Source of the DNA: Thermoflexus sp.
Lineage (GTDB): Bacteria; Chloroflexota; Anaerolineae; Aggregatilineales; Aggregatilineaceae
Assembly: GCA_020724465.1 (NCBI GenBank)
Contig: DYGX01000012.1
Span: 1-64,000, forward strand
DNA length: 64,000 nt
Direction of reading: 5' to 3'
Part shown: piece after piece, positions 1 through 64,000 of the stretch
Numbering within the stretch: position 1 is the first letter of the stretch
How the letters are laid out: each line of letters begins with the position of its first letter
Translations under genes and position numbers: made by a program
The notes under the pieces: generated by a model
What the model was told of the DNA's origin: nothing
What the model saw: only the letters and a program-made list of their open reading frames with translations
Databases searched by the model: none

Positions 1-126
1 GCTCATACCCCCAGTTTAGCATCGTCCGTTTCAAAAGTGCATAACACGCTCTAGACCATAACCGGGAGCATTCTAGCGGGGCGGGGAGCAGGCCGCAACC
101 TGGCGCGTGGGGAGCAAGGACAGTCG

Positions 127-1044
127 ATGCAGGAGCAGTTCGAGCGGATTGAGTTCACAGCGGGTGAGGCGGGCGAGCGGCTCGACAAGGCGCTGGCCGG
201 ATGGCTAGGCGACCTTTCGCGTAGTCAAATTCAGGCGCTGATCCGCGAGGGGTTGGTGCTGGTGAATGGCCGCGCGGTGAAAGCCTCGTACCGCCTGGAA
301 GGCGGCGAGGCGATCGAGGTGCGCGTACCGCTTGCTGAAGAGGAGGCCGGGCCGCGTCCTGAGCACATCCCGCTCGATGTGCTGTACGAAGATGAACAGG
401 TGGCGGTGGTGAACAAACCGGCCGGCATGGTAGTGCATCCCGCCTTCGGACATACGTCCGGCACGCTGGTCAATGCGGTGCTGGCCCGCTGGCCGCAGAT
501 CGCCACCTTCAGCGAGCCGTCGCGAGCGGGGATCGTGCACCGGCTCGACAAAGACACCTCGGGCGTGCTGGTGGTCGCCAAGACGCCTGAGGCGCTCGAG
601 TCCCTACGCGCGCAGTTCAAGGCGCGCCAGGTGCGCAAGCGCTATCTTGCGCTGGTCGAAGGCATCCCCGCCACGCCGGACGGGGTGATCGACGCGCCAA
701 TCGGGCGCGATCCCACCCAGCGCAAGCGGATGGCGGTCCTGCGCGACGGTCGCGAAGCCGTCACCGAATTCCGCGTGATCGAGCACTACGCCGAGCATAG
801 CTTGCTCGAAGTCTTCCCAAAAACCGGGCGCACGCACCAGATTCGGGTTCATCTGGCGTTTATCGGGCACCCGGTCGTGGGCGATACGGTCTACGGGCGG
901 CGCCGGCAGGCGATCCGGCTCAAGCGGCATTTTCTCCACGCGGCGGCGATCACGTTCACCCGGCCGGGCACGTCCGAGACGCTCACCGTCGAGGCGCCGC
1001 TTCCGGTCGGACTGGCGAACATCCTCGCAAAGCTGCCGCGCTAA
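127..1044 (+). CDS. rluD: Ribosomal large subunit pseudouridine synthase, RluD family
   Basis: The 305-residue product would isomerise uridine to pseudouridine in 23S rRNA. An N-terminal S4 RNA-binding domain (about residues 14-65) is followed by the RsuA/RluA catalytic domain. The signature HRLDKDTSG is visible, placing the catalytic aspartate at about D141. The C-terminal KTGRTHQIRVHL block that is typical of the family is also present. The length is normal for RluC/RluD proteins. The ATG follows a purine-rich GGGGAGCAAGGA stretch that can act as ribosome binding site. The exact uridines modified cannot be read from sequence, so RluD rather than RluC is the best family label. It is the first gene in the window and stands alone on the plus strand. 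Confidence 0.93.
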   Translation: MQEQFERIEFTAGEAGERLDKALAGWLGDLSRSQIQALIREGLVLVNGRAVKASYRLEGGEAIEVRVPLAEEEAGPRPEHIPLDVLYEDEQVAVVNKPAGMVVHPAFGHTSGTLVNAVLARWPQIATFSEPSRAGIVHRLDKDTSGVLVVAKTPEALESLRAQFKARQVRKRYLALVEGIPATPDGVIDAPIGRDPTQRKRMAVLRDGREAVTEFRVIEHYAEHSLLEVFPKTGRTHQIRVHLAFIGHPVVGDTVYGRRRQAIRLKRHFLHAAAITFTRPGTSETLTVEAPLPVGLANILAKLPR

Positions 1045-1190
1045 CCGGGCACTCATATGCGCGCTTTGCCCCCGCGCCAGAATCTAAGAGATCACTGAGA
1101 GTCCAGCCCGGCTGCTTGCATCCGGCTGCTGCGCCGATTATGTTTGAAATCAACGCGGCTTGCCATCAGAAACATCGGCCAGGTGACGCA

Positions 1191-1679
1191 ATGACCCCAG
1201 GTCCTTCTCAGTCCGAACTGGCGCCCGATTTTGCCCTGCGCGACACGCAGGGCCGCGTGGTGCGCCTGAGTGATTTTCGCGGCAATCAGCATGTGGTGCT
1301 GGTGTTCAACCGCGGCTTTCAGTGACCGTTCTGCCGCCGGCACATGGCGCAGTTGCGTCACGACTACGCTCAGTTTACCCGCAGGGGCGCAGAGGTGATC
1401 GTCATCGGCCCGGACGACGAAGCCGCCTTCCGCGCTTTCTGGCAGGAGCACAAGCTGCCGATGATCGGGCTGGCCGACCCCGAACACCGTGTGGCCGATC
1501 AGTACGGCCAGCGCGTCAGACTGTTGAAGTTCGGGCGGCTGCCCACCGTGATCCTTGTGGACCGAAAAGGGCGGATGCACTTCCGGCACGACGGCAGCGG
1601 GATGCACGATATCCCTCCCAACTCGAAGCTGCTGGCTCTGCTCGATGCCCTGAACGAGCGCGCAGACTCGTCCGGTTAG
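1191..1679 (+). CDS. Peroxiredoxin/redoxin-like protein, probable selenoprotein read through an in-frame TGA
   Basis: The frame from ATG 1191 (preceded by AGGTGA) runs to TAG 1677-1679 with a single internal TGA at 1323-1325 (codon 45). Both halves belong to one AhpC/TSA-type thioredoxin-fold protein of 162 residues. Before the TGA is the usual APDFALRD...VRLSDFRG...VVLVFNRG segment; after it comes PFCRRHMAQLRHDY. In related redoxins the motif is RGxWCPFCRR, so the TGA sits exactly where the peroxidatic cysteine is expected, giving a U45-P-F-C48 active site. A short hairpin just after the TGA could be the bacterial SECIS. This placement argues for selenocysteine rather than a nonsense mutation. 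The likely role is reduction of peroxides or disulfides. The alternative is a broken gene, with the downstream half restarting at ATG 1344. Confidence 0.8.
1323..1325 (+). other. In-frame TGA, predicted selenocysteine codon
   Basis: This TGA occupies the position of the first cysteine of the CPFC redox motif in the redoxin-like gene. The reading frame stays open and conserved on both sides. Confidence 0.78.
1331..1352 (+). promoter_or_regulatory. Candidate bacterial SECIS hairpin
   Basis: CTG at 1331-1333 pairs with CAG at 1350-1352. After a single bulged C, CGCC at 1335-1338 pairs with GGCG at 1346-1349. The seven-base apical loop GGCACAT begins with GG, as bacterial SECIS loops usually have a G in the first two positions. 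The loop begins 14 bases after the TGA, slightly closer than the usual range, so this is a plausible but not ideal SelB target. Confidence 0.5.
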
Positions 1680-1708
1680 CCAGTCGCCAACTGCGCGGCG
1701 GACTGGCT
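1678..1708 (+). terminator. Hairpin overlapping the redoxin stop codon
   Basis: AGCCAGTC at 1678-1685 pairs with GACTGGCT at 1701-1708, extended by GCC/GGC around one bulge, with loop 1689-1696. There is no T-run after it, so it is only a possible terminator or 3' stabilising structure. Confidence 0.4.
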
Positions 1709-1776
1709 GCGCTGCGCGCCGCCGTGCCCTTCCACTGGCCGGTGATCTTGTGCCTGCTTGCTCGCTCGCACCCTAT

Positions 1777-1806
1777 TTGACAATGCTTGCCTTTCGGCGC
1801 TACATT
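1777..1806 (+). promoter_or_regulatory. Sigma-70 type promoter upstream of the nitrilase-family gene
   Basis: A perfect -35 TTGACA (1777-1782) lies 18 bases from a -10 TACATT (1801-1806). It is about 80 bases before the ATG at 1888. Confidence 0.6.
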
Positions 1807-1887
1807 TAGGGTCGGTTGCCCCCAGGGCGAGCGGCAGAGAGGCTCGATCCGGCGGCGAGACCGGATCCCCCCGAACGAGGAGAACTT

Positions 1888-2724
1888 ATGCGTGAAATCA
1901 CTGTAGCGACCGTGCAGATGAAACCGGCTTTGGGCGAGGTCGAGGACAATCTGGTGAAGATGTCCGACTTCGTGTCCAAGATCGCCTCTCAGCAGAAGGT
2001 CGATCTGATCGTCTTCCCGGAGCTGGTCACGAGCGGATACGAGCTGGGTGTGCGGTTCACAGAGATGGCGCAGCGAGTCCCTGGCCCGACGGTGAACCTG
2101 ATGGCTCAGCGCGCCGCGGATTTCGGGGTGTACATCGCGTTCGGCATGGTCATGAAGGAGCGCGTGGAAAGCATCCTGTTCAACACGGCGGTGCTGGTGG
2201 GGCCGGATGGCGAGCTGGTGGGAACCTATAACAAGGTGCACCTGCACGGGGAAGAGCGGATGGCATTCCGCGAAGGGTTTCGCCTGCCGGTGTTCGAGAC
2301 CGACATCGGGCAGATCGGCCTGATGCTGGGCTGGGACCTGGCCTTTCCTGAGGTGGCGCGCTCGATGACGCTCGAAGGGGCGGAGCTGCTGTGCGTGCTG
2401 GCGAACTGGGAGACCTCTGAGATCGACGAGTGGCGCACCTACATCAAGGCACGCGCCTACGAAAACGCGGTGTTTGTTGCCGCTGCCAACCGGATCGGCG
2501 AGGATGTGACGCTTAATTTCGGCGGCGAGAGCATGATCGTGGGGCCGCGTGGCAAGGTACATGCCAGCCTGGCCGATGAGAAAGATGCGGACTCTGGCGC
2601 GCCGCGCGAAGGCTACGCGGTGGCGCGAATTGACCTCGACGAGATTCGCAAATGTCGCGAAGAGCACCAAACCCTCCAAACCCGACAGCCGACAGCCTAC
2701 CGGGCGCTGGTGAAGAAGTATTGA
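1888..2724 (+). CDS. Nitrilase/carbon-nitrogen hydrolase family protein lacking the catalytic cysteine
   Basis: The 278-residue protein has the CN-hydrolase fold. The family's catalytic Glu is visible in FPEL (E45) and the Lys in YNKVHL (K116). The third residue of the triad should be Cys in a motif like GLMICYDLRFPE, but here the segment reads GLMLGWDLAFPE, with Gly148 (codon GGC) in place of Cys. The protein is therefore probably not a classical amidase/nitrilase; it may bind ligand without hydrolysis, or use another chemistry. The start at 1888 was chosen because AGGAGA lies just upstream and the protein begins at the conserved first strand (REITVATVQM). An in-frame upstream ATG at 1816 would add 24 atypical residues and overlaps the promoter region. 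It precedes a small membrane-protein gene by 13 bases. Confidence 0.85.
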   Translation: MREITVATVQMKPALGEVEDNLVKMSDFVSKIASQQKVDLIVFPELVTSGYELGVRFTEMAQRVPGPTVNLMAQRAADFGVYIAFGMVMKERVESILFNTAVLVGPDGELVGTYNKVHLHGEERMAFREGFRLPVFETDIGQIGLMLGWDLAFPEVARSMTLEGAELLCVLANWETSEIDEWRTYIKARAYENAVFVAAANRIGEDVTLNFGGESMIVGPRGKVHASLADEKDADSGAPREGYAVARIDLDEIRKCREEHQTLQTRQPTAYRALVKKY

Positions 2725-2737
2725 TTCGGGCAGGCGG

Positions 2738-2959
2738 ATGGACACCGATCCGGACCGTGACGCACAGCAGGCGGACTTCGTCGGATCGCCCAGCGAATAT
2801 GCCGACGCAGCCGAAGCACCCCGGTGGGTGCAGGCGATGGTAAAGGCGGTCGCGTTCCTGCCGGGTGTGTTGGCGGCGTTCGGTGTGCTGCAACTCGTGC
2901 TGGTGGTGCTGGCAGTCCTGGTGGCGTGTCTGATCGCCGCGCTGATTGTGATGCTGTAG
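2738..2959 (+). CDS. Small membrane protein of unknown function
   Basis: The 73-residue product has a polar, acidic N-terminal half (about 1-28) and a C-terminal half that is almost entirely hydrophobic (about 35-73, Val/Leu/Ala rich), long enough for one long or two short membrane spans. It begins 13 bases after the nitrilase-family gene and is followed by a strong terminator, so the two genes probably form one transcript. I do not recognise the family. The ribosome binding site is weak, and the gene might be missed by automatic callers. Confidence 0.5.
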   Translation: MDTDPDRDAQQADFVGSPSEYADAAEAPRWVQAMVKAVAFLPGVLAAFGVLQLVLVVLAVLVACLIAALIVML

Positions 2960-2982
2960 GCGCTCTGCTGGCTGAGACTGAT

Positions 2983-3017
2983 CCGCCCGGCGCTGCTCAG
3001 ACGCCGGGCGGCTTTTT
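2983..3017 (+). terminator. Rho-independent terminator
   Basis: CCGCCCGGCG (2983-2992) pairs perfectly with CGCCGGGCGG (3002-3011) around a nine-base loop, followed by CTTTTT. It ends the nitrilase/small membrane protein unit. Confidence 0.85.
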
Positions 3018-3045
3018 GGCAGGCGTGCATGAGGAGAAGAATCCG

Positions 3046-4086
3046 GTGAAATGGATCGACTTGCGCAGTGATACGGTCACCTGGCCGACCGATGAGATGC
3101 GGCGCGCGATGGCCGAGGCTGAAGTCGGCGACGACGTTTTCGGCGACGACCCGACGGTGAACCGGCTCGAACAGGTCGCGGCGGAGCGTCTGGGCAAGGA
3201 AGCCGGGCTGTTTGTCGCCAGCGGCACGATGGGCAACCTTGTCGCCATGCTTACCCACTGCGGGCGGGGCGATGAGGTCATTCTGGGCGATCAGGCGCAC
3301 ACGTTCTTGTACGAGGCGGGCGGGATCAGCGCTCTGGGCGGCATACACCCGCATCCCGTCCCGGTGCTCCCCGACGGGACGCTGCCGCTTGATGCCATCC
3401 GGGCAGCGATCCGCCCGCTGGGAAACGAGCACTTTCCGCCCACGCGCCTGATCGCCCTGGAGAACACGCAGGGCACGGTCGGCGGGATCCCGATTTCCAA
3501 AGCGTACACGGATAGCGTGGGTGCGCTGGCGCGCGAGCATGGGCTGGCCCTGCACATCGACGGCGCGCGTATTTTCAACGCAGCCGCGGCCCTGGGGGTG
3601 GACGCCGCAGCGCTGGTTGAGGCAGCAGACAGCGTGACGTTCTGCCTATCCAAAGGGCTGTGCGCCCCGGTCGGCTCGGTGCTGGTCGGATCGCGAGAGT
3701 TTATCGAGCGGGCGCGAAGGATGCGGAAGATCGTCGGCGGCGGGATGCGCCAGGTCGGCGTGCTGGCGGCGGCCGGGCTGGTGGCGTTGGAGCGCATGAC
3801 CGACCGTCTGCACGAAGATCACGAGAATGCCCGCCTGCTGGCCGAAGGGCTGGCGGAGCTGCCGCAGATCGAGATCAACCTCGAGTCGGTGCAGACAAAT
3901 ATGGTATTCTTCGGCTTGAAGGACAATGTTCCGCTCAGCGCGCCGCAGTTGAGCGAGCGCCTGAAAGCGCACAACATTCTGCTGTTGCCGTTGAATGAGC
4001 GCCGCTTCCGCGCCGTGACGCATTACTGGATTCGCCCTGAAGATGTGATCTGGGTGCTGGCCTCGCTGCAAAAGGAGCTGGCGTGA
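3046..4086 (+). CDS. ltaE: Low-specificity L-threonine aldolase
   Basis: This PLP fold-type-I enzyme of 346 residues cleaves L-threonine/allo-threonine to glycine and acetaldehyde. The N-terminus IDLRSDTVT and the VGDDVFGDDPTVNRLE block are typical of threonine aldolases. HIDGAR (D172, R175) contacts the cofactor, and LSKGLCAPVGS supplies the Schiff-base lysine (K203). I chose GTG 3046 because GAGGAG lies at 3031-3036 and the family begins at this point; longer in-frame starts run through the upstream terminator. The stop overlaps the start of the following membrane-protein gene (GTGA), implying translational coupling. Confidence 0.9.
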   Translation: MKWIDLRSDTVTWPTDEMRRAMAEAEVGDDVFGDDPTVNRLEQVAAERLGKEAGLFVASGTMGNLVAMLTHCGRGDEVILGDQAHTFLYEAGGISALGGIHPHPVPVLPDGTLPLDAIRAAIRPLGNEHFPPTRLIALENTQGTVGGIPISKAYTDSVGALAREHGLALHIDGARIFNAAAALGVDAAALVEAADSVTFCLSKGLCAPVGSVLVGSREFIERARRMRKIVGGGMRQVGVLAAAGLVALERMTDRLHEDHENARLLAEGLAELPQIEINLESVQTNMVFFGLKDNVPLSAPQLSERLKAHNILLLPLNERRFRAVTHYWIRPEDVIWVLASLQKELA

Positions 4087-4874
4087 AACCGCCTTTGCGC
4101 GACATAGACGAACACCCCGAAGAACCTGTCCGGCCGCAGCCGATGATGCCGCTGGACCGCCGCCTGCGTGTGGGGCACCCGCCGCAGGCGGTCCCCATGC
4201 ATCGCCCTGAGACGGAGCAGTGGGCCGATGAGCCGGATGACAGGCCGCTACGGAGCCGGCGCCAGGACGTCGACCCGATTTTCGGGTATGTGATGGCGAT
4301 GGCGCTCAGCATCGGGCTGACGCCCATCCCGGCCAACACCCGCTATGTGTTGTTGTGGGCGGTGCTGGCGCTGATGGGTGGGATGGCGCTGGTGCTTGGC
4401 AGCGGCATTCGCCTGAAAGTCACCGATCCTGGCGATCTGATCTGGGGGTTCGGCCTGGGGCTGCTGGCGGGCGGCGGCCTGATGCTGGTCGGTTGGGACA
4501 CGCTGGCGGTCACGGCCGAGCGGCTCTTCGCGATGGGGCAGGCCGACAGCGCCTTGCTGGAAACGTGGATCTTTCAGGCGACGGCATTTGTCATGCCGCT
4601 GTCGGAGACGATGTTCTTCCGCGGGGCGATGCAGCGCGTCCACAGCCTTCTGACGGTGGCGCTGCTGGCGAGCGCCTGGTCGATCCTGATGTTCTTCCCG
4701 AATCTCAGCCTGGGCGAGGCGCCGGTTGTTGGTTTTGTGATCGGGACGGCGCTGGTGGTGCTCAACTTCCTCTACAGCTACGTCAACTACCGGCATGGGC
4801 TGGCGGCCAGCTACCTCTGCCAGGTGGTTGCCGGGACGCTGCTCCTGCTCGTTCCGAGGCTCCTCGCCGGCTGA
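4083..4874 (+). CDS. CPBP-like multi-pass membrane protein
   Basis: The 263-residue protein has a polar, Pro/Arg-rich cytoplasmic head of about 65 residues followed by about six or seven hydrophobic segments. The stretch LSETMFFRGAMQ resembles the first motif of CPBP (CaaX-protease/bacteriocin-processing) intramembrane proteases, which is EExxxR. Here the second Glu is replaced by Thr, so protease activity is doubtful. It starts with GTG overlapping the stop of the threonine aldolase gene and meets a convergent gene two bases after its own stop. Function is not known. Confidence 0.7.
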   Translation: MKPPLRDIDEHPEEPVRPQPMMPLDRRLRVGHPPQAVPMHRPETEQWADEPDDRPLRSRRQDVDPIFGYVMAMALSIGLTPIPANTRYVLLWAVLALMGGMALVLGSGIRLKVTDPGDLIWGFGLGLLAGGGLMLVGWDTLAVTAERLFAMGQADSALLETWIFQATAFVMPLSETMFFRGAMQRVHSLLTVALLASAWSILMFFPNLSLGEAPVVGFVIGTALVVLNFLYSYVNYRHGLAASYLCQVVAGTLLLLVPRLLAG

Positions 4875-4875
4875 G

Positions 4876-5646
4876 CTAAGCACGCCGCAGGGCGCGCAGC
4901 CGCGGCAGAATGACCATCCCAACCCGGTTTCGCCAGCGGAAATAGTGCATCACCGCGGCCCGCTCGAACCACTGGTGCGGGTGGAAGGTGAGATAAACGC
5001 TCGTCTCGGGGTGGGCGAGGCACGCGCCGACTTCAGCCAGGGTGCTCGGCCTGCCGCCGGGGCCGGGTGGAGTCCCGTCGTGACGGGTCCAGTGCCAGCC
5101 CGCATCCGAGAAGTAGCACAGCCGTGTGAAATCTACGCTCAAGACGGCGTCGCCAAGCAGCCCGAGCTGGCCGACCAGGCCCGGATCGCGGCGCACCAAA
5201 TCGAGGTTTCCGGCGTAGCCCGGTGCCAGCGGCGGCGTGCCGTGCGCGGCGATCGTTTCGACTGTCACATCATTCCGGCGCAAGTCGTCGATATCTTGCT
5301 GCAACATAGCGCGCGCGGCGAGGAAATCCCCCCCGCAGCGGTCGAGCGTCTCGTAGTGATAGCCGATCTCATGACCGAGCGCGGCCACCGCTCTGATTGC
5401 CGCGTGGTTGAAACCGGCGGGGTGACGGCGGAAGTAGAAGGTTCCGCGCAGGCCGCGCCGGGCAAGAATCGACGCCAGCCGGACGGCATGCTGCGAGCGA
5501 TAGTCGACATCGAAGCGGAAGATCACGGCGGGCGGCTGTGGCCCCGCGCGCAGATAGTCCCCGACGCCGAATACCGGCAGATGCGCAGCCCTGCGGCAAA
5601 GGTCTTGAAAGGCAGCGACGGTGTACTCGGCCGGCATGGCTGTCAA
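4876..5646 (-). CDS. Polysaccharide deacetylase-family protein
   Basis: The 256-residue product carries features of the NodB/polysaccharide deacetylase fold: an early FRFDVDY strand with the metal-binding Asp, and the HEIGYHYE segment, which resembles the HxxxH metal motif. A later LTFHPHQWFE histidine segment fits the C-terminal catalytic region. Such enzymes remove acetyl or similar groups from sugars, or act on related amide substrates. No signal peptide is evident, so a cytoplasmic role in surface polysaccharide or lipid-linked sugar processing is possible. It overlaps the end of the upstream lipoprotein gene by four bases, so the two are probably co-transcribed. Confidence 0.72.
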   Translation of the reverse strand: MTAMPAEYTVAAFQDLCRRAAHLPVFGVGDYLRAGPQPPAVIFRFDVDYRSQHAVRLASILARRGLRGTFYFRRHPAGFNHAAIRAVAALGHEIGYHYETLDRCGGDFLAARAMLQQDIDDLRRNDVTVETIAAHGTPPLAPGYAGNLDLVRRDPGLVGQLGLLGDAVLSVDFTRLCYFSDAGWHWTRHDGTPPGPGGRPSTLAEVGACLAHPETSVYLTFHPHQWFERAAVMHYFRWRNRVGMVILPRLRALRRA

Positions 5647-7028
5647 GTGAGCGGCTGCCAGATGCGGAGACTCTCCAGGCGGCAGGTTGCCGGCACGGTG
5701 CGTGCCGCGCAGAAGAAAGCAAGCCCGCCCTCACTGAAGGTCTGATCGCGAAAGGTCAGCAGAGGCGTGTCGTTGACCAAGAGGTCGTGACGACCTTCTG
5801 GCCCGATCTCGACCGCCAGACGGTTAATGGCCGCGCCCGTGTTGATGGCGGGGTGCAGCTGCCAGTTCTGAATCACGCGCTGCACCCGGTTGTTCTGGAC
5901 CACGGCCACTCGGTACTCACCCCGGTTCGAGAGGCCGACGTAGAGAAAGTTGTCGTCGTCCTGATAGTGCAGCCACAGTCCAAGCTGCGCATCATCCGGA
6001 TCGCCTTCGGTCAGGCGCATCTCTGCTTCGATCAGGCCGCGCCGGATACGCACCCCGGTCAGCGATCCCCACGACTGCGCCGCAGGCGGGCGAGTCGTCT
6101 CCAGCAGGCGAATCTGGTAGGCGCCGCCCGCGATTTCGTTGATGTACGCGCGGGTGCGGCTGAGATACCAGCGTCCCCCGCTGGCCGGGTCGTCGAATGT
6201 CTCTTCCAGAACCAGAGAATAGACGCCGGATGCTGGTTCGGTGGTCGGCTCGGCGGGCAGGGGATCGTTGGTGGGCTGAGCGCTGTCCGCCGGCGGGGTG
6301 CTGTCTGCCGCGGCGAGATAGTCCACATCGAAGACCGCCGACAGCGAGCCGTCGCCCGCGCTCATGGTGCTCACGTCGCGATCCCAGCCCTCCGTTCGCT
6401 CGATGACCGTCATCGCCTGCCCGACAACTTCCATCTCGGCGAACCAGGCGTACAGGCTGCCATCCGAGGCGCAGACCGCGCCGGCGAGGGGATCGTCCGT
6501 CGGCTCGCCGGCGTTTAGCCAGGCGCGAAAGCTCAGCGCGAGCGAAGTCGCCAGCGCATCCCAGCCCTGAGCCGCAGCGGCGGTGGTGCCGCTCAGGTGG
6601 TAGGCGACTGCCCACAAGGCGACATACGACGTTGTTTCGCTGACGCCGACTTCGATGGGGTAGTCAGACAGATCAAACCGATCGATGTTTTCGCCGCGTC
6701 GGTTGGCCGGATAGAGCAGGTAGCTGTAGGTTCCCTGCGGATCGACGAGCGCGACAAAGACCTGGACCGGTGTGTCCGGCGGGCGGAACTCCAGGGCGAG
6801 CGCCGGGATGATGATGCGCAGCCGGTTGCCCGACGCGGTGGTGCCGGTGACCTGAAGGGTTTCGGTGGCGGGCGTCGGGAACGGCGTGCGATCGGGTTCG
6901 GGGCGGGTGGTCTGATCGACGATGGAGACGGGGCCGCAGGACGCGATCAGCAGGATGGCCATCGCACCGCCTATGACAGCGCGAGCGACGCGGGAACCGA
7001 TCAACATCGTGCGTGTGCCGGCGCTCAT
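5643..7028 (-). CDS. Lipoprotein with C-terminal LamG/jelly-roll-like domain
   Basis: The 461-residue product starts with a type II signal peptide: a positively charged head, a hydrophobic stretch, and the lipobox LIASC followed by G, predicting a lipid-anchored exported protein. A Pro/Thr-rich spacer follows, then an uncharacterised middle region. The last about 190 residues (from VLEETFDDPASGGRWYL) look like the concanavalin-like domains found in many Chloroflexota secreted proteins (EAEMRLTEGDPDDAQLGLWL, YVGLSNRGEYRVAV). The start was placed at 7028 because the lipoprotein signal begins there and it lies seven bases after the upstream gene ends. The function is unknown. Confidence 0.7.
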   Translation of the reverse strand: MSAGTRTMLIGSRVARAVIGGAMAILLIASCGPVSIVDQTTRPEPDRTPFPTPATETLQVTGTTASGNRLRIIIPALALEFRPPDTPVQVFVALVDPQGTYSYLLYPANRRGENIDRFDLSDYPIEVGVSETTSYVALWAVAYHLSGTTAAAAQGWDALATSLALSFRAWLNAGEPTDDPLAGAVCASDGSLYAWFAEMEVVGQAMTVIERTEGWDRDVSTMSAGDGSLSAVFDVDYLAAADSTPPADSAQPTNDPLPAEPTTEPASGVYSLVLEETFDDPASGGRWYLSRTRAYINEIAGGAYQIRLLETTRPPAAQSWGSLTGVRIRRGLIEAEMRLTEGDPDDAQLGLWLHYQDDDNFLYVGLSNRGEYRVAVVQNNRVQRVIQNWQLHPAINTGAAINRLAVEIGPEGRHDLLVNDTPLLTFRDQTFSEGGLAFFCAARTVPATCRLESLRIWQPLT

Positions 7029-7035
7029 CGACTGT

Positions 7036-10000
7036 TCACAACCGCTGGTGCTTGCGCCCGAAATAGCCGCTGATCCAGCGCAGGGCCTCGAGCGCGGTGT
7101 GCGGCTGGCGCTGGCCGGTGTCAAGCTGGCGTCCGATGCCGGTCTGTGCCAGCACCCGATCGCTGGCGTGGTCGGCCATCAGGCTGATCACGTTGGCGAG
7201 CTGCTGGCAGGCCTGGGCGAAGCTGTCTCGCAAGCGGCGCTGGTTATACAGTGACAGCGTGTTCCACAGGCTGTCCAGCTCTGCAGCCAGCGCCTCAGGC
7301 GTGACCGCCTCGTTCCCGTCGCGGAAGGCGGCTTGCAAGTTGTGCAGCAGACGGGTGACGGCGGTTGTCTCGCGCAGAAACATGGCTGCCGACCGGGTAC
7401 GAAAAAGGTGAGCCATTTCTTCCTGCTGAAGCGACAAGGGCAGTTGGACGTGCTGCGCGAAGTGGCCCCCCATGAAGCGCAGCAGATCGACCCCGCTGCG
7501 CGGCGCGAGGACACCTTCGATAAGCTGCTGCTCGGCGGGCTGCCGTGGCGTGGCACGAGATCGCGTGCGGCCCATGTCGTACACCTGGAACGCCAGCGAA
7601 AATGTGTTGGCCGAGACCTGCTCGCGCTCGGCGTCGGACAGGTTGCCGGTCATCTGGTCGAAATCGCGCCGCAACCGGTGCAGCGGGGGATGTACCTTGT
7701 CCGCGTGATAGGTCGAGGCCAGGTCGACGAACAGCGCGGCACCAACGACCACGCTGTCGATAAATTCGAGCAAGGTCTGATCGCCCATGGCGCGGCGCAG
7801 CAGGTGCGTGGCGCGCAGGCTGTGTACCGGTTCCGGGCCGATCTCGCGTTCCAGATAGCGCAGCACGCGCGGGATCTCGGCCAGCGGAATACCGCGCACA
7901 TAACGGCGGAGCAGCTCGAGCGCCGCCTGGGTCATCCCCGCATTCCACGTGATCGACGGCCACATGCGGGCGATCAGCGCGGCGCTGTCGCTGCCCTGCG
8001 CCAGGGCTTCCTGTGTCAAAGCGGCGCCGACCCGCAGCGCGTTCAGCCCGTTTTCCGCGCGCACATGGTAGCTGAGAAGCTGAAGCGCGCCGTCTACGCC
8101 GATGGTGCGCACCAGCGTGGAGTGGTTAAAGAGCATCGTCGTCAGGCGCTGGGCGGCGTAGTCGAGTTCCTCGCTCCACTGGCTGCCGCGCAGCGCCCCA
8201 AGCAGGATCGCGGCGCGCGGTTCCGACCTGATCCGACTGCCTTCCAGATGCTCAAGCGCGGTGACGAGGGTGTTGGCCGGCAGCATGACCGACTGGAATA
8301 TATCCTCTACCAGGCGCGCGAAGTCGGGCAAGCGCTCGGCGCTGAGATACTGCGTCTGCAAGTGCTCGAGGACCGTGAGCGCGCGGTCATTCTGGCCTGT
8401 CTGAAGCAAAAGCTCGGGCAGCACGCGATAGTGCGCGGGCGACAGGTTCATGAGCTGCTCGGTACTGGTGAAATAGCGCGTGATGTGCTCGATCAGATTC
8501 CGCTGAGAACCACGCGCAACCCGCGCAAGCGTCAGCACAGCGTCCAGGCACGGCGCCTCAATCAACGCCGGGCGGTGCAGGTAGGTGGCCCATTCGGCCA
8601 GCCGCGCGACAATGAGTGCGCCGTCCTCGCCGAACGGGCGCCCGGCACGCTCAAGTACGCCGGGTGGCACGGGTTCGCGCGGGCGAGGCTGCAGATAGGC
8701 CAGGGCTGCCCGGAATTCGTCGGGCAGGCGCGCCGTCATGACGGCATCCTTAAGCATGTTCTGAAATCCGGCCGCAGGCAGCGTTTCTGCTCCAAGGATG
8801 AGCAGCAACCGGGCCAGTTGGGCGTCGTCTCGTGCGGCAGGCTGCGCCAGCCGGATCAGGCGCGGCATAACCTGCTCGATCTGGAGTGCGGGATGCGCCC
8901 TGGTCAGTCCGGCAAGGAAATCGCGCACCGGCTGGAGTTCTCCATCGCGCACCAACGCTTCCAGGTGCCGCTCGGCGGCTTCGTGCAGGATGACATGCCA
9001 CTGAAGGGCCGCCGCCTCGGGAATGCGCAGGAGCCAGCGCGCCACCATGGCGTAGACCAGCCCGCTGTGGCCCTGGCGAATCGCGTTATAAAGCTGGTCC
9101 CCGACTGCCGCCGCAATGTCCGGATGGGTGATGGCGGCCATGGGAATGACATCTGCCGAGTCAGGTTCGTTCAACGCCAGGGCAAACGCCAACACATGCC
9201 GCGCGTAGGCGAGCCGCATCTCGCTCGGCAGGGTGGGATCTTCGCGCAGAATCGAGGCGACCAGTGCCCGGTCGGCGGGCTGGCCGTTGAGCACGGTCCG
9301 GTCGGTGGCTGCACGTCGCGCCACCCATGCCAGCACCCCGCCGAGGCGCTCGCGTTGCATGGCCCGCCAAAGGGTTGTGCGCGCGAGTTGCTCGGTCTGG
9401 TCGACGACTAAGGACGGATCCAGGCGAAGCTGCGAAATGATGTAGCGGCTGTACGGGTCGTTGGGCGGCTGGGTGACAAACACGCCGCGCCCCCAGTCAT
9501 AGATCAGGTGCCTGGCCGGCCTGGCGAGTTCGCTGGTGAACTTGAGTTGGGCCAGCGATGCCGCCGGGTCGGTGATATGCGTGGCGAAGGTGATCCCCGT
9601 CCGCGCAGGCACCGGGAGCAGGCTCAGCAGCCCCTGCACGAATTGCAGCCGCATTGTGAACGAGCGCGGGCTGTTCACGATGGCCAGCGGCCAGCCCTGA
9701 ACCAGCCCGGCCAGAATCCCTTCGACGGTCTGCAGCGTGTCCTGGCAGAAGGTTAGCAGGTTGAGCAGCGCCTCGATCTGTTCCTCGCGGCTGGGAGGGT
9801 GAACACGGCGCAGTTCAAATGGCGGCAGCGTTGCCTGGCCGGTGGAGAATGCGGGCATCGGAGCCAGACCGAGCGCCTGGAACGCCAGGACGTTTCCCCC
9901 CAGGCGGCGCAGGACTTCGACCGGAACCAGCACGTACAGCACCTGCGGGAAACCCGCGTCGCTGTACTGCGCCTTGGCAAGCACGAAATTGGACGTGTTG

Positions 10001-10215
10001 CTTTGCAGCAGGGCGAGCGCGCCGGGCATGTCTGGGCCGGCTTCTTGCGGGGCAGGGGGCAGCAGCTGCCCGACGCGCAGGCACTCGACGACCTGGGCGG
10101 GGGTCAGGTTGGCGGTGCGCGCGATCACGACGGGGTTTGGTGAAAGCCGCTCCGTGCCGTCGACCAGCACGCCGTAGTAGAACCGCTCCAGAGGATACGC
10201 TTGTGATCCGCTCAC
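7036..10215 (-). CDS. Very large helical protein, possibly GTPase-associated (GAP1-like)
   Basis: The 1059-residue protein has no signal peptide or clear membrane segment. The first about 250 residues form a mixed domain (LERFYYGVLVDGTERL at the start, and QFVQGLLSLLPVPARTGITF later). This recalls, from memory only, the N-terminal module of actinobacterial GTPase-associated protein 1. The remaining about 800 residues are rich in Leu/Ala/Arg helices such as LLLQTGQNDRALTVLEHLQ, consistent with an alpha-solenoid scaffold. It is followed seven bases later by the lipoprotein gene and then a deacetylase, suggesting a three-gene unit. No catalytic motif was recognised. Confidence 0.65.
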   Translation of the reverse strand: MSGSQAYPLERFYYGVLVDGTERLSPNPVVIARTANLTPAQVVECLRVGQLLPPAPQEAGPDMPGALALLQSNTSNFVLAKAQYSDAGFPQVLYVLVPVEVLRRLGGNVLAFQALGLAPMPAFSTGQATLPPFELRRVHPPSREEQIEALLNLLTFCQDTLQTVEGILAGLVQGWPLAIVNSPRSFTMRLQFVQGLLSLLPVPARTGITFATHITDPAASLAQLKFTSELARPARHLIYDWGRGVFVTQPPNDPYSRYIISQLRLDPSLVVDQTEQLARTTLWRAMQRERLGGVLAWVARRAATDRTVLNGQPADRALVASILREDPTLPSEMRLAYARHVLAFALALNEPDSADVIPMAAITHPDIAAAVGDQLYNAIRQGHSGLVYAMVARWLLRIPEAAALQWHVILHEAAERHLEALVRDGELQPVRDFLAGLTRAHPALQIEQVMPRLIRLAQPAARDDAQLARLLLILGAETLPAAGFQNMLKDAVMTARLPDEFRAALAYLQPRPREPVPPGVLERAGRPFGEDGALIVARLAEWATYLHRPALIEAPCLDAVLTLARVARGSQRNLIEHITRYFTSTEQLMNLSPAHYRVLPELLLQTGQNDRALTVLEHLQTQYLSAERLPDFARLVEDIFQSVMLPANTLVTALEHLEGSRIRSEPRAAILLGALRGSQWSEELDYAAQRLTTMLFNHSTLVRTIGVDGALQLLSYHVRAENGLNALRVGAALTQEALAQGSDSAALIARMWPSITWNAGMTQAALELLRRYVRGIPLAEIPRVLRYLEREIGPEPVHSLRATHLLRRAMGDQTLLEFIDSVVVGAALFVDLASTYHADKVHPPLHRLRRDFDQMTGNLSDAEREQVSANTFSLAFQVYDMGRTRSRATPRQPAEQQLIEGVLAPRSGVDLLRFMGGHFAQHVQLPLSLQQEEMAHLFRTRSAAMFLRETTAVTRLLHNLQAAFRDGNEAVTPEALAAELDSLWNTLSLYNQRRLRDSFAQACQQLANVISLMADHASDRVLAQTGIGRQLDTGQRQPHTALEALRWISGYFGRKHQRL

Positions 10216-10302
10216 ACTCTGCTGCCCAGTCGTTTGCGCGAAACCAGCCGGACCCCGGCTATGAAGCCTGATCGTGTATTGTACTGAAATCTGGGATGGG
10301 TG

Positions 10303-10884
10303 CTAAGCGCCGGTCAAGGGCTGGGCATGGCGAAGATAGTCCTGCAGGGCGGCAACGGCGCGGGCGCGCATCGAAATCTGCATCTTGGCTTCGCGCGGCA
10401 TCTCCCCGTAGGTCATGGTCATGGACGCGGGCTGGAAGATGCTGTCCCACCCAAAGCCGTGCTCGCCGCGCGGCGCGTGCGTGATGACGCCCTCGACGCT
10501 TCCGGAGAACAGACGCGCCTCGACTCCGTCAAACAGGCACAGGACCACGGTCGCCCGCGCGCGGCGGTCCGGCCAGGGATCGAGCTGGCGGCACAACCCC
10601 TCTTCGCCGACAGCCGCCAGCACCCATTTGATCAGCGCGCCGGGGTAGCCGTTCCAGGCGTAGAGCGCCAGGCCGGTGTCCTCGACCAGGGCGGGCTGCC
10701 CGTCCAGGTGCTGGTAGGCCAGCCGCGCCTTGTGCTCGGCGACGACAGCGGGATCCAGCGACTGGATTTCGGGCAGGTCGAGCGCCACACGCGCGACGGC
10801 ATAGCCGACGATGCGCAGCGCGTCCTCGATTTCGCGCCGCTTTTCTTCGTTTGAGGACACGAAGTAGAGTGTGCGTTTGGGCAT
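10303..10884 (-). CDS. rdgB: ITP/XTP pyrophosphatase (Ham1/RdgB family)
   Basis: The 193-residue protein matches the family that hydrolyses non-canonical purine triphosphates (XTP, ITP) to monophosphates and protects DNA and RNA. The N-terminal LYFVSSNEEKRREIEDAL segment corresponds to the nucleotide-binding SxNxxK motif. VEDTGLAL and FGWDSIFQP are the other two conserved blocks, containing the acidic metal ligands. The length is normal. The ATG is preceded by a GGAAGAGAG purine stretch. Its position, 87 bases after the start of the large upstream-lying gene, suggests it could be transcribed together with the 10215-4876 minus block. Confidence 0.85.
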   Translation of the reverse strand: MPKRTLYFVSSNEEKRREIEDALRIVGYAVARVALDLPEIQSLDPAVVAEHKARLAYQHLDGQPALVEDTGLALYAWNGYPGALIKWVLAAVGEEGLCRQLDPWPDRRARATVVLCLFDGVEARLFSGSVEGVITHAPRGEHGFGWDSIFQPASMTMTYGEMPREAKMQISMRARAVAALQDYLRHAQPLTGA

Positions 10885-11008
10885 CAGAATTGGCTCTCTT
10901 CCTGATCACAAAGGCCACACACGTGCATCACGGAGTTTGGCGCCCGTCTGGCGGCGGACGCGATGCTGATCATTGTCCCGTTTTCGCCGGACGTTCGGTA
11001 CAAGCCGC

Positions 11009-11037
11009 CTGACAGCGCCTCGTTCCTTCGGTATGAT
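11009..11037 (+). promoter_or_regulatory. Sigma-70 type promoter upstream of the aldehyde:ferredoxin oxidoreductase gene
   Basis: CTGACA (11009-11014) and TATGAT (11032-11037) are separated by exactly 17 bases and lie about 40 bases before the ATG. Confidence 0.65.
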
Positions 11038-11078
11038 GAAGGCAAATAGGCTTACCTTGAGAGATTGGGAGTGCCCCT

Positions 11079-13247
11079 ATGCAGACGACCAGCCCGGACA
11101 TGTTGAAGGCGGCCCGGACCCTGTTGGCCGAGATGGTCTACACGCCGCCTGTGATCGAGCGCGGCTATGCCAACCAAACCCTTTATATCAATCTATCCAA
11201 TAACACCATCGCCAGCAAACCGGTCACTCAGCAGATGAAGGATCTGTTTACCGGCGGGCGCGGTTTCGCGCTGTGGCTGCTGTGGAATGCCGTCGGCTCC
11301 AACACCCGCTGGGACGACCCCGAAAACGAACTGGTGATCGCCGGCGGGCCGATCGGCGGTATCACGGCGTACCCTGGCTCCGGCAAGTCGACCGTGGTCA
11401 CCGTGTCGCCGTTGACGCAATCGGTGATCGACAGCAACGCCGGGGGCTACTTCGGCCCCTATCTGAAGTTTGCGGGGTGGGATGCGCTGGAGATTCAGGG
11501 CATCGCCGAGCAGGATGTGATCATCGTGATCGACGGCGATGCTGGCCGCGTCACAGTCGAGGCCGCTCCGCTGGAGCCGCTTAACTCGCATTTGCTGGCG
11601 GCCCAGCTTACTGAGATGTACGCGACTGATGAGCGCGACCGCAAGAGCATCTCGGTTGTTTCGGCGGGGCAGGCTGCCGAGCACTCGCGCTATGCGAGCC
11701 TGAACTTGAGCTGGTACGACGTGCGCCGCAAGCAGGTGCGCTTCAAGCAGGCCGGGCGCGGCGGATCGGGTCGCGTGCTGCGCCACAAGCGCATCAAAGC
11801 GATCGTGGTGCGCTACAGCCAGATGACCGGCGAGAGCAATAACCCGGCCAACATGGAGCTGATCCGCCGGGCGGGGCGGCGTATCAACAAGGAGATCGCC
11901 GAGCTGGACAGCAAGCAGAACAATATGCGCAAGATCGGCACCGGCCACCTGCCGCCGATCATGGATCATTTTGATCTGCTGCCCGTGCACAATTACCGCT
12001 ACGGGACGCACCCGGATGCGTCCAATCTTGACTCCAGTGTGTGGCTGAGGCTGTTTACCCAGGGCATTCCGGACGGGTGCTGGTACGGGTGCACGCTGTC
12101 CTGCGCGCACGGAGTCGATCACTTCCACCTGCAAACCGGGCCGTATAAGGGCGAGGTTGTGCTGGTGGACGGTCCCGAATACGAGACCATCGCGGGCGTG
12201 GGGTCGAACATCGGTGTCTTCGATCCCCTGGCCGTGATCGAGATGAACTTTTACTGCGACACCTACGGGATCGACACGATCTCGTTCGCGAACTCGGTAG
12301 CGTTCGCGATGGAGTGCTACGAGGCCGGAATCATCAACAAGGAGATCACCGGCGGGCTGGAGCTGGTCTGGGGGAATGCCAGGGCGGCGCTGGAGTTGCT
12401 GCACCAGCTTGCCCGCGGAGAAGGCTTCGGCCACCTGGTCGGGCAGGGCGTGCGCTTCCTGAAGCAGCATTTCATCCGCGAGTACGGCGCCGACCCGCAG
12501 CTTGTGCAGGATATCGGCATGGAAGTCAAGGGGATGGAAATCTCCGAGTACATGACCAAGGAGTCGCTAGCCCAACAGGGCGGTTATGGGCTGGCACTCA
12601 AAGGTGCTCAGCACGACGAAGCCTGGCTGATCTTCATGGACATGGTCAACAAACAGCTTCCAACCTTCGACGACAAGGCCGAGGCGCTCCACTATTTCCC
12701 GCTGTGGCGGACGTGGTTCAGCCTGCATGGGCTGTGCAAGCTGCCCTGGAACGACATCGTGCCGGCCAACAATAAGGAGACTGCCGAACCGCATAAGGTC
12801 CCGGAACACGTTGAGAACTACACCTGGCTGTACGAGGGGCTGACAGGCACCCGGGTTACGGCGGCGGATCTGCTGGCGCAGTCGGAGCGTGTCTACAACT
12901 TCCAGCGGCTGCTGGCGCTCAAGCTGGGCTTTGGAACTCGCGAGCACGACTATCTGCCCTATCGCGCCATGGGGCCGGTGACACCCCTGGAGTACGAGTC
13001 GCGCGCCGAGCGGTACGACCGGCAGCTTCGCGACGAGGTGGGGGTCGATCCTACATCGCTCACGGTTGAGGAGAAGATCGCGCGGCTGCGAGCCTACCGG
13101 GTAGCGCAGTACGAGCGCCTGATGGACGCGGTTTACAAGCGGCGGGGATGGGATGAAAACGGCATCCCCACGCTGGAGAAGGTGCGCGAGCTAGGGATTG
13201 ATCTCCCTGAGGTTGTCGAGCTGATCAAGCAGAAGACGGGACACTAA
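11079..13247 (+). CDS. Aldehyde:ferredoxin oxidoreductase family protein (tungstopterin enzyme)
   Basis: The 722-residue protein has the AOR N-terminal domain (LYINLSNNTI, GGRGFALWLL, GGPIGGITAYPGSGKSTVVT, GGYFGPYLKFAGWDALEIQG). The 4Fe-4S cysteines are at C334, C338 and C342 (CWYGCTLSC) and C553 (GLCKLPW). The family oxidises aldehydes to carboxylates using a bis-pterin tungsten cofactor and transfers electrons to ferredoxin. It is about 100 residues longer than the archaeal prototype, with the extra sequence mainly at the C-terminus. It is alone on the plus strand, with its own promoter and no ferredoxin or pterin genes beside it, so the natural aldehyde cannot be inferred. The ATG is preceded by GGGAG. 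Confidence 0.9.
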   Translation: MQTTSPDMLKAARTLLAEMVYTPPVIERGYANQTLYINLSNNTIASKPVTQQMKDLFTGGRGFALWLLWNAVGSNTRWDDPENELVIAGGPIGGITAYPGSGKSTVVTVSPLTQSVIDSNAGGYFGPYLKFAGWDALEIQGIAEQDVIIVIDGDAGRVTVEAAPLEPLNSHLLAAQLTEMYATDERDRKSISVVSAGQAAEHSRYASLNLSWYDVRRKQVRFKQAGRGGSGRVLRHKRIKAIVVRYSQMTGESNNPANMELIRRAGRRINKEIAELDSKQNNMRKIGTGHLPPIMDHFDLLPVHNYRYGTHPDASNLDSSVWLRLFTQGIPDGCWYGCTLSCAHGVDHFHLQTGPYKGEVVLVDGPEYETIAGVGSNIGVFDPLAVIEMNFYCDTYGIDTISFANSVAFAMECYEAGIINKEITGGLELVWGNARAALELLHQLARGEGFGHLVGQGVRFLKQHFIREYGADPQLVQDIGMEVKGMEISEYMTKESLAQQGGYGLALKGAQHDEAWLIFMDMVNKQLPTFDDKAEALHYFPLWRTWFSLHGLCKLPWNDIVPANNKETAEPHKVPEHVENYTWLYEGLTGTRVTAADLLAQSERVYNFQRLLALKLGFGTREHDYLPYRAMGPVTPLEYESRAERYDRQLRDEVGVDPTSLTVEEKIARLRAYRVAQYERLMDAVYKRRGWDENGIPTLEKVRELGIDLPEVVELIKQKTGH

Positions 13248-13270
13248 GCCCGGCGTTGGTCGATCTTCAG

Positions 13271-13308
13271 CCGGCCCGGCACGAGCCAGTGTGGCGTTGT
13301 CGGGCCGG
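13271..13308. terminator. GC-rich hairpin between convergent genes
   Basis: CCGGCCCG (13271-13278) pairs with CGGGCCGG (13301-13308) between the AOR gene and the convergent antiporter gene. There is no T-run, so it is a likely but unproven bidirectional terminator. Confidence 0.5.
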
Positions 13309-13332
13309 TGTGTATATTCCCCCAGCATCGCG

Positions 13333-14847
13333 CTAAATCGAATGCGTGTCGGCGCTGGTGTCCGGCGCATTCGCATTCACGCCAAAGATCGCCCGCACCC
13401 GGTCGGCGTCCTTCTTGTCCACCAGCACAAGCACGGTGTCGCCTTCGAGCAGGGTGGTCGAGCCAGTCGGGATGACAAAGTCATTCTCGCGCCCCAGCAA
13501 GACCAGCAGGCTGGCTTCGGGGAAGCCGACGTCTACGACACGTTTTCCGGCAACGGGCGCCCCCTTGGGGATGATCAGCTCGACCAGCTCGCTTTTCAGC
13601 CCTTCGGATGGCACGAACTCAAGCGGGTGCGAGCGTTTCTCGGCGGCTGGCGCGTCGACGCGCAGCCATTGCGCGACAGCCGGCAGCGAAGTTCCCTGGA
13701 TCAGAACCGACGTGAGCACAATGAAGAAGACGATGTTGAACATCAGATCGGCGCGCTCCAGCCCGGCCAGCAGCGGAAACGTGGCCAGGATGATCGGGGC
13801 GGCGCCGCGTAACCCAACCCATGAGATAAACACCCGCTCGCGAACGCTGATCCGGGTCCAGATCAGGCTGATGAACACGGCAACTGGGCGAGCGATCAGT
13901 GCCAAGACGGCCGAGAGCAAGAGGGCGCGCCCCGCGACCGGGATTAGCTCGGATGGGAAGACGAGCAGCCCCAGCGTCAGGAACATCACGATCTGCATCA
14001 GCCATGCCATGCCATCGTGGAACTGCTTCAGGCTGCGCTTGTGGATAAAGTTCAGTTCGCTGCTCACCAGCCCTGCCAGATAGACCGCCAGAAAGCCGTT
14101 GCCACCGGCGACCGATGTCATACCGTAGCTCAGCAGAACCAACGCGATAGTCACGACCGGATACAGCCCGTCGTATTGCAGACGCAGGTGGTTGAGCGTC
14201 CAGGCAATGACGTACCCGGTCAGCAACCCCATCGCGCCGCCCAGCGCCATCTGCTGGACGAACATTGGAATGAGCTTCAGCAGAGAGTCGCCCGGCGTCT
14301 GGATGAGGTGGATCAGGCTGACGGTCAGAAAGATTGCCATCGGGTCGTTGCTGCCGGATTCCAGCTCCAGCAGCGGCTTGAGGTTCCCTTTGAGGCCGAG
14401 GCTCTTGCTGCGCAGGACGGCAAAGACCGCGGCGGCGTCCGTGGAGGACACAATCGCGCCGAGCAGACACGCTTCGAGCAGGGAGAGGTCGAGCACCAGA
14501 TAGGCCGCACCACCGGTAATCAGGCATGTCAGCAGAACGCCAAGCGTTGCCAGGGTTATTCCCTCGCGCCACACCGGCCGGATATCCGACACGTCGGTGT
14601 CGAACCCCCCGGAAAACAGAATGAGCGTGAACGCCATGACCGCGAGAAGCTGGGCGAGATAGGGATCATCGAACTCAATTCCGCCGATCCCTTCAGACCC
14701 GGCCAGCATTCCAACCAGGAGAAACAGGAGCAAGGCAGGGACACCGAGCCGCCCAGAGATGCGCGACGCCAGAATGCTGGCCAATAAGAGCGCCGCAGCT
14801 GCGACCAGGACGTAATCGACCGGGATCTGGCTCAGCTCTGTCATCAC
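13333..14847 (-). CDS. nhaP2: CPA1-type K+(Na+)/H+ antiporter with C-terminal TrkA-C domain
   Basis: The 504-residue membrane protein has about 12 transmembrane segments with the conserved antiporter motifs LFSGGFDTD, SSTDAAAVFAVLRS and LELESGSNDPMAIFL, in which the adjacent Asn-Asp is the ion-translocation site. After residue about 400 a soluble TrkA-C/RCK-C domain (VELIIPKGAPVAGKRV to LVLVDKKDADRVRAIFG) is present, as in the NhaP2/CvrA subfamily that exchanges K+ for protons. It is transcribed alone towards the convergent AOR gene. The substrate ion is inferred from subfamily only. Confidence 0.88.
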   Translation of the reverse strand: MMTELSQIPVDYVLVAAAALLLASILASRISGRLGVPALLLFLLVGMLAGSEGIGGIEFDDPYLAQLLAVMAFTLILFSGGFDTDVSDIRPVWREGITLATLGVLLTCLITGGAAYLVLDLSLLEACLLGAIVSSTDAAAVFAVLRSKSLGLKGNLKPLLELESGSNDPMAIFLTVSLIHLIQTPGDSLLKLIPMFVQQMALGGAMGLLTGYVIAWTLNHLRLQYDGLYPVVTIALVLLSYGMTSVAGGNGFLAVYLAGLVSSELNFIHKRSLKQFHDGMAWLMQIVMFLTLGLLVFPSELIPVAGRALLLSAVLALIARPVAVFISLIWTRISVRERVFISWVGLRGAAPIILATFPLLAGLERADLMFNIVFFIVLTSVLIQGTSLPAVAQWLRVDAPAAEKRSHPLEFVPSEGLKSELVELIIPKGAPVAGKRVVDVGFPEASLLVLLGRENDFVIPTGSTTLLEGDTVLVLVDKKDADRVRAIFGVNANAPDTSADTHSI

Positions 14848-14933
14848 TCTCTTTCTTCGCGATCACTTCGAAGCCGAGTGCTGCGCGTTGTGTGCAAGCG
14901 AAACCGGGGTTTGTCTGTCTGTATCATAAACGC

Positions 14934-14965
14934 AACAGCCTCTAGCTGACCACCTAGAGGCTGTT
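14934..14965 (-). terminator. Terminator downstream of tRNA-Phe
   Basis: AACAGCCTCTAG (14934-14945) and CTAGAGGCTGTT (14954-14965) form a perfect 12-base-pair stem with an eight-base loop, five bases after the tRNA 3' end in its direction of transcription. Confidence 0.8.
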
Positions 14966-14970
14966 CTGTG

Positions 14971-15043
14971 TGCCGAGGCCCAGACTTGAACTGGGGACCC
15001 TTTGATTTTCAGTCAAATGCTCTACCAACTGAGCTACCTCGGC
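14971..15043 (-). tRNA. tRNA-Phe (GAA anticodon)
   Basis: The minus strand folds into a complete cloverleaf. A seven-pair acceptor stem (GCCGAGG/CCTCGGC) carries discriminator A, the D-loop contains GCTCAGTTGGTAGAGC, and the anticodon loop CTGAAAA has anticodon GAA. The T-arm is GGGTCCCCAGTTCAAGTCTGG-like with the conserved TTCAAGTC loop. The 3' CCA is not encoded. Confidence 0.97.
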
Positions 15044-15071
15044 AGCCCGTCCAATTGGTTGGACGCCGTTA

Positions 15072-15099
15072 ATTGTAGCGGATTTTCGGGGCGTGTCAA
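15072..15099 (-). promoter_or_regulatory. Promoter of the tRNA-Phe gene
   Basis: On the minus strand TTGACA (15094-15099) and TACAAT (15072-15077) are separated by 16 bases. The -10 lies about 28 bases before the tRNA 5' end. Confidence 0.75.
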
Positions 15100-15138
15100 C
15101 GGCGCAGTTCGCCGATTTGAGCGAAAGCGTGTTGCTCG

Positions 15139-16080
15139 TCACAAGCGATTACTTTCCGTACGGACGCGCCACCACGCTCGCCCGACCAGCCCGATCTTGC
15201 GCAGCTTCGACGTGCCGGCGCGCCGGCTGTAGACGTCGTATCCGTTACGGCGGATGCTGGACAGGATCGCGCGGTAGAGTTCCAGGGCGCTCAGGACTCC
15301 GACGCGCCCGCTCGCCAGAAAACTGACTCCGGCCCGTGCCTGGGCGTAATATGCCTCTGTTCGCGCGAACTGAAATTCGAGCAGCCGGATCATCCGCGCG
15401 TCGCGAACGCCGGCGGCGATGTCCTGTTCGGACAGGCCGAAGCGCTGCAAGTCCTCAGCGGGGATGTAGACCCGCCCGCGCTGCCAGTCTTCGCCGATAT
15501 CGCGCCAGAAATTGCTGAGTTGCATGGCGATGGACAGCGCGTCGGCGGCGGGATATGCATCGGCAATGTGCGCGGTCCGCGTGCCCAAGATATGCGTCAT
15601 GGCGCGCCCGACCGGGATGGCGCTCCCTTCCATGTAGTGCATCAGGTCTGCAAAGGTCGGAAAGGACGTGATGGTCAGGTCATCGATCATGGCGCGGAAA
15701 TAGCTGCTGAGCAGGTCCGGCGCGATATGAAACTGGCGTGCCGTATGGAGATAGGCGCGCAGGACTGGCTCGTGGCTGTCGCCGGTGTCGAACGCCCGCC
15801 AGTAACTGTCGCGCCAGTCCTCGATTGCGGCCAGCGGCGAGGCAAACTGTCCCGCAGTGACGTCGACCCGGTCATCTCCAATGCGCATGACCGCATACAG
15901 GGCCGCGACGTGTGGCACGCTGCGCGGCGGCAGAAAACGCGCGGCGAATGAGTAGTTCTTGCTGGCAGCCCGCATGATCTGGTGGCATGCCGCGTAATCG
16001 GCTTGCAGATGCGCCGGAATCTCTGTTTCCAGAAGCAGAGGCGCCAGAGGCAGGGCGTAGGGGGAGTGGTTCAGCGCCAT
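15139..16080 (-). CDS. crtB: Phytoene synthase (squalene/phytoene synthase family)
   Basis: The 313-residue protein condenses two geranylgeranyl diphosphates into phytoene. It shows the family's YSFAARFLPP segment, the first Asp-rich motif as DDRVDV, and the second as NFWRDIGEDWQRGRVYIP, which holds the second metal-binding cluster. It overlaps the end of the crtI gene by ten bases and is the downstream gene of a two-gene carotenoid operon. Squalene synthase is a possible alternative, but pairing with a phytoene desaturase makes phytoene the likely product. Confidence 0.88.
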   Translation of the reverse strand: MALNHSPYALPLAPLLLETEIPAHLQADYAACHQIMRAASKNYSFAARFLPPRSVPHVAALYAVMRIGDDRVDVTAGQFASPLAAIEDWRDSYWRAFDTGDSHEPVLRAYLHTARQFHIAPDLLSSYFRAMIDDLTITSFPTFADLMHYMEGSAIPVGRAMTHILGTRTAHIADAYPAADALSIAMQLSNFWRDIGEDWQRGRVYIPAEDLQRFGLSEQDIAAGVRDARMIRLLEFQFARTEAYYAQARAGVSFLASGRVGVLSALELYRAILSSIRRNGYDVYSRRAGTSKLRKIGLVGRAWWRVRTESNRL

Positions 16081-17552
16081 GTGTGCAGAATCCTTTCCAC
16101 TACCAGTTGGGCAGAGATCAAGACCATCGGCATGCCGATGCCGGGATACGTCCCCTGGCCAACGAAATACAGACCGGGGATGTCGCGGGCGACATTATGC
16201 GGGCGGAAGTAGGCGGACTGAAACAGCCCGTGCGCCAGCGAGCCGAAAGCGGTGCCATGCACCGCGTTCAGCCGGGTCTGGAAATCGAGCGGCGTGAATT
16301 CCCGCTCCCACACGATATGCTGGCGCAGGTCAGGGTCGATCAGCCGCTCAAGCTGATCGAGCAGTTGTTCGCGCATGCGTGGCGCTGCCTCGCGCCAGTC
16401 GACACCGCCCTGCAGGTTTGGCATCGGCGCCAGCACGTACAGCAGGGTGTGCCCTGGCGGTGCCAGCGTTGGGTCGGTGATGGTCGGGTTGTTCAAATGG
16501 AAAGACGGCTCCGCCGGGATGGTGCGGGACTTGAAGATCGCGTCGAGGTTGGCGCGGTAGTCTTCCGAGAAATAGAGCGCCTGATGACGCATCTGGGTGT
16601 ATTCCTTGTCAAGCCCCAGGTAGAGCAGATAGCCGGAGCATGCGTAGTCCATTGCATCGAGCCGCGAATCGGTGTAGGCCCGGCGTGCCCCGGCAGGCAC
16701 CAGCGATTTGTAGGTATAGGGGAGATCGGCGTTGGAAATAATGAGGTCGGCTTCGAGCGTGTCTCCACTTTCTAATACGACTCCGCTGGCGCGCCCGTTG
16801 CGGATCAGGATTTCGCGCACAGGTGCGTTTGTGCGCACTTCCGCGCCCATCTCGTCCGCCAGGGCAAGCATGTCCTCGACGACGCTGTAGATTCCGCCGC
16901 GCGGATACCACATGCCGAGCGCCAGATCGGCGTAGGTGATCAGGCTGTACATGGCGAGCGCGTCGTAGGGGGATAGGCCCAGGAACATCGAGTGAAACGA
17001 AAAGGCTTTGCGCAGCTTGTCGCTCTTGAAGTAAGCGGCTACGTGCCGGTAGAGGCGCTGGTAGGAGCCGGTCACCAGCAGGCGGCGCGCCGCGACCGGG
17101 TTGGCCAGATCGGTGATCCGGTCGTAATTGCGCGTGACGAAGGTCATGGCCAGCGCGTACTTCTTGGCGCCCGCGCCGAGAAAGCGAAAGAGCCGGGCAG
17201 CGGCGCCTGGCTCGACGCGCTCAACCTCGGCGGCCAGCTCAGGCATGCTGCTGAAGAGATCGATGTATGTCCCGTCGTGATAATAGACGCGGTAGTTCGG
17301 GTCCAGGCGGACAAAATCCAGGCGCTGGTTGAGATCCTGTCCGATGGCGCGGTATGTGTCCTCGAACGTGGACTTCATGACGAGAATGGTCGGTCCGGTA
17401 TCGACGCGGAAGCCGTTCTCCTCAATGACATTGCTGCGACCACCGGCCCGGGCCTGCTTTTCCAAAACCAGCACGTCCAGCCCGGCATGACGCAGGCGCA
17501 GCGCCGTTGCAAGACCGCCTAACCCCGCGCCGATGATGATCGCTCGTGCCAT
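16071..17552 (-). CDS. crtI: Phytoene desaturase
   Basis: The 493-residue FAD enzyme introduces double bases into phytoene to give coloured carotenoids. The N-terminal dinucleotide-binding motif is IIIGAGLGGLATALRL, followed by LEKQARAGGR. The C-terminal bacterial-type desaturase motif appears as YFVGQGTYPGIGMPMV. The start was set at ATG 17552, directly before MARAIIIGAG, because AGGAAGGGAAG lies just upstream; an in-frame extension to 17633 adds an atypical leader. Members of this family also include other carotenoid desaturases and ketolases, so the number of desaturation steps is not known. Confidence 0.88.
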   Translation of the reverse strand: MARAIIIGAGLGGLATALRLRHAGLDVLVLEKQARAGGRSNVIEENGFRVDTGPTILVMKSTFEDTYRAIGQDLNQRLDFVRLDPNYRVYYHDGTYIDLFSSMPELAAEVERVEPGAAARLFRFLGAGAKKYALAMTFVTRNYDRITDLANPVAARRLLVTGSYQRLYRHVAAYFKSDKLRKAFSFHSMFLGLSPYDALAMYSLITYADLALGMWYPRGGIYSVVEDMLALADEMGAEVRTNAPVREILIRNGRASGVVLESGDTLEADLIISNADLPYTYKSLVPAGARRAYTDSRLDAMDYACSGYLLYLGLDKEYTQMRHQALYFSEDYRANLDAIFKSRTIPAEPSFHLNNPTITDPTLAPPGHTLLYVLAPMPNLQGGVDWREAAPRMREQLLDQLERLIDPDLRQHIVWEREFTPLDFQTRLNAVHGTAFGSLAHGLFQSAYFRPHNVARDIPGLYFVGQGTYPGIGMPMVLISAQLVVERILHTWR

Positions 17553-17650
17553 TGTCTTCCCTTCCTGGACAACCTGCTGCCGCCGACCATTGTTCTCATG
17601 GTAATCGCGGACTGAACTGACCAATAGTGACATTACTCACAGACGATTAG

Positions 17651-17675
17651 ACCCTAATGAGAGTGCATTTAGGGT
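17651..17675. promoter_or_regulatory. Inverted repeat upstream of crtI
   Basis: ACCCTAA (17651-17657) and TTAGGGT (17669-17675) form a seven-base inverted repeat with an 11-base spacer, about 100 bases before the crtI start. It could be an operator for a carotenoid regulator, but no regulator gene is adjacent. Confidence 0.35.
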
Positions 17676-17870
17676 TTGGTGAAGCTATCCGGCGGTGTAC
17701 GGCTTGCCAGTCCTGAAAGGTGCACGAGCCAAATGGGGACGTGCGGGAACGGGGGGCTTGTTGCAGCAAAGAACAGCCAGGAAAAGCTCACACGCCCCTC
17801 GCTGCTTTTAGCTACTCCTTGCTGTCTTTGGCTTGGCCTCGCCTGTCGCGGCAGATGGACGGCCGGCCTG

Positions 17871-17879
17871 TGTTATAAT
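17871..17879 (+). promoter_or_regulatory. Extended -10 promoter for the radical SAM gene
   Basis: TGTTATAAT is a perfect TGnTATAAT extended -10 element, 48 bases before the ATG at 17928. No good -35 is visible, which is normal for this promoter type. Confidence 0.6.
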
Positions 17880-17927
17880 CCCATCAACTTGAAGCCCATC
17901 GTCAAGACGGAAAAGGTGGATCGGATC

Positions 17928-19856
17928 ATGCCGCTAACAGCACACGACATCGAACAGGCTTTGGAGCAAGTGCTGCTAAAGGTGCAGAAGCCGGGGCGTT
18001 ATGTCGGCGGCGAGTTTAACAGCGTCCGGAAAGACTGGGACGAGGTCACGTTTCGCGCGGCGATGGCCTTCCCGGATGTGTACGACATCGGTATGTCTAA
18101 TCTCGGCTGGATGATTCTGTACGGCATCCTCAACGATCAGCCGGATATGTTCGCCGACCGCGTGTTCAGCCCGTGGACGGATATGGAAGCGGTGATGCGG
18201 GCTGAGGGCATTCCGCTCTATGGGCTGGAGAGCAAGCGGCCGGTCACAGATTTCGATCTACTGGCAATCAGCATTCCCTACGAGCAGCTTTACACCAATG
18301 TCCTGAACCTGCTCGATCTGGCCGGGATGCCGGTGCGTGCCAGCGAGCGCGATGCGCGCTATCCGGTGGTGATTGCCGGCGGCCACGCCTGCTATAACCC
18401 CGAGCCGATGGCCGACTTCATCGACGCCTTTGTCATCGGCGAAGGGGAAGAGGCGATCCTGGATATCGCCCGCTGCCTGCAAAGGCTTCGTGGGGCGTCG
18501 CGCGATGAGCAGCTCCGCGCCCTGGCGGCGATTGAGGGCGTCTATGTGCCGCGCTTCTATGACGTGGACTATCACCCGGATGGGACTGTTGAGCGCATCG
18601 AGCCGAACGTGCCGGTAGCGCCGCCGCGCGTCCTCAAGCGGATCGTGCCGATCCTGCCGCCGCCGTTTACCCGCTTCCTGGTGCCGCATGTCGATACGGT
18701 CCACAACCGCGCGCCGATTGAGATCATGCGCGGGTGCACGCGCGGCTGCCGCTTCTGCCATGCGGGGATGGTCACGCGCCCCGTGCGCGAGCGCCCGGTG
18801 GATGAGGTGGTCGCCGCGGCGGAGGAGATCGTGCGCAGCACCGGGTTCGAGGAACTGGGTCTGCTCAGTCTCTCATCGTCCGATTACACCCATGTCAAGG
18901 AGCTGGTTCAGGCCATCGGTGCGCGCTTTGCGGGCGAGAATATCAGCGTAAGCCTGCCAAGCCTGCGGATCGAGTCCGTCAGCGTGGACCTGATGGACGC
19001 GCTTCAGGTCACGCGGCGCAGCGGGTTCACCTTCGCGCCGGAAGCTGCGACCGAGCGCATGCGCAACATCATCAACAAGGCCGTCCCTCACCAGCAGGTG
19101 ATCGACACCGCGCGCGAAGTGTATGCGCGGGGCTGGGTGACGATCAAGCTCTACTTCATGATCGGCCATCCGAGCGAAACGCTGGAAGACGTGCAGGCGA
19201 TCATCGACCTGGCGAAAGCGGTACTGGCGGAAGGCCGCCGGATCCACGGCAAGAAAGCGACGGTCAATGTGGGCGTCAGCACCTTCGTGCCCAAGCCGCA
19301 CACGCCGTTTCAGTGGGTGCCGCTCGACACGCTGGAACAGATCCGCGCCAAGCAGGCGCTGCTACGGCAGCAAGTCCGGGGACACGGGCTGAACCTGCGC
19401 TGGAATCGCCCGGAAGAGACAGTGCTTGAAGCATTCCTGAGCCGCGGTGATCGGCGGCTGGGCGCCGTGATCGAGCGGGCGTGGCGTCTGGGCACCAAGT
19501 TCGACGCGTGGCAGGAACATCATGATCACGCCGCCTGGTTGCAAGCATTTGACGACTGCGGCCTGGATGTGGCGTTCTACACGCACCGCCCGCGCGCGGT
19601 CGATGAAGTTTTCCCCTGGGATCACATCGACATCGCCGTCAAGAAGAAGTATCTGCTGGACGACTACCTGATGTCCCAGGCCGGCGAGACGCGCGACGAC
19701 TGCCGGAACCAGTGCTACGCGTGCGGGATTCTGCCTAAGTTCACGCCGGTGCGGATGCAGACGCCCGCTGACGCATGGGAGTGCCCGCCGGTCAAACCGC
19801 GCTCGGAGCGCCGCCAGCCGGCGCAGGCGGTTATCGCGCTCGACTCCATTCGCTGA
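17928..19856 (+). CDS. B12-binding-like radical SAM protein, uncharacterised (TIGR03960-type)
   Basis: The 642-residue protein has an N-terminal region with a cobalamin-binding-like fold (FPDVYDIGMSNLGWMILYG, VIAGGHACYNPEPMADFID). A radical SAM core follows, with the CxxxCxxC cluster at C270, C274 and C277 (GCTRGCRFCHAG). The sequence matches my memory of a conserved family often encoded next to ribosome-related genes and sometimes fused to a TIGR03936 domain, which is absent here. A C-terminal cysteine-rich segment (CRNQCYACGI) is also present. The chemistry is unknown. ATG 17928 was chosen over upstream in-frame codons because the promoter lies between them. A strong terminator follows the gene. 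Confidence 0.8.
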   Translation: MPLTAHDIEQALEQVLLKVQKPGRYVGGEFNSVRKDWDEVTFRAAMAFPDVYDIGMSNLGWMILYGILNDQPDMFADRVFSPWTDMEAVMRAEGIPLYGLESKRPVTDFDLLAISIPYEQLYTNVLNLLDLAGMPVRASERDARYPVVIAGGHACYNPEPMADFIDAFVIGEGEEAILDIARCLQRLRGASRDEQLRALAAIEGVYVPRFYDVDYHPDGTVERIEPNVPVAPPRVLKRIVPILPPPFTRFLVPHVDTVHNRAPIEIMRGCTRGCRFCHAGMVTRPVRERPVDEVVAAAEEIVRSTGFEELGLLSLSSSDYTHVKELVQAIGARFAGENISVSLPSLRIESVSVDLMDALQVTRRSGFTFAPEAATERMRNIINKAVPHQQVIDTAREVYARGWVTIKLYFMIGHPSETLEDVQAIIDLAKAVLAEGRRIHGKKATVNVGVSTFVPKPHTPFQWVPLDTLEQIRAKQALLRQQVRGHGLNLRWNRPEETVLEAFLSRGDRRLGAVIERAWRLGTKFDAWQEHHDHAAWLQAFDDCGLDVAFYTHRPRAVDEVFPWDHIDIAVKKKYLLDDYLMSQAGETRDDCRNQCYACGILPKFTPVRMQTPADAWECPPVKPRSERRQPAQAVIALDSIR

Positions 19857-19876
19857 GGCGGTCCCATGCAACACAG

Positions 19877-19908
19877 CGGCCCCGCCAACCCGGCGGGGCC
19901 GTTTGCTT
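19877..19908 (+). terminator. Rho-independent terminator
   Basis: CGGCCCCGCC (19877-19886) pairs with GGCGGGGCCG (19892-19901) around loop AACCC, followed by TTTGCTT. It separates the radical SAM gene from the convergent LiaF-like gene. Confidence 0.75.
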
Positions 19909-19937
19909 GTATGAGGCGCCCGGTAAGGGGGAACGGT

Positions 19938-20723
19938 TCAGCCCAGGTAGATCGTCCCAAACACCGTGCTGGCTGTGATTTCGAGTGTGGCATGCGGCAG
20001 GGTATCGCCTTCGTGCGTGCGGTAGTGCCCGTCCTCAAACGCCTCGAAGCGCCGCGAGTCGGCCCGGACACGGGCGAACGGGCCGGCCTTGACGCGCACG
20101 CTGGCGCGTATGTCGTCCGGCACGGCGATACGCACATCTCCAAGCGTCGAGCGCGCGTAGATGGGGCCGCCGGGACGGTCCGGGCAGACCAGGGTGATCG
20201 TCCCCATGCCCGACGACACAATGGCGCGCTCGACGCTCAGCCCGCGCAGATCGAGGTCGAGGTTGCCAAGCCAACTACTGGCAAGCACACCCCACGGGAG
20301 ATCGCTTGATACACCGATGTCCCAGTCTGCCATCGACAGCAGCCAGGTCTGGCCGCGCTGAAATTGAAGCGTGGCGTGGTTGTTGCGAACCGACAGGCTG
20401 GGGCGCGACCGCGCCGTGTACTGCCCGGCGATCAGCCGCCCGGGTTTGCGCAGAGCACGCACCTGCACGTCGATCTCGCCGCTCTCGATTTCTAGCGAGG
20501 CCGACTGCACGCTGCCGCGTGTGATGCCGAAGCTGTGGGACTGCCAGCTTGGCGCAATATCTCCCCGCACCAGGACCTGCAACCCGGCCAGCACCAGCAG
20601 CCAGGGCCAGTAGGGCGTCAGATCGGCATCGATCAGCATGAAGTTGTTCAGCAGGGCGACGACGCCAACCGCGACCAGCAAAAACGGGAGCACCCAGAAT
20701 GTGCGCTTGGGCCGGGCACGCAT
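19938..20723 (-). CDS. LiaF-like/cell-wall-stress-type membrane protein
   Basis: The 261-residue protein has two N-terminal transmembrane segments (FWVLPFLLVAVGVVALLN and the YWPWLLVLAGLQVLV stretch). A C-terminal beta-rich domain resembles LiaF/DUF2154-type proteins, with repeated short strands such as LDLDLRGLSVERAIVSSG and YARSTLGDVRIAVPDD. In Firmicutes LiaF damps an envelope-stress two-component system, but no kinase or regulator is next to this gene, so only the architecture is claimed. It starts five bases after the sigma-factor stop, with a GGAGG-containing leader, and is probably co-transcribed with it. Confidence 0.7.
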   Translation of the reverse strand: MRARPKRTFWVLPFLLVAVGVVALLNNFMLIDADLTPYWPWLLVLAGLQVLVRGDIAPSWQSHSFGITRGSVQSASLEIESGEIDVQVRALRKPGRLIAGQYTARSRPSLSVRNNHATLQFQRGQTWLLSMADWDIGVSSDLPWGVLASSWLGNLDLDLRGLSVERAIVSSGMGTITLVCPDRPGGPIYARSTLGDVRIAVPDDIRASVRVKAGPFARVRADSRRFEAFEDGHYRTHEGDTLPHATLEITASTVFGTIYLG

Positions 20724-20728
20724 GGTCC

Positions 20729-21988
20729 TCACACCTCCAATAGATAATCCTGGAGCAGTTGATGTGCCGAAGAATGGCGTAGCCGGTTCAGGGCCTGGGC
20801 TTCGAGCTGGCGCACACGCTCGCGCGTAACACCAATTTTGCGCCCAACTTCTTCCAGAGTGTGCGTCTCGCCGTCCAGCAGCCCATAGCGAAGCTGCAGA
20901 ATGTGTGCCTCGCGCTCCGGGAGCCGCGCCAGCACCTGTGCCAGATGGTCGCGCAGCAGGTTCTGTGTGACCACCTCGGCAGGCTGCGGCGTCGTCTCGT
21001 CTTCGATGAAGTCGCCATATTCGGAATCCGCGTCCTCGTCGATCGGCGTTTCCAGGCTGACAGGCCGGCGCGAAATCTCGATCAGGTTCGCGATCTTGTC
21101 GGGCGTGGTGTCCATGGCTTCCGCCAGTTCTTCCATGGTTGGCTCGCGCGCCAGCTCCTGGGTAAGCTGCATCGATATCCGGCGCAGACGGTTGATCTGG
21201 TCGCCCATGTGCACAGGCACGCGGATCGTCCGCCCTTGATCGGCCACGGCCCGGCTGACAGCCTGGCGAATCCACCAGGTGGCGTAGGTGCTGAATTTGT
21301 GCCCGCGCTGCCACTCGAACTTCCGGGCGGCGCGAATCAGCCCAATATTCCCTTCCTGAATCAGATCGAGGAAGGGCACGCCGCGCCCGATGTATTTCTT
21401 CGCGACGCTGATCACCAGGCGGGAGTTTGCACGCACAAGATACTCCTGGGCTGCCTCGCCATCTTCCACAATGGCGCGCAGTTCGGCGATTTCCTCAGGC
21501 GACAGGCTATCGCCGTATTCATCAAGCTGTTCCTGCGCCAGACGGCCCGCTTCCATCCGCTTTGCCAGCGCGACTTCCTCGTCCGCCGAAAGCAGCGGCA
21601 CGCGGCCCGCTTCTTTCAGATACAGACCGACGACATCATCGGTGTCGAGCGCCTGCTGGTAGCCCGCATCCGCGATCAGATCTTCATACAGGACGCTAGG
21701 GTCCAGCGTGGCTTCATGGTCCTCGTCCGTCTCCTCTTCCTCGAGCAGCTCTTCAGGCTCCGGTGCGGCGGATTCTTCCGGGGCAGAGGGCAGCACCTCA
21801 ATCCCGGCCTGCGTCAAAGCATCCAGCAACTCCTCAAGCGCGTCGAGCTGCGTCTCGAGGGACGGGAGCAGGGCGAGAATGTCGTCGTAGGTAATATACC
21901 CCTGCTGCTCACCTTGCGCGATCAGCTGACGCCAGATCGCCTGATCGGCGGCGACAGAGGGAGTGGTGTGGTTCTTCGAAACCGTCAT
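20729..21988 (-). CDS. rpoD: RNA polymerase sigma-70 family factor (RpoD/SigA type)
   Basis: The 419-residue protein contains a short N-terminal region and an acidic Glu-rich linker (about 65-95). Region 1.2 (DTDDVVGLYLKEAGRVPLL), regions 2.1-2.4 (NSRLVISVAKKYIGRG, FLDLIQEGNIGLIRAARKF, FSTYATWWIRQAVSRA), region 3 and region 4 (TLEEVGRKIGVTRERVRQLE) follow in order. This is the architecture of primary-type sigma factors that direct RNA polymerase to -35/-10 promoters, which fits the TTGACA/TATAAT-like promoters seen in this window. Chloroflexota may carry several RpoD-like factors, so it may be a paralogue and not the housekeeping sigma. Confidence 0.9.
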   Translation of the reverse strand: MTVSKNHTTPSVAADQAIWRQLIAQGEQQGYITYDDILALLPSLETQLDALEELLDALTQAGIEVLPSAPEESAAPEPEELLEEEETDEDHEATLDPSVLYEDLIADAGYQQALDTDDVVGLYLKEAGRVPLLSADEEVALAKRMEAGRLAQEQLDEYGDSLSPEEIAELRAIVEDGEAAQEYLVRANSRLVISVAKKYIGRGVPFLDLIQEGNIGLIRAARKFEWQRGHKFSTYATWWIRQAVSRAVADQGRTIRVPVHMGDQINRLRRISMQLTQELAREPTMEELAEAMDTTPDKIANLIEISRRPVSLETPIDEDADSEYGDFIEDETTPQPAEVVTQNLLRDHLAQVLARLPEREAHILQLRYGLLDGETHTLEEVGRKIGVTRERVRQLEAQALNRLRHSSAHQLLQDYLLEV

Positions 21989-22021
21989 AGCCTGTTATCG
22001 TTCGTTTTCCATACATAAAGA

Positions 22022-22048
22022 CACCCTACCGCCAGCGCAGGTAGGGTG
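22022..22048 (-). terminator. Terminator of the gldAFG-DUF4340 operon
   Basis: CACCCTACC (22022-22030) and GGTAGGGTG (22040-22048) form a perfect nine-pair hairpin between the DUF4340 gene and rpoD. In the minus direction it is followed by TCTTTATG. Confidence 0.65.
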
Positions 22049-22077
22049 CCCTCGACATCCGCGCAATACGGCAGCGG

Positions 22078-22698
22078 TCAGGGCACAGGCGGCGTCTCGG
22101 TCACAACCGCCGGCTCGGCGGGCGGCGTCTGGGCGACCTGGTCAAAACCGGGCAGTAGCCCGAGCAGAAAATCGATCGTCAGCAGATACACCTGGTCGGC
22201 GTCCCGCGGCCAGACATAATAGGCTACCTGATCCGGATTGGCATGCCCCACTTCAAACACGACCGATTCAAATGCCCGCCCGGTGGGATCATGCCCTGCA
22301 AACTGCAGTGTATAGGCGGGCGCAGGCCGGATTCCGTAGCGGACCAGGTTCTCTGGCGTTGCCTCGAAGCCCTGGCGCGCAGTCAACCGAGCCAGCCGGA
22401 AGGCCGCTGCATCGGCTGCGACCTGGTCGGCCAGAACGGGCACAACCGGATCTGAACCAGCCATCCGTGCAGCGTACCACACTCCCGCTGCGTCACGAAC
22501 CAGCAAAAGGCCTGTCCCCGCAGTGACATCCTGCACTTCTATCCGCTCGATGTGCTCTGCACGGCTCAACTGCGGAAAGAGCGCCACAACGCCGGGTTGG
22601 TCGCTGTGGGCTGCCGTGGGATCATCGAGCATCAGCAGCAAGACCATCGCGCCAGCAAACACGGCCAGCAAGACGTAGACGGCTGATCGGCGAGGCAT
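22078..22698 (-). CDS. DUF4340-family membrane-anchored protein
   Basis: The 206-residue protein has one N-terminal transmembrane helix (VYVLLAVFAGAMVLLLML) and an extracytoplasmic beta-rich domain of the DUF4340 type. Segments such as IERIEVQDV, GVWYAARMAG and PAPAYTLQFAGH suggest strands. DUF4340 genes usually sit downstream of gldG-like genes, as here, 43 bases after the permease-associated protein gene, so it is likely an accessory subunit of the ABC system. The start at 22698 places the hydrophobic helix at the N-terminus. Confidence 0.72.
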   Translation of the reverse strand: MPRRSAVYVLLAVFAGAMVLLLMLDDPTAAHSDQPGVVALFPQLSRAEHIERIEVQDVTAGTGLLLVRDAAGVWYAARMAGSDPVVPVLADQVAADAAAFRLARLTARQGFEATPENLVRYGIRPAPAYTLQFAGHDPTGRAFESVVFEVGHANPDQVAYYVWPRDADQVYLLTIDFLLGLLPGFDQVAQTPPAEPAVVTETPPVP

Positions 22699-22741
22699 GA
22701 CACGATTCTCGCTGAAAGAAAGCTCTGTTAGTAAGTGTAAC

Positions 22742-24406
22742 CTAACGCCGCCGATACCACCAAACCGCTGCACCAACCGCCAGAACAGCGCCGGGCATCC
22801 CCAACAGCGTGATCAGAGCGATTGTGGTGCGCTGCTGATCGGAGAGAACGAGACTGAGCAACCCTGGATCGCTGAGCGGCGTAAAGCTCACAGCCTGCAC
22901 ATACCCGGTCAGCCAGTCGACCAGGTCCGTCCAGAGCCAGACATTCCCCGGCAGGTTCTGGACAAACTGGTTGGAAACCAGGTCTGAGTCACCGATCAGA
23001 ACGAGGCGCGGCTGGGCTTCGAGCTGGCCTTCTGCCGGGCGGCGCACGGTCACGCCGACGGGCAGCGGGCCGGGGAGATCACGTCCACTATTATACTCGA
23101 TCCGGTAGGTTTCCATCAACTCCCGCAAGCCCGTTTCGCCATACGAATCAGCCGAGGAGTAGAACAGCGGCTCGCGCACGTACAGCGCCTGGCGCTCGAC
23201 GGGCTCGCTGGCCAGCTCAAATGGCCGGACCCAGCTCATGATCACCGGCTGGTCCTGGGCGAGATTGAGCAGCGGATGGGGCACAGTGGCGTTGATGACT
23301 GGGGTGAATTCGTTGGTGTAATAGGGCGAAGTCTGGACAATAAGCGCGTCCAATGGGCGGACGCCAAACTCGTTCCACAGGTAGTCGCTGAATGGGCTGC
23401 CCTCTTCCAGGAAGGTATTGGTCAGCGCCGTGCCTTCGTCGACTTGCGGCGGGTCGGTGAAGATTGCCAGCCGCCCGCCCCGCTGGATGTAGTCATCCAG
23501 CACGCGGACCTCTTCTGCGGTGAAGCGCCCGCGCGCTCCAACGATCATCACGGCGCTGGCGTCTTCGGGGATGCCTGTCTCCAGCACCGACAGCAGGCTG
23601 AGCTGCTCGGCTGCGATCCCGGCGTCGATGAGGCTGACCGCCAGGCGCGAGATACTGGCGTCGTCCGAACGCCGGATGTCCAGCTCGCCGTGGCCGGTGG
23701 TGAAATAAACCTTGAACCGGCCCGCAGCCACCAGCGTGCGCAGCGCGGTGGTGATCTCGCGCTCGCTGGCCGGGCCGACGAAACGCGGCATGGCGTTGGG
23801 CACGGGCTGCCCGTCTGCGCCGATCAGCACCAGATAGATGCTGCCGTCCTGACCCGCCTGGTAGCCATAGGAGCGGGCGACTTCTGGCCGTTCGTCCGGA
23901 TCGACGTACTCGACCTCAATCGTGCTGCCCCCGTGCGCGTCATACTGGCGCAGCAGCAGATCGGCGGCTTCCTGCTCGCGCAGCCTGCGGGCGCTGAAGA
24001 AGCCGACGAGCCGCACCCGAAAGCCGCGCGCTTCCAACTGGTCGATGGTTTCCAGCGTGGGACGGTTCAGGCTGTAACGCTGCACGCCGGTCAGGTCGGC
24101 TGTTAGATTGGCGCGGTCGGCCAGCAGGTAGGCGGCAGCCACCAGCCCGGCGAACAGAATCGTCACGACAACGCTCGCCGTGCCATAGCGCGTCTGCCTG
24201 CCGGTGAGCCAGGCGCGGAAATCGTCCGGGGCCCACCACATCCACAGCGTGATCCCGGCTGCTCCGACCAGGATGCACGCGAGCACTGCCACGGTCGCTG
24301 TGCCCAGCGCCAGATAGAGCAGGGCGCCCAGCACCAGCACCGCCCCGCCGAGGATACCGGCGGCGTTGGCGACGGCGGCGCGCTTCAGCGGCAGGTCGTC
24401 GTGCAT
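22742..24406 (-). CDS. GldG-like ABC transporter-associated protein
   Basis: The 554-residue protein starts with two or three transmembrane helices (about 10-125). A long extracytoplasmic region typical of GldG/ABC_transp_aux proteins follows, including YSLNRPTLETIDQL, VEYVDPDERPEVARSYGYQ and VYFTTGHGELDI. It ends with a final C-terminal helix and a short basic tail. Its start codon overlaps the stop of the permease gene by one base. It works with the ATPase and permease encoded upstream. In Bacteroidetes GldA/F/G relate to gliding, but in other phyla these complexes have unknown cargo, so only the complex is inferred. Confidence 0.8.
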   Translation of the reverse strand: MHDDLPLKRAAVANAAGILGGAVLVLGALLYLALGTATVAVLACILVGAAGITLWMWWAPDDFRAWLTGRQTRYGTASVVVTILFAGLVAAAYLLADRANLTADLTGVQRYSLNRPTLETIDQLEARGFRVRLVGFFSARRLREQEAADLLLRQYDAHGGSTIEVEYVDPDERPEVARSYGYQAGQDGSIYLVLIGADGQPVPNAMPRFVGPASEREITTALRTLVAAGRFKVYFTTGHGELDIRRSDDASISRLAVSLIDAGIAAEQLSLLSVLETGIPEDASAVMIVGARGRFTAEEVRVLDDYIQRGGRLAIFTDPPQVDEGTALTNTFLEEGSPFSDYLWNEFGVRPLDALIVQTSPYYTNEFTPVINATVPHPLLNLAQDQPVIMSWVRPFELASEPVERQALYVREPLFYSSADSYGETGLRELMETYRIEYNSGRDLPGPLPVGVTVRRPAEGQLEAQPRLVLIGDSDLVSNQFVQNLPGNVWLWTDLVDWLTGYVQAVSFTPLSDPGLLSLVLSDQQRTTIALITLLGMPGAVLAVGAAVWWYRRR

Positions 24407-25158
24407 CAGCGCCACCTCCGCGATTCCAGCACGCGGGTCGTGATAAAGAGCATGACCACGATCAGGCCAATGAAAAAGACGGCGTCCTCGAAACGGATCA
24501 CGCCGATCAGGAAGGATGTGGAGTAATGCGATTGCAGGCTGAGCGCCCGGATGAACCCGGCTGCCGCGCGGTGCGGCACGACCTGTCCGGCAAAATCGCC
24601 CAGCCACAGCACGAACAGGGCCGCAATCGCCAGAAACCCCGCGACGACCTGGTTCTCGGTCAATGCCGAAAATACCAGGCTCAGCGCCAGGGCCGCCCCG
24701 CCGAACAGCCAGATGCCGATATAGCTGCTGATGACCGGCCCAAGGTCGAGTTCGGGTGTGGGTTGATACGGCGTGGGGCCTGTCACGGCGATAAGAATGA
24801 TTTGATAGACCAGCGTGAGCGCGAGCAGGATAGTGTAATACGCCCAGGCGCCGATGAACTTACCCAGCACGATGTCGCTGTCGCGCACCGGCATGGTAAG
24901 CATCAGTTCCAGCGTGCCTTCGCGTGTTTCTTCCGCGAACAGGCGCATGGTGAGCAGCGGGGCGAAAAAGACAGTGAAGAAGCCGAACACACCCAGCACG
25001 TATGTGCCGTCCGGCGGCGCCTGTCCGACTCGTCGGGCAAGATCGGCGTTGAACAGAAAGCCGGTCAGGACCAGGATCGCGAAGGCGACCAGGTAGGCGA
25101 TCGGAGAGGTGAAGTACTGGGCCAGCTCGCGCCGGGCAATTGTTCCGATGGTGCGCAT
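24406..25158 (-). CDS. ABC-2 type transporter permease (GldF-like)
   Basis: The 250-residue protein has six hydrophobic segments and begins with TIARRELAQYFTSPIAYLVA, which is typical of GldF/NosY-type permeases. The EETREGTLELMLTMPV segment following the first loop is the conserved ABC-2 coupling region. It lies two bases after the ATPase gene and overlaps the next gene by one base, so the three form one operon and probably one complex in the cytoplasmic membrane. Confidence 0.86.
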   Translation of the reverse strand: MRTIGTIARRELAQYFTSPIAYLVAFAILVLTGFLFNADLARRVGQAPPDGTYVLGVFGFFTVFFAPLLTMRLFAEETREGTLELMLTMPVRDSDIVLGKFIGAWAYYTILLALTLVYQIILIAVTGPTPYQPTPELDLGPVISSYIGIWLFGGAALALSLVFSALTENQVVAGFLAIAALFVLWLGDFAGQVVPHRAAAGFIRALSLQSHYSTSFLIGVIRFEDAVFFIGLIVVMLFITTRVLESRRWR

Positions 25159-25160
25159 GC

Positions 25161-26102
25161 TTACCTCGCGCGGGCAGCGGGATCGTCGAGCCGGGTGGTG
25201 ATTTCCAAGAAGATTTCTTCGAGGGTTAGCGCCCAGGGCCGCAGTTCGAGCAGGTCGGCGCCGTGCCCGACAATGGCTGCGGCCAGCGCCGGGCGCGCGT
25301 CGACACCGGGGCGGGCGTAGACCAGATACCCGTCCCGGTGTGCCTCGACGCGCTGCACCCCGTCGGCGGCGCGCAACAGGCGGATGATGTCGTCTGGTGT
25401 GCCCCGCGCTCGAACGCGCACAAACAGCCGCCCACCGCTGTGAAGCTGCGCTTGAAGCTCGGCAGGGGTCCCCGAGGCGATAACGCGCCCGCGATCGATG
25501 ATCAAAATGCGGTCGCACATCTGCTCGGCTTCCGAAAGGATGTGCGTGCTGAGCAGCACCGTTCTGCTGCGGCCCAGGTCCTGGATCAACGCGCGGACAT
25601 CCTGCACTTGGTGCGGGTCCAGGCCGATGGTCGGTTCGTCCAGGATCAGCACATCGGGATCGTGGACGAGCGCCTGGGCCAACCCGACGCGCTGGCGCAT
25701 GCCTTTCGAAAGGTGGCGGATCAGCGTGCGGTGCCGCTCGGCCATGCCGACCCACTCCAACACTTCGTCGACGCGCTGGCGTCGCTGAGGAATGCGGTGA
25801 AGCTGGGCAATATAGTCGACGTAGCCTCGCACGGTCATATCGCGGTAGAGCGGGACATTTTCCGGCAAATAGCCCACATGGCGGCGCATCTCCAGTGACT
25901 CGGTGAACACGTCGAAGCCGGCCACGTGTGCGCTGCCTGAGGTCGGCGGGGTGAAGCCGGTGAGAATGCGCATGGTAGTCGTTTTGCCGGCGCCGTTCGG
26001 GCCGAGGAAGCCCAGAATTTCGCGCTCGGCGGCATGAAAACTGATGGAATCGACCGCCAGAACGCGGCCATAGCGTTTACTCAGCTCGTGAACGTCAATC
26101 AT
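25161..26102 (-). CDS. ABC transporter ATP-binding protein (GldA-like)
   Basis: The 313-residue ATPase has Walker A GPNGAGKTTT (near residue 35), the signature LSKGMRQRVGLAQAL, Walker B VLILDEPTIGLDP and the H-loop STHIL. A C-terminal extension of about 90 residues follows, as in GldA/CcmA-type ATPases. The start at 26102 gives the family-typical N-terminus MIDVHELSKRYG. It is the first gene of the gldA-gldF-gldG-DUF4340 operon; a possible -10 element (TAGAAT, 26165-26170 on the minus strand) lies upstream. Confidence 0.9.
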   Translation of the reverse strand: MIDVHELSKRYGRVLAVDSISFHAAEREILGFLGPNGAGKTTTMRILTGFTPPTSGSAHVAGFDVFTESLEMRRHVGYLPENVPLYRDMTVRGYVDYIAQLHRIPQRRQRVDEVLEWVGMAERHRTLIRHLSKGMRQRVGLAQALVHDPDVLILDEPTIGLDPHQVQDVRALIQDLGRSRTVLLSTHILSEAEQMCDRILIIDRGRVIASGTPAELQAQLHSGGRLFVRVRARGTPDDIIRLLRAADGVQRVEAHRDGYLVYARPGVDARPALAAAIVGHGADLLELRPWALTLEEIFLEITTRLDDPAARAR

Positions 26103-26270
26103 GGCGCGAAGGCCCGTCTGTGCCGCGGCTGTAAAGAGATGGAGCTGCCCACCTGGTAGCTTGTATTCTAGCCATTGGTGCGCGCCGCGCCACACCGCAG
26201 GGGCTGTCTGCGGCAACCCTGACACTATCCGCACAAATGCAGCGCACTGCGGATGCCGACCGGCTGTGGC

Positions 26271-27242
26271 TTACTGCGTCACCAGGTCATGCAGGATCTC
26301 GGGCAGGGGGATGGCGTTCAGGGGTCTCCATGCCCAGCCCGCGGGCAGCGCGCGATCCTGAGAGGGGTAGACAAACCGGTAGAAATAATCGACCGTGAAG
26401 TGCGGCGTCTGGCCCGAAACGAGGCTATGCAGCGGCGCCGGGAACGAGAAGCGCGGGTCAACCGGCCCGGTGACCTGAAGCGGCGCCTCCAGCAGGCGGT
26501 TCAGGTGGGCGAGGGCTTCCTGCTCAAGCTGACCCCCGCGCGCGTCGACCTTAAAGCGCGGCAGCTCACCCTGATAGGTCAGGGCGCTTGCGTCGCGTTG
26601 AACGATGGCGGTCACATACGCCTCGATGGTGTGGGCGGGCACCCGGTCGGCTTCATCGATCGCGTCGCCGCGGCGCCGGCTGCGCTCGGTCGCGACGATC
26701 TTGCGCAGGTGCTCGGCGGCTGGCTCCAGCTCGTCATTGATGATCAGATAGTGGCACTGCGGCGCGAAGGTCATTTCGAACCGCGCGCGGTCCAGCCGCC
26801 CGGCCAGCTCTTGCGGCGAGATGCCGCCCCGCTGTATGATGCGGTCGGCCAAAATCTGCAAGTTGGATGGGGTCACGAAGATCCAGACCACGTGATCGGG
26901 AAACGCTTCATAGAGCTTCTCGGCCCCCAGGAACTCGATGTCTGCGATCAAATCGGTTCCCTGCGACAGCGCCTCTTCCACGACGTCACGCGGGGTACCG
27001 TACAGGTCGTCTTCGTGCACGCGCTGCCACTCGACCAGTTCGCGATCGTCGATGGCCTGCTGAAAGCGCTCTGGTGTCACAAAGCGGTGCTCGCGCCCTT
27101 CCTGTTCGTTCTCGCGCTTGGGGCGGGTTGTCATGGTGGGCACCTGTTGCAGGCGGGTGAGTTCTTTCACCCGGCGAATGAGGGTGTTCTTTCCGGCGCC
27201 GGATGGCCCTACCAGCACAAAGAAGATCCCGTCGCCTGCCAT
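26271..27242 (-). CDS. gmk: Guanylate kinase with C-terminal extension
   Basis: The first about 190 of 323 residues are a guanylate kinase domain that phosphorylates GMP to GDP. It has the P-loop GPSGAGKNTL, in which the usual Ser after Lys is Asn; the GMP-binding region VPTMTTRPKRENEQEGREH; and the lid helix followed by the CHYLIINDE strand. The remaining about 130 residues (from the VDARGGQLEQEALAHLN segment onwards) form a domain I cannot place. It has a histidine/tyrosine segment HFTVDYFYRFVYP and a WAWRPLNAIPLPEIL ending that faintly recalls NUDIX folds. Canonical Gmk proteins end near residue 205. ATG 27242 was chosen for its AAAGGATC leader. Confidence 0.8.
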   Translation of the reverse strand: MAGDGIFFVLVGPSGAGKNTLIRRVKELTRLQQVPTMTTRPKRENEQEGREHRFVTPERFQQAIDDRELVEWQRVHEDDLYGTPRDVVEEALSQGTDLIADIEFLGAEKLYEAFPDHVVWIFVTPSNLQILADRIIQRGGISPQELAGRLDRARFEMTFAPQCHYLIINDELEPAAEHLRKIVATERSRRRGDAIDEADRVPAHTIEAYVTAIVQRDASALTYQGELPRFKVDARGGQLEQEALAHLNRLLEAPLQVTGPVDPRFSFPAPLHSLVSGQTPHFTVDYFYRFVYPSQDRALPAGWAWRPLNAIPLPEILHDLVTQ

Positions 27243-27375
27243 CGCGATCCTTTCCGGTTTGTGCACGTGCCTGACGGATGATGCACTGAGTTTATCATGC
27301 GGTGGCGGGATCGGCTACGGTCGAATATGGGCCAGAGCGCGCGAGTTGGGCAAACCGGACTCCGGCAACAGAAGA

Positions 27376-27394
27376 GGCCACCACAACGGTGGCC
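27376..27394 (-). terminator. Terminator of the pilin-like repeat protein gene
   Basis: GGCCACC (27376-27382) pairs with GGTGGCC (27388-27394) around ACAAC. In the minus direction it is followed by the T-rich TCTTCTGTT. Confidence 0.6.
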
Positions 27395-27425
27395 CCCTCT
27401 GTAGTCCGCTCGCATTGTCGCGTGC

Positions 27426-30400
27426 TTAGTCCGCGATCTGGATGTCGTCGATATACCAGCCGTCGCCAACGCGCGTGTCGCTGCGTGCGTCCAGCCGGAA
27501 GCGGATCTTGATGCGCGAGTTGCGGTAGCTGCGCAGGTCGATCCGCTCCTGTGTCCACAACGAGCTGGTGCCGGTCCGGTTGGCGAGCGATGTCCAGGTA
27601 TAGCCTTCGTCGGTCGAAATCTCGATGTGCGCCCGGTCGCCGGCGCCAAGCTGGCGTGTATGCCAGAACGTCAGCGCGGGGAAGTTCGAGCCGCGCAGAT
27701 CGATGATCCCTTCCAGCGTCATCGACATATCATTGTTGTGCACGTAGTCGCCGTCTGGACTATCGGTGAACACCATGGTTGTGATCCCGAAGTCGACGCG
27801 GACCCGAGCGGACGAGGTTCTTTCGTAGTACTCGACGACGATCGTGTGCGGGCCGGGATCCAGGGTTACTGTGGCGGTATCAGGGTTGTTGGTGTTGTAA
27901 CCGCGATCGCTCCAGGCATTGATAACGCTGACGCCGTCCACAAAGACGCGGATGCCGTCATCCGAGCGTGTTTCGATCTGGTATGTCGTCGGCAGATCGA
28001 ACACGTTGATCGTGCGCGTCCAACGAACCAGGAAGTGATTGACGACGCCATCCAGGCCAACCTCGGCTCCAGGGCCGCCGCTGCCCCAGTTGAAGTCGAT
28101 TTCGGGATCCATGCGCGTCCCGCGCAATTCGCCGGAGTCGAAGGCGCGGTTTGTGTTAACGTCCTGGTAGTATTGGCCAGTCCATGCGCCAGGGCCGAGG
28201 GCGCTGCCGCTGCCGAGCGCCCGGAAAGTCTCGTAGCGCGCCCAGGTCTCGTCGAAGACCCAGTAGTCGTTCAGGATGTCGGCCGTCTCGTTGAAGGGCA
28301 GGGTGAATACCGGCTCGATCCCGTTGCGGTCGAGGACGGCGATGTCGTCGATGTACCAGCCATCGGCAACGTCCGAGCCGCGCTCGGCGTACAGGCGGAA
28401 GCGGATCTTGACCAGCCTGCCGATGTAGGCGCTCATGTCCAACTGGCCGGTCTGCCGGCGGTCCCACGATGATGTGGTTACCGCCGCACCCGTCTTCTGA
28501 TAAAAGACGGTCCACGGCGTCCAGGTCCGGCCCCCGTCGGACGAGGTGCTCACTTCCATCAGGGCGTAATCGTCGTCCTGCAGCTCAAAGCGATCCCAGA
28601 TGTAGATGGTGGGCTTGACGGCGCCGGTGAAGTCGATCGCGCCGCGCAGCTCGAGAATACCGTTCGACTCGTGCTGATAGTTGCCGCTCGGGCTGTCGTG
28701 CACGGAGTAGGTGCCGGTCCACGAGTCCGTGTCGACCACATTCCAACTGCCGCCCGCGTACCAGCGGCCAAGGCCGCTCTCGAAGTTCTCGGAGAAGGGC
28801 AGCGTGTAGACCGGTTCATCGCGCTCCTGGACGCAGATATCATCGATCCACCATCCGTCGTCAACCGCATCGTTCAGCCGCGAATCGAGCCGGAAGCGGA
28901 GCATCAGTTCCTGCCCGTTGTAGGGCGACAGGTTGATGACCTCGCGGTTCCACGAACGGACATGATCGTACCCGAAGCTGGGCGCTGAATTTCCGTAGCC
29001 GGGCGGGCGGCTGCCCTGGTTCTTGGTCCAGATCGCAGTCCACGACTGGCCGTAGTTCGTCGAGACTTCAACATGCAGCACTTCACCGGCGGCGATGTCC
29101 CACTGGTGCCAGAAGGACAGCTCGGGATTGGATGCGGGTTTCAGATCCAGGCGCGGCACAAGCTGCAGGATGCTGTCCGCGTTGTCCAGGTAGTTGGCGC
29201 CGGGGCTGTCCGAGAAGAATCGGGAACCGCTGTGCGCCGTCGTGGTCTGATCCTGGTCGGGGTTGAAGTCCGCGCCGTTGACGACCGCCCAGTCGCCCAT
29301 CGGCAGCCACGACCCGCCGCCAGCTTCCACATTGTCGCACCAGTTGAGGTGCAGCAGCGCGTTCGATCGATTGCGCAGGCTGAAGTCGTCGATGTACCAG
29401 CCGTCGGCGGCCTCGAAGCCGCTGCGTGCGTCCAGACGGAAGCGGAAGTAGATCGACTGGCCGACGTAGGCATCCAGCGGGATCACGACCTGCGTGTAGG
29501 CCCAGTTGGTCGTGCGCGAGGCAAGCGGCCCGCCGGTGAGCGGCGTCCAGGTCAGACGGCCATCCGTTGAGACTTCGGCGTAGATGGCGGCGTTGTTGCC
29601 CAGCTCGTAGCGGTGCCAGAACACCAGTTCCGGTTCAACCACCGGGTCACCTTCGAGCCGCTCGTTGTCCAGCACGATAACCCCATCCAGTTCAAGGATG
29701 TTGTTCGAGCCAAGCGCATAGTTTGCCCTGGGGCTGTCGGACCAGGCGTTGCCGGGGCTGTGGACATGCTCGTTGGTCCGCGCCCACGTTCCGCCGGCGT
29801 ACCAGTGCAGCGGCCCTTCCATATCGTCCGAGAAGCCGACTGTATACTGCCGCTCGGAAAGTTCCTGGACCGAGATGTCGTCGATCCACCAGCCGTCGTT
29901 GGTGATATCGGTCGGGTTGTGCAGGACAAAGCGCAGCTCGATGACCTGGTTGGCGAAATTCTGGCCTGTTGCCGGGCCGCTGCCATCCGGATCGCCAAAA
30001 TTCGTCAGGTCGAAGGTCTGGCGTGTCCAGCCAAGATTGGTCTCGTTGGTGTGGATCGCGATATCGGTCCAGTTGTTGGTGCCGGCCACCGCAACGCCGA
30101 CGAGGGCATACGCGCCGAACCCGATTGCGTAGCGGTCATAAAACTGGAGCTTGGGTTCGACGGCGCCGGTCAGGTCGATGGTGCCGCGCAGGCGCAGAAT
30201 GCAGTACGAATTCGGCGCATAGAAATCGTTCGGGCTGTCCGACCAGGCCGTCGGCGCGCTGAAGTAGGCTTCGCTGGAAAGCGACCAGTTGCAGTCGCCC
30301 TCGTCGAGGAGCATGCCGTCCTGGGTGATAAAGACGCTGGCCCGGGCCGTCCAGCCATTATCAAACAGCTCTACGACGACGTCGTTTGGGCCGGCTGCGG

Positions 30401-31226
30401 CGGTGAAGATGCGCTCGACCCAGTTGTCTTGATCGATGTTCCAGTCCCATCCATCGTAGATGAGCGAGCCACCGATCCACACGCGCATGCCGTCGTCTTT
30501 GCGCAGCCGCAGGATGTACTCTTCGTTGAGCAGGGTCGCCGTGCTGGTGAACCGGGCGTAGAAGTTCCGGGTGACGCCGCCGCCAGGGCTGGCGGGCCAG
30601 GTGAAGTCGAGCGTGTCGTAGGTCGTCCGCCATTTGCCGCTGCCGGGCGACATCGTGGTCATATTCGGCAGCCAGCTCGCGCCGTCCGTGTCGCTGAGAT
30701 CCCAGAACTCCGCGTCCCAGTCGCTGAGCAGGCCGGTAAAATCGCGCTGCCACCAATCCGGATCGTTGGCCGGGTCCTCGAAGGGATAGCCAAAGCTCTG
30801 GTCCGGGGGAGTGGGGCTTGGCCCCGGTGTTGGTGTGTTGGAGGGCGTGCGCGACGGCGTGATATCGGTGGCCGTTGGCGATGGCCCGGTGGTGGGTGTG
30901 CTGCTGGCTGGCGCGGGTGTGTTCGTAATCAGGAGCGGGTTTTCGGGCGTGAATGAAGCGACCGCGGCAACCTGCGTCCAGAAATCATCCGCCGGGAGCG
31001 TGTCGCGCGGGACGATGGTGCCGCCCAGCAGGTTATAGACAGCGTTGCTGAACACATTGCCGACTGCCGGCCCGGTGATCGCCAGCACGGCGATCAGCGC
31101 GATGGCGACAAGAGCGAGGATAAGCACATATTCGACCAGCGCCTGCCCACCGGATCGGCTGGGGTGGGCTGCGGAGTGCAGGCGCTCTTTCGTGGAGCGC
31201 ATCTGGTATCGTGTGCGGTCGGACAT
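27426..31226 (-). CDS. Flp-pilin-like N-terminus fused to PA14 and jelly-roll-like repeats, exported surface protein
   Basis: The 1266-residue product begins with a basic head and a pilin-like helix (GGQALVEYVLILALVAIALI at about residues 26-45, with the Glu-Tyr typical of Flp/TadE pilins). A Pro/Thr/Ser linker (about 98-140) follows. A PA14-like domain (about 150-305) and another near 970-1115 are interspersed with five modules that end in DGWYIDDI-like motifs (near residues 445, 607, 795, 960 and 1258). These modules resemble the MAM/immune-inhibitor-A type beta-sandwich of secreted proteins. A pilin-type anchor on an adhesive ectodomain is unusual. ATG 31226 sits eight bases after GGAGAGG; an in-frame ATG nine bases earlier is also possible. 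Role in attachment or polysaccharide binding is inference. Confidence 0.78.
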   Translation of the reverse strand: MSDRTRYQMRSTKERLHSAAHPSRSGGQALVEYVLILALVAIALIAVLAITGPAVGNVFSNAVYNLLGGTIVPRDTLPADDFWTQVAAVASFTPENPLLITNTPAPASSTPTTGPSPTATDITPSRTPSNTPTPGPSPTPPDQSFGYPFEDPANDPDWWQRDFTGLLSDWDAEFWDLSDTDGASWLPNMTTMSPGSGKWRTTYDTLDFTWPASPGGGVTRNFYARFTSTATLLNEEYILRLRKDDGMRVWIGGSLIYDGWDWNIDQDNWVERIFTAAAGPNDVVVELFDNGWTARASVFITQDGMLLDEGDCNWSLSSEAYFSAPTAWSDSPNDFYAPNSYCILRLRGTIDLTGAVEPKLQFYDRYAIGFGAYALVGVAVAGTNNWTDIAIHTNETNLGWTRQTFDLTNFGDPDGSGPATGQNFANQVIELRFVLHNPTDITNDGWWIDDISVQELSERQYTVGFSDDMEGPLHWYAGGTWARTNEHVHSPGNAWSDSPRANYALGSNNILELDGVIVLDNERLEGDPVVEPELVFWHRYELGNNAAIYAEVSTDGRLTWTPLTGGPLASRTTNWAYTQVVIPLDAYVGQSIYFRFRLDARSGFEAADGWYIDDFSLRNRSNALLHLNWCDNVEAGGGSWLPMGDWAVVNGADFNPDQDQTTTAHSGSRFFSDSPGANYLDNADSILQLVPRLDLKPASNPELSFWHQWDIAAGEVLHVEVSTNYGQSWTAIWTKNQGSRPPGYGNSAPSFGYDHVRSWNREVINLSPYNGQELMLRFRLDSRLNDAVDDGWWIDDICVQERDEPVYTLPFSENFESGLGRWYAGGSWNVVDTDSWTGTYSVHDSPSGNYQHESNGILELRGAIDFTGAVKPTIYIWDRFELQDDDYALMEVSTSSDGGRTWTPWTVFYQKTGAAVTTSSWDRRQTGQLDMSAYIGRLVKIRFRLYAERGSDVADGWYIDDIAVLDRNGIEPVFTLPFNETADILNDYWVFDETWARYETFRALGSGSALGPGAWTGQYYQDVNTNRAFDSGELRGTRMDPEIDFNWGSGGPGAEVGLDGVVNHFLVRWTRTINVFDLPTTYQIETRSDDGIRVFVDGVSVINAWSDRGYNTNNPDTATVTLDPGPHTIVVEYYERTSSARVRVDFGITTMVFTDSPDGDYVHNNDMSMTLEGIIDLRGSNFPALTFWHTRQLGAGDRAHIEISTDEGYTWTSLANRTGTSSLWTQERIDLRSYRNSRIKIRFRLDARSDTRVGDGWYIDDIQIAD

Positions 31227-31367
31227 CCTTGACATCCTCTCCTGAGCCGATCGCGTCGATCTACCGTCTCTGGGTTCGCGCCGGGCGGACTGCCGGCATG
31301 CATGCCCGGTGCGTGACGCGCGATCACAGGCCGCTTAGGGACCTAATTCTCTCATTTCTAATAGTAC

Positions 31368-31396
31368 CTGACTCTCGCCCCCTCATGGTTTATGAT
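31368..31396 (+). promoter_or_regulatory. Candidate folD promoter
   Basis: CTGACT (31368-31373) and TATGAT (31391-31396) are 17 bases apart, pointing towards folD, with the palindrome between this promoter and the start codon. Confidence 0.45.
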
Positions 31397-31427
31397 TTGT
31401 AGTGGAGTTGTCGGAAATTGTTGACAA

Positions 31428-31464
31428 ATGACTAGTGACAAACTTGCAGGGCGTCACTGGTCAT
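31428..31464. repeat. Imperfect 12-base palindrome in the folD leader
   Basis: ATGACTAGTGAC (31428-31439) and GTCACTGGTCAT (31453-31464) are inverted repeats with one mismatch (a G-T pair in RNA) and a 13-base loop. It lacks a T-run, so it may be an operator or RNA structure rather than a terminator. Confidence 0.5.
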
Positions 31465-31530
31465 CTGGCGCCGGGCGTGTTAGCCTCATGCCAGGTTCTA
31501 GACACTTCTTGAGAAAGGTAGATCTTTCAC

Positions 31531-32418
31531 ATGACAGCGGCAATGATTGATGGCGCCGCCGTGGCGGCCCGGCTCCGGAATGAAATCGCACGGGATGTCG
31601 AGCAGATGGTGGCGGCACACGGCATCCGGCCAGGGCTGGCGACGGTCCTGGTGGGCGACAACCCGGCCTCTCAAACCTATGTGCGCATGAAACGCAAAGC
31701 GTGCGAGGAAGTGGGCATTCAGTCTTTCGGGTACGAACTGCCGGCGGATGCCAGCCAGGACGAGGTTGAGGGGCTGGTGCGCTCGCTGAACGCCGACCCG
31801 GCCATTCACGGCATCCTGGTTCAGCTTCCGCTGCCGGGGCACTTGAATGAAGAAGCCATTCTCAACGCGATCAGCATTGAGAAGGACGTCGACGGCTTTC
31901 ATCCGGTCAACATCGGCAGGTTGGCGATGAAAGGGCGCGAACCGTTGTTTATCCCCTGCACCCCGCACGGTGTCATGGTTCTGCTCGAAGAGGCGGGGGC
32001 CAAGTTCGAAGGCGCCAACGCGGTCGTGTTGGGGCGCAGCAACATCGTCGGGATGCCGGCCGCGATGCTGCTGGTGCACCGTAACGCCACGGTGACGATC
32101 TGCCACAGCCGGACCAAAGACCTGCCCGAAGTCTGCCGCCGGGCCGATATCCTGGTGGCGGCGGTGGGCCGTGCCGAGATGGTCAAGGGCGACTGGATCA
32201 AGCCGGGCGCGATTGTGATCGACGTCGGGACCAACCGCGTTGACGATCCCACCGCCAAGCGCGGCTATCGCCTGGTGGGCGACGTCGCCTTTGACGAAGC
32301 GAAGGAAGTCGCCGGTGCGATCACACCTGTGCCGGGCGGGGTCGGCCCCATGACGATCGCGATGCTGCTCAAGAACACGCTGCGCGGCGCCGAACTGGCT
32401 GTGTCGCAGCACGCCTAG
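31531..32418 (+). CDS. folD: Methylenetetrahydrofolate dehydrogenase/cyclohydrolase
   Basis: The 295-residue bifunctional enzyme interconverts 5,10-methylene-, methenyl- and 10-formyl-tetrahydrofolate. It shows the family signatures YVRMKRKACEEVGI (with the catalytic Lys), VQLPLPGHLNE, the Rossmann VVLGRSNIVGMPAAMLL and the C-terminal PGGVGPMTIAMLL. Purine breakdown can release one-carbon units, so its place at the head of the purine/ureide island may be functional, but folD is also a housekeeping gene. About 100 bases and a probable separate promoter lie between it and the next gene. Confidence 0.95.
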   Translation: MTAAMIDGAAVAARLRNEIARDVEQMVAAHGIRPGLATVLVGDNPASQTYVRMKRKACEEVGIQSFGYELPADASQDEVEGLVRSLNADPAIHGILVQLPLPGHLNEEAILNAISIEKDVDGFHPVNIGRLAMKGREPLFIPCTPHGVMVLLEEAGAKFEGANAVVLGRSNIVGMPAAMLLVHRNATVTICHSRTKDLPEVCRRADILVAAVGRAEMVKGDWIKPGAIVIDVGTNRVDDPTAKRGYRLVGDVAFDEAKEVAGAITPVPGGVGPMTIAMLLKNTLRGAELAVSQHA

Positions 32419-32434
32419 AGCGGCCGTCGGCCAC

Positions 32435-32464
32435 TTGTCCTGATTCTGGCGCCCGTGCTAGACT
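32435..32464 (+). promoter_or_regulatory. Candidate promoter of the amidohydrolase/hydantoinase pair
   Basis: TTGTCC (32435-32440) and TAGACT (32459-32464) are 18 bases apart in the folD to amidohydrolase gap. Confidence 0.35.
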
Positions 32465-32521
32465 CTGCGCCGCTTTTCGCGCGCCACGCCGCGCCTGCTC
32501 TTGAAACTGGATAATCGTCTG

Positions 32522-33880
32522 ATGGCTACTCTTCTGGCAAAGCATGCGCTCGTCGTAGTCACGATGGACGATGAGCGCCGCGAGATCCCCGATGGCGCGG
32601 TCTACGTGCGCGACGGCGTGATCGAGCAAGTCGGCCTTACGGCAGACCTGCCGCAGACCGCCGACGAAGTCCTCGATCTGGCGGGCCATGTTGTCATTCC
32701 TGGCCTGGTGAATACCCACCACCACTTTTACCAGACGCTCACCCGCGCCGTTCCCGAAGCGCAGAATAAAGAGCTGTTCGACTGGCTGGTCACGCTCTAC
32801 CCGATCTGGGCGCGCATCACGCCTGAGGGGATCCGGGTGAGCGCCAAGGTTGCCGCGGCCGAGCTGGCGCTGTCGGGCTGCACCACGGCCAGCGACCATC
32901 TCTATATGTTCCCCAACGGCGCCCGGCTGGACGACGAGATCGAGGCTGTGCAAGAGGTCGGCATTCGCTTCCATGCCAGCCGGGGCAGCATGAGCCTTGG
33001 CGAAAGCAAGGGTGGGTTGCCGCCTGACAGCGTGGTTGAGGATGAAGACGCGATCCTGGCCGACTGCCAGCGGGTGATCGAGACGTACCACGACAACAGC
33101 CGCTACGCGATGCTGCGCATCACGCTGGCGCCGTGCTCGCCGTTCAGCGTCACGCAAGATTTGATGCGAGAGGCTGCTGCGCTGGCGCGCAGCTATCCCG
33201 GAGTCCGGCTGCATACACACCTGGCCGAAACCAAGCCGGATGTGCAGTATAGCCTGGAGCAGTTCGGTTTGCTGCCGGGGGATTATGCCGAGGACGTGGG
33301 CTGGCTCGGCGAAGATGTCTGGCACGCGCACTGCGTCCACCTCGCGCCGGATGCGATCGCACGCTTCGGGCGAACCGGAACCGGTGTGGCGCACTGCCCC
33401 GGCAGCAATGCGCGCCTGGCGAGCGGGATCTCGCCCGTCGTCGAAATGCTGCGCGCGGGTGTGCCGGTTGGGCTGGGGGTCGATGGTTCGGCCAGCAACG
33501 ACAGCTCGCACCTGCTCAACGAGGCGCGGCTGGCGATGTTGTTCCAGCGCGTGAAGGGCGATCCGGCGGCGCTGACGGCGCGTCAGGCGTTGGAGCTGGC
33601 GACGCTAGGCGGGGCGCGCGTGCTGGGCCGCGACGACATCGGCGCGCTCAAGCCGGGTATGGCGGCGGACTTCGTCGCCTACGACGTACGCGGGCTGGAG
33701 TTCGCCGGTGCGCTGCACGATCCCGTGGCCGCATTGCTCTTCTGCACGTCGACCAACGTCGCCTACAATGTGACGAATGGGCGCGTGATCGTGCGCGAGG
33801 GGCGCCTAACCACCCTGGAGATCGAGCCGCTGATCGAGCGTCACAATGCGCTGGCGCGCGCGCTGGTTAATGGCGACTGA
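32522..33880 (+). CDS. 8-oxoguanine deaminase-type amidohydrolase
   Basis: This 452-residue member of the metal-dependent amidohydrolase superfamily has the HxH metal motif in NTHHHFYQTLTRAVP (H66, H68). It also has later metal histidines in LHTHLAE and WHAHCVHL, and the catalytic Asp in GLGVDGSASNDSSH. The combination of NTHHHFYQTLTR with ELFDWLVTLYPIWARI is what I recall for 8-oxoguanine deaminases, which convert 8-oxoguanine to urate; related members deaminate or dechlorinate triazines. ATG 32522 was preferred over an in-frame TTG seven codons earlier. It is 13 bases before the hydantoinase gene, suggesting a joint role in purine catabolism. Confidence 0.82.
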   Translation: MATLLAKHALVVVTMDDERREIPDGAVYVRDGVIEQVGLTADLPQTADEVLDLAGHVVIPGLVNTHHHFYQTLTRAVPEAQNKELFDWLVTLYPIWARITPEGIRVSAKVAAAELALSGCTTASDHLYMFPNGARLDDEIEAVQEVGIRFHASRGSMSLGESKGGLPPDSVVEDEDAILADCQRVIETYHDNSRYAMLRITLAPCSPFSVTQDLMREAAALARSYPGVRLHTHLAETKPDVQYSLEQFGLLPGDYAEDVGWLGEDVWHAHCVHLAPDAIARFGRTGTGVAHCPGSNARLASGISPVVEMLRAGVPVGLGVDGSASNDSSHLLNEARLAMLFQRVKGDPAALTARQALELATLGGARVLGRDDIGALKPGMAADFVAYDVRGLEFAGALHDPVAALLFCTSTNVAYNVTNGRVIVREGRLTTLEIEPLIERHNALARALVNGD

Positions 33881-33893
33881 CAGGAGCGGGCGG

Positions 33894-35309
33894 ATGGAGA
33901 CGCTGACCCTCATTCGCGGCGGCGAGGTGGTGCTGCCGCATGCCGTCGCTGCCGCCGATCTGCTCGTTCGCGGCGAGGTTATCGCTGCCATACTCGCGCC
34001 GGGCGAGGCTACCCCTGGTGGCGCGCGCGTGATCGATGCGCGTGGATGTCTGGTCTTTCCGGGTGTGGTCGATCCGCATACGCACATCCAGCTTGACACC
34101 GGCATCTACCGGACCGCGGATGACTGGGAGATCGGCACGCGCACGGCTGCGTTCGGCGGGGTGACGACCGTGATCGACTTCGCGACGCAGTTCCCAGGCA
34201 TGACGTTCGAGCAGGCGCTCGAAGCACGGCTGGCGGAGTGCGCTCCGGCGATGATCGACTATGGGCTGCACATGATGGTCACCGAGCTGCCGCGCAACCT
34301 GGCCGAAGCGCAGCGCTGGCTCGCAAATCTGCGCGACCGGGGTGTGCCGAGCATCAAGCTCTACACCACCTACCGGCCCAACTACTACGCAGACGACGCG
34401 ACGCTGCTGCACACGTTCCGCGCCATGCCGCACGATATGCTCGCCATGATCCACTGCGAGAACGACGCACTGGTGACGGACGCGACCGCCCGGTTGGTCG
34501 AAGCCGGTCGCACAGGCTGGGCGTATCACGGCCAGTCGCGCCCGCCTGAAGCTGAAATCGAGGCGATCCGGCGCGTGCTGTATCTGGCGCAGGTGGCCGG
34601 CGCAGCGGTTTATATTGTGCACAATTCGACGGCGGAGTCGGTGCGGGTGGTCGATGCGGCGCGGCGCAGCGGCTCGCATCCGCCGGTCTACTGCGAGACA
34701 TGCCCGCAATACTTCTGGCTGGACGATAGCCGCTACCAGGAACCTAACGCCGAGCACTTTATCCTGCAACCCCCGCTGCGCCCGGCGGCCTGGCAGGTGG
34801 ATCTGTTGGACGCCTGGCCGGTGCTCAGCGCGGTTTCAACCGATCACTGCGACTATACCCTGGCGCAAAAACGTGAGTTCACCGAGTTTACGCGCACGCC
34901 GGGCGGCCTGCCGGGGCTGGAAACGTCGTTCGTGCTGGCGTATACGTATGGCGTGCATCGCGCGCGAGAACGCCAGCAGGCCGGGGAGCCGGTGCGCCCG
35001 ATCCCGTTGCCGGAGCTGGCCCGGCTGATGTCGGCCGATCCTGCCCGGCTGTTTGGGGTGTTCCCCCGCAAAGGGGCGCTGCTGCCGGGCAGTGACGCGG
35101 ATATCCTGATCTACGATCCTGCGCCCACGGTGACGATCCGCGCCGAAGACCAGCACACAATCGCGGGCTACACGCCATATGAGGGGATCACAGTCCAGGG
35201 ACGGGTCCGGACGGTGCTGAGCCGGGGCGAGGTGCTGGTGGATGACGGGCAGTTCTATGGGACGCCGGGGCGCGGGCGGTTTCTGCGCGGCGCGCCGTTC
35301 GCCCCGTGA
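33894..35309 (+). CDS. hydA: Dihydropyrimidinase/D-hydantoinase family enzyme
   Basis: The 471-residue cyclic amidohydrolase opens hydantoin- or dihydropyrimidine-type rings to ureido acids. The metal motif is VDPHTHIQLD, the carbamylated lysine is in PSIKLYTTYR, and the C-terminal metal Asp is in STDHCDYTLAQK. AGGAG at 33882-33886 precedes the chosen ATG. In E. coli the related hyuA/hydA gene belongs to the same cluster as ssnA, ygeW and xdhD, all of which have homologues further along in this window. The exact substrate (hydantoin, dihydrouracil or a purine-derived ring) is not determined. Confidence 0.88.
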   Translation: METLTLIRGGEVVLPHAVAAADLLVRGEVIAAILAPGEATPGGARVIDARGCLVFPGVVDPHTHIQLDTGIYRTADDWEIGTRTAAFGGVTTVIDFATQFPGMTFEQALEARLAECAPAMIDYGLHMMVTELPRNLAEAQRWLANLRDRGVPSIKLYTTYRPNYYADDATLLHTFRAMPHDMLAMIHCENDALVTDATARLVEAGRTGWAYHGQSRPPEAEIEAIRRVLYLAQVAGAAVYIVHNSTAESVRVVDAARRSGSHPPVYCETCPQYFWLDDSRYQEPNAEHFILQPPLRPAAWQVDLLDAWPVLSAVSTDHCDYTLAQKREFTEFTRTPGGLPGLETSFVLAYTYGVHRARERQQAGEPVRPIPLPELARLMSADPARLFGVFPRKGALLPGSDADILIYDPAPTVTIRAEDQHTIAGYTPYEGITVQGRVRTVLSRGEVLVDDGQFYGTPGRGRFLRGAPFAP

Positions 35310-35318
35310 AAAGTGACT

Positions 35319-35347
35319 CTGGCAGGTTTGAAAACGCGTGGTATGCT
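35319..35347 (+). promoter_or_regulatory. Promoter upstream of the transcarbamylase genes
   Basis: CTGGCA (35319-35324) and TATGCT (35342-35347) are 17 bases apart. A TG one base before the -10 makes it an extended -10 promoter. Confidence 0.55.
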
Positions 35348-35468
35348 CATGCATTTGCCCCACCCGGTAGCGCTCTGCCACGCGATTCGAGCTGGGTCTT
35401 CACGGCAGACAGCCCCGCTGCCATGCCGTTGCTGATTGTGGTATTTCAGATTGCAGGAGATTGAGACG

Positions 35469-36422
35469 ATGCGAAGCTTTTTGGGGCGTGACATCCTTTC
35501 GCTCAAGGAATTCGATCGCCACGAGTATTTCCGGGTTTTTGAAGTTGCGGCGGAGCTGGAACCGTATGCTCGCGACCGTCGCAACGGCGATCTCTTGAAG
35601 CACAAGACCCTGGTGACGGCCTTCTACCAGCCGAGCACGCGGACGCGCCTGGCGACGGAAGCGGCCATGCACCGCCTGGGCGGGCATGTGACCGGCTTCG
35701 CGGACGCCAAAATGACCCGCGCCGGAGACTTCTATCAGGAAGGCATCCAGGACACGGTCAAGATGCTCGAATACTACGGCGACGTGATCGCGATGCGCCA
35801 CTATCAACAGGGCGCGCCGCACGAAGCCGCCATGCACGCCAGCGTCCCGGTCATCAACTGCGGGGACGGCTGGGGCGAGCATCCGACCCAGGTTCTCACC
35901 GACCTCTTCACGATCCACCGGATGCGCGGCACGCTCGACGGGCTGACCTGGGTTCTGATCGGCGACATGCGGATGCGTACCATGCACAGCATCAGCTACG
36001 CGCTGAGCAAGTTCGACGCGCAGGTCTACGTGATCTCGCCGGACGAGATGTTCTTCTTGCCGGAGTTCGCCGAAGAAGTGACCGACATGGGCCTGCGCTG
36101 GGAGCGCAAAGAGCACATCAATCAGGTCATCGGCGAGGCGGACGTGATCTACATGGAGCCGGTGGTTCAGCCGGACTACACCAAGGCCCGCGAGGAAGCC
36201 CGCGAAGACAAAGGCCGTACTCCGGAGAACTATCAGGTTACCAAGAAACTGCTGTTTGAGCACGCGAAGCCCAATGCGATTGTGCTGCACTCGCTGCCGC
36301 GCCAGGACGAGCTGTCGACGGATGTCGACAACACGCGCTTCCAGCGCTACTGGGTCGAAGCCTATAACGGTGTTCTGACCCGTATGGCGCTGCTGGCTCT
36401 GATTCTGGGCGCGATCGAATAG
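35469..36422 (+). CDS. PyrB-like carbamoyltransferase with altered amino-acid site
   Basis: The 317-residue protein has carbamoyl-phosphate-binding motifs of aspartate carbamoyltransferase: PSTRTR (56-60), IAMRH (about 107-111) and HPTQVLTDLFTI (from 138), plus HSLPRQDELSTDVD at the C-terminus. However, the 80s loop that supplies Ser and Lys to the neighbouring active site reads DAKMTRAGDFYQEG instead of a SLGKKGETL-like segment, and the Arg of the YMTRVQ segment is missing (YMEPVVQ). These residues bind aspartate in E. coli PyrB, so the acceptor may differ. The start has AGGAG nine bases upstream. It is followed by a YgeW-like transcarbamylase and carbamate kinase, which suggests catabolic use. 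Confidence 0.83.
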   Translation: MRSFLGRDILSLKEFDRHEYFRVFEVAAELEPYARDRRNGDLLKHKTLVTAFYQPSTRTRLATEAAMHRLGGHVTGFADAKMTRAGDFYQEGIQDTVKMLEYYGDVIAMRHYQQGAPHEAAMHASVPVINCGDGWGEHPTQVLTDLFTIHRMRGTLDGLTWVLIGDMRMRTMHSISYALSKFDAQVYVISPDEMFFLPEFAEEVTDMGLRWERKEHINQVIGEADVIYMEPVVQPDYTKAREEAREDKGRTPENYQVTKKLLFEHAKPNAIVLHSLPRQDELSTDVDNTRFQRYWVEAYNGVLTRMALLALILGAIE

Positions 36423-36505
36423 CCTTGACCACGGCGCGGCGTGGAGACGGCCCGGCGCGCGGCTCCGCGCCCGCCTGAGGCTTCACTACACAAGAGGACT
36501 GTACG

Positions 36506-37486
36506 ATGCAAACACATCTGATTGGGCGGGACATGATCACGCCCGACGAGTGGACCGACGACGAGATCAACACGATCTTCGAGGTGGCGTTCGACCTCAA
36601 GCGCAAGCGGGCGCTCGGCGAGCCGCACGCGCTGCTGCGCGACAAAGTGCTGGCGATGCTGTTCTTCTTCTCCAGCACGCGCACCCGTGTCAGTTTTGAA
36701 GCGGCAATGGCACAGCTTGGCGGCCATGCTCAGTTTATCGAAAGCCGCACCACCCAGATCGCCCACGGCGACACGGCCAAAGAGATCGGTGAGATCATTG
36801 GTCGCTACTGCGATGGGATCGCCATCCGGCAGGTGGATTGGGGGGTCGGCAACAAGTACATTCGCGACGTGGCCGAGGCCAGCCGGGTGCCCGTGCTGAA
36901 CATGCAGTGCGACTGGTACCATCCCTTCCAGGCGCTGGCGGACATGATGACGATCTTCGAGCGGTTTGGGCGCGACGTGCGCGGCAAGACGCTCAACATG
37001 TCCTGGGCGTACGCGTCCAGCTACCAGAAACCGCTTTCGGTGCCGCAGAGCCTGATCACGCTGGCAACGCGCTTCGGAATGAACGTGCGCCTGACCCATC
37101 CGCCGGAATTCAAGCTGATGCCTGAGATCATCGACCTGGCGAAAGAGAACGCGCGGCGGTCGGGCGGCAGCTTTGAGATCTACGACGATTTCGACAAGGG
37201 GTTCGAGGGCGCGCACGTGGTCTATCCCAAGAGCTGGGGCGCGACCATGACCACGACCGACATGGAAGAGTCGAAGCGCATCGGCGACAAGTACCAGGAC
37301 TGGATCGCGGACGAGCGGCGCATGGCGCTGGCTGATGAGAACGCCATCTACATGCACTGCCTGCCCGCCGACCGGAACATCGAGGTGACCGATGCTGTGA
37401 TCGACGGGCCGCAGAGCGCCGTCTATGACGAGGCGGAGAACCGCCTGCACGTGCAGAAGGCCGTTATGGCGCTGACGATGCGCTGA
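36506..37486 (+). CDS. Knotted transcarbamylase, YgeW-like family
   Basis: The 326-residue carbamoyltransferase has SSTRTR (56-61) and HPFQALADMMTI (from 139) for carbamoyl phosphate. The MSWAYASSYQKPLSVPQ segment is close to YgeW and to the knotted transcarbamylases (acetylornithine type), and MHCLPADRNIEVTD follows near the C-terminus. YgeW belongs to the anaerobic purine/urate degradation cluster of gut bacteria. Ornithine carbamoyltransferase is less likely because the ornithine site motif is not the usual one. An AGAGGA leader precedes the ATG. A terminator-like hairpin separates it from the carbamate kinase gene. Confidence 0.85.
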   Translation: MQTHLIGRDMITPDEWTDDEINTIFEVAFDLKRKRALGEPHALLRDKVLAMLFFFSSTRTRVSFEAAMAQLGGHAQFIESRTTQIAHGDTAKEIGEIIGRYCDGIAIRQVDWGVGNKYIRDVAEASRVPVLNMQCDWYHPFQALADMMTIFERFGRDVRGKTLNMSWAYASSYQKPLSVPQSLITLATRFGMNVRLTHPPEFKLMPEIIDLAKENARRSGGSFEIYDDFDKGFEGAHVVYPKSWGATMTTTDMEESKRIGDKYQDWIADERRMALADENAIYMHCLPADRNIEVTDAVIDGPQSAVYDEAENRLHVQKAVMALTMR

Positions 37487-37518
37487 CAGCGGCACCGCGC
37501 GCGCGGCCGTGTATATAG

Positions 37519-37554
37519 AAAGCCGATCAACCGCGAGCAGGGGGGTCGGCTTTT
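37519..37554 (+). terminator. Terminator or attenuator between transcarbamylase and carbamate kinase genes
   Basis: AAAGCCGA (37519-37526) pairs with TCGGCTTT (37546-37553), followed by T. The loop is 19 bases long. It may reduce read-through into arcC. Confidence 0.55.
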
Positions 37555-37635
37555 ATCGCAACCTGGCAAGCAAGTGTTTTGACCGAAAATAAGCATTCAA
37601 CTGACTAGAAACGACGAGGACAGGAACAGACTCCC

Positions 37636-38580
37636 ATGGCATCCAAAACAGCCGTCATCGCCATCGGTGGCAACTCTCTCATTCTTGACAAGAACAAACC
37701 GCAAGTCGAATACCAGTGGGAAGCGACGTACGAGACGGCGCGCCACATCGCGGACATGATCATCGAGGGCTGGCGCGTGGTGATCACGCACGGCAACGGC
37801 CCGCAGGTGGGGTTCATCCTGCGCCGCAACGAACTGGCCGCACACGAAGTCCACACCACGCCGATGGACATCATCGGCGCCGACACGCAGGGATCGATCG
37901 GCTATATGCTACAGCAGGCGCTGGGCAACTGCCTGCGGGCGCGCGGGGTGAAGCGGGACGTCGCCACCGTGATCACGCAGACTCTGGTCGACCGGAATGA
38001 TCCCGCGTTCCAGAACCCGAACAAGCCGATTGGCGGATTTATGACCAAAGAAGAGGGCGAGCGGTTCATGGCCGAAGGCTGGACCGTGGTGGAAGACGCG
38101 GGCCGGGGCTACCGGCGCGTCGTCCCCTCGCCGAACCCGATCGAGATCCTCGAACTGGACGCGATCAACGCGTTGGTGCGCAATGACGTGATCGTGATCT
38201 GCACCGGCGGGGGTGGGATTCCCGTGGTGCGCGACGAGAGCGGCGACGTGCACGGCGTCAACGCGGTGATCGACAAGGATCGCGGGTCGAGCCTGCTGGC
38301 AAACGGGTTGAAGGCCGATCTGTTCATCATTTCGACGGCGGTCGAAAAGGTGGCCCTCAATTACAACAAGCCTGACCAGCGCTGGCTGGATGTCATGACC
38401 CTGGCCGAGGCCAAGCAGTATCTGGCTGAGGGCCATTTCGCTCCGGGCAGCATGGCTCCCAAGATCGAGGCGATTGTCAGCTTCCTGGAGAACGGTGGGC
38501 CGAAAGCGATCATCACCGATCCGGCAGGCATCACGCGGGCGCTGCGCGGCGAAACCGGCACGACGATCGTCCCGGCGTAG
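37636..38580 (+). CDS. arcC: Carbamate kinase
   Basis: The 314-residue protein would convert carbamoyl phosphate and ADP to carbamate and ATP. Conserved segments include VIAIGGNSLI, ITHGNGPQVGFI, VITQTLVDRNDPAF, CTGGGGIPVV, AVIDKDRGSSLLA and the C-terminal GSMAPKIEAIVSFLENGG with the ATP-binding and catalytic lysines. The length is standard. With two transcarbamylases just upstream it forms the energy-conserving end of a fermentative ureide or citrulline-type pathway, comparable to YqeA/ArcC in the purine cluster of E. coli. Confidence 0.94.
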   Translation: MASKTAVIAIGGNSLILDKNKPQVEYQWEATYETARHIADMIIEGWRVVITHGNGPQVGFILRRNELAAHEVHTTPMDIIGADTQGSIGYMLQQALGNCLRARGVKRDVATVITQTLVDRNDPAFQNPNKPIGGFMTKEEGERFMAEGWTVVEDAGRGYRRVVPSPNPIEILELDAINALVRNDVIVICTGGGGIPVVRDESGDVHGVNAVIDKDRGSSLLANGLKADLFIISTAVEKVALNYNKPDQRWLDVMTLAEAKQYLAEGHFAPGSMAPKIEAIVSFLENGGPKAIITDPAGITRALRGETGTTIVPA

Positions 38581-38597
38581 CGGCAGGTGAGGCGAGC

Positions 38598-39857
38598 ATG
38601 ATTATTGCAGAGCTTCGCTGCGTGGTGTGCGGGCGCAGCTACCGCCCCGACGAGGTGGCGTATACCTGCCCGGTATGCGGGCAGGCGGGCACGCTCGACG
38701 TTTGTTACGACTACGATGCCCTGCGCCGCATGGTGGCACGTGAGGATATCGAACGCAGCCCGGACCGGTCGATGTGGCGCTATCGCGCGCTGATGCCGCT
38801 GGCATCCGAGGCGGCGGTGCCGCCTCTGACAGTCGGCGGCACACCCCTCTACGACGCGCCGCGTGTCGCGTCGGCGCTGGGCCTGGCGCAGGTCTGGGTC
38901 AAGGACGACGGACGCAACCCGACCGGATCGCTGAAAGATCGCGCCAGCGCGCTCATTGTGGCGCGCGCCATGGCAGAGGGGATCCGTGTCGTCACCACGG
39001 CCAGCACGGGCAACGCGGCTGCGGCTCTGGCCGGGCTGGCGGCGAGCGTCGGACTGCCGGCGGTGATTTTTGTGCCAGAGACGGCGCCCGAAGCCAAGAT
39101 CGCACAGCTTCTGACCTATGGAGCGACGGTCCTGCTCGTGAAGGGGAACTACGACCGGGCGTTCGACCTGGCCGTGGCAGCCGCCGAACGCTACGGCTGG
39201 TACAACCGCAACACCGGCATGAACCCCTATACGCTCGAAGGCAAAAAGACCGTCGCGTTCGAGATCGCCGAGCAGCTTGGCTGGCGAATGCCTGATGCAG
39301 TGGTGGTCAGCGTGGGCGATGGAAACATCATCAGCGGCGTGCACAAGGGCTTCCGCGATCTGCACGCGCTGGGCTGGATTGACCGTATCCCGCGCCTGAT
39401 CGGGGTGCAGGCGGACGGCAGCGCGGCGTGCTATCAGGCGTGGAAAACGGGCGCGGATCCGGCGACGATGGAGCCGATCAACGCCCAGACGGTCGCCGAC
39501 AGCATCGCCGCCGATCTGCCGCGCGACCGCGTTAAGGCGGTACGCGCGGTGCGCGAGACAAATGGCGCCTTCGTGTCCGTTTCCGACGAGGCGATCCTGG
39601 CGGCGATCCCGCGGCTGGCCCGTGAGAGCGGCGTGTTTGCCGAGCCGGCGGCGTCCGCGGCCTATGCCGGGGCGCAGGCAGCACTGGCAGAAGGCGTGCT
39701 GAGCGCGTCGGACCGGATCGTGCTGATCGTCACCGGGAGCGGGCTGAAGGACATCCGCAGCGCGATGCGCGTGGCCGGCAGCGGCCATCCGGTCGCACCG
39801 GACATCGAGGAAGTGGAGCAAGTTCGCCAGGCGCTTGGTCTGCCGAGCTTGAGATGA
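38598..39857 (+). CDS. Threonine synthase-like PLP enzyme with N-terminal zinc ribbon
   Basis: The 419-residue fold-type-II PLP enzyme starts with a zinc-ribbon-like segment with cysteines C8, C11, C24 and C27. The cofactor lysine K113 lies in NPTGSLKDRAS, the phosphate-binding loop residues are around VTTASTGNAA, and SVGDGNIISG follows later. Homologues are annotated as threonine synthase (phosphohomoserine to threonine). In this location, 17 bases after carbamate kinase, a catabolic ammonia-lyase role comparable to YgeX (2,3-diaminopropionate ammonia-lyase, also fold type II) is an alternative. The sequence does not decide between them. Confidence 0.75.
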   Translation: MIIAELRCVVCGRSYRPDEVAYTCPVCGQAGTLDVCYDYDALRRMVAREDIERSPDRSMWRYRALMPLASEAAVPPLTVGGTPLYDAPRVASALGLAQVWVKDDGRNPTGSLKDRASALIVARAMAEGIRVVTTASTGNAAAALAGLAASVGLPAVIFVPETAPEAKIAQLLTYGATVLLVKGNYDRAFDLAVAAAERYGWYNRNTGMNPYTLEGKKTVAFEIAEQLGWRMPDAVVVSVGDGNIISGVHKGFRDLHALGWIDRIPRLIGVQADGSAACYQAWKTGADPATMEPINAQTVADSIAADLPRDRVKAVRAVRETNGAFVSVSDEAILAAIPRLARESGVFAEPAASAAYAGAQAALAEGVLSASDRIVLIVTGSGLKDIRSAMRVAGSGHPVAPDIEEVEQVRQALGLPSLR

Positions 39858-39937
39858 CCGGGTGGCCGCCAGGTCTGTCGCGCCCATCCGGGGAATTGGC
39901 TACAATTGCAGCAACGCACGCTACGAGCAGGTTGGTC

Positions 39938-40951
39938 ATGGCCGATCACCCAGTGTTTTCGATCATCGCGCCGGTCTTCAACGAGGAACCAATCATCGAC
40001 GAGCTGTACCGGCGGATCGCCGAAGTGATGGACTCGACGGGCGAGTCGTGGGAGCTGGTCATGGTCAACGACGGCAGCTACGACGGCTCTGCCGAGAAGA
40101 TGCGCGCGCTGCAGCAGCGCGACCCCCGCGTGCGCGTGATCAACTTTGCGCGCAATTTCGGGCATCAGAACGCCGTCACCGCCGGGATGGATTTTGCGCG
40201 GGGGGATGCCGTCGTGATCATCGACGCCGACCTGCAAGACCCGCCCGCCGTTATCCTCAATCTGATCGCCAAGTGGCGCGAAGGCTATCACGTGGTCTAC
40301 GCGGTGCGCTCCGAACGGCGCGGAGAGACGTGGTTCAAGCGCCTGACTGCCAAGATCTTCTACCGCATGATCTATCGCATCACGGACGTAAACATCCCTC
40401 TGGATACCGGCGACTTCCGGCTGATGGATCGCCAGGTGGTCGACGCGGTGAAGTCAATGCGCGAGCACAACCGGTTCATCCGTGGCATGACAAGCTGGGT
40501 CGGGTTCCGCCAGACGGGGGTGCATTACATCCGGCAGGAGCGCTTTGCCGGCGAGACGAAGTATCCGCTGCGCAAGATGGTGCGCTTTGCGTTGGATGCG
40601 ATCACAGGCTTTTCGTACTTTCCGCTCCAGGTCATGATCCATGCCAGCCTGGTCCTGGCTCTGATCGCCGTGCTCGGCGTACCGGTCGTCGCGTTCTTGC
40701 GGCTGGCAACCGGCGAGTTGATCTTCGAAGGCCAGGCGACAACTCTGGTCGTGCTGTTGCTGCTCAGTTCGTTCCAGTTGTTCTTCTTCTTCATCATGGG
40801 CCAATACGTTGCCCGCATCTACGACGAAGTGCGCCAGCGCCCGCTCTACATTGTCGCTGAGGTCTGGGAAACGCCGACCGACCAGGCGAAGCCGGAAGGC
40901 GCCGAACCTGCTGCTGTCCAGCAAGCGGAAGACGCCTCATCGCATGGGTGA
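39938..40951 (+). CDS. GT2 family glycosyltransferase, polyprenyl-phosphate sugar type
   Basis: The 337-residue membrane enzyme has an N-terminal GT-A domain: FSIIAPVFNEEPIIDELYRR, the nucleotide-binding VNDGSYDGS, and the DADLQDPP metal-binding motif. Two C-terminal transmembrane helices follow (about 235-260 and 270-295). This is the GtrB/DPM1-like architecture that transfers a sugar from a nucleotide to undecaprenyl phosphate. The conserved protein begins at ATG 39938. An in-frame ATG at 39854 overlaps the previous stop but would add 28 residues not seen in the family. A TACAAT element (39901-39906) may be a promoter just upstream. It is not obviously related to the purine genes around it. 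Confidence 0.88.
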   Translation: MADHPVFSIIAPVFNEEPIIDELYRRIAEVMDSTGESWELVMVNDGSYDGSAEKMRALQQRDPRVRVINFARNFGHQNAVTAGMDFARGDAVVIIDADLQDPPAVILNLIAKWREGYHVVYAVRSERRGETWFKRLTAKIFYRMIYRITDVNIPLDTGDFRLMDRQVVDAVKSMREHNRFIRGMTSWVGFRQTGVHYIRQERFAGETKYPLRKMVRFALDAITGFSYFPLQVMIHASLVLALIAVLGVPVVAFLRLATGELIFEGQATTLVVLLLLSSFQLFFFFIMGQYVARIYDEVRQRPLYIVAEVWETPTDQAKPEGAEPAAVQQAEDASSHG

Positions 40952-40987
40952 CCGGGGATCAACGCAGCAGAGAAAGGAGGCCCATCC

Positions 40988-41242
40988 GTGACTGACCCAG
41001 TGCAGCCCAGCAGCCGTACGCCGGACGATATGGACCGGATTGAGCGCTATCGCCGTCTTGTGCTGGAGTACGAAGCCCTGGACGAGGAGATCGACGCGCT
41101 GTTGGCCGACCATAAAGGCGCGACCGAGAATATGTCCGACGAGGACTTTGACCGGTATCGCGAGCTGGCCCACCGCCGCGACACGCTTTACAACCAGATG
41201 AAGACGCTCGAAAGCCAGATACACCTCGATGACGAGGGTTGA
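40988..41242 (+). CDS. Small coiled-coil hypothetical protein
   Basis: The 84-residue product is rich in Asp, Glu, Arg and Leu with heptad-like spacing (RYRRLVLEYEALDEEIDALL and ELAHRRDTLYNQMKTLESQI), so a helical or coiled-coil protein is likely. It begins with GTG 12 bases after a strong AAAGGAGG leader. No function is recognised. It follows the glycosyltransferase gene by 36 bases. Confidence 0.6.
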   Translation: MTDPVQPSSRTPDDMDRIERYRRLVLEYEALDEEIDALLADHKGATENMSDEDFDRYRELAHRRDTLYNQMKTLESQIHLDDEG

Positions 41243-41244
41243 TG

Positions 41245-41274
41245 GCGGCTTCCTGTCCCAGGTAGGCCGCTTTT
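41245..41274 (+). terminator. Weak terminator before the PLP enzyme gene
   Basis: GCGGC (41245-41249) and GCCGC (41266-41270) enclose a second small CCTG/CAGG hairpin, followed by TTTT. It may mark the end of the transcript that begins upstream. Confidence 0.45.
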
Positions 41275-41314
41275 GTGTTCGTTTCCTGATTTGTGCAGCT
41301 CACAGGAGTGCCCC

Positions 41315-42724
41315 GTGGAAGACCGAAGACTGATTACCGGCCCGACATTTGAAGAAATGCTGCATCCCCATCTGATCGACCCGGACATTCGCCGCAAGGC
41401 CCACGAGGCGCGGACCAACGACCCGCTGGCGTGGATCAATCTGTTCAACATCTCCTGGCGCGACATCAACGACCGCATCCAGTATATTGTGCTGCCCAAG
41501 GCCCTCACCGGCGTCGATACGCCGATCGCGCTGCTGACCAGTATTCATTTCCCCACCCGCAGCCACAAGGTCGGCGCGACCTATTCGGTGTTGATCGAGA
41601 AGGAACTTTTCGGGGATGTCGACCCCTGGAAGCACACCCTGATCTGGCCGTCCACCGGGAACTACGGCATCGGTGGGGCCTACGTGGCAGGGCGGATGGG
41701 CGTGCGCAGCGTGGTTGTGCTGCCCGAAGAAATGAGCAAGGAGCGTTTCGAGATGATCGAGCGCTTTGGCGCTCAGGTCATCAAGACGCCCGGCTGCGAG
41801 AGCAACGTCAAGGAGATCTACGACAAAGTCAAGGAATTGATGGCGGCGGATCCCCTGATGCGGAATATGAATCAGTTTGAGGAGATGGGCAATTACCGGT
41901 TCCACTATTATGTGACCGGCAACACCGTCATCGACCTGGCGCGCGAGCTGGCAGTGCAGGGGATCGGGCGCGGCAAGGTGTCTGCCTTTGTGTCGTCGAT
42001 GGGCAGCGCCGGGACTATCGCGGCAGGCGACCGGCTCAAGCAGGAGTGGTACGATCACAAGATCGTCGGCCTCGAGCCGATCCAATGCCCCACACTCGCG
42101 CTGAACGGCTACGGCGGGCATGACATCCAGGGCATCGGCGACAAGCACGTGACCTGGATCCATCACGTGACCAACATGGACGCCATCATGCTGATCGACG
42201 ATCTGGAGTGCAAGCTGGGCTTGCAGCTTTTCGCCGAGGACGAAGCCAAGCGCGCGCTGGTCGAGGCGGTTGGCGTGCCGCAGGATGCGGTCGATTACCT
42301 CTCGACCCGTTTGGGCATCAGCAGCATCTGCAACATCTACGGCGCGATCAAGACGGTCAAGCATTATGGTTTTGGTCCGGACGATCTGGTGGTCACCGTG
42401 GCCACAGACGGGCTGGATCGCTATTGGAGCGTGATGGCCGACATGCAGCGCGACTTCGGCGTCATCGACCGCACCGAGGCCGTTGCGCGTGTGCGGAGCC
42501 TGTTCCATGGCAAGAAGACCGACTACATCTGGGATGGCACGGCTGAGAACCGGACGCGCTGGCACAACCTCAAATACTACACCTGGGTCGAACAGCAGGG
42601 GCGCACCGTCGAAGAACTCAATGCGCAGCTTGACCCGGCGTGGTGGGAAGAGCACCAGCGGCGCGTTGGCGAGATCGACGCGCGCTTGCTGGAGTACCGC
42701 GCCACCCACCCGGTGATCGCCTGA
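41315..42724 (+). CDS. Fold-type-II PLP-dependent enzyme, unknown substrate
   Basis: The 469-residue protein has the Schiff-base lysine K85 in TRSHKVGATY, the substrate/phosphate segment WPSTGNYGIGG and the glycine-rich VSSMGSAGTIAAGD loop, as in cysteine synthase, threonine synthase and diaminopropionate ammonia-lyase relatives. GTG 41315 was chosen because AGGAG lies at 41304-41308; an in-frame ATG at 41273 is less likely. The position 12 bases before a hypothetical gene and one gene before ssnA makes it the second candidate for the step catalysed by YgeX in purine-degrading gut bacteria, though it is clearly not a close YgeX homologue. Confidence 0.78.
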   Translation: MEDRRLITGPTFEEMLHPHLIDPDIRRKAHEARTNDPLAWINLFNISWRDINDRIQYIVLPKALTGVDTPIALLTSIHFPTRSHKVGATYSVLIEKELFGDVDPWKHTLIWPSTGNYGIGGAYVAGRMGVRSVVVLPEEMSKERFEMIERFGAQVIKTPGCESNVKEIYDKVKELMAADPLMRNMNQFEEMGNYRFHYYVTGNTVIDLARELAVQGIGRGKVSAFVSSMGSAGTIAAGDRLKQEWYDHKIVGLEPIQCPTLALNGYGGHDIQGIGDKHVTWIHHVTNMDAIMLIDDLECKLGLQLFAEDEAKRALVEAVGVPQDAVDYLSTRLGISSICNIYGAIKTVKHYGFGPDDLVVTVATDGLDRYWSVMADMQRDFGVIDRTEAVARVRSLFHGKKTDYIWDGTAENRTRWHNLKYYTWVEQQGRTVEELNAQLDPAWWEEHQRRVGEIDARLLEYRATHPVIA

Positions 42725-42736
42725 CGGTGCCTGGCC

Positions 42737-43423
42737 GTGTATCCCGAGGACCGCGTGCTGGTGGCTGTGATCAATCGCAAGCGCGATCTCGTCTACGCCC
42801 AGCATGAACACTGGTATCGCATTCCCTTCCAGCAGGCGGCCAACGGGATCTACGCGGAATATGTCGCGTTCTTTCTCAGCCGGGCGTTCGGCGAGCAGAA
42901 CGGCGGCATTCATTATTACGCACGACGCACGGGGCTGGAGCTGGTCCGGCGGCGCGATCTGCTGCCCGGCGAACCAGACCATCCCCGTGCGGACTGCTGG
43001 TATCACAAGCTGCAACTGGGCGAGCTGCGGCGCAAAGACCCGCCGATCCTGAACCCGACCCGCCGGCGCGTCGCCTTTATCTTCACTACCTGGGATCGGT
43101 TCTGCGCGGCGCGCCAGGTGGCAGACCTGTACAGCGACGCCGATCACTTTGTCGATCGCGTCTTTCACGCGCTGCGGCAATCCGGCTTACAGGCCGAACG
43201 CATCTGGGATGCGGCGCCAACCGCCGGGGCGGGCGGTGCAGCGCTGTGGCTTGATTGCCAGAACGGCCCCGTGATCGCCTCGACGGTGCCGGATTCTTCG
43301 GCGGCGGTTGCGCTCGACGTGTCCGATGCGGCGGATGCGGTCCGGAATGGGGTGGAGCGCATCCTGGACGCGGTCAAAGCGCAGGGTGGGCCAAAAGCGA
43401 TCGGCAAGTCACCGGAAGGATAG
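42737..43423 (+). CDS. Hypothetical protein, possible degenerate endonuclease-like family
   Basis: The 228-residue product starts with GTG 12 bases after the PLP gene. The N-terminal half contains YAQHEHWYRIPFQQAANG, YVAFFLSRAFGEQNG, IHYYARRTGLELVRR and a PTRRRVAFIFTTWDRFCAAR segment. From memory this resembles a Chloroflexota family in which such a region precedes a DUF559-like nuclease domain. Here the C-terminal part (ERIWDAAPTAGAGGAALWLD) lacks an obvious acidic nuclease motif. It probably has lost or never had catalytic activity. It is only six bases before ssnA, so it is co-transcribed with the purine genes. The function is not known. Confidence 0.6.
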   Translation: MYPEDRVLVAVINRKRDLVYAQHEHWYRIPFQQAANGIYAEYVAFFLSRAFGEQNGGIHYYARRTGLELVRRRDLLPGEPDHPRADCWYHKLQLGELRRKDPPILNPTRRRVAFIFTTWDRFCAARQVADLYSDADHFVDRVFHALRQSGLQAERIWDAAPTAGAGGAALWLDCQNGPVIASTVPDSSAAVALDVSDAADAVRNGVERILDAVKAQGGPKAIGKSPEG

Positions 43424-43429
43424 CGGAAA

Positions 43430-44791
43430 ATGGCTTTGTTAGTCACGAATGGGCGGTTGGTGACGTGGGAAGAACCCAACCGGATCGTGGACGGCGGCGC
43501 GCTGCTCATCGACGGCGCGGTGATCGCCGCGGTGGGCACGGCGCGCGAACTGGAAGCGCGCTATCCGGACGCCGAGCGCCTCGACGCGCGCGGGCAGTTG
43601 ATCATGCCCGGGAACATCTGCGCACACACGCACTTCTACGGGGCTTACGCGCGCGGGCTGGCGATCCCAGGCCCGGCCCCGAAGGATTTCCCTGAGATCT
43701 TGCAGCGGCTGTGGTGGCCGCTCGACAAGGCGCTCGACGAGCGGTCGGTGCGCTACAGCGCGCTGGTGTGTCTGGTCGACGCCATCAAGCATGGCACGAC
43801 GACGCTGATCGACCACCACGCCAGCCCGAATTTCATTGACGGCAGCCTGGACGTGATCGCGGATGCGGTGGAGCAGGCGGGGCTGCGCGCCGTGCTGTGT
43901 TACGAGGTCACCGACCGGGATGGCGACGCCAGGGCCCAGGCGGGCATCCAAGAAAATGTGCGCTTTTTGAAGGACAGCGCGGCTCGCCCCATGGTTCGAG
44001 GCACCTTCGGCCTGCACGCCAGCCTGACGCTCTCCGACGCGACGCTGGAAGCGTGTGCTGACGCTGCTGCCGGGCTGAACACCGGTTTTCACATTCATGT
44101 GGCCGAGCACGAGGCCGACGAAGAGGATAGCCTGCGCAAGTGTGGCGAGCGTGTCGTGCACCGCCTCCACCGCCTGGGGATTCTTGGGCCGCGCACGATC
44201 GTTGCGCATGCGGTGCATGCGGACGAGGCGGAGCGGGCGCTCTTGAAAGACACCGGCACTTGGGTCTCGCACCAGCCGCGCTCGAACATGAACAACGGCG
44301 TGGGCGCGGCGCCCATCGACCGGATGCGCGAGGAAGGGCAGCGGCTTGTGCTGGGCAACGACGGTTTCTCGAACAACATGTGGGCGGAATGGAAAGCAGC
44401 CTATCTGCTGCACAAGGTCGCCAACCGCGATCCGCGCCGGGCGCCGGGCGATTTCATCGCACAGATGGCGGCGCACAACAACGCGCGCCTGGCCGAGGTG
44501 TTCTTCGCCGGCGAGACGATTGGGCGTCTGGTGCCGGGCGCGGTGGCGGATGTCATCCTGGTTGATTATCATCCGTTCACGCCGTTGTCCGAAGGTAACC
44601 TGCCCTGGCATATCTTGTTTGGGTTCGAAGCCTCGATGGTCACAACGACCATCGCGGGGGGCAAAGTCTTGATGCGTGAGCGCCAGCTTCTGACGCTGGA
44701 TGAAGCGCAAATCGCGGCAGAGGCGCGGGCATATGCGCCGACGGTGTGGGACAATTATCGGCACTATGCAGAGCGCGCGCTGCTGGCTTAG
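43430..44791 (+). CDS. ssnA: SsnA-family amidohydrolase
   Basis: The 453-residue amidohydrolase has its HxH motif in AHTHFYGAYARG (H66, H68). Other blocks match the E. coli SsnA protein as I know it: ILQRLWWPLDKALDERS, GTTTLIDHHASPNFIDGSLD, RSNMNNGVG and the GNDGFSNNMW segment. SsnA is an essential part of the anaerobic urate/purine degradation cluster. The downstream npdG ribosome binding site overlaps its stop codon (TAGGAGG), which shows tight coupling of the purine and F420 genes. Its exact reaction is uncertain; a ring-opening or ureide hydrolysis is expected. Confidence 0.86.
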   Translation: MALLVTNGRLVTWEEPNRIVDGGALLIDGAVIAAVGTARELEARYPDAERLDARGQLIMPGNICAHTHFYGAYARGLAIPGPAPKDFPEILQRLWWPLDKALDERSVRYSALVCLVDAIKHGTTTLIDHHASPNFIDGSLDVIADAVEQAGLRAVLCYEVTDRDGDARAQAGIQENVRFLKDSAARPMVRGTFGLHASLTLSDATLEACADAAAGLNTGFHIHVAEHEADEEDSLRKCGERVVHRLHRLGILGPRTIVAHAVHADEAERALLKDTGTWVSHQPRSNMNNGVGAAPIDRMREEGQRLVLGNDGFSNNMWAEWKAAYLLHKVANRDPRRAPGDFIAQMAAHNNARLAEVFFAGETIGRLVPGAVADVILVDYHPFTPLSEGNLPWHILFGFEASMVTTTIAGGKVLMRERQLLTLDEAQIAAEARAYAPTVWDNYRHYAERALLA

Positions 44792-44802
44792 GAGGATTCT
44801 CA

Positions 44803-45483
44803 GTGTCTGAGCAGTCGGGGAAAGCGATAACCATCGCGGTGATCGGCGGGACCGGCAAGGAAGGATCGGGTCTGGCTTTACGTTGGGCGCACGCCGGGTA
44901 CGGCGTCATCATCGGGTCACGCGAGGCCGAACGCGCCGCAGCCAAAGCGGCGGAACTGAATGCCGCGCTGGGCCGCGACGCGATTCGAGGAGCCGACAAC
45001 GTCTCGGCTGCGCAGGCGGCCGATCTGGTGGTGCTTAGTGTACCCTATCAGGCGCACCAGCCGATCCTGGAATCGATCAAGGCGGCCGTGCAGGGCAAGA
45101 TTCTGGTGGATGTGACTGTTCCGCTGCAACCGCCGGATATCCGCACCGTGCACATCCCGCCGGGGCAGGCGGCTGTCCTCGAAGCGCAGGCGCTGCTGGG
45201 TCCGGACGTGCGCGTGGTGGCGGCATTTCAAAACATCAGCCACACGCATTTGAGCCACCTCGATCAAACGGTGGACAGCGATGTGCTTATCGCGTCCGAC
45301 GATGACGAAGCCAAGCAGGAAGTCGCGAAGCTGGTTGAAGCGATTCCGGGAATGCGCGCCATCGACGGCGGTCCGCTGGTGAATGCGATCGCGGCGGAAG
45401 CGCTGACGCCGGTGATTCTGTACCTGAACCGGCGCTACAAGGCGGCGGGCGTGGGTATTCGCTTCACGGGCCTGGATGCCTGA
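44803..45483 (+). CDS. npdG: NADPH-dependent F420 reductase
   Basis: The 226-residue protein has the N-terminal NADP-binding motif AVIGGTGKEGSGLALRWAHAG followed by VIIGSREAERAAAKAAEL, and a C-terminal helical part ending MRAIDGGPLVNAIAAEALTP. Both regions are typical of F420:NADP oxidoreductases (Fno/NpdG), which exchange hydride between NADP and coenzyme F420. GTG 44803 lies seven bases after GGAGG (44791-44795). It is followed by cofE six bases later, which strongly supports an F420 function. Confidence 0.9.
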   Translation: MSEQSGKAITIAVIGGTGKEGSGLALRWAHAGYGVIIGSREAERAAAKAAELNAALGRDAIRGADNVSAAQAADLVVLSVPYQAHQPILESIKAAVQGKILVDVTVPLQPPDIRTVHIPPGQAAVLEAQALLGPDVRVVAAFQNISHTHLSHLDQTVDSDVLIASDDDEAKQEVAKLVEAIPGMRAIDGGPLVNAIAAEALTPVILYLNRRYKAAGVGIRFTGLDA

Positions 45484-45489
45484 GGCGCG

Positions 45490-46263
45490 ATGCGAGCCGG
45501 ATTGCCCCAGTTGCGCCTGATCGCGCTGCCGAATATCCCGATAGTCCGGCCCGGCGACGATCTGGCCGCGTTGATCGCCGCCAGCCTGGCCGAGGCGGAA
45601 CTCACGCTTGAGCCGCAGGATGTGCTGGTCGTCACATCCAAGCTGGTCTCCAAGGCAGAGGGTCGCTTCGTGGACCTCGCCACGGTGACACCGTCGGCGC
45701 GCGCGCTGGAGGTGGCCGCCGAGACTCGCAAAGACCCGCGCCTGGTCGAGCTGATTCTGCGCGAGTCGACGGCCATTTCGCGGCAGCGCGCCGATGTGCT
45801 GATTGTGCGGCACCGGCTGGGTTTCACACTGGCCAACGCCGGGATCGATCACTCGAACGTCGGGCCGGATGGCGAGGATTGGGTCCTGCTGCTGCCAGAG
45901 GACCCGGACCGCTCGGCGCGCGCCCTGCGGGCCGGGTTGGAGCAGCGGCTTGGCGTGGCGCCGGGCATCGTGATCAGCGATTCGCATGGGCGTCCCTTTC
46001 GAATCGGGACGGTGGGTGTCGCCATCGGACTGGCGGGCATTCCCGCTGTGATGGACCTGCGCGGCATGCGCGACTTGTTTGGCCGCGTGTTACGCGTGAC
46101 GGTAACCGGCCTGGGCGATGAGATCGCCGCTGCGGCGGGCCTGCTAAGCGGGCAAGGGGCCGAAGCGCGGCCCGTAGTGCTGGTTCGCGGGTTGAACCTG
46201 CCGGCGGCGGACGGCTCGGCAGCGGACCTGGTCCGTCCACCGGAGCTGGATCTGTATCGTTAA
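45490..46263 (+). CDS. cofE: Coenzyme F420-0:L-glutamate ligase
   Basis: The 257-residue enzyme adds gamma-linked glutamates to F420-0. It begins with [22 protein letters not shown] and contains the nucleotide-binding [46 protein letters not shown] and [19 protein letters not shown] follow in order, which is the full CofE/FbiB N-terminal layout. The following gene encodes the nitroreductase partner that is fused to this domain in mycobacterial FbiB. Confidence 0.93.
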
Positions 46264-46288
46264 GTGCCGGAATGGGGGCGGGCGTATA

Positions 46289-46897
46289 ATGGAAGTGGAT
46301 CAGGCGATGCTGGCGGTCATACGCGGGCGTCGCTCAATCCGGCGCTATCAGGATCGGCCCGTGCCGCGCAGCCTGATCGAGCAGTTGCTCGAAGCCGCGC
46401 GCTGGGCGCCCTCGGCGCATAACCGGCAGCCGTGGCGCTTCGTGGTGATCGAAGCTGCGGCCCGCAAAGCCGGGCTGGCCGCGTCGATGGGCGAGCGTTT
46501 GCGCGTCGATCTGACGGCCGATGGCCTGCCGCCGGACGCGATCGAGCGGCAGGTCAGGCGGTCGCACGAGCGCATTACGACAGCGCCGCTGGTCATCGTG
46601 TTCTTCCTGATCCTGGCCGAGATGGATCGCTACCCGGATCCGCGTCGCCAGGACGCCGAGCGCACGATGGCAGTGCAAAGTGTGGCGCTGGCTGTGCAGA
46701 ACATGCTCTTGCTGGCCCACGCTCAGGGATTGGGCGCGTGCTGGATGTGCGCGCCGCTGTTTTGCCCGGATGTGGTGCGCGCCGAGCTGAATCTCCCGGC
46801 CGACTGGATCGCGCAGGGGCTGCTGACCGTCGGGTACCCTGCCGAGGCACGGAGTAAAGACCGGGAGCCAATCGAGTCAAAGGTCGTATGGTATTAG
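46289..46897 (+). CDS. Nitroreductase-family protein, predicted dehydro-F420-0 reductase (FbiB C-terminal type)
   Basis: The 202-residue FMN-binding protein has RRSIRRYQDRPVP and the APSAHNRQPWRFVV region characteristic of nitroreductases, and a GLGACWMCAPLF segment. It lies between cofE and cofD, and its final ten bases overlap the cofD start. In mycobacteria a nitroreductase domain is fused to the CofE domain (FbiB) and reduces dehydro-F420-0 made by FbiD/FbiA. Here the same enzyme appears to be a separate gene, so this role is inferred from position and family. Confidence 0.8.
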   Translation: MEVDQAMLAVIRGRRSIRRYQDRPVPRSLIEQLLEAARWAPSAHNRQPWRFVVIEAAARKAGLAASMGERLRVDLTADGLPPDAIERQVRRSHERITTAPLVIVFFLILAEMDRYPDPRRQDAERTMAVQSVALAVQNMLLLAHAQGLGACWMCAPLFCPDVVRAELNLPADWIAQGLLTVGYPAEARSKDREPIESKVVWY

Positions 46898-47835
46898 ACG
46901 GAACTCTCCGCGTTGTCGTGCTGGCTGGTGGTGTGGGCGGAGCCAAGCTCGCGTATGGTGTTGCGAAGCAGGTAGCCCCGCAGCGGCTGGCGATCGTTGG
47001 CAACGTTGGCGACGATTTCGAGCACTACGGCCTGCACATCTCTCCCGATCTGGATACAGTCATGTATACCCTGGCCGGAATTGCCAACCCGGTCACGGGG
47101 TGGGGCATCGAGGGCGACACGCGCCAGATGCTCGAGATGCTGGCCCGTTACGGTGAGGAGCCGTGGTTCGGCATTGGCGACCGCGACCTGGCGACACATC
47201 TGCTGCGCACGTCGTGGCTGTCCGCTGGGCGCTCGCTGACCGAGGTCACGGCGCGCCTGGCCGCCGCGCTGGGCGTCGCGTGCCGGTTGCTACCGGCCAC
47301 CGATGGGCTGCTGCGCACGATGGTCGACACGCGCGAGCTGGGCACGCTGCCGTTCCAGGAGTACTTCGTGCGCCATCGCTGGCAGCCCGCCGTGGAGCGC
47401 ATCTGGTTCCGGCGCGCCGGGTGCGACGTCACGCCGCAGGTGCGCCAGGCTGTTGAGCAAGCGGACCTGCTGATCATCGCGCCATCCAACCCGCTGCTGT
47501 CGATTGGCCCGATTTTGGAGGTGGACGGCATGCGCGAGCTGGTGGCAAAGCGGCGCGGGCCGTGTATAGTTGTTAGCCCGTTTGTGGGCGGGCGGGCCGT
47601 CAAAGGCCCGGCAGACAAGCTGATGCGCGAGCTGTCGCTGGATTTTTCACCGCGCGGACTTGCGCAGTTCTATGCTGGCCTGATCGATGGGCTGGTAATC
47701 GATGAGTCGGATGCCAGCGCCCCGCAGCCTGAGGGGACTCCCGTGCTGATCACGCAGACGCTGATGGCGTCTGCTGCGGACAAAGTCCGGCTGGCGGGCG
47801 AGGTGCTGGCCTGGGGAGGCGAGTTAGCGGAATGA
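46888..47835 (+). CDS. cofD: 2-phospho-L-lactate transferase (F420 biosynthesis)
   Basis: The 315-residue transferase joins the activated side chain made by CofC to the deazaflavin FO. The N-terminal VVVLAGGVGGAKLAYG motif, NVGDDFEHYGLHISPDLDTVMYTLAG and the later IIAPSNPLLSIGPIL and VSPFVGGRAVKGPADKLM are the well-known CofD/FbiA blocks. It overlaps the previous gene by ten bases and the next by four, giving a compact F420 operon. Confidence 0.94.
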   Translation: MVLDGTLRVVVLAGGVGGAKLAYGVAKQVAPQRLAIVGNVGDDFEHYGLHISPDLDTVMYTLAGIANPVTGWGIEGDTRQMLEMLARYGEEPWFGIGDRDLATHLLRTSWLSAGRSLTEVTARLAAALGVACRLLPATDGLLRTMVDTRELGTLPFQEYFVRHRWQPAVERIWFRRAGCDVTPQVRQAVEQADLLIIAPSNPLLSIGPILEVDGMRELVAKRRGPCIVVSPFVGGRAVKGPADKLMRELSLDFSPRGLAQFYAGLIDGLVIDESDASAPQPEGTPVLITQTLMASAADKVRLAGEVLAWGGELAE

Positions 47836-48506
47836 ATGTTTGGGCGATTGTTCCAGTTAAACCGTTGAACCGTGCGAAGAGCCGCCTGGCGGAGGTTCTG
47901 CCGCCGGATGATCGCGAGCAGCTGGCCGCCGGGCTGCTGGAGCGCACGATCCGGCTGCTGCAGCCGATGCCAGAGATCCACGGCGTGCTGGTGATCAGCC
48001 GCGACACGAAGGCTCTGGCGCTGGTGCGCGATCTGGGCGCCCATACGGTGCAGGAAAGTGGGAATCCGGAGCTAAACACGGCGCTTTACCGGGCGACAAA
48101 TGTGCTGTGGATGCAGGGGGCCGATGCTGCGCTGGTGGTGCCGGCGGATCTGCCGCTGCTCTCGGTGGACGATATCCGGTCGGTCCTTGGGCTTGCCCGG
48201 TATCAGCAGACGGTGGTCCTGGCGCCGGATCGGCGCGAGGAAGGGACCAATCTGCTGCTCGTGCGGCCGCCCGGCCTGATCCCGTACGCGTTCGGCGGGC
48301 CGAGCTTTGCCGAGCATCAACGGCTGGCGCGCGAGGCAGGCGCCACCCTGCATGTTTATCGCTCCGAGCGGGCCGGGCTGGACCTGGACACGCCCGACGA
48401 TTTGCTGACGTACTACGAGCTGGCTGCGCTGTGGAATGAGCCGGTTGTGCCACACACGCGGCCCGAGCAGTGGATGCTGGACAGCCACCGGCATCTCGAA
48501 AAATAA
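47832..48506 (+). CDS. cofC: 2-phospholactate/PEP guanylyltransferase
   Basis: The 224-residue nucleotidyltransferase starts with VWAIVPVKPLNRAKSRLA, has the ALVVPADLPLLSVDDI segment for metal binding and ends in LDLDTPDDLLTYYEL, all typical of CofC/FbiD. It activates phospholactate or phosphoenolpyruvate for CofD, which substrate is not clear from sequence. The start overlaps the cofD stop (ATGA). FO synthase genes (cofG/cofH) are not in this window. Confidence 0.92.
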   Translation: MNVWAIVPVKPLNRAKSRLAEVLPPDDREQLAAGLLERTIRLLQPMPEIHGVLVISRDTKALALVRDLGAHTVQESGNPELNTALYRATNVLWMQGADAALVVPADLPLLSVDDIRSVLGLARYQQTVVLAPDRREEGTNLLLVRPPGLIPYAFGGPSFAEHQRLAREAGATLHVYRSERAGLDLDTPDDLLTYYELAALWNEPVVPHTRPEQWMLDSHRHLEK

Positions 48507-48547
48507 CGGCTTTGGCTCTGGCTTGATTACTTGCGGAGGTTTTTTAG

Positions 48548-49555
48548 ATGGCAGATCGAGTGGCGCTTTATCTTCAAGATGCGCATCCGCTGGCCGATGC
48601 GATCGAGTATGTGCAGTACGCCGAAGATCGCGGTTTTGAGGCGGTGTGGCAGGCCGAAAGCCGTCTGGTTCGCGATGCGATTGTGCCGATGGCAGCGTAT
48701 GCCGCGACGACCAAGCGGATCAAAGTCGGCTCGGGCGTGATCAACAACTGGACGCGCAACGCCGCTCTCACCGCCGCCACCTTCCTGACGCTGGACGACT
48801 TGGCGCCGAACCGGATTATTCTGGGCATCGGCGCGTGGTGGGACCCGCTCGCCAAGAATGTGGGGATCGAGCGGCGCAAACCCTTGCTGGCGATGCGCGA
48901 GCACGTCACGGTAGTGCGCGATCTGCTGGCGATGAAGAACGTCACGTTTCATGGCGAGTTTGTCCATGTGACCGGGATTGAGCTAGATATCGTTCACGGG
49001 CGGCGCGAGCCCCGCAACGTCCCGATCTACATCGGCGCGACCGGCCCACAGATGCTGGCGCTGACGGGCGAGATCGCTGACGGCGCGTTGTTGAATTACC
49101 TGGTGTCACCCGCGTACAACGTCCAGGCGCTGGAGCAGCTCGAAAAGGGCGCGAAGCTTTCGGGCCGCACAATCGATGACATTGACCGCCCGCAGCTTGT
49201 GGTGTGCTCGGTCGATACCGATCGCAAACGGGCGCTGGACGGCGCGCGCAAGCTGGTAACCCAGTATCTCGGCCAGCAGCCGCATATCATGAAAGCCAGC
49301 GGCGTCAGCACGGAACTGCTCGATGAGATCCATCAGGTGCTGACCTGGCCGGCCACCGAGGAACAGATCGAGCGCGCGATGGAGCTGGTTCCCGATGACG
49401 TGGTGCAGTTGATTACCGCGTCGGGGACGCCCGACGAGGTCCGCGCGAAAGTGCGCGAGTATGTCGCGGCGGGGTGCACGTGCCCCGTGCTGTACCCGCT
49501 TGGCCCCGATGTGCGACTGATGATCGATACATTTGCCGGCGGCTATTCCGCCTGA
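48548..49555 (+). CDS. LLM-class F420-type flavin-dependent oxidoreductase
   Basis: The 335-residue TIM-barrel protein has the luciferase-like pattern: [55 protein letters not shown] and [25 protein letters not shown] proteins use FMN or F420; the immediately preceding F420 operon (41 bases) and similarity to Mer-like enzymes favour F420. Possible roles include reduction of a methylene- or purine-derived intermediate. GGAGG precedes the ATG. Confidence 0.85.
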
Positions 49556-49574
49556 TCCGCGTGCGAGGTTCGCG

Positions 49575-50057
49575 ATGCCTGCGCCAGAAACGCAGCAGCC
49601 CAGCGCCAAGTGGTGTTTTGTCTGTGGGGTGGAGAACCCCTGCGGGCTGCACATCCGCTTTTTTGAAGAGGGGCCGGGGCGCGTGCTGGCACGCTTCACC
49701 CTGGGAGATGCGTACCAGAGCTATCCTGGCATTGCCCATGGAGGCATTCTGGCGACGGTGCTTGACGAGACGATGGGGCGCGCTGTGCTCGCCACGGGCA
49801 GTGAGGACGGCGTGCCCCGCTTCATGGTGACCGCTCGCCTGGAGATCCGCTACCGGCATCCGGTTCCACTGCATCAAGAGCTGACCGCTCGTGGCTGGAT
49901 CGAGCACGATCGCGGTCGGTCGGCGCAGGTGGCGGGCGAGATCGCATTGCCCGACGGCACGATCGCCGCTGAGGGGCAGGCGGCGCTGGTCGCGATCCGG
50001 CCCGAGCAGATCCGGCAGATGATGGACGAGGATGTCGGCTGGCAGGTGTATGAGTGA
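49575..50057 (+). CDS. PaaI-type hot-dog thioesterase
   Basis: The 160-residue hot-dog-fold protein has the N-terminal WCFVCGVENPCGLHI motif, GIAHGGILATVLDETMG with the helical Asp/Glu nucleophile region, and VTARLEIRYRHPVPL. These are features of PaaI/YbgC-like thioesterases that hydrolyse acyl-CoA. The ATG at 49575 precedes APETQQPSAKWCFVCG. It follows the LLM gene by 19 bases; its link to the surrounding pathway is unclear. Confidence 0.82.
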   Translation: MPAPETQQPSAKWCFVCGVENPCGLHIRFFEEGPGRVLARFTLGDAYQSYPGIAHGGILATVLDETMGRAVLATGSEDGVPRFMVTARLEIRYRHPVPLHQELTARGWIEHDRGRSAQVAGEIALPDGTIAAEGQAALVAIRPEQIRQMMDEDVGWQVYE

Positions 50058-50084
50058 CCCTGGCCGGCTGGCCGGAATACCCCC

Positions 50085-52679
50085 ATGCACAAACCCTCCC
50101 CAATCGGCACGCGCCCGTCCTGGCTGAGCCGGATGTTGGTTGGCGAGCGGTCTGACGGTCGCCACCTGCTGCGTGCCTGGACCGTGTTGTGCCTGACGGT
50201 GGGCGCCGGGACGCTGTTGTTCCTCAGCGCGAGCCTGGCCGTCAGCCGCGATCCGCTGCTGATGCCGCTCGACGATACGTACATTCATTTCCAGTATGCC
50301 CGGCAATTCGCTGCAGGCGAGCCCTTCTCGTATTTTCCGGGCGATCCGGCGACATCGGGCGGCACAAGCCTGCTCTATCCGGCGGTGCTTGCGCTGGGCT
50401 ACCGGCTGGGGTTCACCGGGTGGAGCCTGGCAACCTGGGCGGTCAGTCTGGGCGCGCTGGCGTTTGCAGGGTCGGCGTGGCTGGTCTACCGGATCGGCGC
50501 GGAAAACCCGTTTGGCCGGTCTGGCGCGGGCGATGGGATAGCCCTGGTGCTCGCGGTCGCTTTTGCCCTGACCGGCCCGCTGTTGTGGGCGGCGCTCAGC
50601 GGCATGGAGACGGCGCTGTTTCTCTTTGTCGTGTTGCTGGCTTTCTACGCCGTCCAGCGTGGCCGCCTGCGTCTCGCGATCGTGACGACGATGCTGCTGC
50701 CGCTGGTCCGCCCCGAGGGCGCGTTCCTGGCCGTGCTGGCGGTGCCGGGGCTGGCGTTTCGGATTCCATGGCCGGATTCAGCAGGCAGGCGCGCGGGGCA
50801 GGCGGCTGCTCTGACACTGCCTGTGCTGGCAAGTGCAATCCAGCCGCTGATCAACTTCGCGGCGACCGGTAGCCTCTCGTCGTCGGGCAACGCGGCCAAG
50901 TCTCACCTGACGAACGGCAGCGTCGCGCTGATGGATCGCGTGCTCAGCGTGGTCGAGACGTTCGGGCGGATATGGGCCGAGCTTGTGACCGGCGTCAGCC
51001 GCGACTGGGGGTTGTTCACCTCTCCGCTGCTGGCTGCGACGGCGCTGGCCGGCCTGCTGGCGGGAACCTGGCTGGCGCTGCGAGCGCGGCGGGTGACGAT
51101 CCCCGCACTCGCGCTGGCCTGGATTCTGGTGCTGACCGCCGGAATTGCCACGCTGGATACGGCCTTCTGGCAGTTCAAGCGCTATCAGGTGCCGGTGATG
51201 GCGCTGTTCTTCCCGGCGGCGGCCTGGACGTGCGCGGCATTAGCCCGGCGCGGACCGCGCGGGCGATGGGCAGGTTGGCTGATCGCGACGCTGATTCTGG
51301 TTCCGGCGCTTGCGACGACCGTCACCTTCGCGCGAGATTACGCTGTTAACGTGCGCGTTGTGCGCGATCAGCAGGTCCCGATGGCGCGCTGGACGGCGGC
51401 CAATCTGCCCGCGGGCGCACGCGTCGGCGTCCACGACGTAGGCCTGATGGGGTACTTTTCTGGACTGTCGCTGTACGATGTGGTAGGCCTGACCACGCCG
51501 GGTCCGGCGGAGTCGTGGCGGCAGGGACCGGGCGCGATCTTCGAGCATATGGCGCAGAGCGCGTATCGGCCGGACTATTTCGCGATCTATCCGGACGTCC
51601 AGGGGCTGCGCTATCTGGTTGATGCGGGGGTCTTCGGCCAGACGCTGGCCGAGTTTGCTATCGAATTGCCGCCGCACAACGTCGCCGCCGCGACCGGGCT
51701 GCAGCTCGTCAGCCGGGCGGACTGGTCCGGCGTGCCGGATGCGGAAATGCCTGCGCAAGCCGACACGCTGCGCGCGATCGACGGCTTGACGCCGGTTGAC
51801 TCTGTCGATGTGGCCGATCTCGATGACGAAGCGGCCCACGATTATACCTGGTGGCAAACAGAGCAGCCTGCCGGGTTCGTGACCGAGGTCTACCGGCTTG
51901 AGTACCAGGCTTGCGGGGCGGATGTGGCATGCGCGGCGACGGACGGCGGGCGTGTGCTGACCGGCGGTGAGGGGTTCACGCTTGCGACGCGCCCCGGCGA
52001 AGACCTGCTCCTTGTCACGCGGATGCACGGCACCGCCAGCGGCACGCTGGCGGTCGAAGTCAACGGCCAGCGGCAAGCGGCGCGCGTGCAGCCCGCCGTG
52101 CCGGGCCGCTGGGTGGAGATGGTCACCTGGGTTCCGGGCGAGCAGGTCGGATCGGAAACGCGCGTCCGCATAAAAGTCGAGTCGGATGCGGCCGGCGGAG
52201 TATACCGGCCCTACTATCACTGGGCGTATCAGGGTGCATTTGCGCCTGAGCCTGCGCCTGAAACAGAGCCGATGGCCGTTTTCGGCACAGGCGGCGAGGT
52301 GCGCCTGCTCGACGCTGAGATCGTGCGCCGGGCAGACGCGATCGAAGTGCGCCTGACGTGGCTCGGCCCCGCGCCAGGGGCCGGTGACGCACTGCTCTTC
52401 GTTCACCTGTATAATCAGGTTGACAGGCCGCCGCTGGCTCAAGCGCCCGACGCCCGTCCGGGGGGTGGGGCGCTGCCACCGGGGAACTGGCTGCCGGGTG
52501 TGCGACAGGACGTCCTCACGGTATCCCTGCCGCCAGACCTGGATGCTGGCACGTACCCGGTCGCGATCGGACTGTATGATACCCTCACCGGGGAACGCTA
52601 CCCCGTTGAAGGGATGGGAGTGGACGCGGCCGGAAGGCTGTTTATCGGTGAGATACTCATTGAGGAGTCTGGCTCGTGA
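50085..52679 (+). CDS. Polytopic membrane protein, glycosyltransferase-39-like with C-terminal exported domain
   Basis: The 864-residue protein has about 10-12 transmembrane helices in the first about 430 residues. A conserved acidic loop after the first helix (PLDDTYIHFQYARQFAAG and FPGDPATSGGTSLLYP) is typical of lipid-linked-sugar-dependent GT-C enzymes, in which Asp residues in the first loop are catalytic. The remaining half is soluble and beta-rich (VRLLDAEIVRRADAIEVRL, LDAGTYPVAIGLYDTLTGE), as often seen in Chloroflexota GT39-like proteins. Substrates are unknown. Its stop overlaps the start of the dehydrogenase gene by four bases. Confidence 0.75.
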   Translation: MHKPSPIGTRPSWLSRMLVGERSDGRHLLRAWTVLCLTVGAGTLLFLSASLAVSRDPLLMPLDDTYIHFQYARQFAAGEPFSYFPGDPATSGGTSLLYPAVLALGYRLGFTGWSLATWAVSLGALAFAGSAWLVYRIGAENPFGRSGAGDGIALVLAVAFALTGPLLWAALSGMETALFLFVVLLAFYAVQRGRLRLAIVTTMLLPLVRPEGAFLAVLAVPGLAFRIPWPDSAGRRAGQAAALTLPVLASAIQPLINFAATGSLSSSGNAAKSHLTNGSVALMDRVLSVVETFGRIWAELVTGVSRDWGLFTSPLLAATALAGLLAGTWLALRARRVTIPALALAWILVLTAGIATLDTAFWQFKRYQVPVMALFFPAAAWTCAALARRGPRGRWAGWLIATLILVPALATTVTFARDYAVNVRVVRDQQVPMARWTAANLPAGARVGVHDVGLMGYFSGLSLYDVVGLTTPGPAESWRQGPGAIFEHMAQSAYRPDYFAIYPDVQGLRYLVDAGVFGQTLAEFAIELPPHNVAAATGLQLVSRADWSGVPDAEMPAQADTLRAIDGLTPVDSVDVADLDDEAAHDYTWWQTEQPAGFVTEVYRLEYQACGADVACAATDGGRVLTGGEGFTLATRPGEDLLLVTRMHGTASGTLAVEVNGQRQAARVQPAVPGRWVEMVTWVPGEQVGSETRVRIKVESDAAGGVYRPYYHWAYQGAFAPEPAPETEPMAVFGTGGEVRLLDAEIVRRADAIEVRLTWLGPAPGAGDALLFVHLYNQVDRPPLAQAPDARPGGGALPPGNWLPGVRQDVLTVSLPPDLDAGTYPVAIGLYDTLTGERYPVEGMGVDAAGRLFIGEILIEESGS

Positions 52680-55600
52680 GAGTGGATTTTGAGTTGAACG
52701 GGCAGGCGGTGTCGATGGATGCCGCCGCGAACGAAACGCTGCTCGCGATGCTGCGGCGGCATGGCGTCTTCGGGCCGAAGCATGGCTGCGAGACGGGCGA
52801 ATGCGGCGCGTGTCTGGTGCGGGTTGACGGTGTGCCCATGACGTCGTGCGTGATGCTGGCTGCTCAGGTGGCGGGGCGCGCTGTCAGGACGATTGAGGGC
52901 GTCGGTGGCGCTCAAGAGCGCGGCTGGCGCGGGTCCGAGCCGCTGCATGCGCTGCAGGTCGCCTTCATTGAGACGGGAGCGATCCAGTGCGGGTACTGCA
53001 CGCCGGGCATGATTATCGCAGCCGAGGCTTTGCTGGAGCGCACCGATCGCCCGACCGAGGCCGAGGTGCGCGACGCGCTGGCGGGCGTGCTGTGCCGCTG
53101 CACGGGCTATGTCAAGCCGGTTGAAGCAGTGTTGCGCGCGGCGGCGGTGCTGCGCGCGGAGAGCGTGCCGCCGATCCATCCCGCTGAAGCGATTCCAGCT
53201 CCACCCGGTCTGTTCATGCCGCCAGGCGGCGAGATGGACGACTTGCGCTCGCCCGAAGGGGGGGACGGGGGCCGCGAGGCGGGCGTGCGCACCCGCGCCC
53301 TGCCGGTGATGATCGTCGCGCCAGAGACGGACGCGCTCCAGCAGGTGGGCAAGCCATCGCCGAAGGTCGACGCGCGCAAGCTGGTGCAGGGCAACCCGGC
53401 CTTCACCGATGATATCGAGCTGCGCGGGATGCTGGTCGGCAAGCTGCTGCTTAGCCCGCGTCCCCACGCCCTGATCAAGCGCATCGACGCCAGCCGGGCG
53501 CGCGCTCTGCCCGGCGTGCACGCGGTTCTGACGCATCACGATCTGCCGCGCGTGGCGTACACAACCGCCGGCCAGAGCTACCCGGAGCCGGGGCCGCACG
53601 ACAACTTCAGTCTGGACTACAAAGTGCGCTTTGTCGGCGATCGCGTCGCGGCAGTGGCGGCGGAGACCGAGGAAATCGCACAGCGCGCGCTGGAGCTGAT
53701 CGAGGTTGAGTACGAAGACCTGCCGGCGATCTTCGACCCGCGCGAGAGCATGCAGCCCGGCGCACCGATTCTGCATGACGAGCCGGAAAGCTGGAAGATT
53801 GAAGATCCATCTCGCAATCTGGCAGCGGTAGTTGACTGGGAAGTGGGGAACGTTGAAGAGGGCTTTGCCCAGGCGGATCGCATCTTTGAGGCCACGTACT
53901 ACAGCCCGAAAGTCCAGCAGACGCCGTTGGAGCCGCATGTCACCGTCACGTGGTGGGACGAAGACGACCGCCTGGTGATCCGCACCAGCACCCAGGTGCC
54001 CTTCCACGTGCGGCGGATTCTGGCGCCGGTTCTGGGCCTGCCGGAGAAGCGCATCCGCGTGATCAAGCCGCGCATCGGGGGCGGGTTCGGCGTCAAGCAG
54101 GAAGTCTTGATCGAGGACATCTGCGCTCATCTGACGATCGTCACCGGGCGGCCGGTGCGGCTGGAATACACACGCGCCGAGGAGTTCTTCGCCAGCCGCT
54201 CACGCCATCCGATGTACCTGACGCTGAAGACGGGCGTGACGAACGATGGGCGGATCGTCGCCAATCAGCTCTATGTGCTGAGCGATACCGGCGCGACCGG
54301 CAGCCACGCGATGACCGTCGCCGGCAACACCGGCCACAAGGCTATGGCGCTCTACAACGCGCCACACATTAAATTCCATGCGGACATCGTCTACACCAAC
54401 ACGCCGCCGAGCGGTGCCTACCGTGGCTACGGCGTGCCGCAGGGTTTCTGGGCGCTGGAGCAGCACATCGAGTGGATCGCGCGCGAGATGGGCTTCGATC
54501 CGCTGGAGTTCCGGCTGAAGAATGCGATCAAGGCGGGCGACGAGCACCCCGTCAGCAAGGCGTGGAGCGAGGGGCGCGAAGGCGCCCCGGAGTACATCGT
54601 TTCGTGTGGGCTGGCCGAGTGCATCGAACAGGGCGCCGCGGCGATTGGCTGGGCGGACAAATTCGGCAACCCGGACTGGCACCGCGTGCCTGGCAAGCCG
54701 CATCTGCGGCGCGGGATCGGCGTTGCCGCAGTCATGCAGGGGACGGCCATCCCGCGGCTGGATATGGGCGCGGCCAGCATCAAGATCAACGATGATGGCT
54801 CGTTCAACCTGCTGGTCGGCGCGACAGACCTGGGCACTGGCTCGGACACGGTTCTGACCCAGATGGCCGCCGAAGTGCTGGGCTGCTCGCCGGAAGATTT
54901 CATCACCTACTCGTCGGACACCGACTTCACTCCGTTCGACAAAGGCGCGTATGCGTCCAGCACGACCTACATCTCCGGGCGGGCGGCAGTCATTGCCGCC
55001 GAGCGTGTCGCCGAGCAGATGCGCGCTGTGGCGGCCAAGATGTTCAACAAACAACCCGGCTACGATCCGGTTGAGCCCGGCGACATCGTGCTGCGCGACC
55101 GCGCCGCTCACGCGCCGGATGGCCGCAGCATCACGCACCGCGAGATCGCCCTGTACAGCCTGCACACGGAAGACCAGCACCAGATCATGGCGACTGGCAG
55201 CTATGTCAGCCCGGACTCGCCGCCGCCCTTCGCCGCGCAGTTTGTTACGATCACGCTGGACACGGAAACCGGCCAGATCACGGTCGATGAGACGGTGATG
55301 GCGGTAGACGGGGGCGTGATCATCAACCCGCTCACTGCCAGCGGGCAGGTCGAGGGCGGCATGGTTCAGGCGCTCGGCTACGGGCATTGCGAAGAGATGG
55401 CGTTCGACGCGCAGGGGCGCATGATCAACCCGCGCTTTGGCCCCTACAAGATTTACCGCGCCGACGAGATGCCGGAGATGGGCGTCATCTTCGTCGAGAC
55501 CTACGAGCCGACGGGGCCGTTCGGGGCGAAGGCGGTGGCGGAAATTCCACTCGACGGCGTCGGGCCGGCGCTGGCGAACGCGCTCTACGATGCAGCAGGG

Positions 55601-55696
55601 GTGCGAATCACGGATGCGCCGCTGCTGCCGGAGAAAGTCTGGCGGGCGCTACAAGCGCAATCAGCAGGTTCTCAGCAGACCGAGGCGGCCCGGTGA
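52676..55696 (+). CDS. Selenium-dependent xanthine dehydrogenase-type 2Fe-2S/molybdenum subunit (XdhD-like)
   Basis: The 1006-residue protein joins an N-terminal 2Fe-2S ferredoxin domain (C38, C43, C46, C58 in GCETGECGACLVRVDG and MTSCVM) and a second 2Fe-2S domain (CGYCTPGM, LCRCTGY). The complete molybdopterin-binding large subunit follows from about residue 225. It shows PRIGGGFGVKQE, SGAYRGYG and the essential Glu in GAKAVAEIPLDGVG. This architecture without an FAD domain matches E. coli XdhD and the selenium-dependent xanthine dehydrogenase family. SGAYRGYG is unlike the AYxCSFR loop of form I CO dehydrogenase. It likely oxidises xanthine or a related purine; other subunits may supply electrons onward. 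Confidence 0.88.
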   Translation: MRVDFELNGQAVSMDAAANETLLAMLRRHGVFGPKHGCETGECGACLVRVDGVPMTSCVMLAAQVAGRAVRTIEGVGGAQERGWRGSEPLHALQVAFIETGAIQCGYCTPGMIIAAEALLERTDRPTEAEVRDALAGVLCRCTGYVKPVEAVLRAAAVLRAESVPPIHPAEAIPAPPGLFMPPGGEMDDLRSPEGGDGGREAGVRTRALPVMIVAPETDALQQVGKPSPKVDARKLVQGNPAFTDDIELRGMLVGKLLLSPRPHALIKRIDASRARALPGVHAVLTHHDLPRVAYTTAGQSYPEPGPHDNFSLDYKVRFVGDRVAAVAAETEEIAQRALELIEVEYEDLPAIFDPRESMQPGAPILHDEPESWKIEDPSRNLAAVVDWEVGNVEEGFAQADRIFEATYYSPKVQQTPLEPHVTVTWWDEDDRLVIRTSTQVPFHVRRILAPVLGLPEKRIRVIKPRIGGGFGVKQEVLIEDICAHLTIVTGRPVRLEYTRAEEFFASRSRHPMYLTLKTGVTNDGRIVANQLYVLSDTGATGSHAMTVAGNTGHKAMALYNAPHIKFHADIVYTNTPPSGAYRGYGVPQGFWALEQHIEWIAREMGFDPLEFRLKNAIKAGDEHPVSKAWSEGREGAPEYIVSCGLAECIEQGAAAIGWADKFGNPDWHRVPGKPHLRRGIGVAAVMQGTAIPRLDMGAASIKINDDGSFNLLVGATDLGTGSDTVLTQMAAEVLGCSPEDFITYSSDTDFTPFDKGAYASSTTYISGRAAVIAAERVAEQMRAVAAKMFNKQPGYDPVEPGDIVLRDRAAHAPDGRSITHREIALYSLHTEDQHQIMATGSYVSPDSPPPFAAQFVTITLDTETGQITVDETVMAVDGGVIINPLTASGQVEGGMVQALGYGHCEEMAFDAQGRMINPRFGPYKIYRADEMPEMGVIFVETYEPTGPFGAKAVAEIPLDGVGPALANALYDAAGVRITDAPLLPEKVWRALQAQSAGSQQTEAAR

Positions 55697-56520
55697 ACGA
55701 CGATCGCGCTGTGTTTGAAGCTGCGGTTGCTGCCCGGCGGGAGGGTAAGCCTGCCGCCCTGGCGACCGTGATCGAGACGCAAGGTTCGGTTCCGCGCCAG
55801 GCGGGGAGCAAGATGCTGGTGTGGCCCGACGGCGAGATCGTCGGCACGGTGGGCGGCGGGCAGATGGAAGCCTACGTGATCCGCGAGGCGCAGGCCGCGC
55901 TGCAGGACGGGCAGACGCGGGTGCTCACCTACAACCTGAGCGACCTGGGCGCGGGCGATCCTGGCGTGTGCGGCGGGACGGTGCGTGTGTTCGTCGAGCC
56001 GCTGCTGGCCCCGATCACGGTGGTGGTGATCGGGGGCGGGCATGTGGGCCGGGCTGTGGCTGAGCTGGCGAAATGGATGGAGTATCGGGTGGTGGTGGTA
56101 GACGATCGTCCGGGCTACGCCACCCCCGAAGCCATTCCCGGTATGGACGCCTACTACACGGTGGGCGCGGCGGAGTTGCTCGACCGCGTCCCGATCACGG
56201 CTCGCACGGCGGTTGCCGCGCTGACGCGCGGGCTGCCCGTGGATGAAGCGTTGCTCCCCGAGCTGTTGAAGACGGATGCCCCTTATATCGGCGTAATCGG
56301 CAGCCGCCGGCGCTGGGCGCTGACCGTCGAAGCGCTGATCGAACGCGGGATCAGCCGCGAACAGTTGAGCCGGATTCGCGCTCCTATCGGGCTGGAAATC
56401 GGCGCGGAGACACCGAAGGAAATCGCGCTGAGCGTTATGGCCGAGATCGTCATGGTGCTGCGGCACGGAACCGGCGAGCCGATGCAGTGGCTCGGCCCGA
56501 CCGTGCAGGTTCCCGACTAG
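55693..56520 (+). CDS. xdhC: XdhC/CoxI-family molybdenum cofactor maturation protein
   Basis: The 275-residue protein contains the XdhC domain (VIETQGSVPRQAGSKMLV, VGTVGGGQMEAYVI, CGGTVRVFVEP) followed by a Rossmann domain (VVVIGGGHVGRAVAELA, VIGSRRRWALTVEALI). Such proteins bind and protect the molybdenum cofactor and help insert the terminal sulfido or selenido ligand. GTG 55693 overlaps the stop of the dehydrogenase gene by four bases. In E. coli the XdhC domain and the YqeB domain are joined in one protein; here they are separate genes. Confidence 0.9.
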   Translation: MNDDRAVFEAAVAARREGKPAALATVIETQGSVPRQAGSKMLVWPDGEIVGTVGGGQMEAYVIREAQAALQDGQTRVLTYNLSDLGAGDPGVCGGTVRVFVEPLLAPITVVVIGGGHVGRAVAELAKWMEYRVVVVDDRPGYATPEAIPGMDAYYTVGAAELLDRVPITARTAVAALTRGLPVDEALLPELLKTDAPYIGVIGSRRRWALTVEALIERGISREQLSRIRAPIGLEIGAETPKEIALSVMAEIVMVLRHGTGEPMQWLGPTVQVPD

Positions 56521-56542
56521 GCCAGAGGAAGGCGGACAACGT

Positions 56543-57181
56543 GTGACGCTCAAGATTCTGGCGGTCAGCGACGTAGCCCTGCCTCACATGCAGGATGCGA
56601 CTTATCTGCAGCGCACGTTTCACGACGTGGATCTGCTGGTAAGCTGCGGCGATATGCCGGCCAGCTATCTTGACTACATCAGTTCGGTGCTCAATGTGTG
56701 CCTGTACTTTGTGCGAGGCAACCACGACGAGAACTACATCGAGCGCAGGCCGGGCGGCGACGATCTCCACCGGCGTATCGTGCGCTTCGGCCCGTTCTCG
56801 TTTCTCGGCTTCGAGGGATCGATCCGCTACAACCGGGGCCGGGTCCAGTACACCGACGGCGAGATGTTTGCCTATGTGCTCCGGCTGGTGCCCCGGCTGC
56901 TGGTGCTGCGCTCGATCCGTGGCTACAGTGTGGATGTGGTGGTGGCGCATTCGCCGCCGCAAAGCATCCACGACATCCCGGATGATCGGGCGCATCGAGG
57001 GTTCAAGGCGTTCCGCTACCTGATGGCCTGGGGTCGGCCTCGCTATCTGCTGCACGGGCACGTCGACACGTGGGACAACCGGCAGGCGGTCGAGACGGCG
57101 TTTCGTGGAACCCAGGTGATCAACGTCAATCCGGTGCGCGTCATCACGCTCGAACAGCCTGATTGGGCCGCCCAGGGGTGA
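56543..57181 (+). CDS. Calcineurin-like metallophosphoesterase
   Basis: The 212-residue protein has metal-binding motifs LAVSDVALP, SCGDMP, VRGNHDENY, VVVAHSPPQ and LLHGHVDTWDN, giving the order of the calcineurin-type phosphoesterase fold. The first motif lacks the second usual His (DxH), so one metal site may be weaker. It starts with GTG 22 bases after xdhC, inside the dehydrogenase operon. Cyclic-nucleotide, nucleotide or phosphate ester hydrolysis are all possible. Confidence 0.78.
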   Translation: MTLKILAVSDVALPHMQDATYLQRTFHDVDLLVSCGDMPASYLDYISSVLNVCLYFVRGNHDENYIERRPGGDDLHRRIVRFGPFSFLGFEGSIRYNRGRVQYTDGEMFAYVLRLVPRLLVLRSIRGYSVDVVVAHSPPQSIHDIPDDRAHRGFKAFRYLMAWGRPRYLLHGHVDTWDNRQAVETAFRGTQVINVNPVRVITLEQPDWAAQG

Positions 57182-57191
57182 TTTTCGACGG

Positions 57192-57221
57192 TCGACAGTG
57201 GCCGACAATGTGTGTTACTAT
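57192..57221 (+). promoter_or_regulatory. Internal promoter before the FAD/2Fe-2S subunit gene
   Basis: TCGACA (57192-57197) and TACTAT (57216-57221) are 18 bases apart, about 60 bases before the ATG at 57281. Confidence 0.45.
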
Positions 57222-57280
57222 GGCACCAGAAATCCGCATTTTCTCTACTGGGAACTGACCCTACGGCAGCGATAAGGATT

Positions 57281-58729
57281 ATGTGGCGAAAATACTACAG
57301 TGTCACTTCCGTTGAAGAAGCGCTTGAGCTGTTGAGCCGCTTTCAGTCCGGCGCCCGCGTGGTGGCGGGGGGGACCGATCTTGTGATCGAGTTGGAGCGC
57401 GGCCAGCGGCCCGGCGTTGAGACGCTCATCGATCTCACCCGCGTGCCCGGCCTGGACCAGATCGCCGTGCATGGCGACACCATCCGTCTAGGCCCGCTGG
57501 TGACGCACAATCATGTCGTGGACAGCCGCGTCGTCGTGGAGCACGCGCTACCGCTTGCCCAGGCCGCCTGGCAGGTGGGCGCGCCTCAGATTCGCAACCG
57601 GGGAACGGTGGCGGGTAATGTCATCACGGCCAGCCCGGCGAACGACACAATCACGCCGTTGTGGGCGCTTGGGGCCGAGGTGACGCTGGCATCGGTGCGG
57701 GGCGAGCGCACGCTCGACTTTCCGTCGTTCTACCAGGGCGTCCGGCGCACGGCAATGCAGCCCGACGAGCTGCTGACCGCCATCAGCTTCCCGATGCTTG
57801 CAGCTAACGAGCGTGGCATCTTCCTTAAGCTGGGGCTGCGCCAGGCACAGGCGATCGCCGTGGTGAACGTCGCAGCGATTCTGGGCTTCGATGGTCCGGC
57901 GGTCGTCTCGGCGAAAATCACGCTGGGCAGTGTGGCGCCCACCATCATCCGCGTGCCCGAGTGCGAGGCATTCCTGCTGGACAAGCAGCTTGATGACGGG
58001 GTCATCCGTGAAGCGGCGCGCATTGCGGCGGGCGTTGCCAGGCCGATCGACGACGTGCGTGGTTCGGCGGCGTATCGGACGGAGATGGTGCGCGTGCTGG
58101 TTGGGCGGGCGCTTCGGGCGCTACGCGATGGGACCGAGCGGGCCGGCTGGCCCGAGTCGCCGCCGATGCTGTGGGGCGCGAACCGGGGCAGGGTGCGGAA
58201 CCCGCTGCCGGAGATGGTCCACCATGAGGACGACGCTGCCGATACGATTGTGACCACGGTCAACGGGCAGGTCTACACGCGTACGGGCGGCGTGAATAAG
58301 ACCTTGCTGCGCTTTCTGCGCGAGGACCTGGGCCTGGTGGGCACCAAAGAAGGCTGCGCCGAGGGTGAGTGCGGCGCCTGCACGGTCTTTCTGGACGGGG
58401 TTGCGGTGATGGCCTGCCTGGTCCCGGCGCCCCGGGCCCACGGCGCGGAGATCGTCACCGTCGAGGGGCTGGCTCATGACGGCGTGCTGCACCCCTTGCA
58501 GGAGACGTTCATCGAAACCGGCGCGGTCCAGTGCGGCTACTGTACGCCCGGCTTCCTGATGTCCGGCGCCAAGCTGCTGGAAGAGCATCCGCAGCCAACC
58601 CATGACCAGATCGTCCAGAGCATCACGGGGAATCTGTGTCGCTGTACCGGGTACTATAAGATCATCGAGGCTTTCGAGAAGGCCGCTGAGCGTGTTGTCT
58701 CGGCGCCCGGCTCATCCGAAGCATCATAG
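57281..58729 (+). CDS. Xanthine dehydrogenase-type FAD subunit fused to 2Fe-2S subunit
   Basis: The 482-residue protein has an N-terminal FAD-binding domain ([37 protein letters not shown]) of about 290 residues, then a connecting segment, then a complete 2Fe-2S domain ([41 protein letters not shown]). In most operons these are two separate subunits; the fused form occurs in some Firmicutes and Chloroflexota. With the molybdenum subunit at 59250 it can form a three-domain hydroxylase. The ATG at 57281 follows an AAGGAT leader. Confidence 0.9.
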
Positions 58730-58783
58730 GCAAGTGAGATCCCATCCAAACAGGAGCGCGTTTCGCCAGGGGGAAATTGAGCT

Positions 58784-59194
58784 ATGTCACGCCGTTTTCG
58801 ACCACGTCAGGTTCAACCTAAACGCCGACGAAGAGGTTTGCGGCCGCTGCTTGGTTTCTTTCTGGCGATTGCGCTCGGCGTGATTGCCTATGTCGCCGCG
58901 CCCTATCTCGTCGACTTCGCCGAAAGCCAGAGCGCAAGCGCGGCGGGGCGGTTTGCCCAGTTCCGCGTTGAATTCGGCCAGAACACGCCGGAGTATGTGA
59001 TGGCGTTTCTCTTGTGGATCGCGATGCTGGCGATTGTGGCGTTTGTGGCGGCGGCGAATGTCGGCGAGGATCCGGAGAAAGAAGCGTTCAAGTACATGGG
59101 GCCGTCGCCGGCTGACCGAGACGCACAGGTGAAGTTGCTGCGGCGCGAGCTGAAGAAGGCCAAGCAGCGCGAGAAGCAGCACAAGTCGTCCTGA
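58784..59194 (+). CDS. Small two-helix membrane protein within the dehydrogenase operon
   Basis: The 136-residue protein has an Arg-rich head, two transmembrane segments ([19 protein letters not shown] and [19 protein letters not shown]) and a basic, Lys-rich C-terminus. It lies between two hydroxylase subunit genes with similar spacing on both sides, so it may anchor the complex at the membrane or serve electron transfer. No known family was recognised. Confidence 0.7.
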
Positions 59195-59249
59195 GCAGCC
59201 GGGCGATGCCTGGTGCAAAGATTGTTCGTACGCGAGGAGCAAAGTCAGC

Positions 59250-61475
59250 GTGGAAGACAGACCTGCGTGGATTGGACGGAGTCTGCACCGGGTCGATGCG
59301 GTTGGGAAGGTGACGGGCAAGACGCCGTTTCCCGGCGACATCGATCTGGAAGGCCAGCTCTGGATGAAAATCCGCTTTTCGGACCGTGTGCACGCGCGCA
59401 TCAAGTCGATTGACACCAGCCGGGCCGAGGCGTATCCCGGTGTGATCCGGGTGTTCACGGCGCGCGATGTTCCGGTCAACGAATACGGCCTGGGCATACC
59501 GGATCAGCCAGTGCTGTGCGGGCCGGGGAGCGGCAAGGAAGGCGCGGATATTGTGCGTTGCATCGCCGATCAGGTGGCGCTGGTCGTGGCGGAGACCGAG
59601 GAAGCAGCCGCCGCTGCGCTGCCGCTGATCGAGATCGAATACGAAGATCTGCCGGCGGTGTGCGATGTGCTGGCCGCGATGCAAGACGGCGCGCCACAGC
59701 TTCACGCCGGCTATCCGAACAACATCCTGTGCCATTACCAGATCCGCCACGGTGATATCGAGGCGGGCTGGCGCCAGGCAGAGGTCGTTGTCGAGGGCGA
59801 GTACCGGACCGGTTATCAGGAGCACGCCTATCTGCAGCCGGAAGCGGGCCTCGGCTTTATCGATGAGGAAGGCCGCGTCGCTGTGATCGTGGCCGGGCAG
59901 TGGGTTCACAAAGACCGCGAGCAGGTCGCGCACGCCCTGGGCCTTCCGGAAGAGCAGATCCGGATCATCTATCCGGCGATCGGGGGCGCGTTCGGCGGGC
60001 GCGAGGATATGTCGGTCCAGATCGTGCTGGCGCTGGCAGCCTGGAAGCTCCAGCGCCCGGTTAAGATCATCTGGAGCCGCGAGGAGTCGATCATCGGGCA
60101 CCACAAGCGGCACCCGACGATCATCCGCGCGAAGTGGGGGGCGACGCGTGATGGCCGGGTGGTGGCCGCCGAGGCGACGATCATCGGCGATTCGGGCGCC
60201 TATGCCTACACGACGCCCAAAGTGATGGGCAACGCGCATCTGATGGTTTGCGGCCCGTACGCGATCCCCAACGCGAAGGTGGATACCTACGGTGTCTACA
60301 CCAACAACATTCCCAGCGGCGCCTTCCGCGGGTTTGGCGGGCCGCAGGCGTGCTTCGCGGCGGAAGGGCAGATGAACAAGCTGGCCGACGCACTGGGGAT
60401 GGACCCGGTTGAGTTGCGCCTGCGCAACGTGCTGCGCGACGACAGCATTACAGTGGTGGGGACGCCGCTGCCGCCGAATGTCACGCTGGATAAAGTGCTG
60501 GCCGAGGGCGCCGCGCAGAGCGGCTACTGGAACCAGGGCGCCGACGGCTGGCGCCGCGCTCCGGCTCCGCCGCCGTCCGGCCCGAACAGGCGGCGCGGGA
60601 TCGGCGTTGCGATCGGGTTCAAGAACGTGGGCTTCAGCTTTGGCGCCCCTGAGCAGAACTGGGCGACCGTCGAGATCCACGGCAACGCGGAGATCGAACG
60701 CGTCGTGGTGCGCCAGGCGGGGGCTGATGTCGGACAGGGGGCGCACACCGTCTTCCGGCAGATGGCCGCCGAAGGAGTAGGCGTGCCGATCGAGCTGGTC
60801 GAGCTGGTGGGCCACGACACCGCCGCGACGGGCAACTCGGGCAGTTCGTCGGCGTCGCGCATGACGTTCATGGCAGGGAATGCGATCAAGGGGGCGGCGG
60901 AGCTGGCGCTGCAGAAGTGGCGCGAGGAAGAGCGCCCGGCCATCGCGACCTACCAGTATGTACCCCCCAAGACGACACCGTACGACCGCGAGACCGGACG
61001 CTCCAACCCGAACTTCGCCTACGGCTATATGGCGCAGATCGCGGATGTCGAGGTTGATGTCGAGACGGGGCATATCACGGTGATGCGTGTGATCTCAGCC
61101 CACGACGTCGGCAAGGCGATTAACCCGCAGTTGATCGTCGGCCAGGTCGAGGGCGCGGTGGTCCAGGCGGTGGGCTATGCGGTCATGGAGAATCTGATCT
61201 CCCAGGATGGCCGCATCCTGAACCCCTATCTATCGACCTACCTGATTCCGACCGTGCTGGATATTCCGCACGAAGTGAAACCGGTTATCCTCGAATATGC
61301 TGATCCGCGCGGGCCGTGGGGCGCGCGTGGCATGGCCGAGATGCCGTTCATCACGCTGGCTCCGGCGGTCGCGGCGGCGCTGCACGACGCGACCGGGATC
61401 TGGTTCGACCAGATCCCGTTAACCCCGGAGCGGGTTGTGATGACGCTGCGGCAGCATGGCATCGATGCTCTTTAG
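59250..61475 (+). CDS. Molybdenum hydroxylase large subunit (xanthine dehydrogenase XdhA type)
   Basis: The 741-residue molybdenum-binding protein contains GGAFGGRED, the [15 protein letters not shown] substrate-channel loop, [17 protein letters not shown] and the catalytic Glu in [16 protein letters not shown]. It lacks iron-sulfur and FAD domains, which are provided by the fused gene 55 bases plus one small gene upstream. It can act on purines or N-heterocycles; the family cannot be resolved to one substrate. The start is GTG 59250. Confidence 0.9.
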
Positions 61476-62334
61476 CGACGTGCTGGTGGTGGTGCGGGGT
61501 GGTGGCGACCTGGCGACCGGCGTTGTCTACCGCCTCGCTAAGGCCGGCTTTCCGGTAATTGTCCTTGAACTTCCGCAGCCGCTCGCCATCCGGCGGGCGG
61601 TGTCGCTGGCGTCGGCCGTGTTTGAGGGCGCGGTCGACATCGAAGGGCTGGCCGGGCGGCGGGTGGACGATCCTGCGCAAGCGCGGGCGCTGGCGGTCGA
61701 GGGTGCTATCCCCGTTCTGGTTGACCCCGAAGGAACCAGCCTGGCCGTGCTGCGCCCGCCGGTGATCGTCGACGCCCGCATGGCGAAGCGCAACCTCGGC
61801 ACGCGGCAGGACGACGCGCTGCTGGTGGTCGCGCTTGGCCCTGGTTTTGAGGCTGGGGTCGACTGCCACGCCGTGATTGAAACCAATCGCGGGCACCGGC
61901 TGGGGCGCGTCATCTGGCATGGCAGCGCGGAGCCGGATACTGGGCGGCCCGGAGCGGTTCAGGGCAGGGTCAGCGATCGCGTTCTGCGCGCCCCGGCGGC
62001 GGGGACGGTCCAGCCGCGCGCCGTGATCGGGGACCGGATCGCCGCCGGCTCGGTCATCGCGACTGTATCCGGCAAGCCGGTGGTAGCGCCCTTCGACGGC
62101 GTGCTGCGGGGGTTGATTCATCCATCGGTTTCTGTTACAACCAACATGAAAATCGGCGATCTGGACCCTCGCGGCGAGCCAGCCTACTGCTTCGAGATTT
62201 CGGAGAAGTCGCTGGCGATTGGCGGGGGTGTGGTTGAGGCCGTTCTGAGCGCCCCTTCGCTGGCGCCGATCCTGGCATCGGCGCGGGGCCTGGGGACGGC
62301 GAGCGCGCCGCACTTGCCAGCGGTGCCGGAATAG
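61465..62334 (+). CDS. yqeB: YqeB-family (EF2563-type) selenium-dependent molybdenum hydroxylase maturation protein
   Basis: The 289-residue protein matches the C-terminal half of E. coli Yqe[40 protein letters not shown], the [18 protein letters not shown] block, [19 protein letters not shown] and [12 protein letters not shown]. This family co-occurs with SelD and with hydroxylases that contain labile selenium. The start may be ATG 61456 or 61465; both overlap the preceding stop. It probably prepares the selenium cofactor for one or both dehydrogenases encoded here. Confidence 0.88.
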
Positions 62335-62343
62335 GATGGGATC

Positions 62344-63705
62344 ATGCGTCTGGCAGACGCGCTGCGCGTGCAGCGTGGCGACATGGTGGCGTTTGTGGGA
62401 GCTGGCGGGAAGACGTCAGCTCTCTTTCGGCTTGCCCACGAGCTGCGCCAGGACGGATGGCGGGTGATCGCGACGACGACGACACGCCTGGCCCGCCACG
62501 AGATCGAGCACGTTCCGCACGCGATCGCTGTGGCATCCGGCACCAGCCCGACCATCATCCGCCAGCGCCTTGACGAGCACGGCTTCATTTTCCTCTACAG
62601 CTACGATGACCTCAACCACGGCAAGGTAATCGGCCTCGCACCGGAATCGCTGTCGCGGCTGGTCGATGCGGTCAATTCGGATGTGCTGCTGATCGAGGCG
62701 GATGGCGCGCGCCGCCTGCCGCTTAAGGCCCCGCGCGCCAACGAACCGGTTCTTCCCGAGGATGTCACGCTGGTTGTGCCGGTCGCCGGAATCGACGCGC
62801 TCGGCCAGCCGCTCGACGAGGCCCACGTGTTCAACGTCGAGCGGATCATCGAGCGGTACGGGTTCCCGGAAGGCGAGCCGCTGCTTCCGCCGTGGATGGC
62901 CGTCGTTCTGCGCGATCCGGAGTTGGGGCTGCGCCGCGTGCCGGATTCGGCGCGGGTGGTGCCGCTGCTGAACAAGGTTCCGCTGAACGGGTACGGGCGG
63001 GCGCGGGCGCGTCTGGTGGCGCAGCTTGTGCTGCGTTCGACGCGGGTCGAGGCGGTCGCGATGGGCGCGGTGCGCTCCCCGATCGATCCGATCCACGAAC
63101 TTCAGCAGCGGGTGGGCGCGATCGTCCTGGCAGCGGGTCAGTCGACGCGGATGGGCCAGTCGAAGCCGCTGCTACCCTGGAGCGACGGGCAGACGGTGAT
63201 TGAAACGATTGTCCGGCGGTTGCTGATGTTCCGCCTCTCAGAGATCGTGGTCGTGACCGGATTCGAGGGCGAGCGGGTCCGGCAGGCACTGGCGCATCTG
63301 CCCGTTGAGTTCGCCGACAACCCCGCTTACGCCGCTGGTGAGATGATTTCGTCAGTGCGCGCTGGCCTGGCGGCGCTGCCTGACACGACGGCGGGCGCGC
63401 TGGTGGTGCTGGGCGACCAGCCCATGCTCAACGGCCGGGTGGTGGGTCAGGTGCTGGCCGCGTATGCGGAAGGGCGCGGGACGATCGTGGCGCCGGTCTA
63501 TCGTGGTCAGCGCGGACACCCGGTGCTGTTCGACCGCCGCTACTGGCCGGAGCTGCTGGCGCTAGAGCACGGCGCCCCGCGTGACGTGATTCGCCGCTAC
63601 CCCCAGGCGCTGGCCCTGGTCGAGGTGAATACGGACAGCATTCTGGCCGACATCGACACGCCTGAGCAGTATCGCCGCGCCCGGTTGATGGCAGGGCTGC
63701 GCTGA
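62344..63705 (+). CDS. YqeC-MocA fusion protein, selenium/molybdenum cofactor maturation
   Basis: The 453-residue protein has an N-terminal P-loop domain (VAFVGAGGKTSALFRLAHEL, TTTTRLARHE, LLIEADGARRLPLKAPRANE) matching YqeC of the selenium hydroxylase system. From about residue 258 it continues into a complete MocA-type nucleotidyltransferase (AIVLAAGQSTRMGQSKPLLP, ALVVLGDQPML). In E. coli these are two neighbouring genes (yqeC and ygfJ/mocA). MocA makes the cytosine dinucleotide form of the molybdenum cofactor. The fusion suggests that the YqeC and MocA steps are coupled. It is the last gene of the operon. Confidence 0.9.
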   Translation: MRLADALRVQRGDMVAFVGAGGKTSALFRLAHELRQDGWRVIATTTTRLARHEIEHVPHAIAVASGTSPTIIRQRLDEHGFIFLYSYDDLNHGKVIGLAPESLSRLVDAVNSDVLLIEADGARRLPLKAPRANEPVLPEDVTLVVPVAGIDALGQPLDEAHVFNVERIIERYGFPEGEPLLPPWMAVVLRDPELGLRRVPDSARVVPLLNKVPLNGYGRARARLVAQLVLRSTRVEAVAMGAVRSPIDPIHELQQRVGAIVLAAGQSTRMGQSKPLLPWSDGQTVIETIVRRLLMFRLSEIVVVTGFEGERVRQALAHLPVEFADNPAYAAGEMISSVRAGLAALPDTTAGALVVLGDQPMLNGRVVGQVLAAYAEGRGTIVAPVYRGQRGHPVLFDRRYWPELLALEHGAPRDVIRRYPQALALVEVNTDSILADIDTPEQYRRARLMAGLR

Positions 63706-63727
63706 TCGGCCGCCCCCTGAGCGCACC

Positions 63728-64000
63728 CTAGCCCGTGCCGGGGGTCGGGGTGGTGGTGGCGCCCGCCGGAGCCAGCGGCGTTGGGGTGGGGGGCGGGTCG
63801 CTGATGCGGATCGAGATCTCGCACAGCGCCACGAGCGTGTGCGTGTTGTCGAAGACGGTCAGCCGAAAACGGTAGTCTCCTCGTGCGAAGTTGATCGGCA
63901 GCAGGTCGCCCAGCGGACCGTCCACTACCGGCTCGGTGTATTCCCCAATCGGAGCGAACTCGGCCCCCGGCTGCGCCGGCTTGATCTCGAAGCGGTAAAA
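63728..64000 (-). CDS. C-terminal part of a secreted protein (gene continues beyond window)
   Basis: The frame is open from the right edge of the window down to TAG at 63728-63730, giving 90 residues. They include RFEIKPAQPGAEFAPIG, GDYRFRLTVFDNTHTLVAL and a Pro/Thr-rich tail (PPPTPTPLAPAGATTTPTP). The composition resembles extracytoplasmic beta-sandwich proteins. No start, signal or family can be seen, so it is recorded only as a partial gene converging on the YqeC-MocA gene. Confidence 0.6.
   Translation of the reverse strand, partial: FYRFEIKPAQPGAEFAPIGEYTEPVVDGPLGDLLPINFARGDYRFRLTVFDNTHTLVALCEISIRISDPPPTPTPLAPAGATTTPTPGTG

What the first reader, a model, noticed from the sequence alone, without database searches (positions are those of the whole stretch)
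1191..1679. Peroxiredoxin-like selenoprotein with U-P-F-C active site
The internal TGA replaces exactly the first Cys of the CPFC redox motif, both flanking halves are family-conserved in one frame, and a short GG-loop hairpin follows the TGA. Selenoproteins of the redoxin-like UxxC type are known, but the gene would be split or truncated in automatic annotation.
Basis: partly seen in the sequence, partly recalled or inferred. Interest (0 to 1): 0.85.

Follow-up and report, generated by a model that had tools for sequence, protein, structure and literature searches.

The report
Peroxiredoxin-like selenoprotein with U-P-F-C site
An apparently broken bacterial gene is really an intact selenium-containing redox enzyme whose internal stop codon is read as selenocysteine; the kind is already known, but in the annotation of one related, fully sequenced bacterium the gene is cut short.

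Summary
Confirmed. The ORF at 1191-1679 carries one in-frame TGA (1323-1325) at residue 45 of a 162-aa AhpC/TSA-type redoxin, giving U-P-F-C. The host genome has selA-selB-tRNASec in one cluster, a selD that itself has an in-frame TGA, and one tRNA with a UCA anticodon, tRNASec. All 80 kept named-genome loci have TGA at this site. The conserved signal is a hairpin TGGCGC-AGTT-GCGTCA at 1345-1360: among 108 distinct Sec members 90 keep all six pairs, stems change in step, and Leu is TTG in 100 of 104 cases. The closest Cys homologue found lacks it. The protein fits the known 'Prx-like thiol:disulfide oxidoreductase' UxxC selenoproteins; it lacks two marks of true peroxiredoxins. New here: an almost Sec-only subfamily, mainly in Chloroflexota, below NCBIfam cut-offs wherever a score was printed, and listed in a Thermomicrobium roseum record only as a 42-aa stub. 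Against: in the window's RNA a competing fold is stronger unless the bases next to the TGA are left out. Substrate and partner are unknown.

The parts
1191..1679 (+). selenoprotein gene, 162 aa, UPFC redoxin (AhpC-TSA fold)
   Evidence: translation with TGA=U; PF00578 E 9.7e-27; alignment with 14 relatives
1181..1186 (+). AGGTGA, possible ribosome binding site 4 nt before ATG 1191 (an in-frame ATG at 1140 is an alternative start)
   Evidence: read from sequence; inference
1323..1325 (+). TGA codon read as selenocysteine, residue 45
1332..1334 (+). Cys48, partner thiol of the UxxC motif
   Evidence: invariant in the 15 rows of A1
1345..1360 (+). bacterial SECIS-type hairpin TGGCGC-AGTT-GCGTCA, loop 1351-1354, 25 nt between TGA and loop
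   Evidence: conserved letters, compensatory pairs, synonymous constraint; not the lowest-energy fold of the window RNA unless the first 12 nt after the TGA are left out
1542..1544 (+). Pro118, at the Pro position of TlpA-type proteins and where Bcp and PrxU of the same genome have Arg
   Evidence: invariant in the 15 rows of A1; aligned

Best explanation
The gene encodes a selenoprotein of the Prx-like UxxC kind. Shown by sequence: an intact reading frame with one conserved UGA at the active site, a conserved downstream hairpin, and a complete set of Sec-insertion genes. Inferred: SelB with GTP and Sec-tRNASec binds the AGUU-loop hairpin 25 nt past the UGA and inserts Sec at residue 45. The protein folds as a thioredoxin/peroxiredoxin-type domain in which the selenol of U45, just before the long helix, attacks a disulfide or peroxide, and C48 resolves it as a selenenylsulfide that a thioredoxin-type reductant then reduces. 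I take it to act mainly as a selenol-based thiol:disulfide reductase or reductant-dependent peroxidase in redox homeostasis. The confidence given is for selenoprotein and Sec insertion; the redox role, as stated, I hold at about 0.6.
For: tRNASec at C24:125729 with anticodon UCA, adjoining selA and selB; selD; the only UCA anticodon among 46 tRNA genes. TGA at the site in 80 of 80 kept named loci. Hairpin: of 108 distinct Sec segments kept by the filter 90 have 6 of 6 pairs; loop AGTT in 94 and GGTT in 2; on 104 distinct windows 95.5% of cells pair against 19-63% for slid controls, 12 double-change cells, shuffles reaching the observed value 0, 0, 1 and 0 of 500. The Leu codon that overlaps the loop is TTG in 100 of 104 Leu cases, against 60 of 391 Leu codons elsewhere in the same segments. 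Of 46 genomes with a strong TGA-bearing match 46 have selB, against 311 of 400 overall, P 4e-6. PrxU of the same genome has a GGCGGC-AGTT-GCCGCC hairpin after its own Sec codon. Model pLDDT 86.5; fold matches Bcp, AhpC2, ResA and AhpE.
Against: No protein or selenium was measured. In the window's own RNA the AGUU hairpin is not the lowest-energy fold if bases next to the UGA may pair (-15.2 for the alternative, -7.9 for the hairpin alone): its pair probability is 0 with the UGA included, 0.05-0.07 from nt +1, 0.28-0.31 from nt +10, and 0.88-1.0 only from nt +13. Twelve of 108 Sec members have a GC[CTA]T loop; 6 of 108 have 4 and 2 have 3 of 6 pairs. A first covariation count with a seventh pair outside the stem was weaker (63, 75, 5 and 0 of 500 shuffles). 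Two genomes with TGA at the site had no selB match, G104 and G318, both 88-89% complete. The copy of G322 (L191) has a further in-frame TAA. No Rfam match. Substrate and reductant rest on motif and fold only.
Confidence: 0.96

Rival explanations
1. Nonsense mutation or sequencing error in an ordinary CPFC redoxin (pseudogene or artefact).
For: Table 11 gives two short ORFs, 69 and 111 aa.
Against: TGA at the same codon in 108 distinct segments from many assemblies, including a finished isolate record; conserved protein sequence on both sides.
Confidence: 0.01
2. UGA is read as another residue (Cys or Trp), or the second half is made on its own from ATG 1344.
For: An ATG lies at 1344-1346, at the foot of the hairpin, and opens a 111-aa ORF.
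Against: No second UCA-anticodon tRNA among 46 genes; TGA ends 22 of 41 coding-like ORFs in the window; the hairpin is absent in the Cys homologue L172; the Met is Leu, Ile or Val in other members, so it is not a required start; the second half lacks U45 and the strands before it.
Confidence: 0.02
3. Selenoprotein, but a true peroxiredoxin: peroxide is reduced by C48 in the peroxidatic position and U45 serves as resolving residue.
For: C48 aligns with the Cys of the TxxC motif of own-genome Bcp and of AhpE (alignment to 5c04); fold matches include Bcp and AhpE.
Against: The Thr position of Bcp is taken by U45, and the Arg position of Bcp and PrxU by Pro118, invariant in 15 of 15 rows of A1. 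The UxxC arrangement is thioredoxin-like, as PMC1088965 says of its Prx-like family (passage).
Confidence: 0.2

Closest known systems
Prx-like thiol:disulfide oxidoreductase, UxxC selenoproteins (PMC13188914 Table 1; 'Prx-like' in PMC1088965; 'Prx-like 1' pfam00578 UxxC in PMC2398784)
   Same: PF00578 homology, thioredoxin-like UxxC in place of the Prx TxxU motif, bacterial Sec; PMC1794560 lists the family in Syntrophus aciditrophicus and Geobacter, and our scan finds this gene in a Syntrophus MAG (L096).
   Different: The reference protein WP_010940744.1 was not available for direct alignment. In the GOS set Prx-like 1 has more Cys than Sec forms (2,740 to 225), whereas in our capped searches the only close Cys form seen is L172.
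PrxU, TxxU peroxiredoxin (NF040737)
   Same: Fold; Sec; same AGUU-loop type of hairpin in the host's own PrxU (L161).
   Different: Sec sits three residues later, at the TxxU position (TFVUPTE), and the Arg is kept; our protein scores 24 bits against a cut-off of 270.
SelL-related redox proteins (NF040769); SelL itself is UxxU (recalled)
   Same: Best NCBIfam model, E 1.4e-23.
   Different: 83.5 bits against a cut-off of 120, matching only residues 11-106; one Sec, not two.
ResA/TlpA thiol:disulfide oxidoreductases
   Same: CxxC/UxxC position and the Pro before the last strands.
   Different: No signal peptide or anchor seen by eye (no predictor was run); below the ResA cut-off (53 against 170).

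Membership tests
Bacterial selenoprotein | in-frame TGA at a position that is Cys in homologues | tested here: met
   Cys in L172
Bacterial selenoprotein | selA, selB, selD and tRNASec in the genome | tested here: met
Bacterial selenoprotein | bSECIS: 4-16 bp upper stem, 3-9 nt loop, G in the first two loop positions, 16-37 nt from UGA (consensus as printed in PMC13188914) | tested here: met
   6-bp stem, AGUU loop, 25 nt; no SECIS program was run; not the lowest-energy fold of the window RNA unless the first 12 nt are left out
Bacterial selenoprotein | selenium in the protein | not testable with these tools
   needs mass spectrometry or 75Se labelling
Prx-like UxxC thiol:disulfide oxidoreductase | PF00578 homology with UxxC instead of TxxU | tested here: met
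Prx-like UxxC thiol:disulfide oxidoreductase | direct similarity to the reference WP_010940744.1 | not tested
   sequence not at hand in these tools
Peroxiredoxin (true Prx) | TxxC/TxxU with Thr, and the conserved Arg (its catalytic role is recalled) | tested here: not met
   U45 at the Thr position, Pro118 at the Arg position
SelL-related (NF040769) | score at or above the curated 120 bits | tested here: not met
   83.5 bits for the window; 62.8-78.0 for L172, L173, L177, L182 and L109; for the other 14 members of A1 one search shows only that they match, best E 5.1e-26, not their scores

The most novel reading that the evidence does not exclude
This is an almost Sec-only UxxC subfamily, centred on Chloroflexota and spread to Desulfobacterota, whose hairpin (C-G-closed AGUU/GGUU tetraloop, fixed 25-nt spacing) is a clade-wide SelB recognition code shared with PrxU. 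In part of the family it works with an alpha/beta-hydrolase encoded just upstream, as a two-gene redox detoxification unit.
Probability: 0.3. Interest if true: 0.5.

Novelty: new member of a known kind. Interest (0 to 1): 0.35.

Why it matters
It shows a real selenoprotein where standard translation gives two fragments, in a subfamily that scores below the present NCBIfam models wherever a score was printed and that is cut at the TGA in at least one finished record. The strict conservation of the hairpin over 108 distinct segments, with compensatory changes and a Cys homologue without it, gives a clean data set for asking what SelB reads in bacteria outside E. coli.

Tried and rejected
Rfam scan of 1000-1900 at E up to 1: no match. 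Megablast of the gene against plasmids: none. A cellular partner from gene neighbourhood: around the window only synteny shared with some near relatives (pseudouridine synthase, CN_hydrolase), and an alpha/beta-hydrolase upstream in part of the distant members; not decisive. First covariation count, with a seventh pair (nt 19-36) that is not part of the stem, was weaker: shuffles reaching observed 63, 75, 5 and 0 of 500; the six-pair count is. Neither corrects for relatedness. The regex accepts only U or C at the site, an Arg four residues before it and an APxF-type start, so it dropped some members (for example L176, Sec with the hairpin, and L184, Cys); the counts of 108 and 6 are for what it kept. 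The 80 named loci were fetched with two peptide patterns, one of which contains HMAQL, so conservation of those amino acids, but not of their codons, is partly selected. Papers: of PMC13188914, PMC1088965, PMC2398784 and PMC1794560 I saw passages found by term search, no whole text; PMC12013277 held none of the four terms looked for; the others were seen in listings with the start of the abstract only. Whether this subfamily has been described apart from Prx-like UxxC in general I cannot say beyond searches, in whose listings I saw no such paper.

Full report
Observation. Window 1191-1679 (+) reads as 162 residues with one internal TGA at 1323-1325, residue 45, in RGFQUPFCRRHMAQL. Under table 11 it falls into a 69-aa ORF (from TTG 1116) and a 111-aa ORF (from ATG 1344). 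Read through, it matches AhpC-TSA PF00578 over residues 10-129 at E 9.7e-27 and Redoxin PF08534 at 1.5e-22.

Apparatus. The host genome (4.42 Mb, 56 contigs, completeness 98.99) has tRNASec at C24:125729-125823, 69.6 bits, found also by ARAGORN with anticodon UCA; selA at C24:122393-123709, 550 bits; selB at C24:123743-125578, 331 bits; so selA, selB and tRNASec lie in a row. selD at C56:50760-51695, 374 bits, itself has an in-frame TGA. ARAGORN on the 44 loci that hold the 45 RF00005 matches and the tRNASec gives 46 distinct tRNA genes, of which only tRNASec has UCA. TGA ends 22 of 41 coding-like ORFs in the window, picked by a base-composition rule, so it is a stop by default here.

The host. 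It is a Chloroflexota bacterium: contigs of its relatives have the same lengths and places as named records (G010:C28, same family, and JAFGHR010000113.1, Anaerolineae bacterium; G038:C127, same order, and JARKOQ010000254.1, Aggregatilineales bacterium). The placing in Anaerolineae, perhaps Aggregatilineales, is my inference from these titles.

Homologues. In 61 genomes (own plus 60 relatives) 16 have a close member (52% identity or more); 15 reach the site and all 15 have TGA there; the sixteenth (G001, 90% identity) is cut by its contig end at residue 53. A scan of named genomes confirmed 274 relatives and kept the best 80; all 80 have TGA at the site, 74 by regex and 6 that the regex missed but whose printed translation shows U. 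By their titles 65 of the 80 are Chloroflexota lineages; the other 15 include Desulfobulbus alkaliphilus DSM 24258 (an isolate, L109), Syntrophus (L096), Smithella, Deltaproteobacteria, GN15, KSB3 and Actinobacteria records, nearly all MAGs, where misbinning is possible. selB is present in the genomes of L109 and L096. Of 400 genomes of the phylum, 52 have a match at E 1e-25 or better. Of these, 46 have a TGA-bearing match at E 1.4e-35 or better and all 46 are in the selB-positive list, against 311 of 400 (hypergeometric 4e-6; compared by eye, on the same handles). Of three further genomes with TGA at the site in weaker matches, G371 has selB, while G104 and G318, 88-89% complete, show none. 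The copies of G250 and G322 have a further in-frame TAA; that of G322 lies inside the domain (L191), so it may be decayed or misassembled.

The hairpin. Six pairs at nt 20-25 and 30-35 after the TGA with a loop at 26-29, window 1345-1360: TGGCGC-AGTT-GCGTCA. Among 108 distinct Sec segments kept by the filter (of 114; the other 6 are Cys), 90 have 6 of 6 pairs, 10 have 5, 6 have 4 and 2 have 3; loops are AGTT 94, GGTT 2 and GC[CTA]T 12. Stems change in step: TGGCGC/GCGCCA, TCGCGC/GCGCGA, TGACGC/GCGTCA, TCTCGC/GCGAGA. On 104 distinct windows 95.5% of cells pair, against 19-63% with slid partners; 12 cells have changes on both sides; 0, 0, 1 and 0 of 500 shuffles reach the observed paired fraction, double changes, types and covariation score. 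Relatedness is not corrected for. The codons are constrained beyond the protein: Leu at +10 is TTG in 100 of 104 Leu cases, against 60 of 391 Leu codons elsewhere in the same segments, and Ala at +8 is GCG in 101 of 104. The closest Cys homologue found, L172 (G292, whose genome still has selB), has CPFC and no such hairpin; the 6 Cys segments have 3-4 of 6 pairs and none has an AGTT loop. In the same genome as the window PrxU (L161) carries GGCGGC-AGTT-GCCGCC after its Sec codon at a shorter spacing (17 nt), and selD carries GGCGCAG-GTC-CTGCGCC.

Against the hairpin: in the window's own RNA an alternative fold including the UGA is better (-15.2 kcal/mol) than the AGUU hairpin alone (-7.9). The hairpin's pair probability is 0 with the UGA included, 0.05-0.07 from nt +1, 0.28-0.31 from nt +10 and 0.88-1.0 from nt +13, that is, once 12 nt are covered as a ribosome might cover them (inference). 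Over the 104 windows folded from nt +10 the mean probability of its central pair is 0.83, above 0.5 in 87.

The protein. In A1 U45, C48, FNRGF, HMAQLR and P118 are invariant in 15 of 15 (U printed as C). AlphaFold2 on A1: pLDDT 86.5, pTM 0.84, U45 just before helix 46-64. Foldseek: Bcp 9a4d, 3hjp, 3drn (TM 0.81-0.82), AhpC2 (0.86), AhpE (0.81-0.83), ResA (0.66-0.74), TM by query length, among the 50 rows listed. Aligned with own-genome paralogues, U45 falls on the Thr of the Bcp TxxC and on the first Cys of TlpA-type CxxC; C48 falls on the TxxC Cys; P118 falls on the Arg of Bcp and PrxU and on the Pro of TlpA types. That this Arg is catalytic in Prx is recalled; the AhpE R116A entry 4xih appears. 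So it works most like a thioredoxin-type UxxC oxidoreductase on a Prx-like scaffold. Substrate, reductant and physiological role are inference.

Comparison (passages only). [quoted passage not shown] PMC2398784 lists Prx-like 1, pfam00578, UxxC, 225 Sec and 2,740 Cys forms; PMC1794560 lists Prx-like thiol:disulfide oxidoreductase in Geobacter and Syntrophus aciditrophicus; PMC13188914 keeps the family in its 2026 table. This is a member of that kind on every feature I could test; direct alignment with the reference protein was not possible. In NCBIfam the best model is NF040769 SelL-related, 83.5 bits against 120 for the window; all 15 members of A1 match it, though one search prints the score only of the first, and five more proteins scored 62.8-78.0.

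Annotation. In Thermomicrobium roseum DSM 5159, record NC_011961.1, a 39.6% identical member has TGA at 545392-545394 and the hairpin CTGGCGC-AGTT-GCGCCAG; the gene table has only WP_012643006.1, 'hypothetical protein' 545266-545394, 42 aa, which ends at that TGA. That table is the one PLSDB distributes and is incomplete, so the original record may also hold a second fragment. The frame overlaps an upstream alpha/beta hydrolase gene. In the 80 named loci an alpha/beta hydrolase of the L117 type (E below 1e-80) is found in 18, ending within about 110 nt of the match start in 14 of them, and a weak one downstream in L086; a second type (PF12695) is found in 14 loci. Flanks end at contig ends in some loci, so these are lower bounds. 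The window has a pseudouridine synthase and a CN_hydrolase as neighbours.

Verdict. It is a genuine selenoprotein gene (0.96), a new member of a known kind. Interest is modest: the value lies in the clean SECIS data set, the almost Sec-only subfamily and the annotation gap.

Noticed in passing
L161 (G000:C10:208049-208447): A Sec peroxiredoxin of PrxU type (TFVUPTE) in the host genome, with an AGTT-loop hairpin after its TGA.
   Followed up: partly
L162 (G000:C38:53337-53711): A further redoxin with in-frame TGA, GUPPC motif, with a possible GTG-loop hairpin that shows only in the shortest stretch folded.
   Followed up: partly
L017 (G000:C56:50760-51695): SelD of the host is itself predicted to contain Sec (SACAGU).
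   Followed up: partly
L230 (NC_011961.1:545266-545734): Thermomicrobium roseum megaplasmid: family member listed only as a 42-aa hypothetical protein ending at the Sec TGA.
   Followed up: yes
L052, L056, L071, L076 and others; L230: Alpha/beta-hydrolase gene directly upstream of the selenoprotein gene in part of the family, overlapping it in T. roseum.
   Followed up: partly
L182 (G220:C22) and L178-L180, L183, L184: A sister redoxin group with both a Sec form (NUMQC) and several Cys forms (TCPQC and like), a natural Sec/Cys pair set.
   Followed up: no
L146, L147, L150, L151, L153-L159, L190: Sec members with a GC[CTA]T loop in place of AGTT and weaker pairing, perhaps a shifted hairpin.
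   Followed up: no
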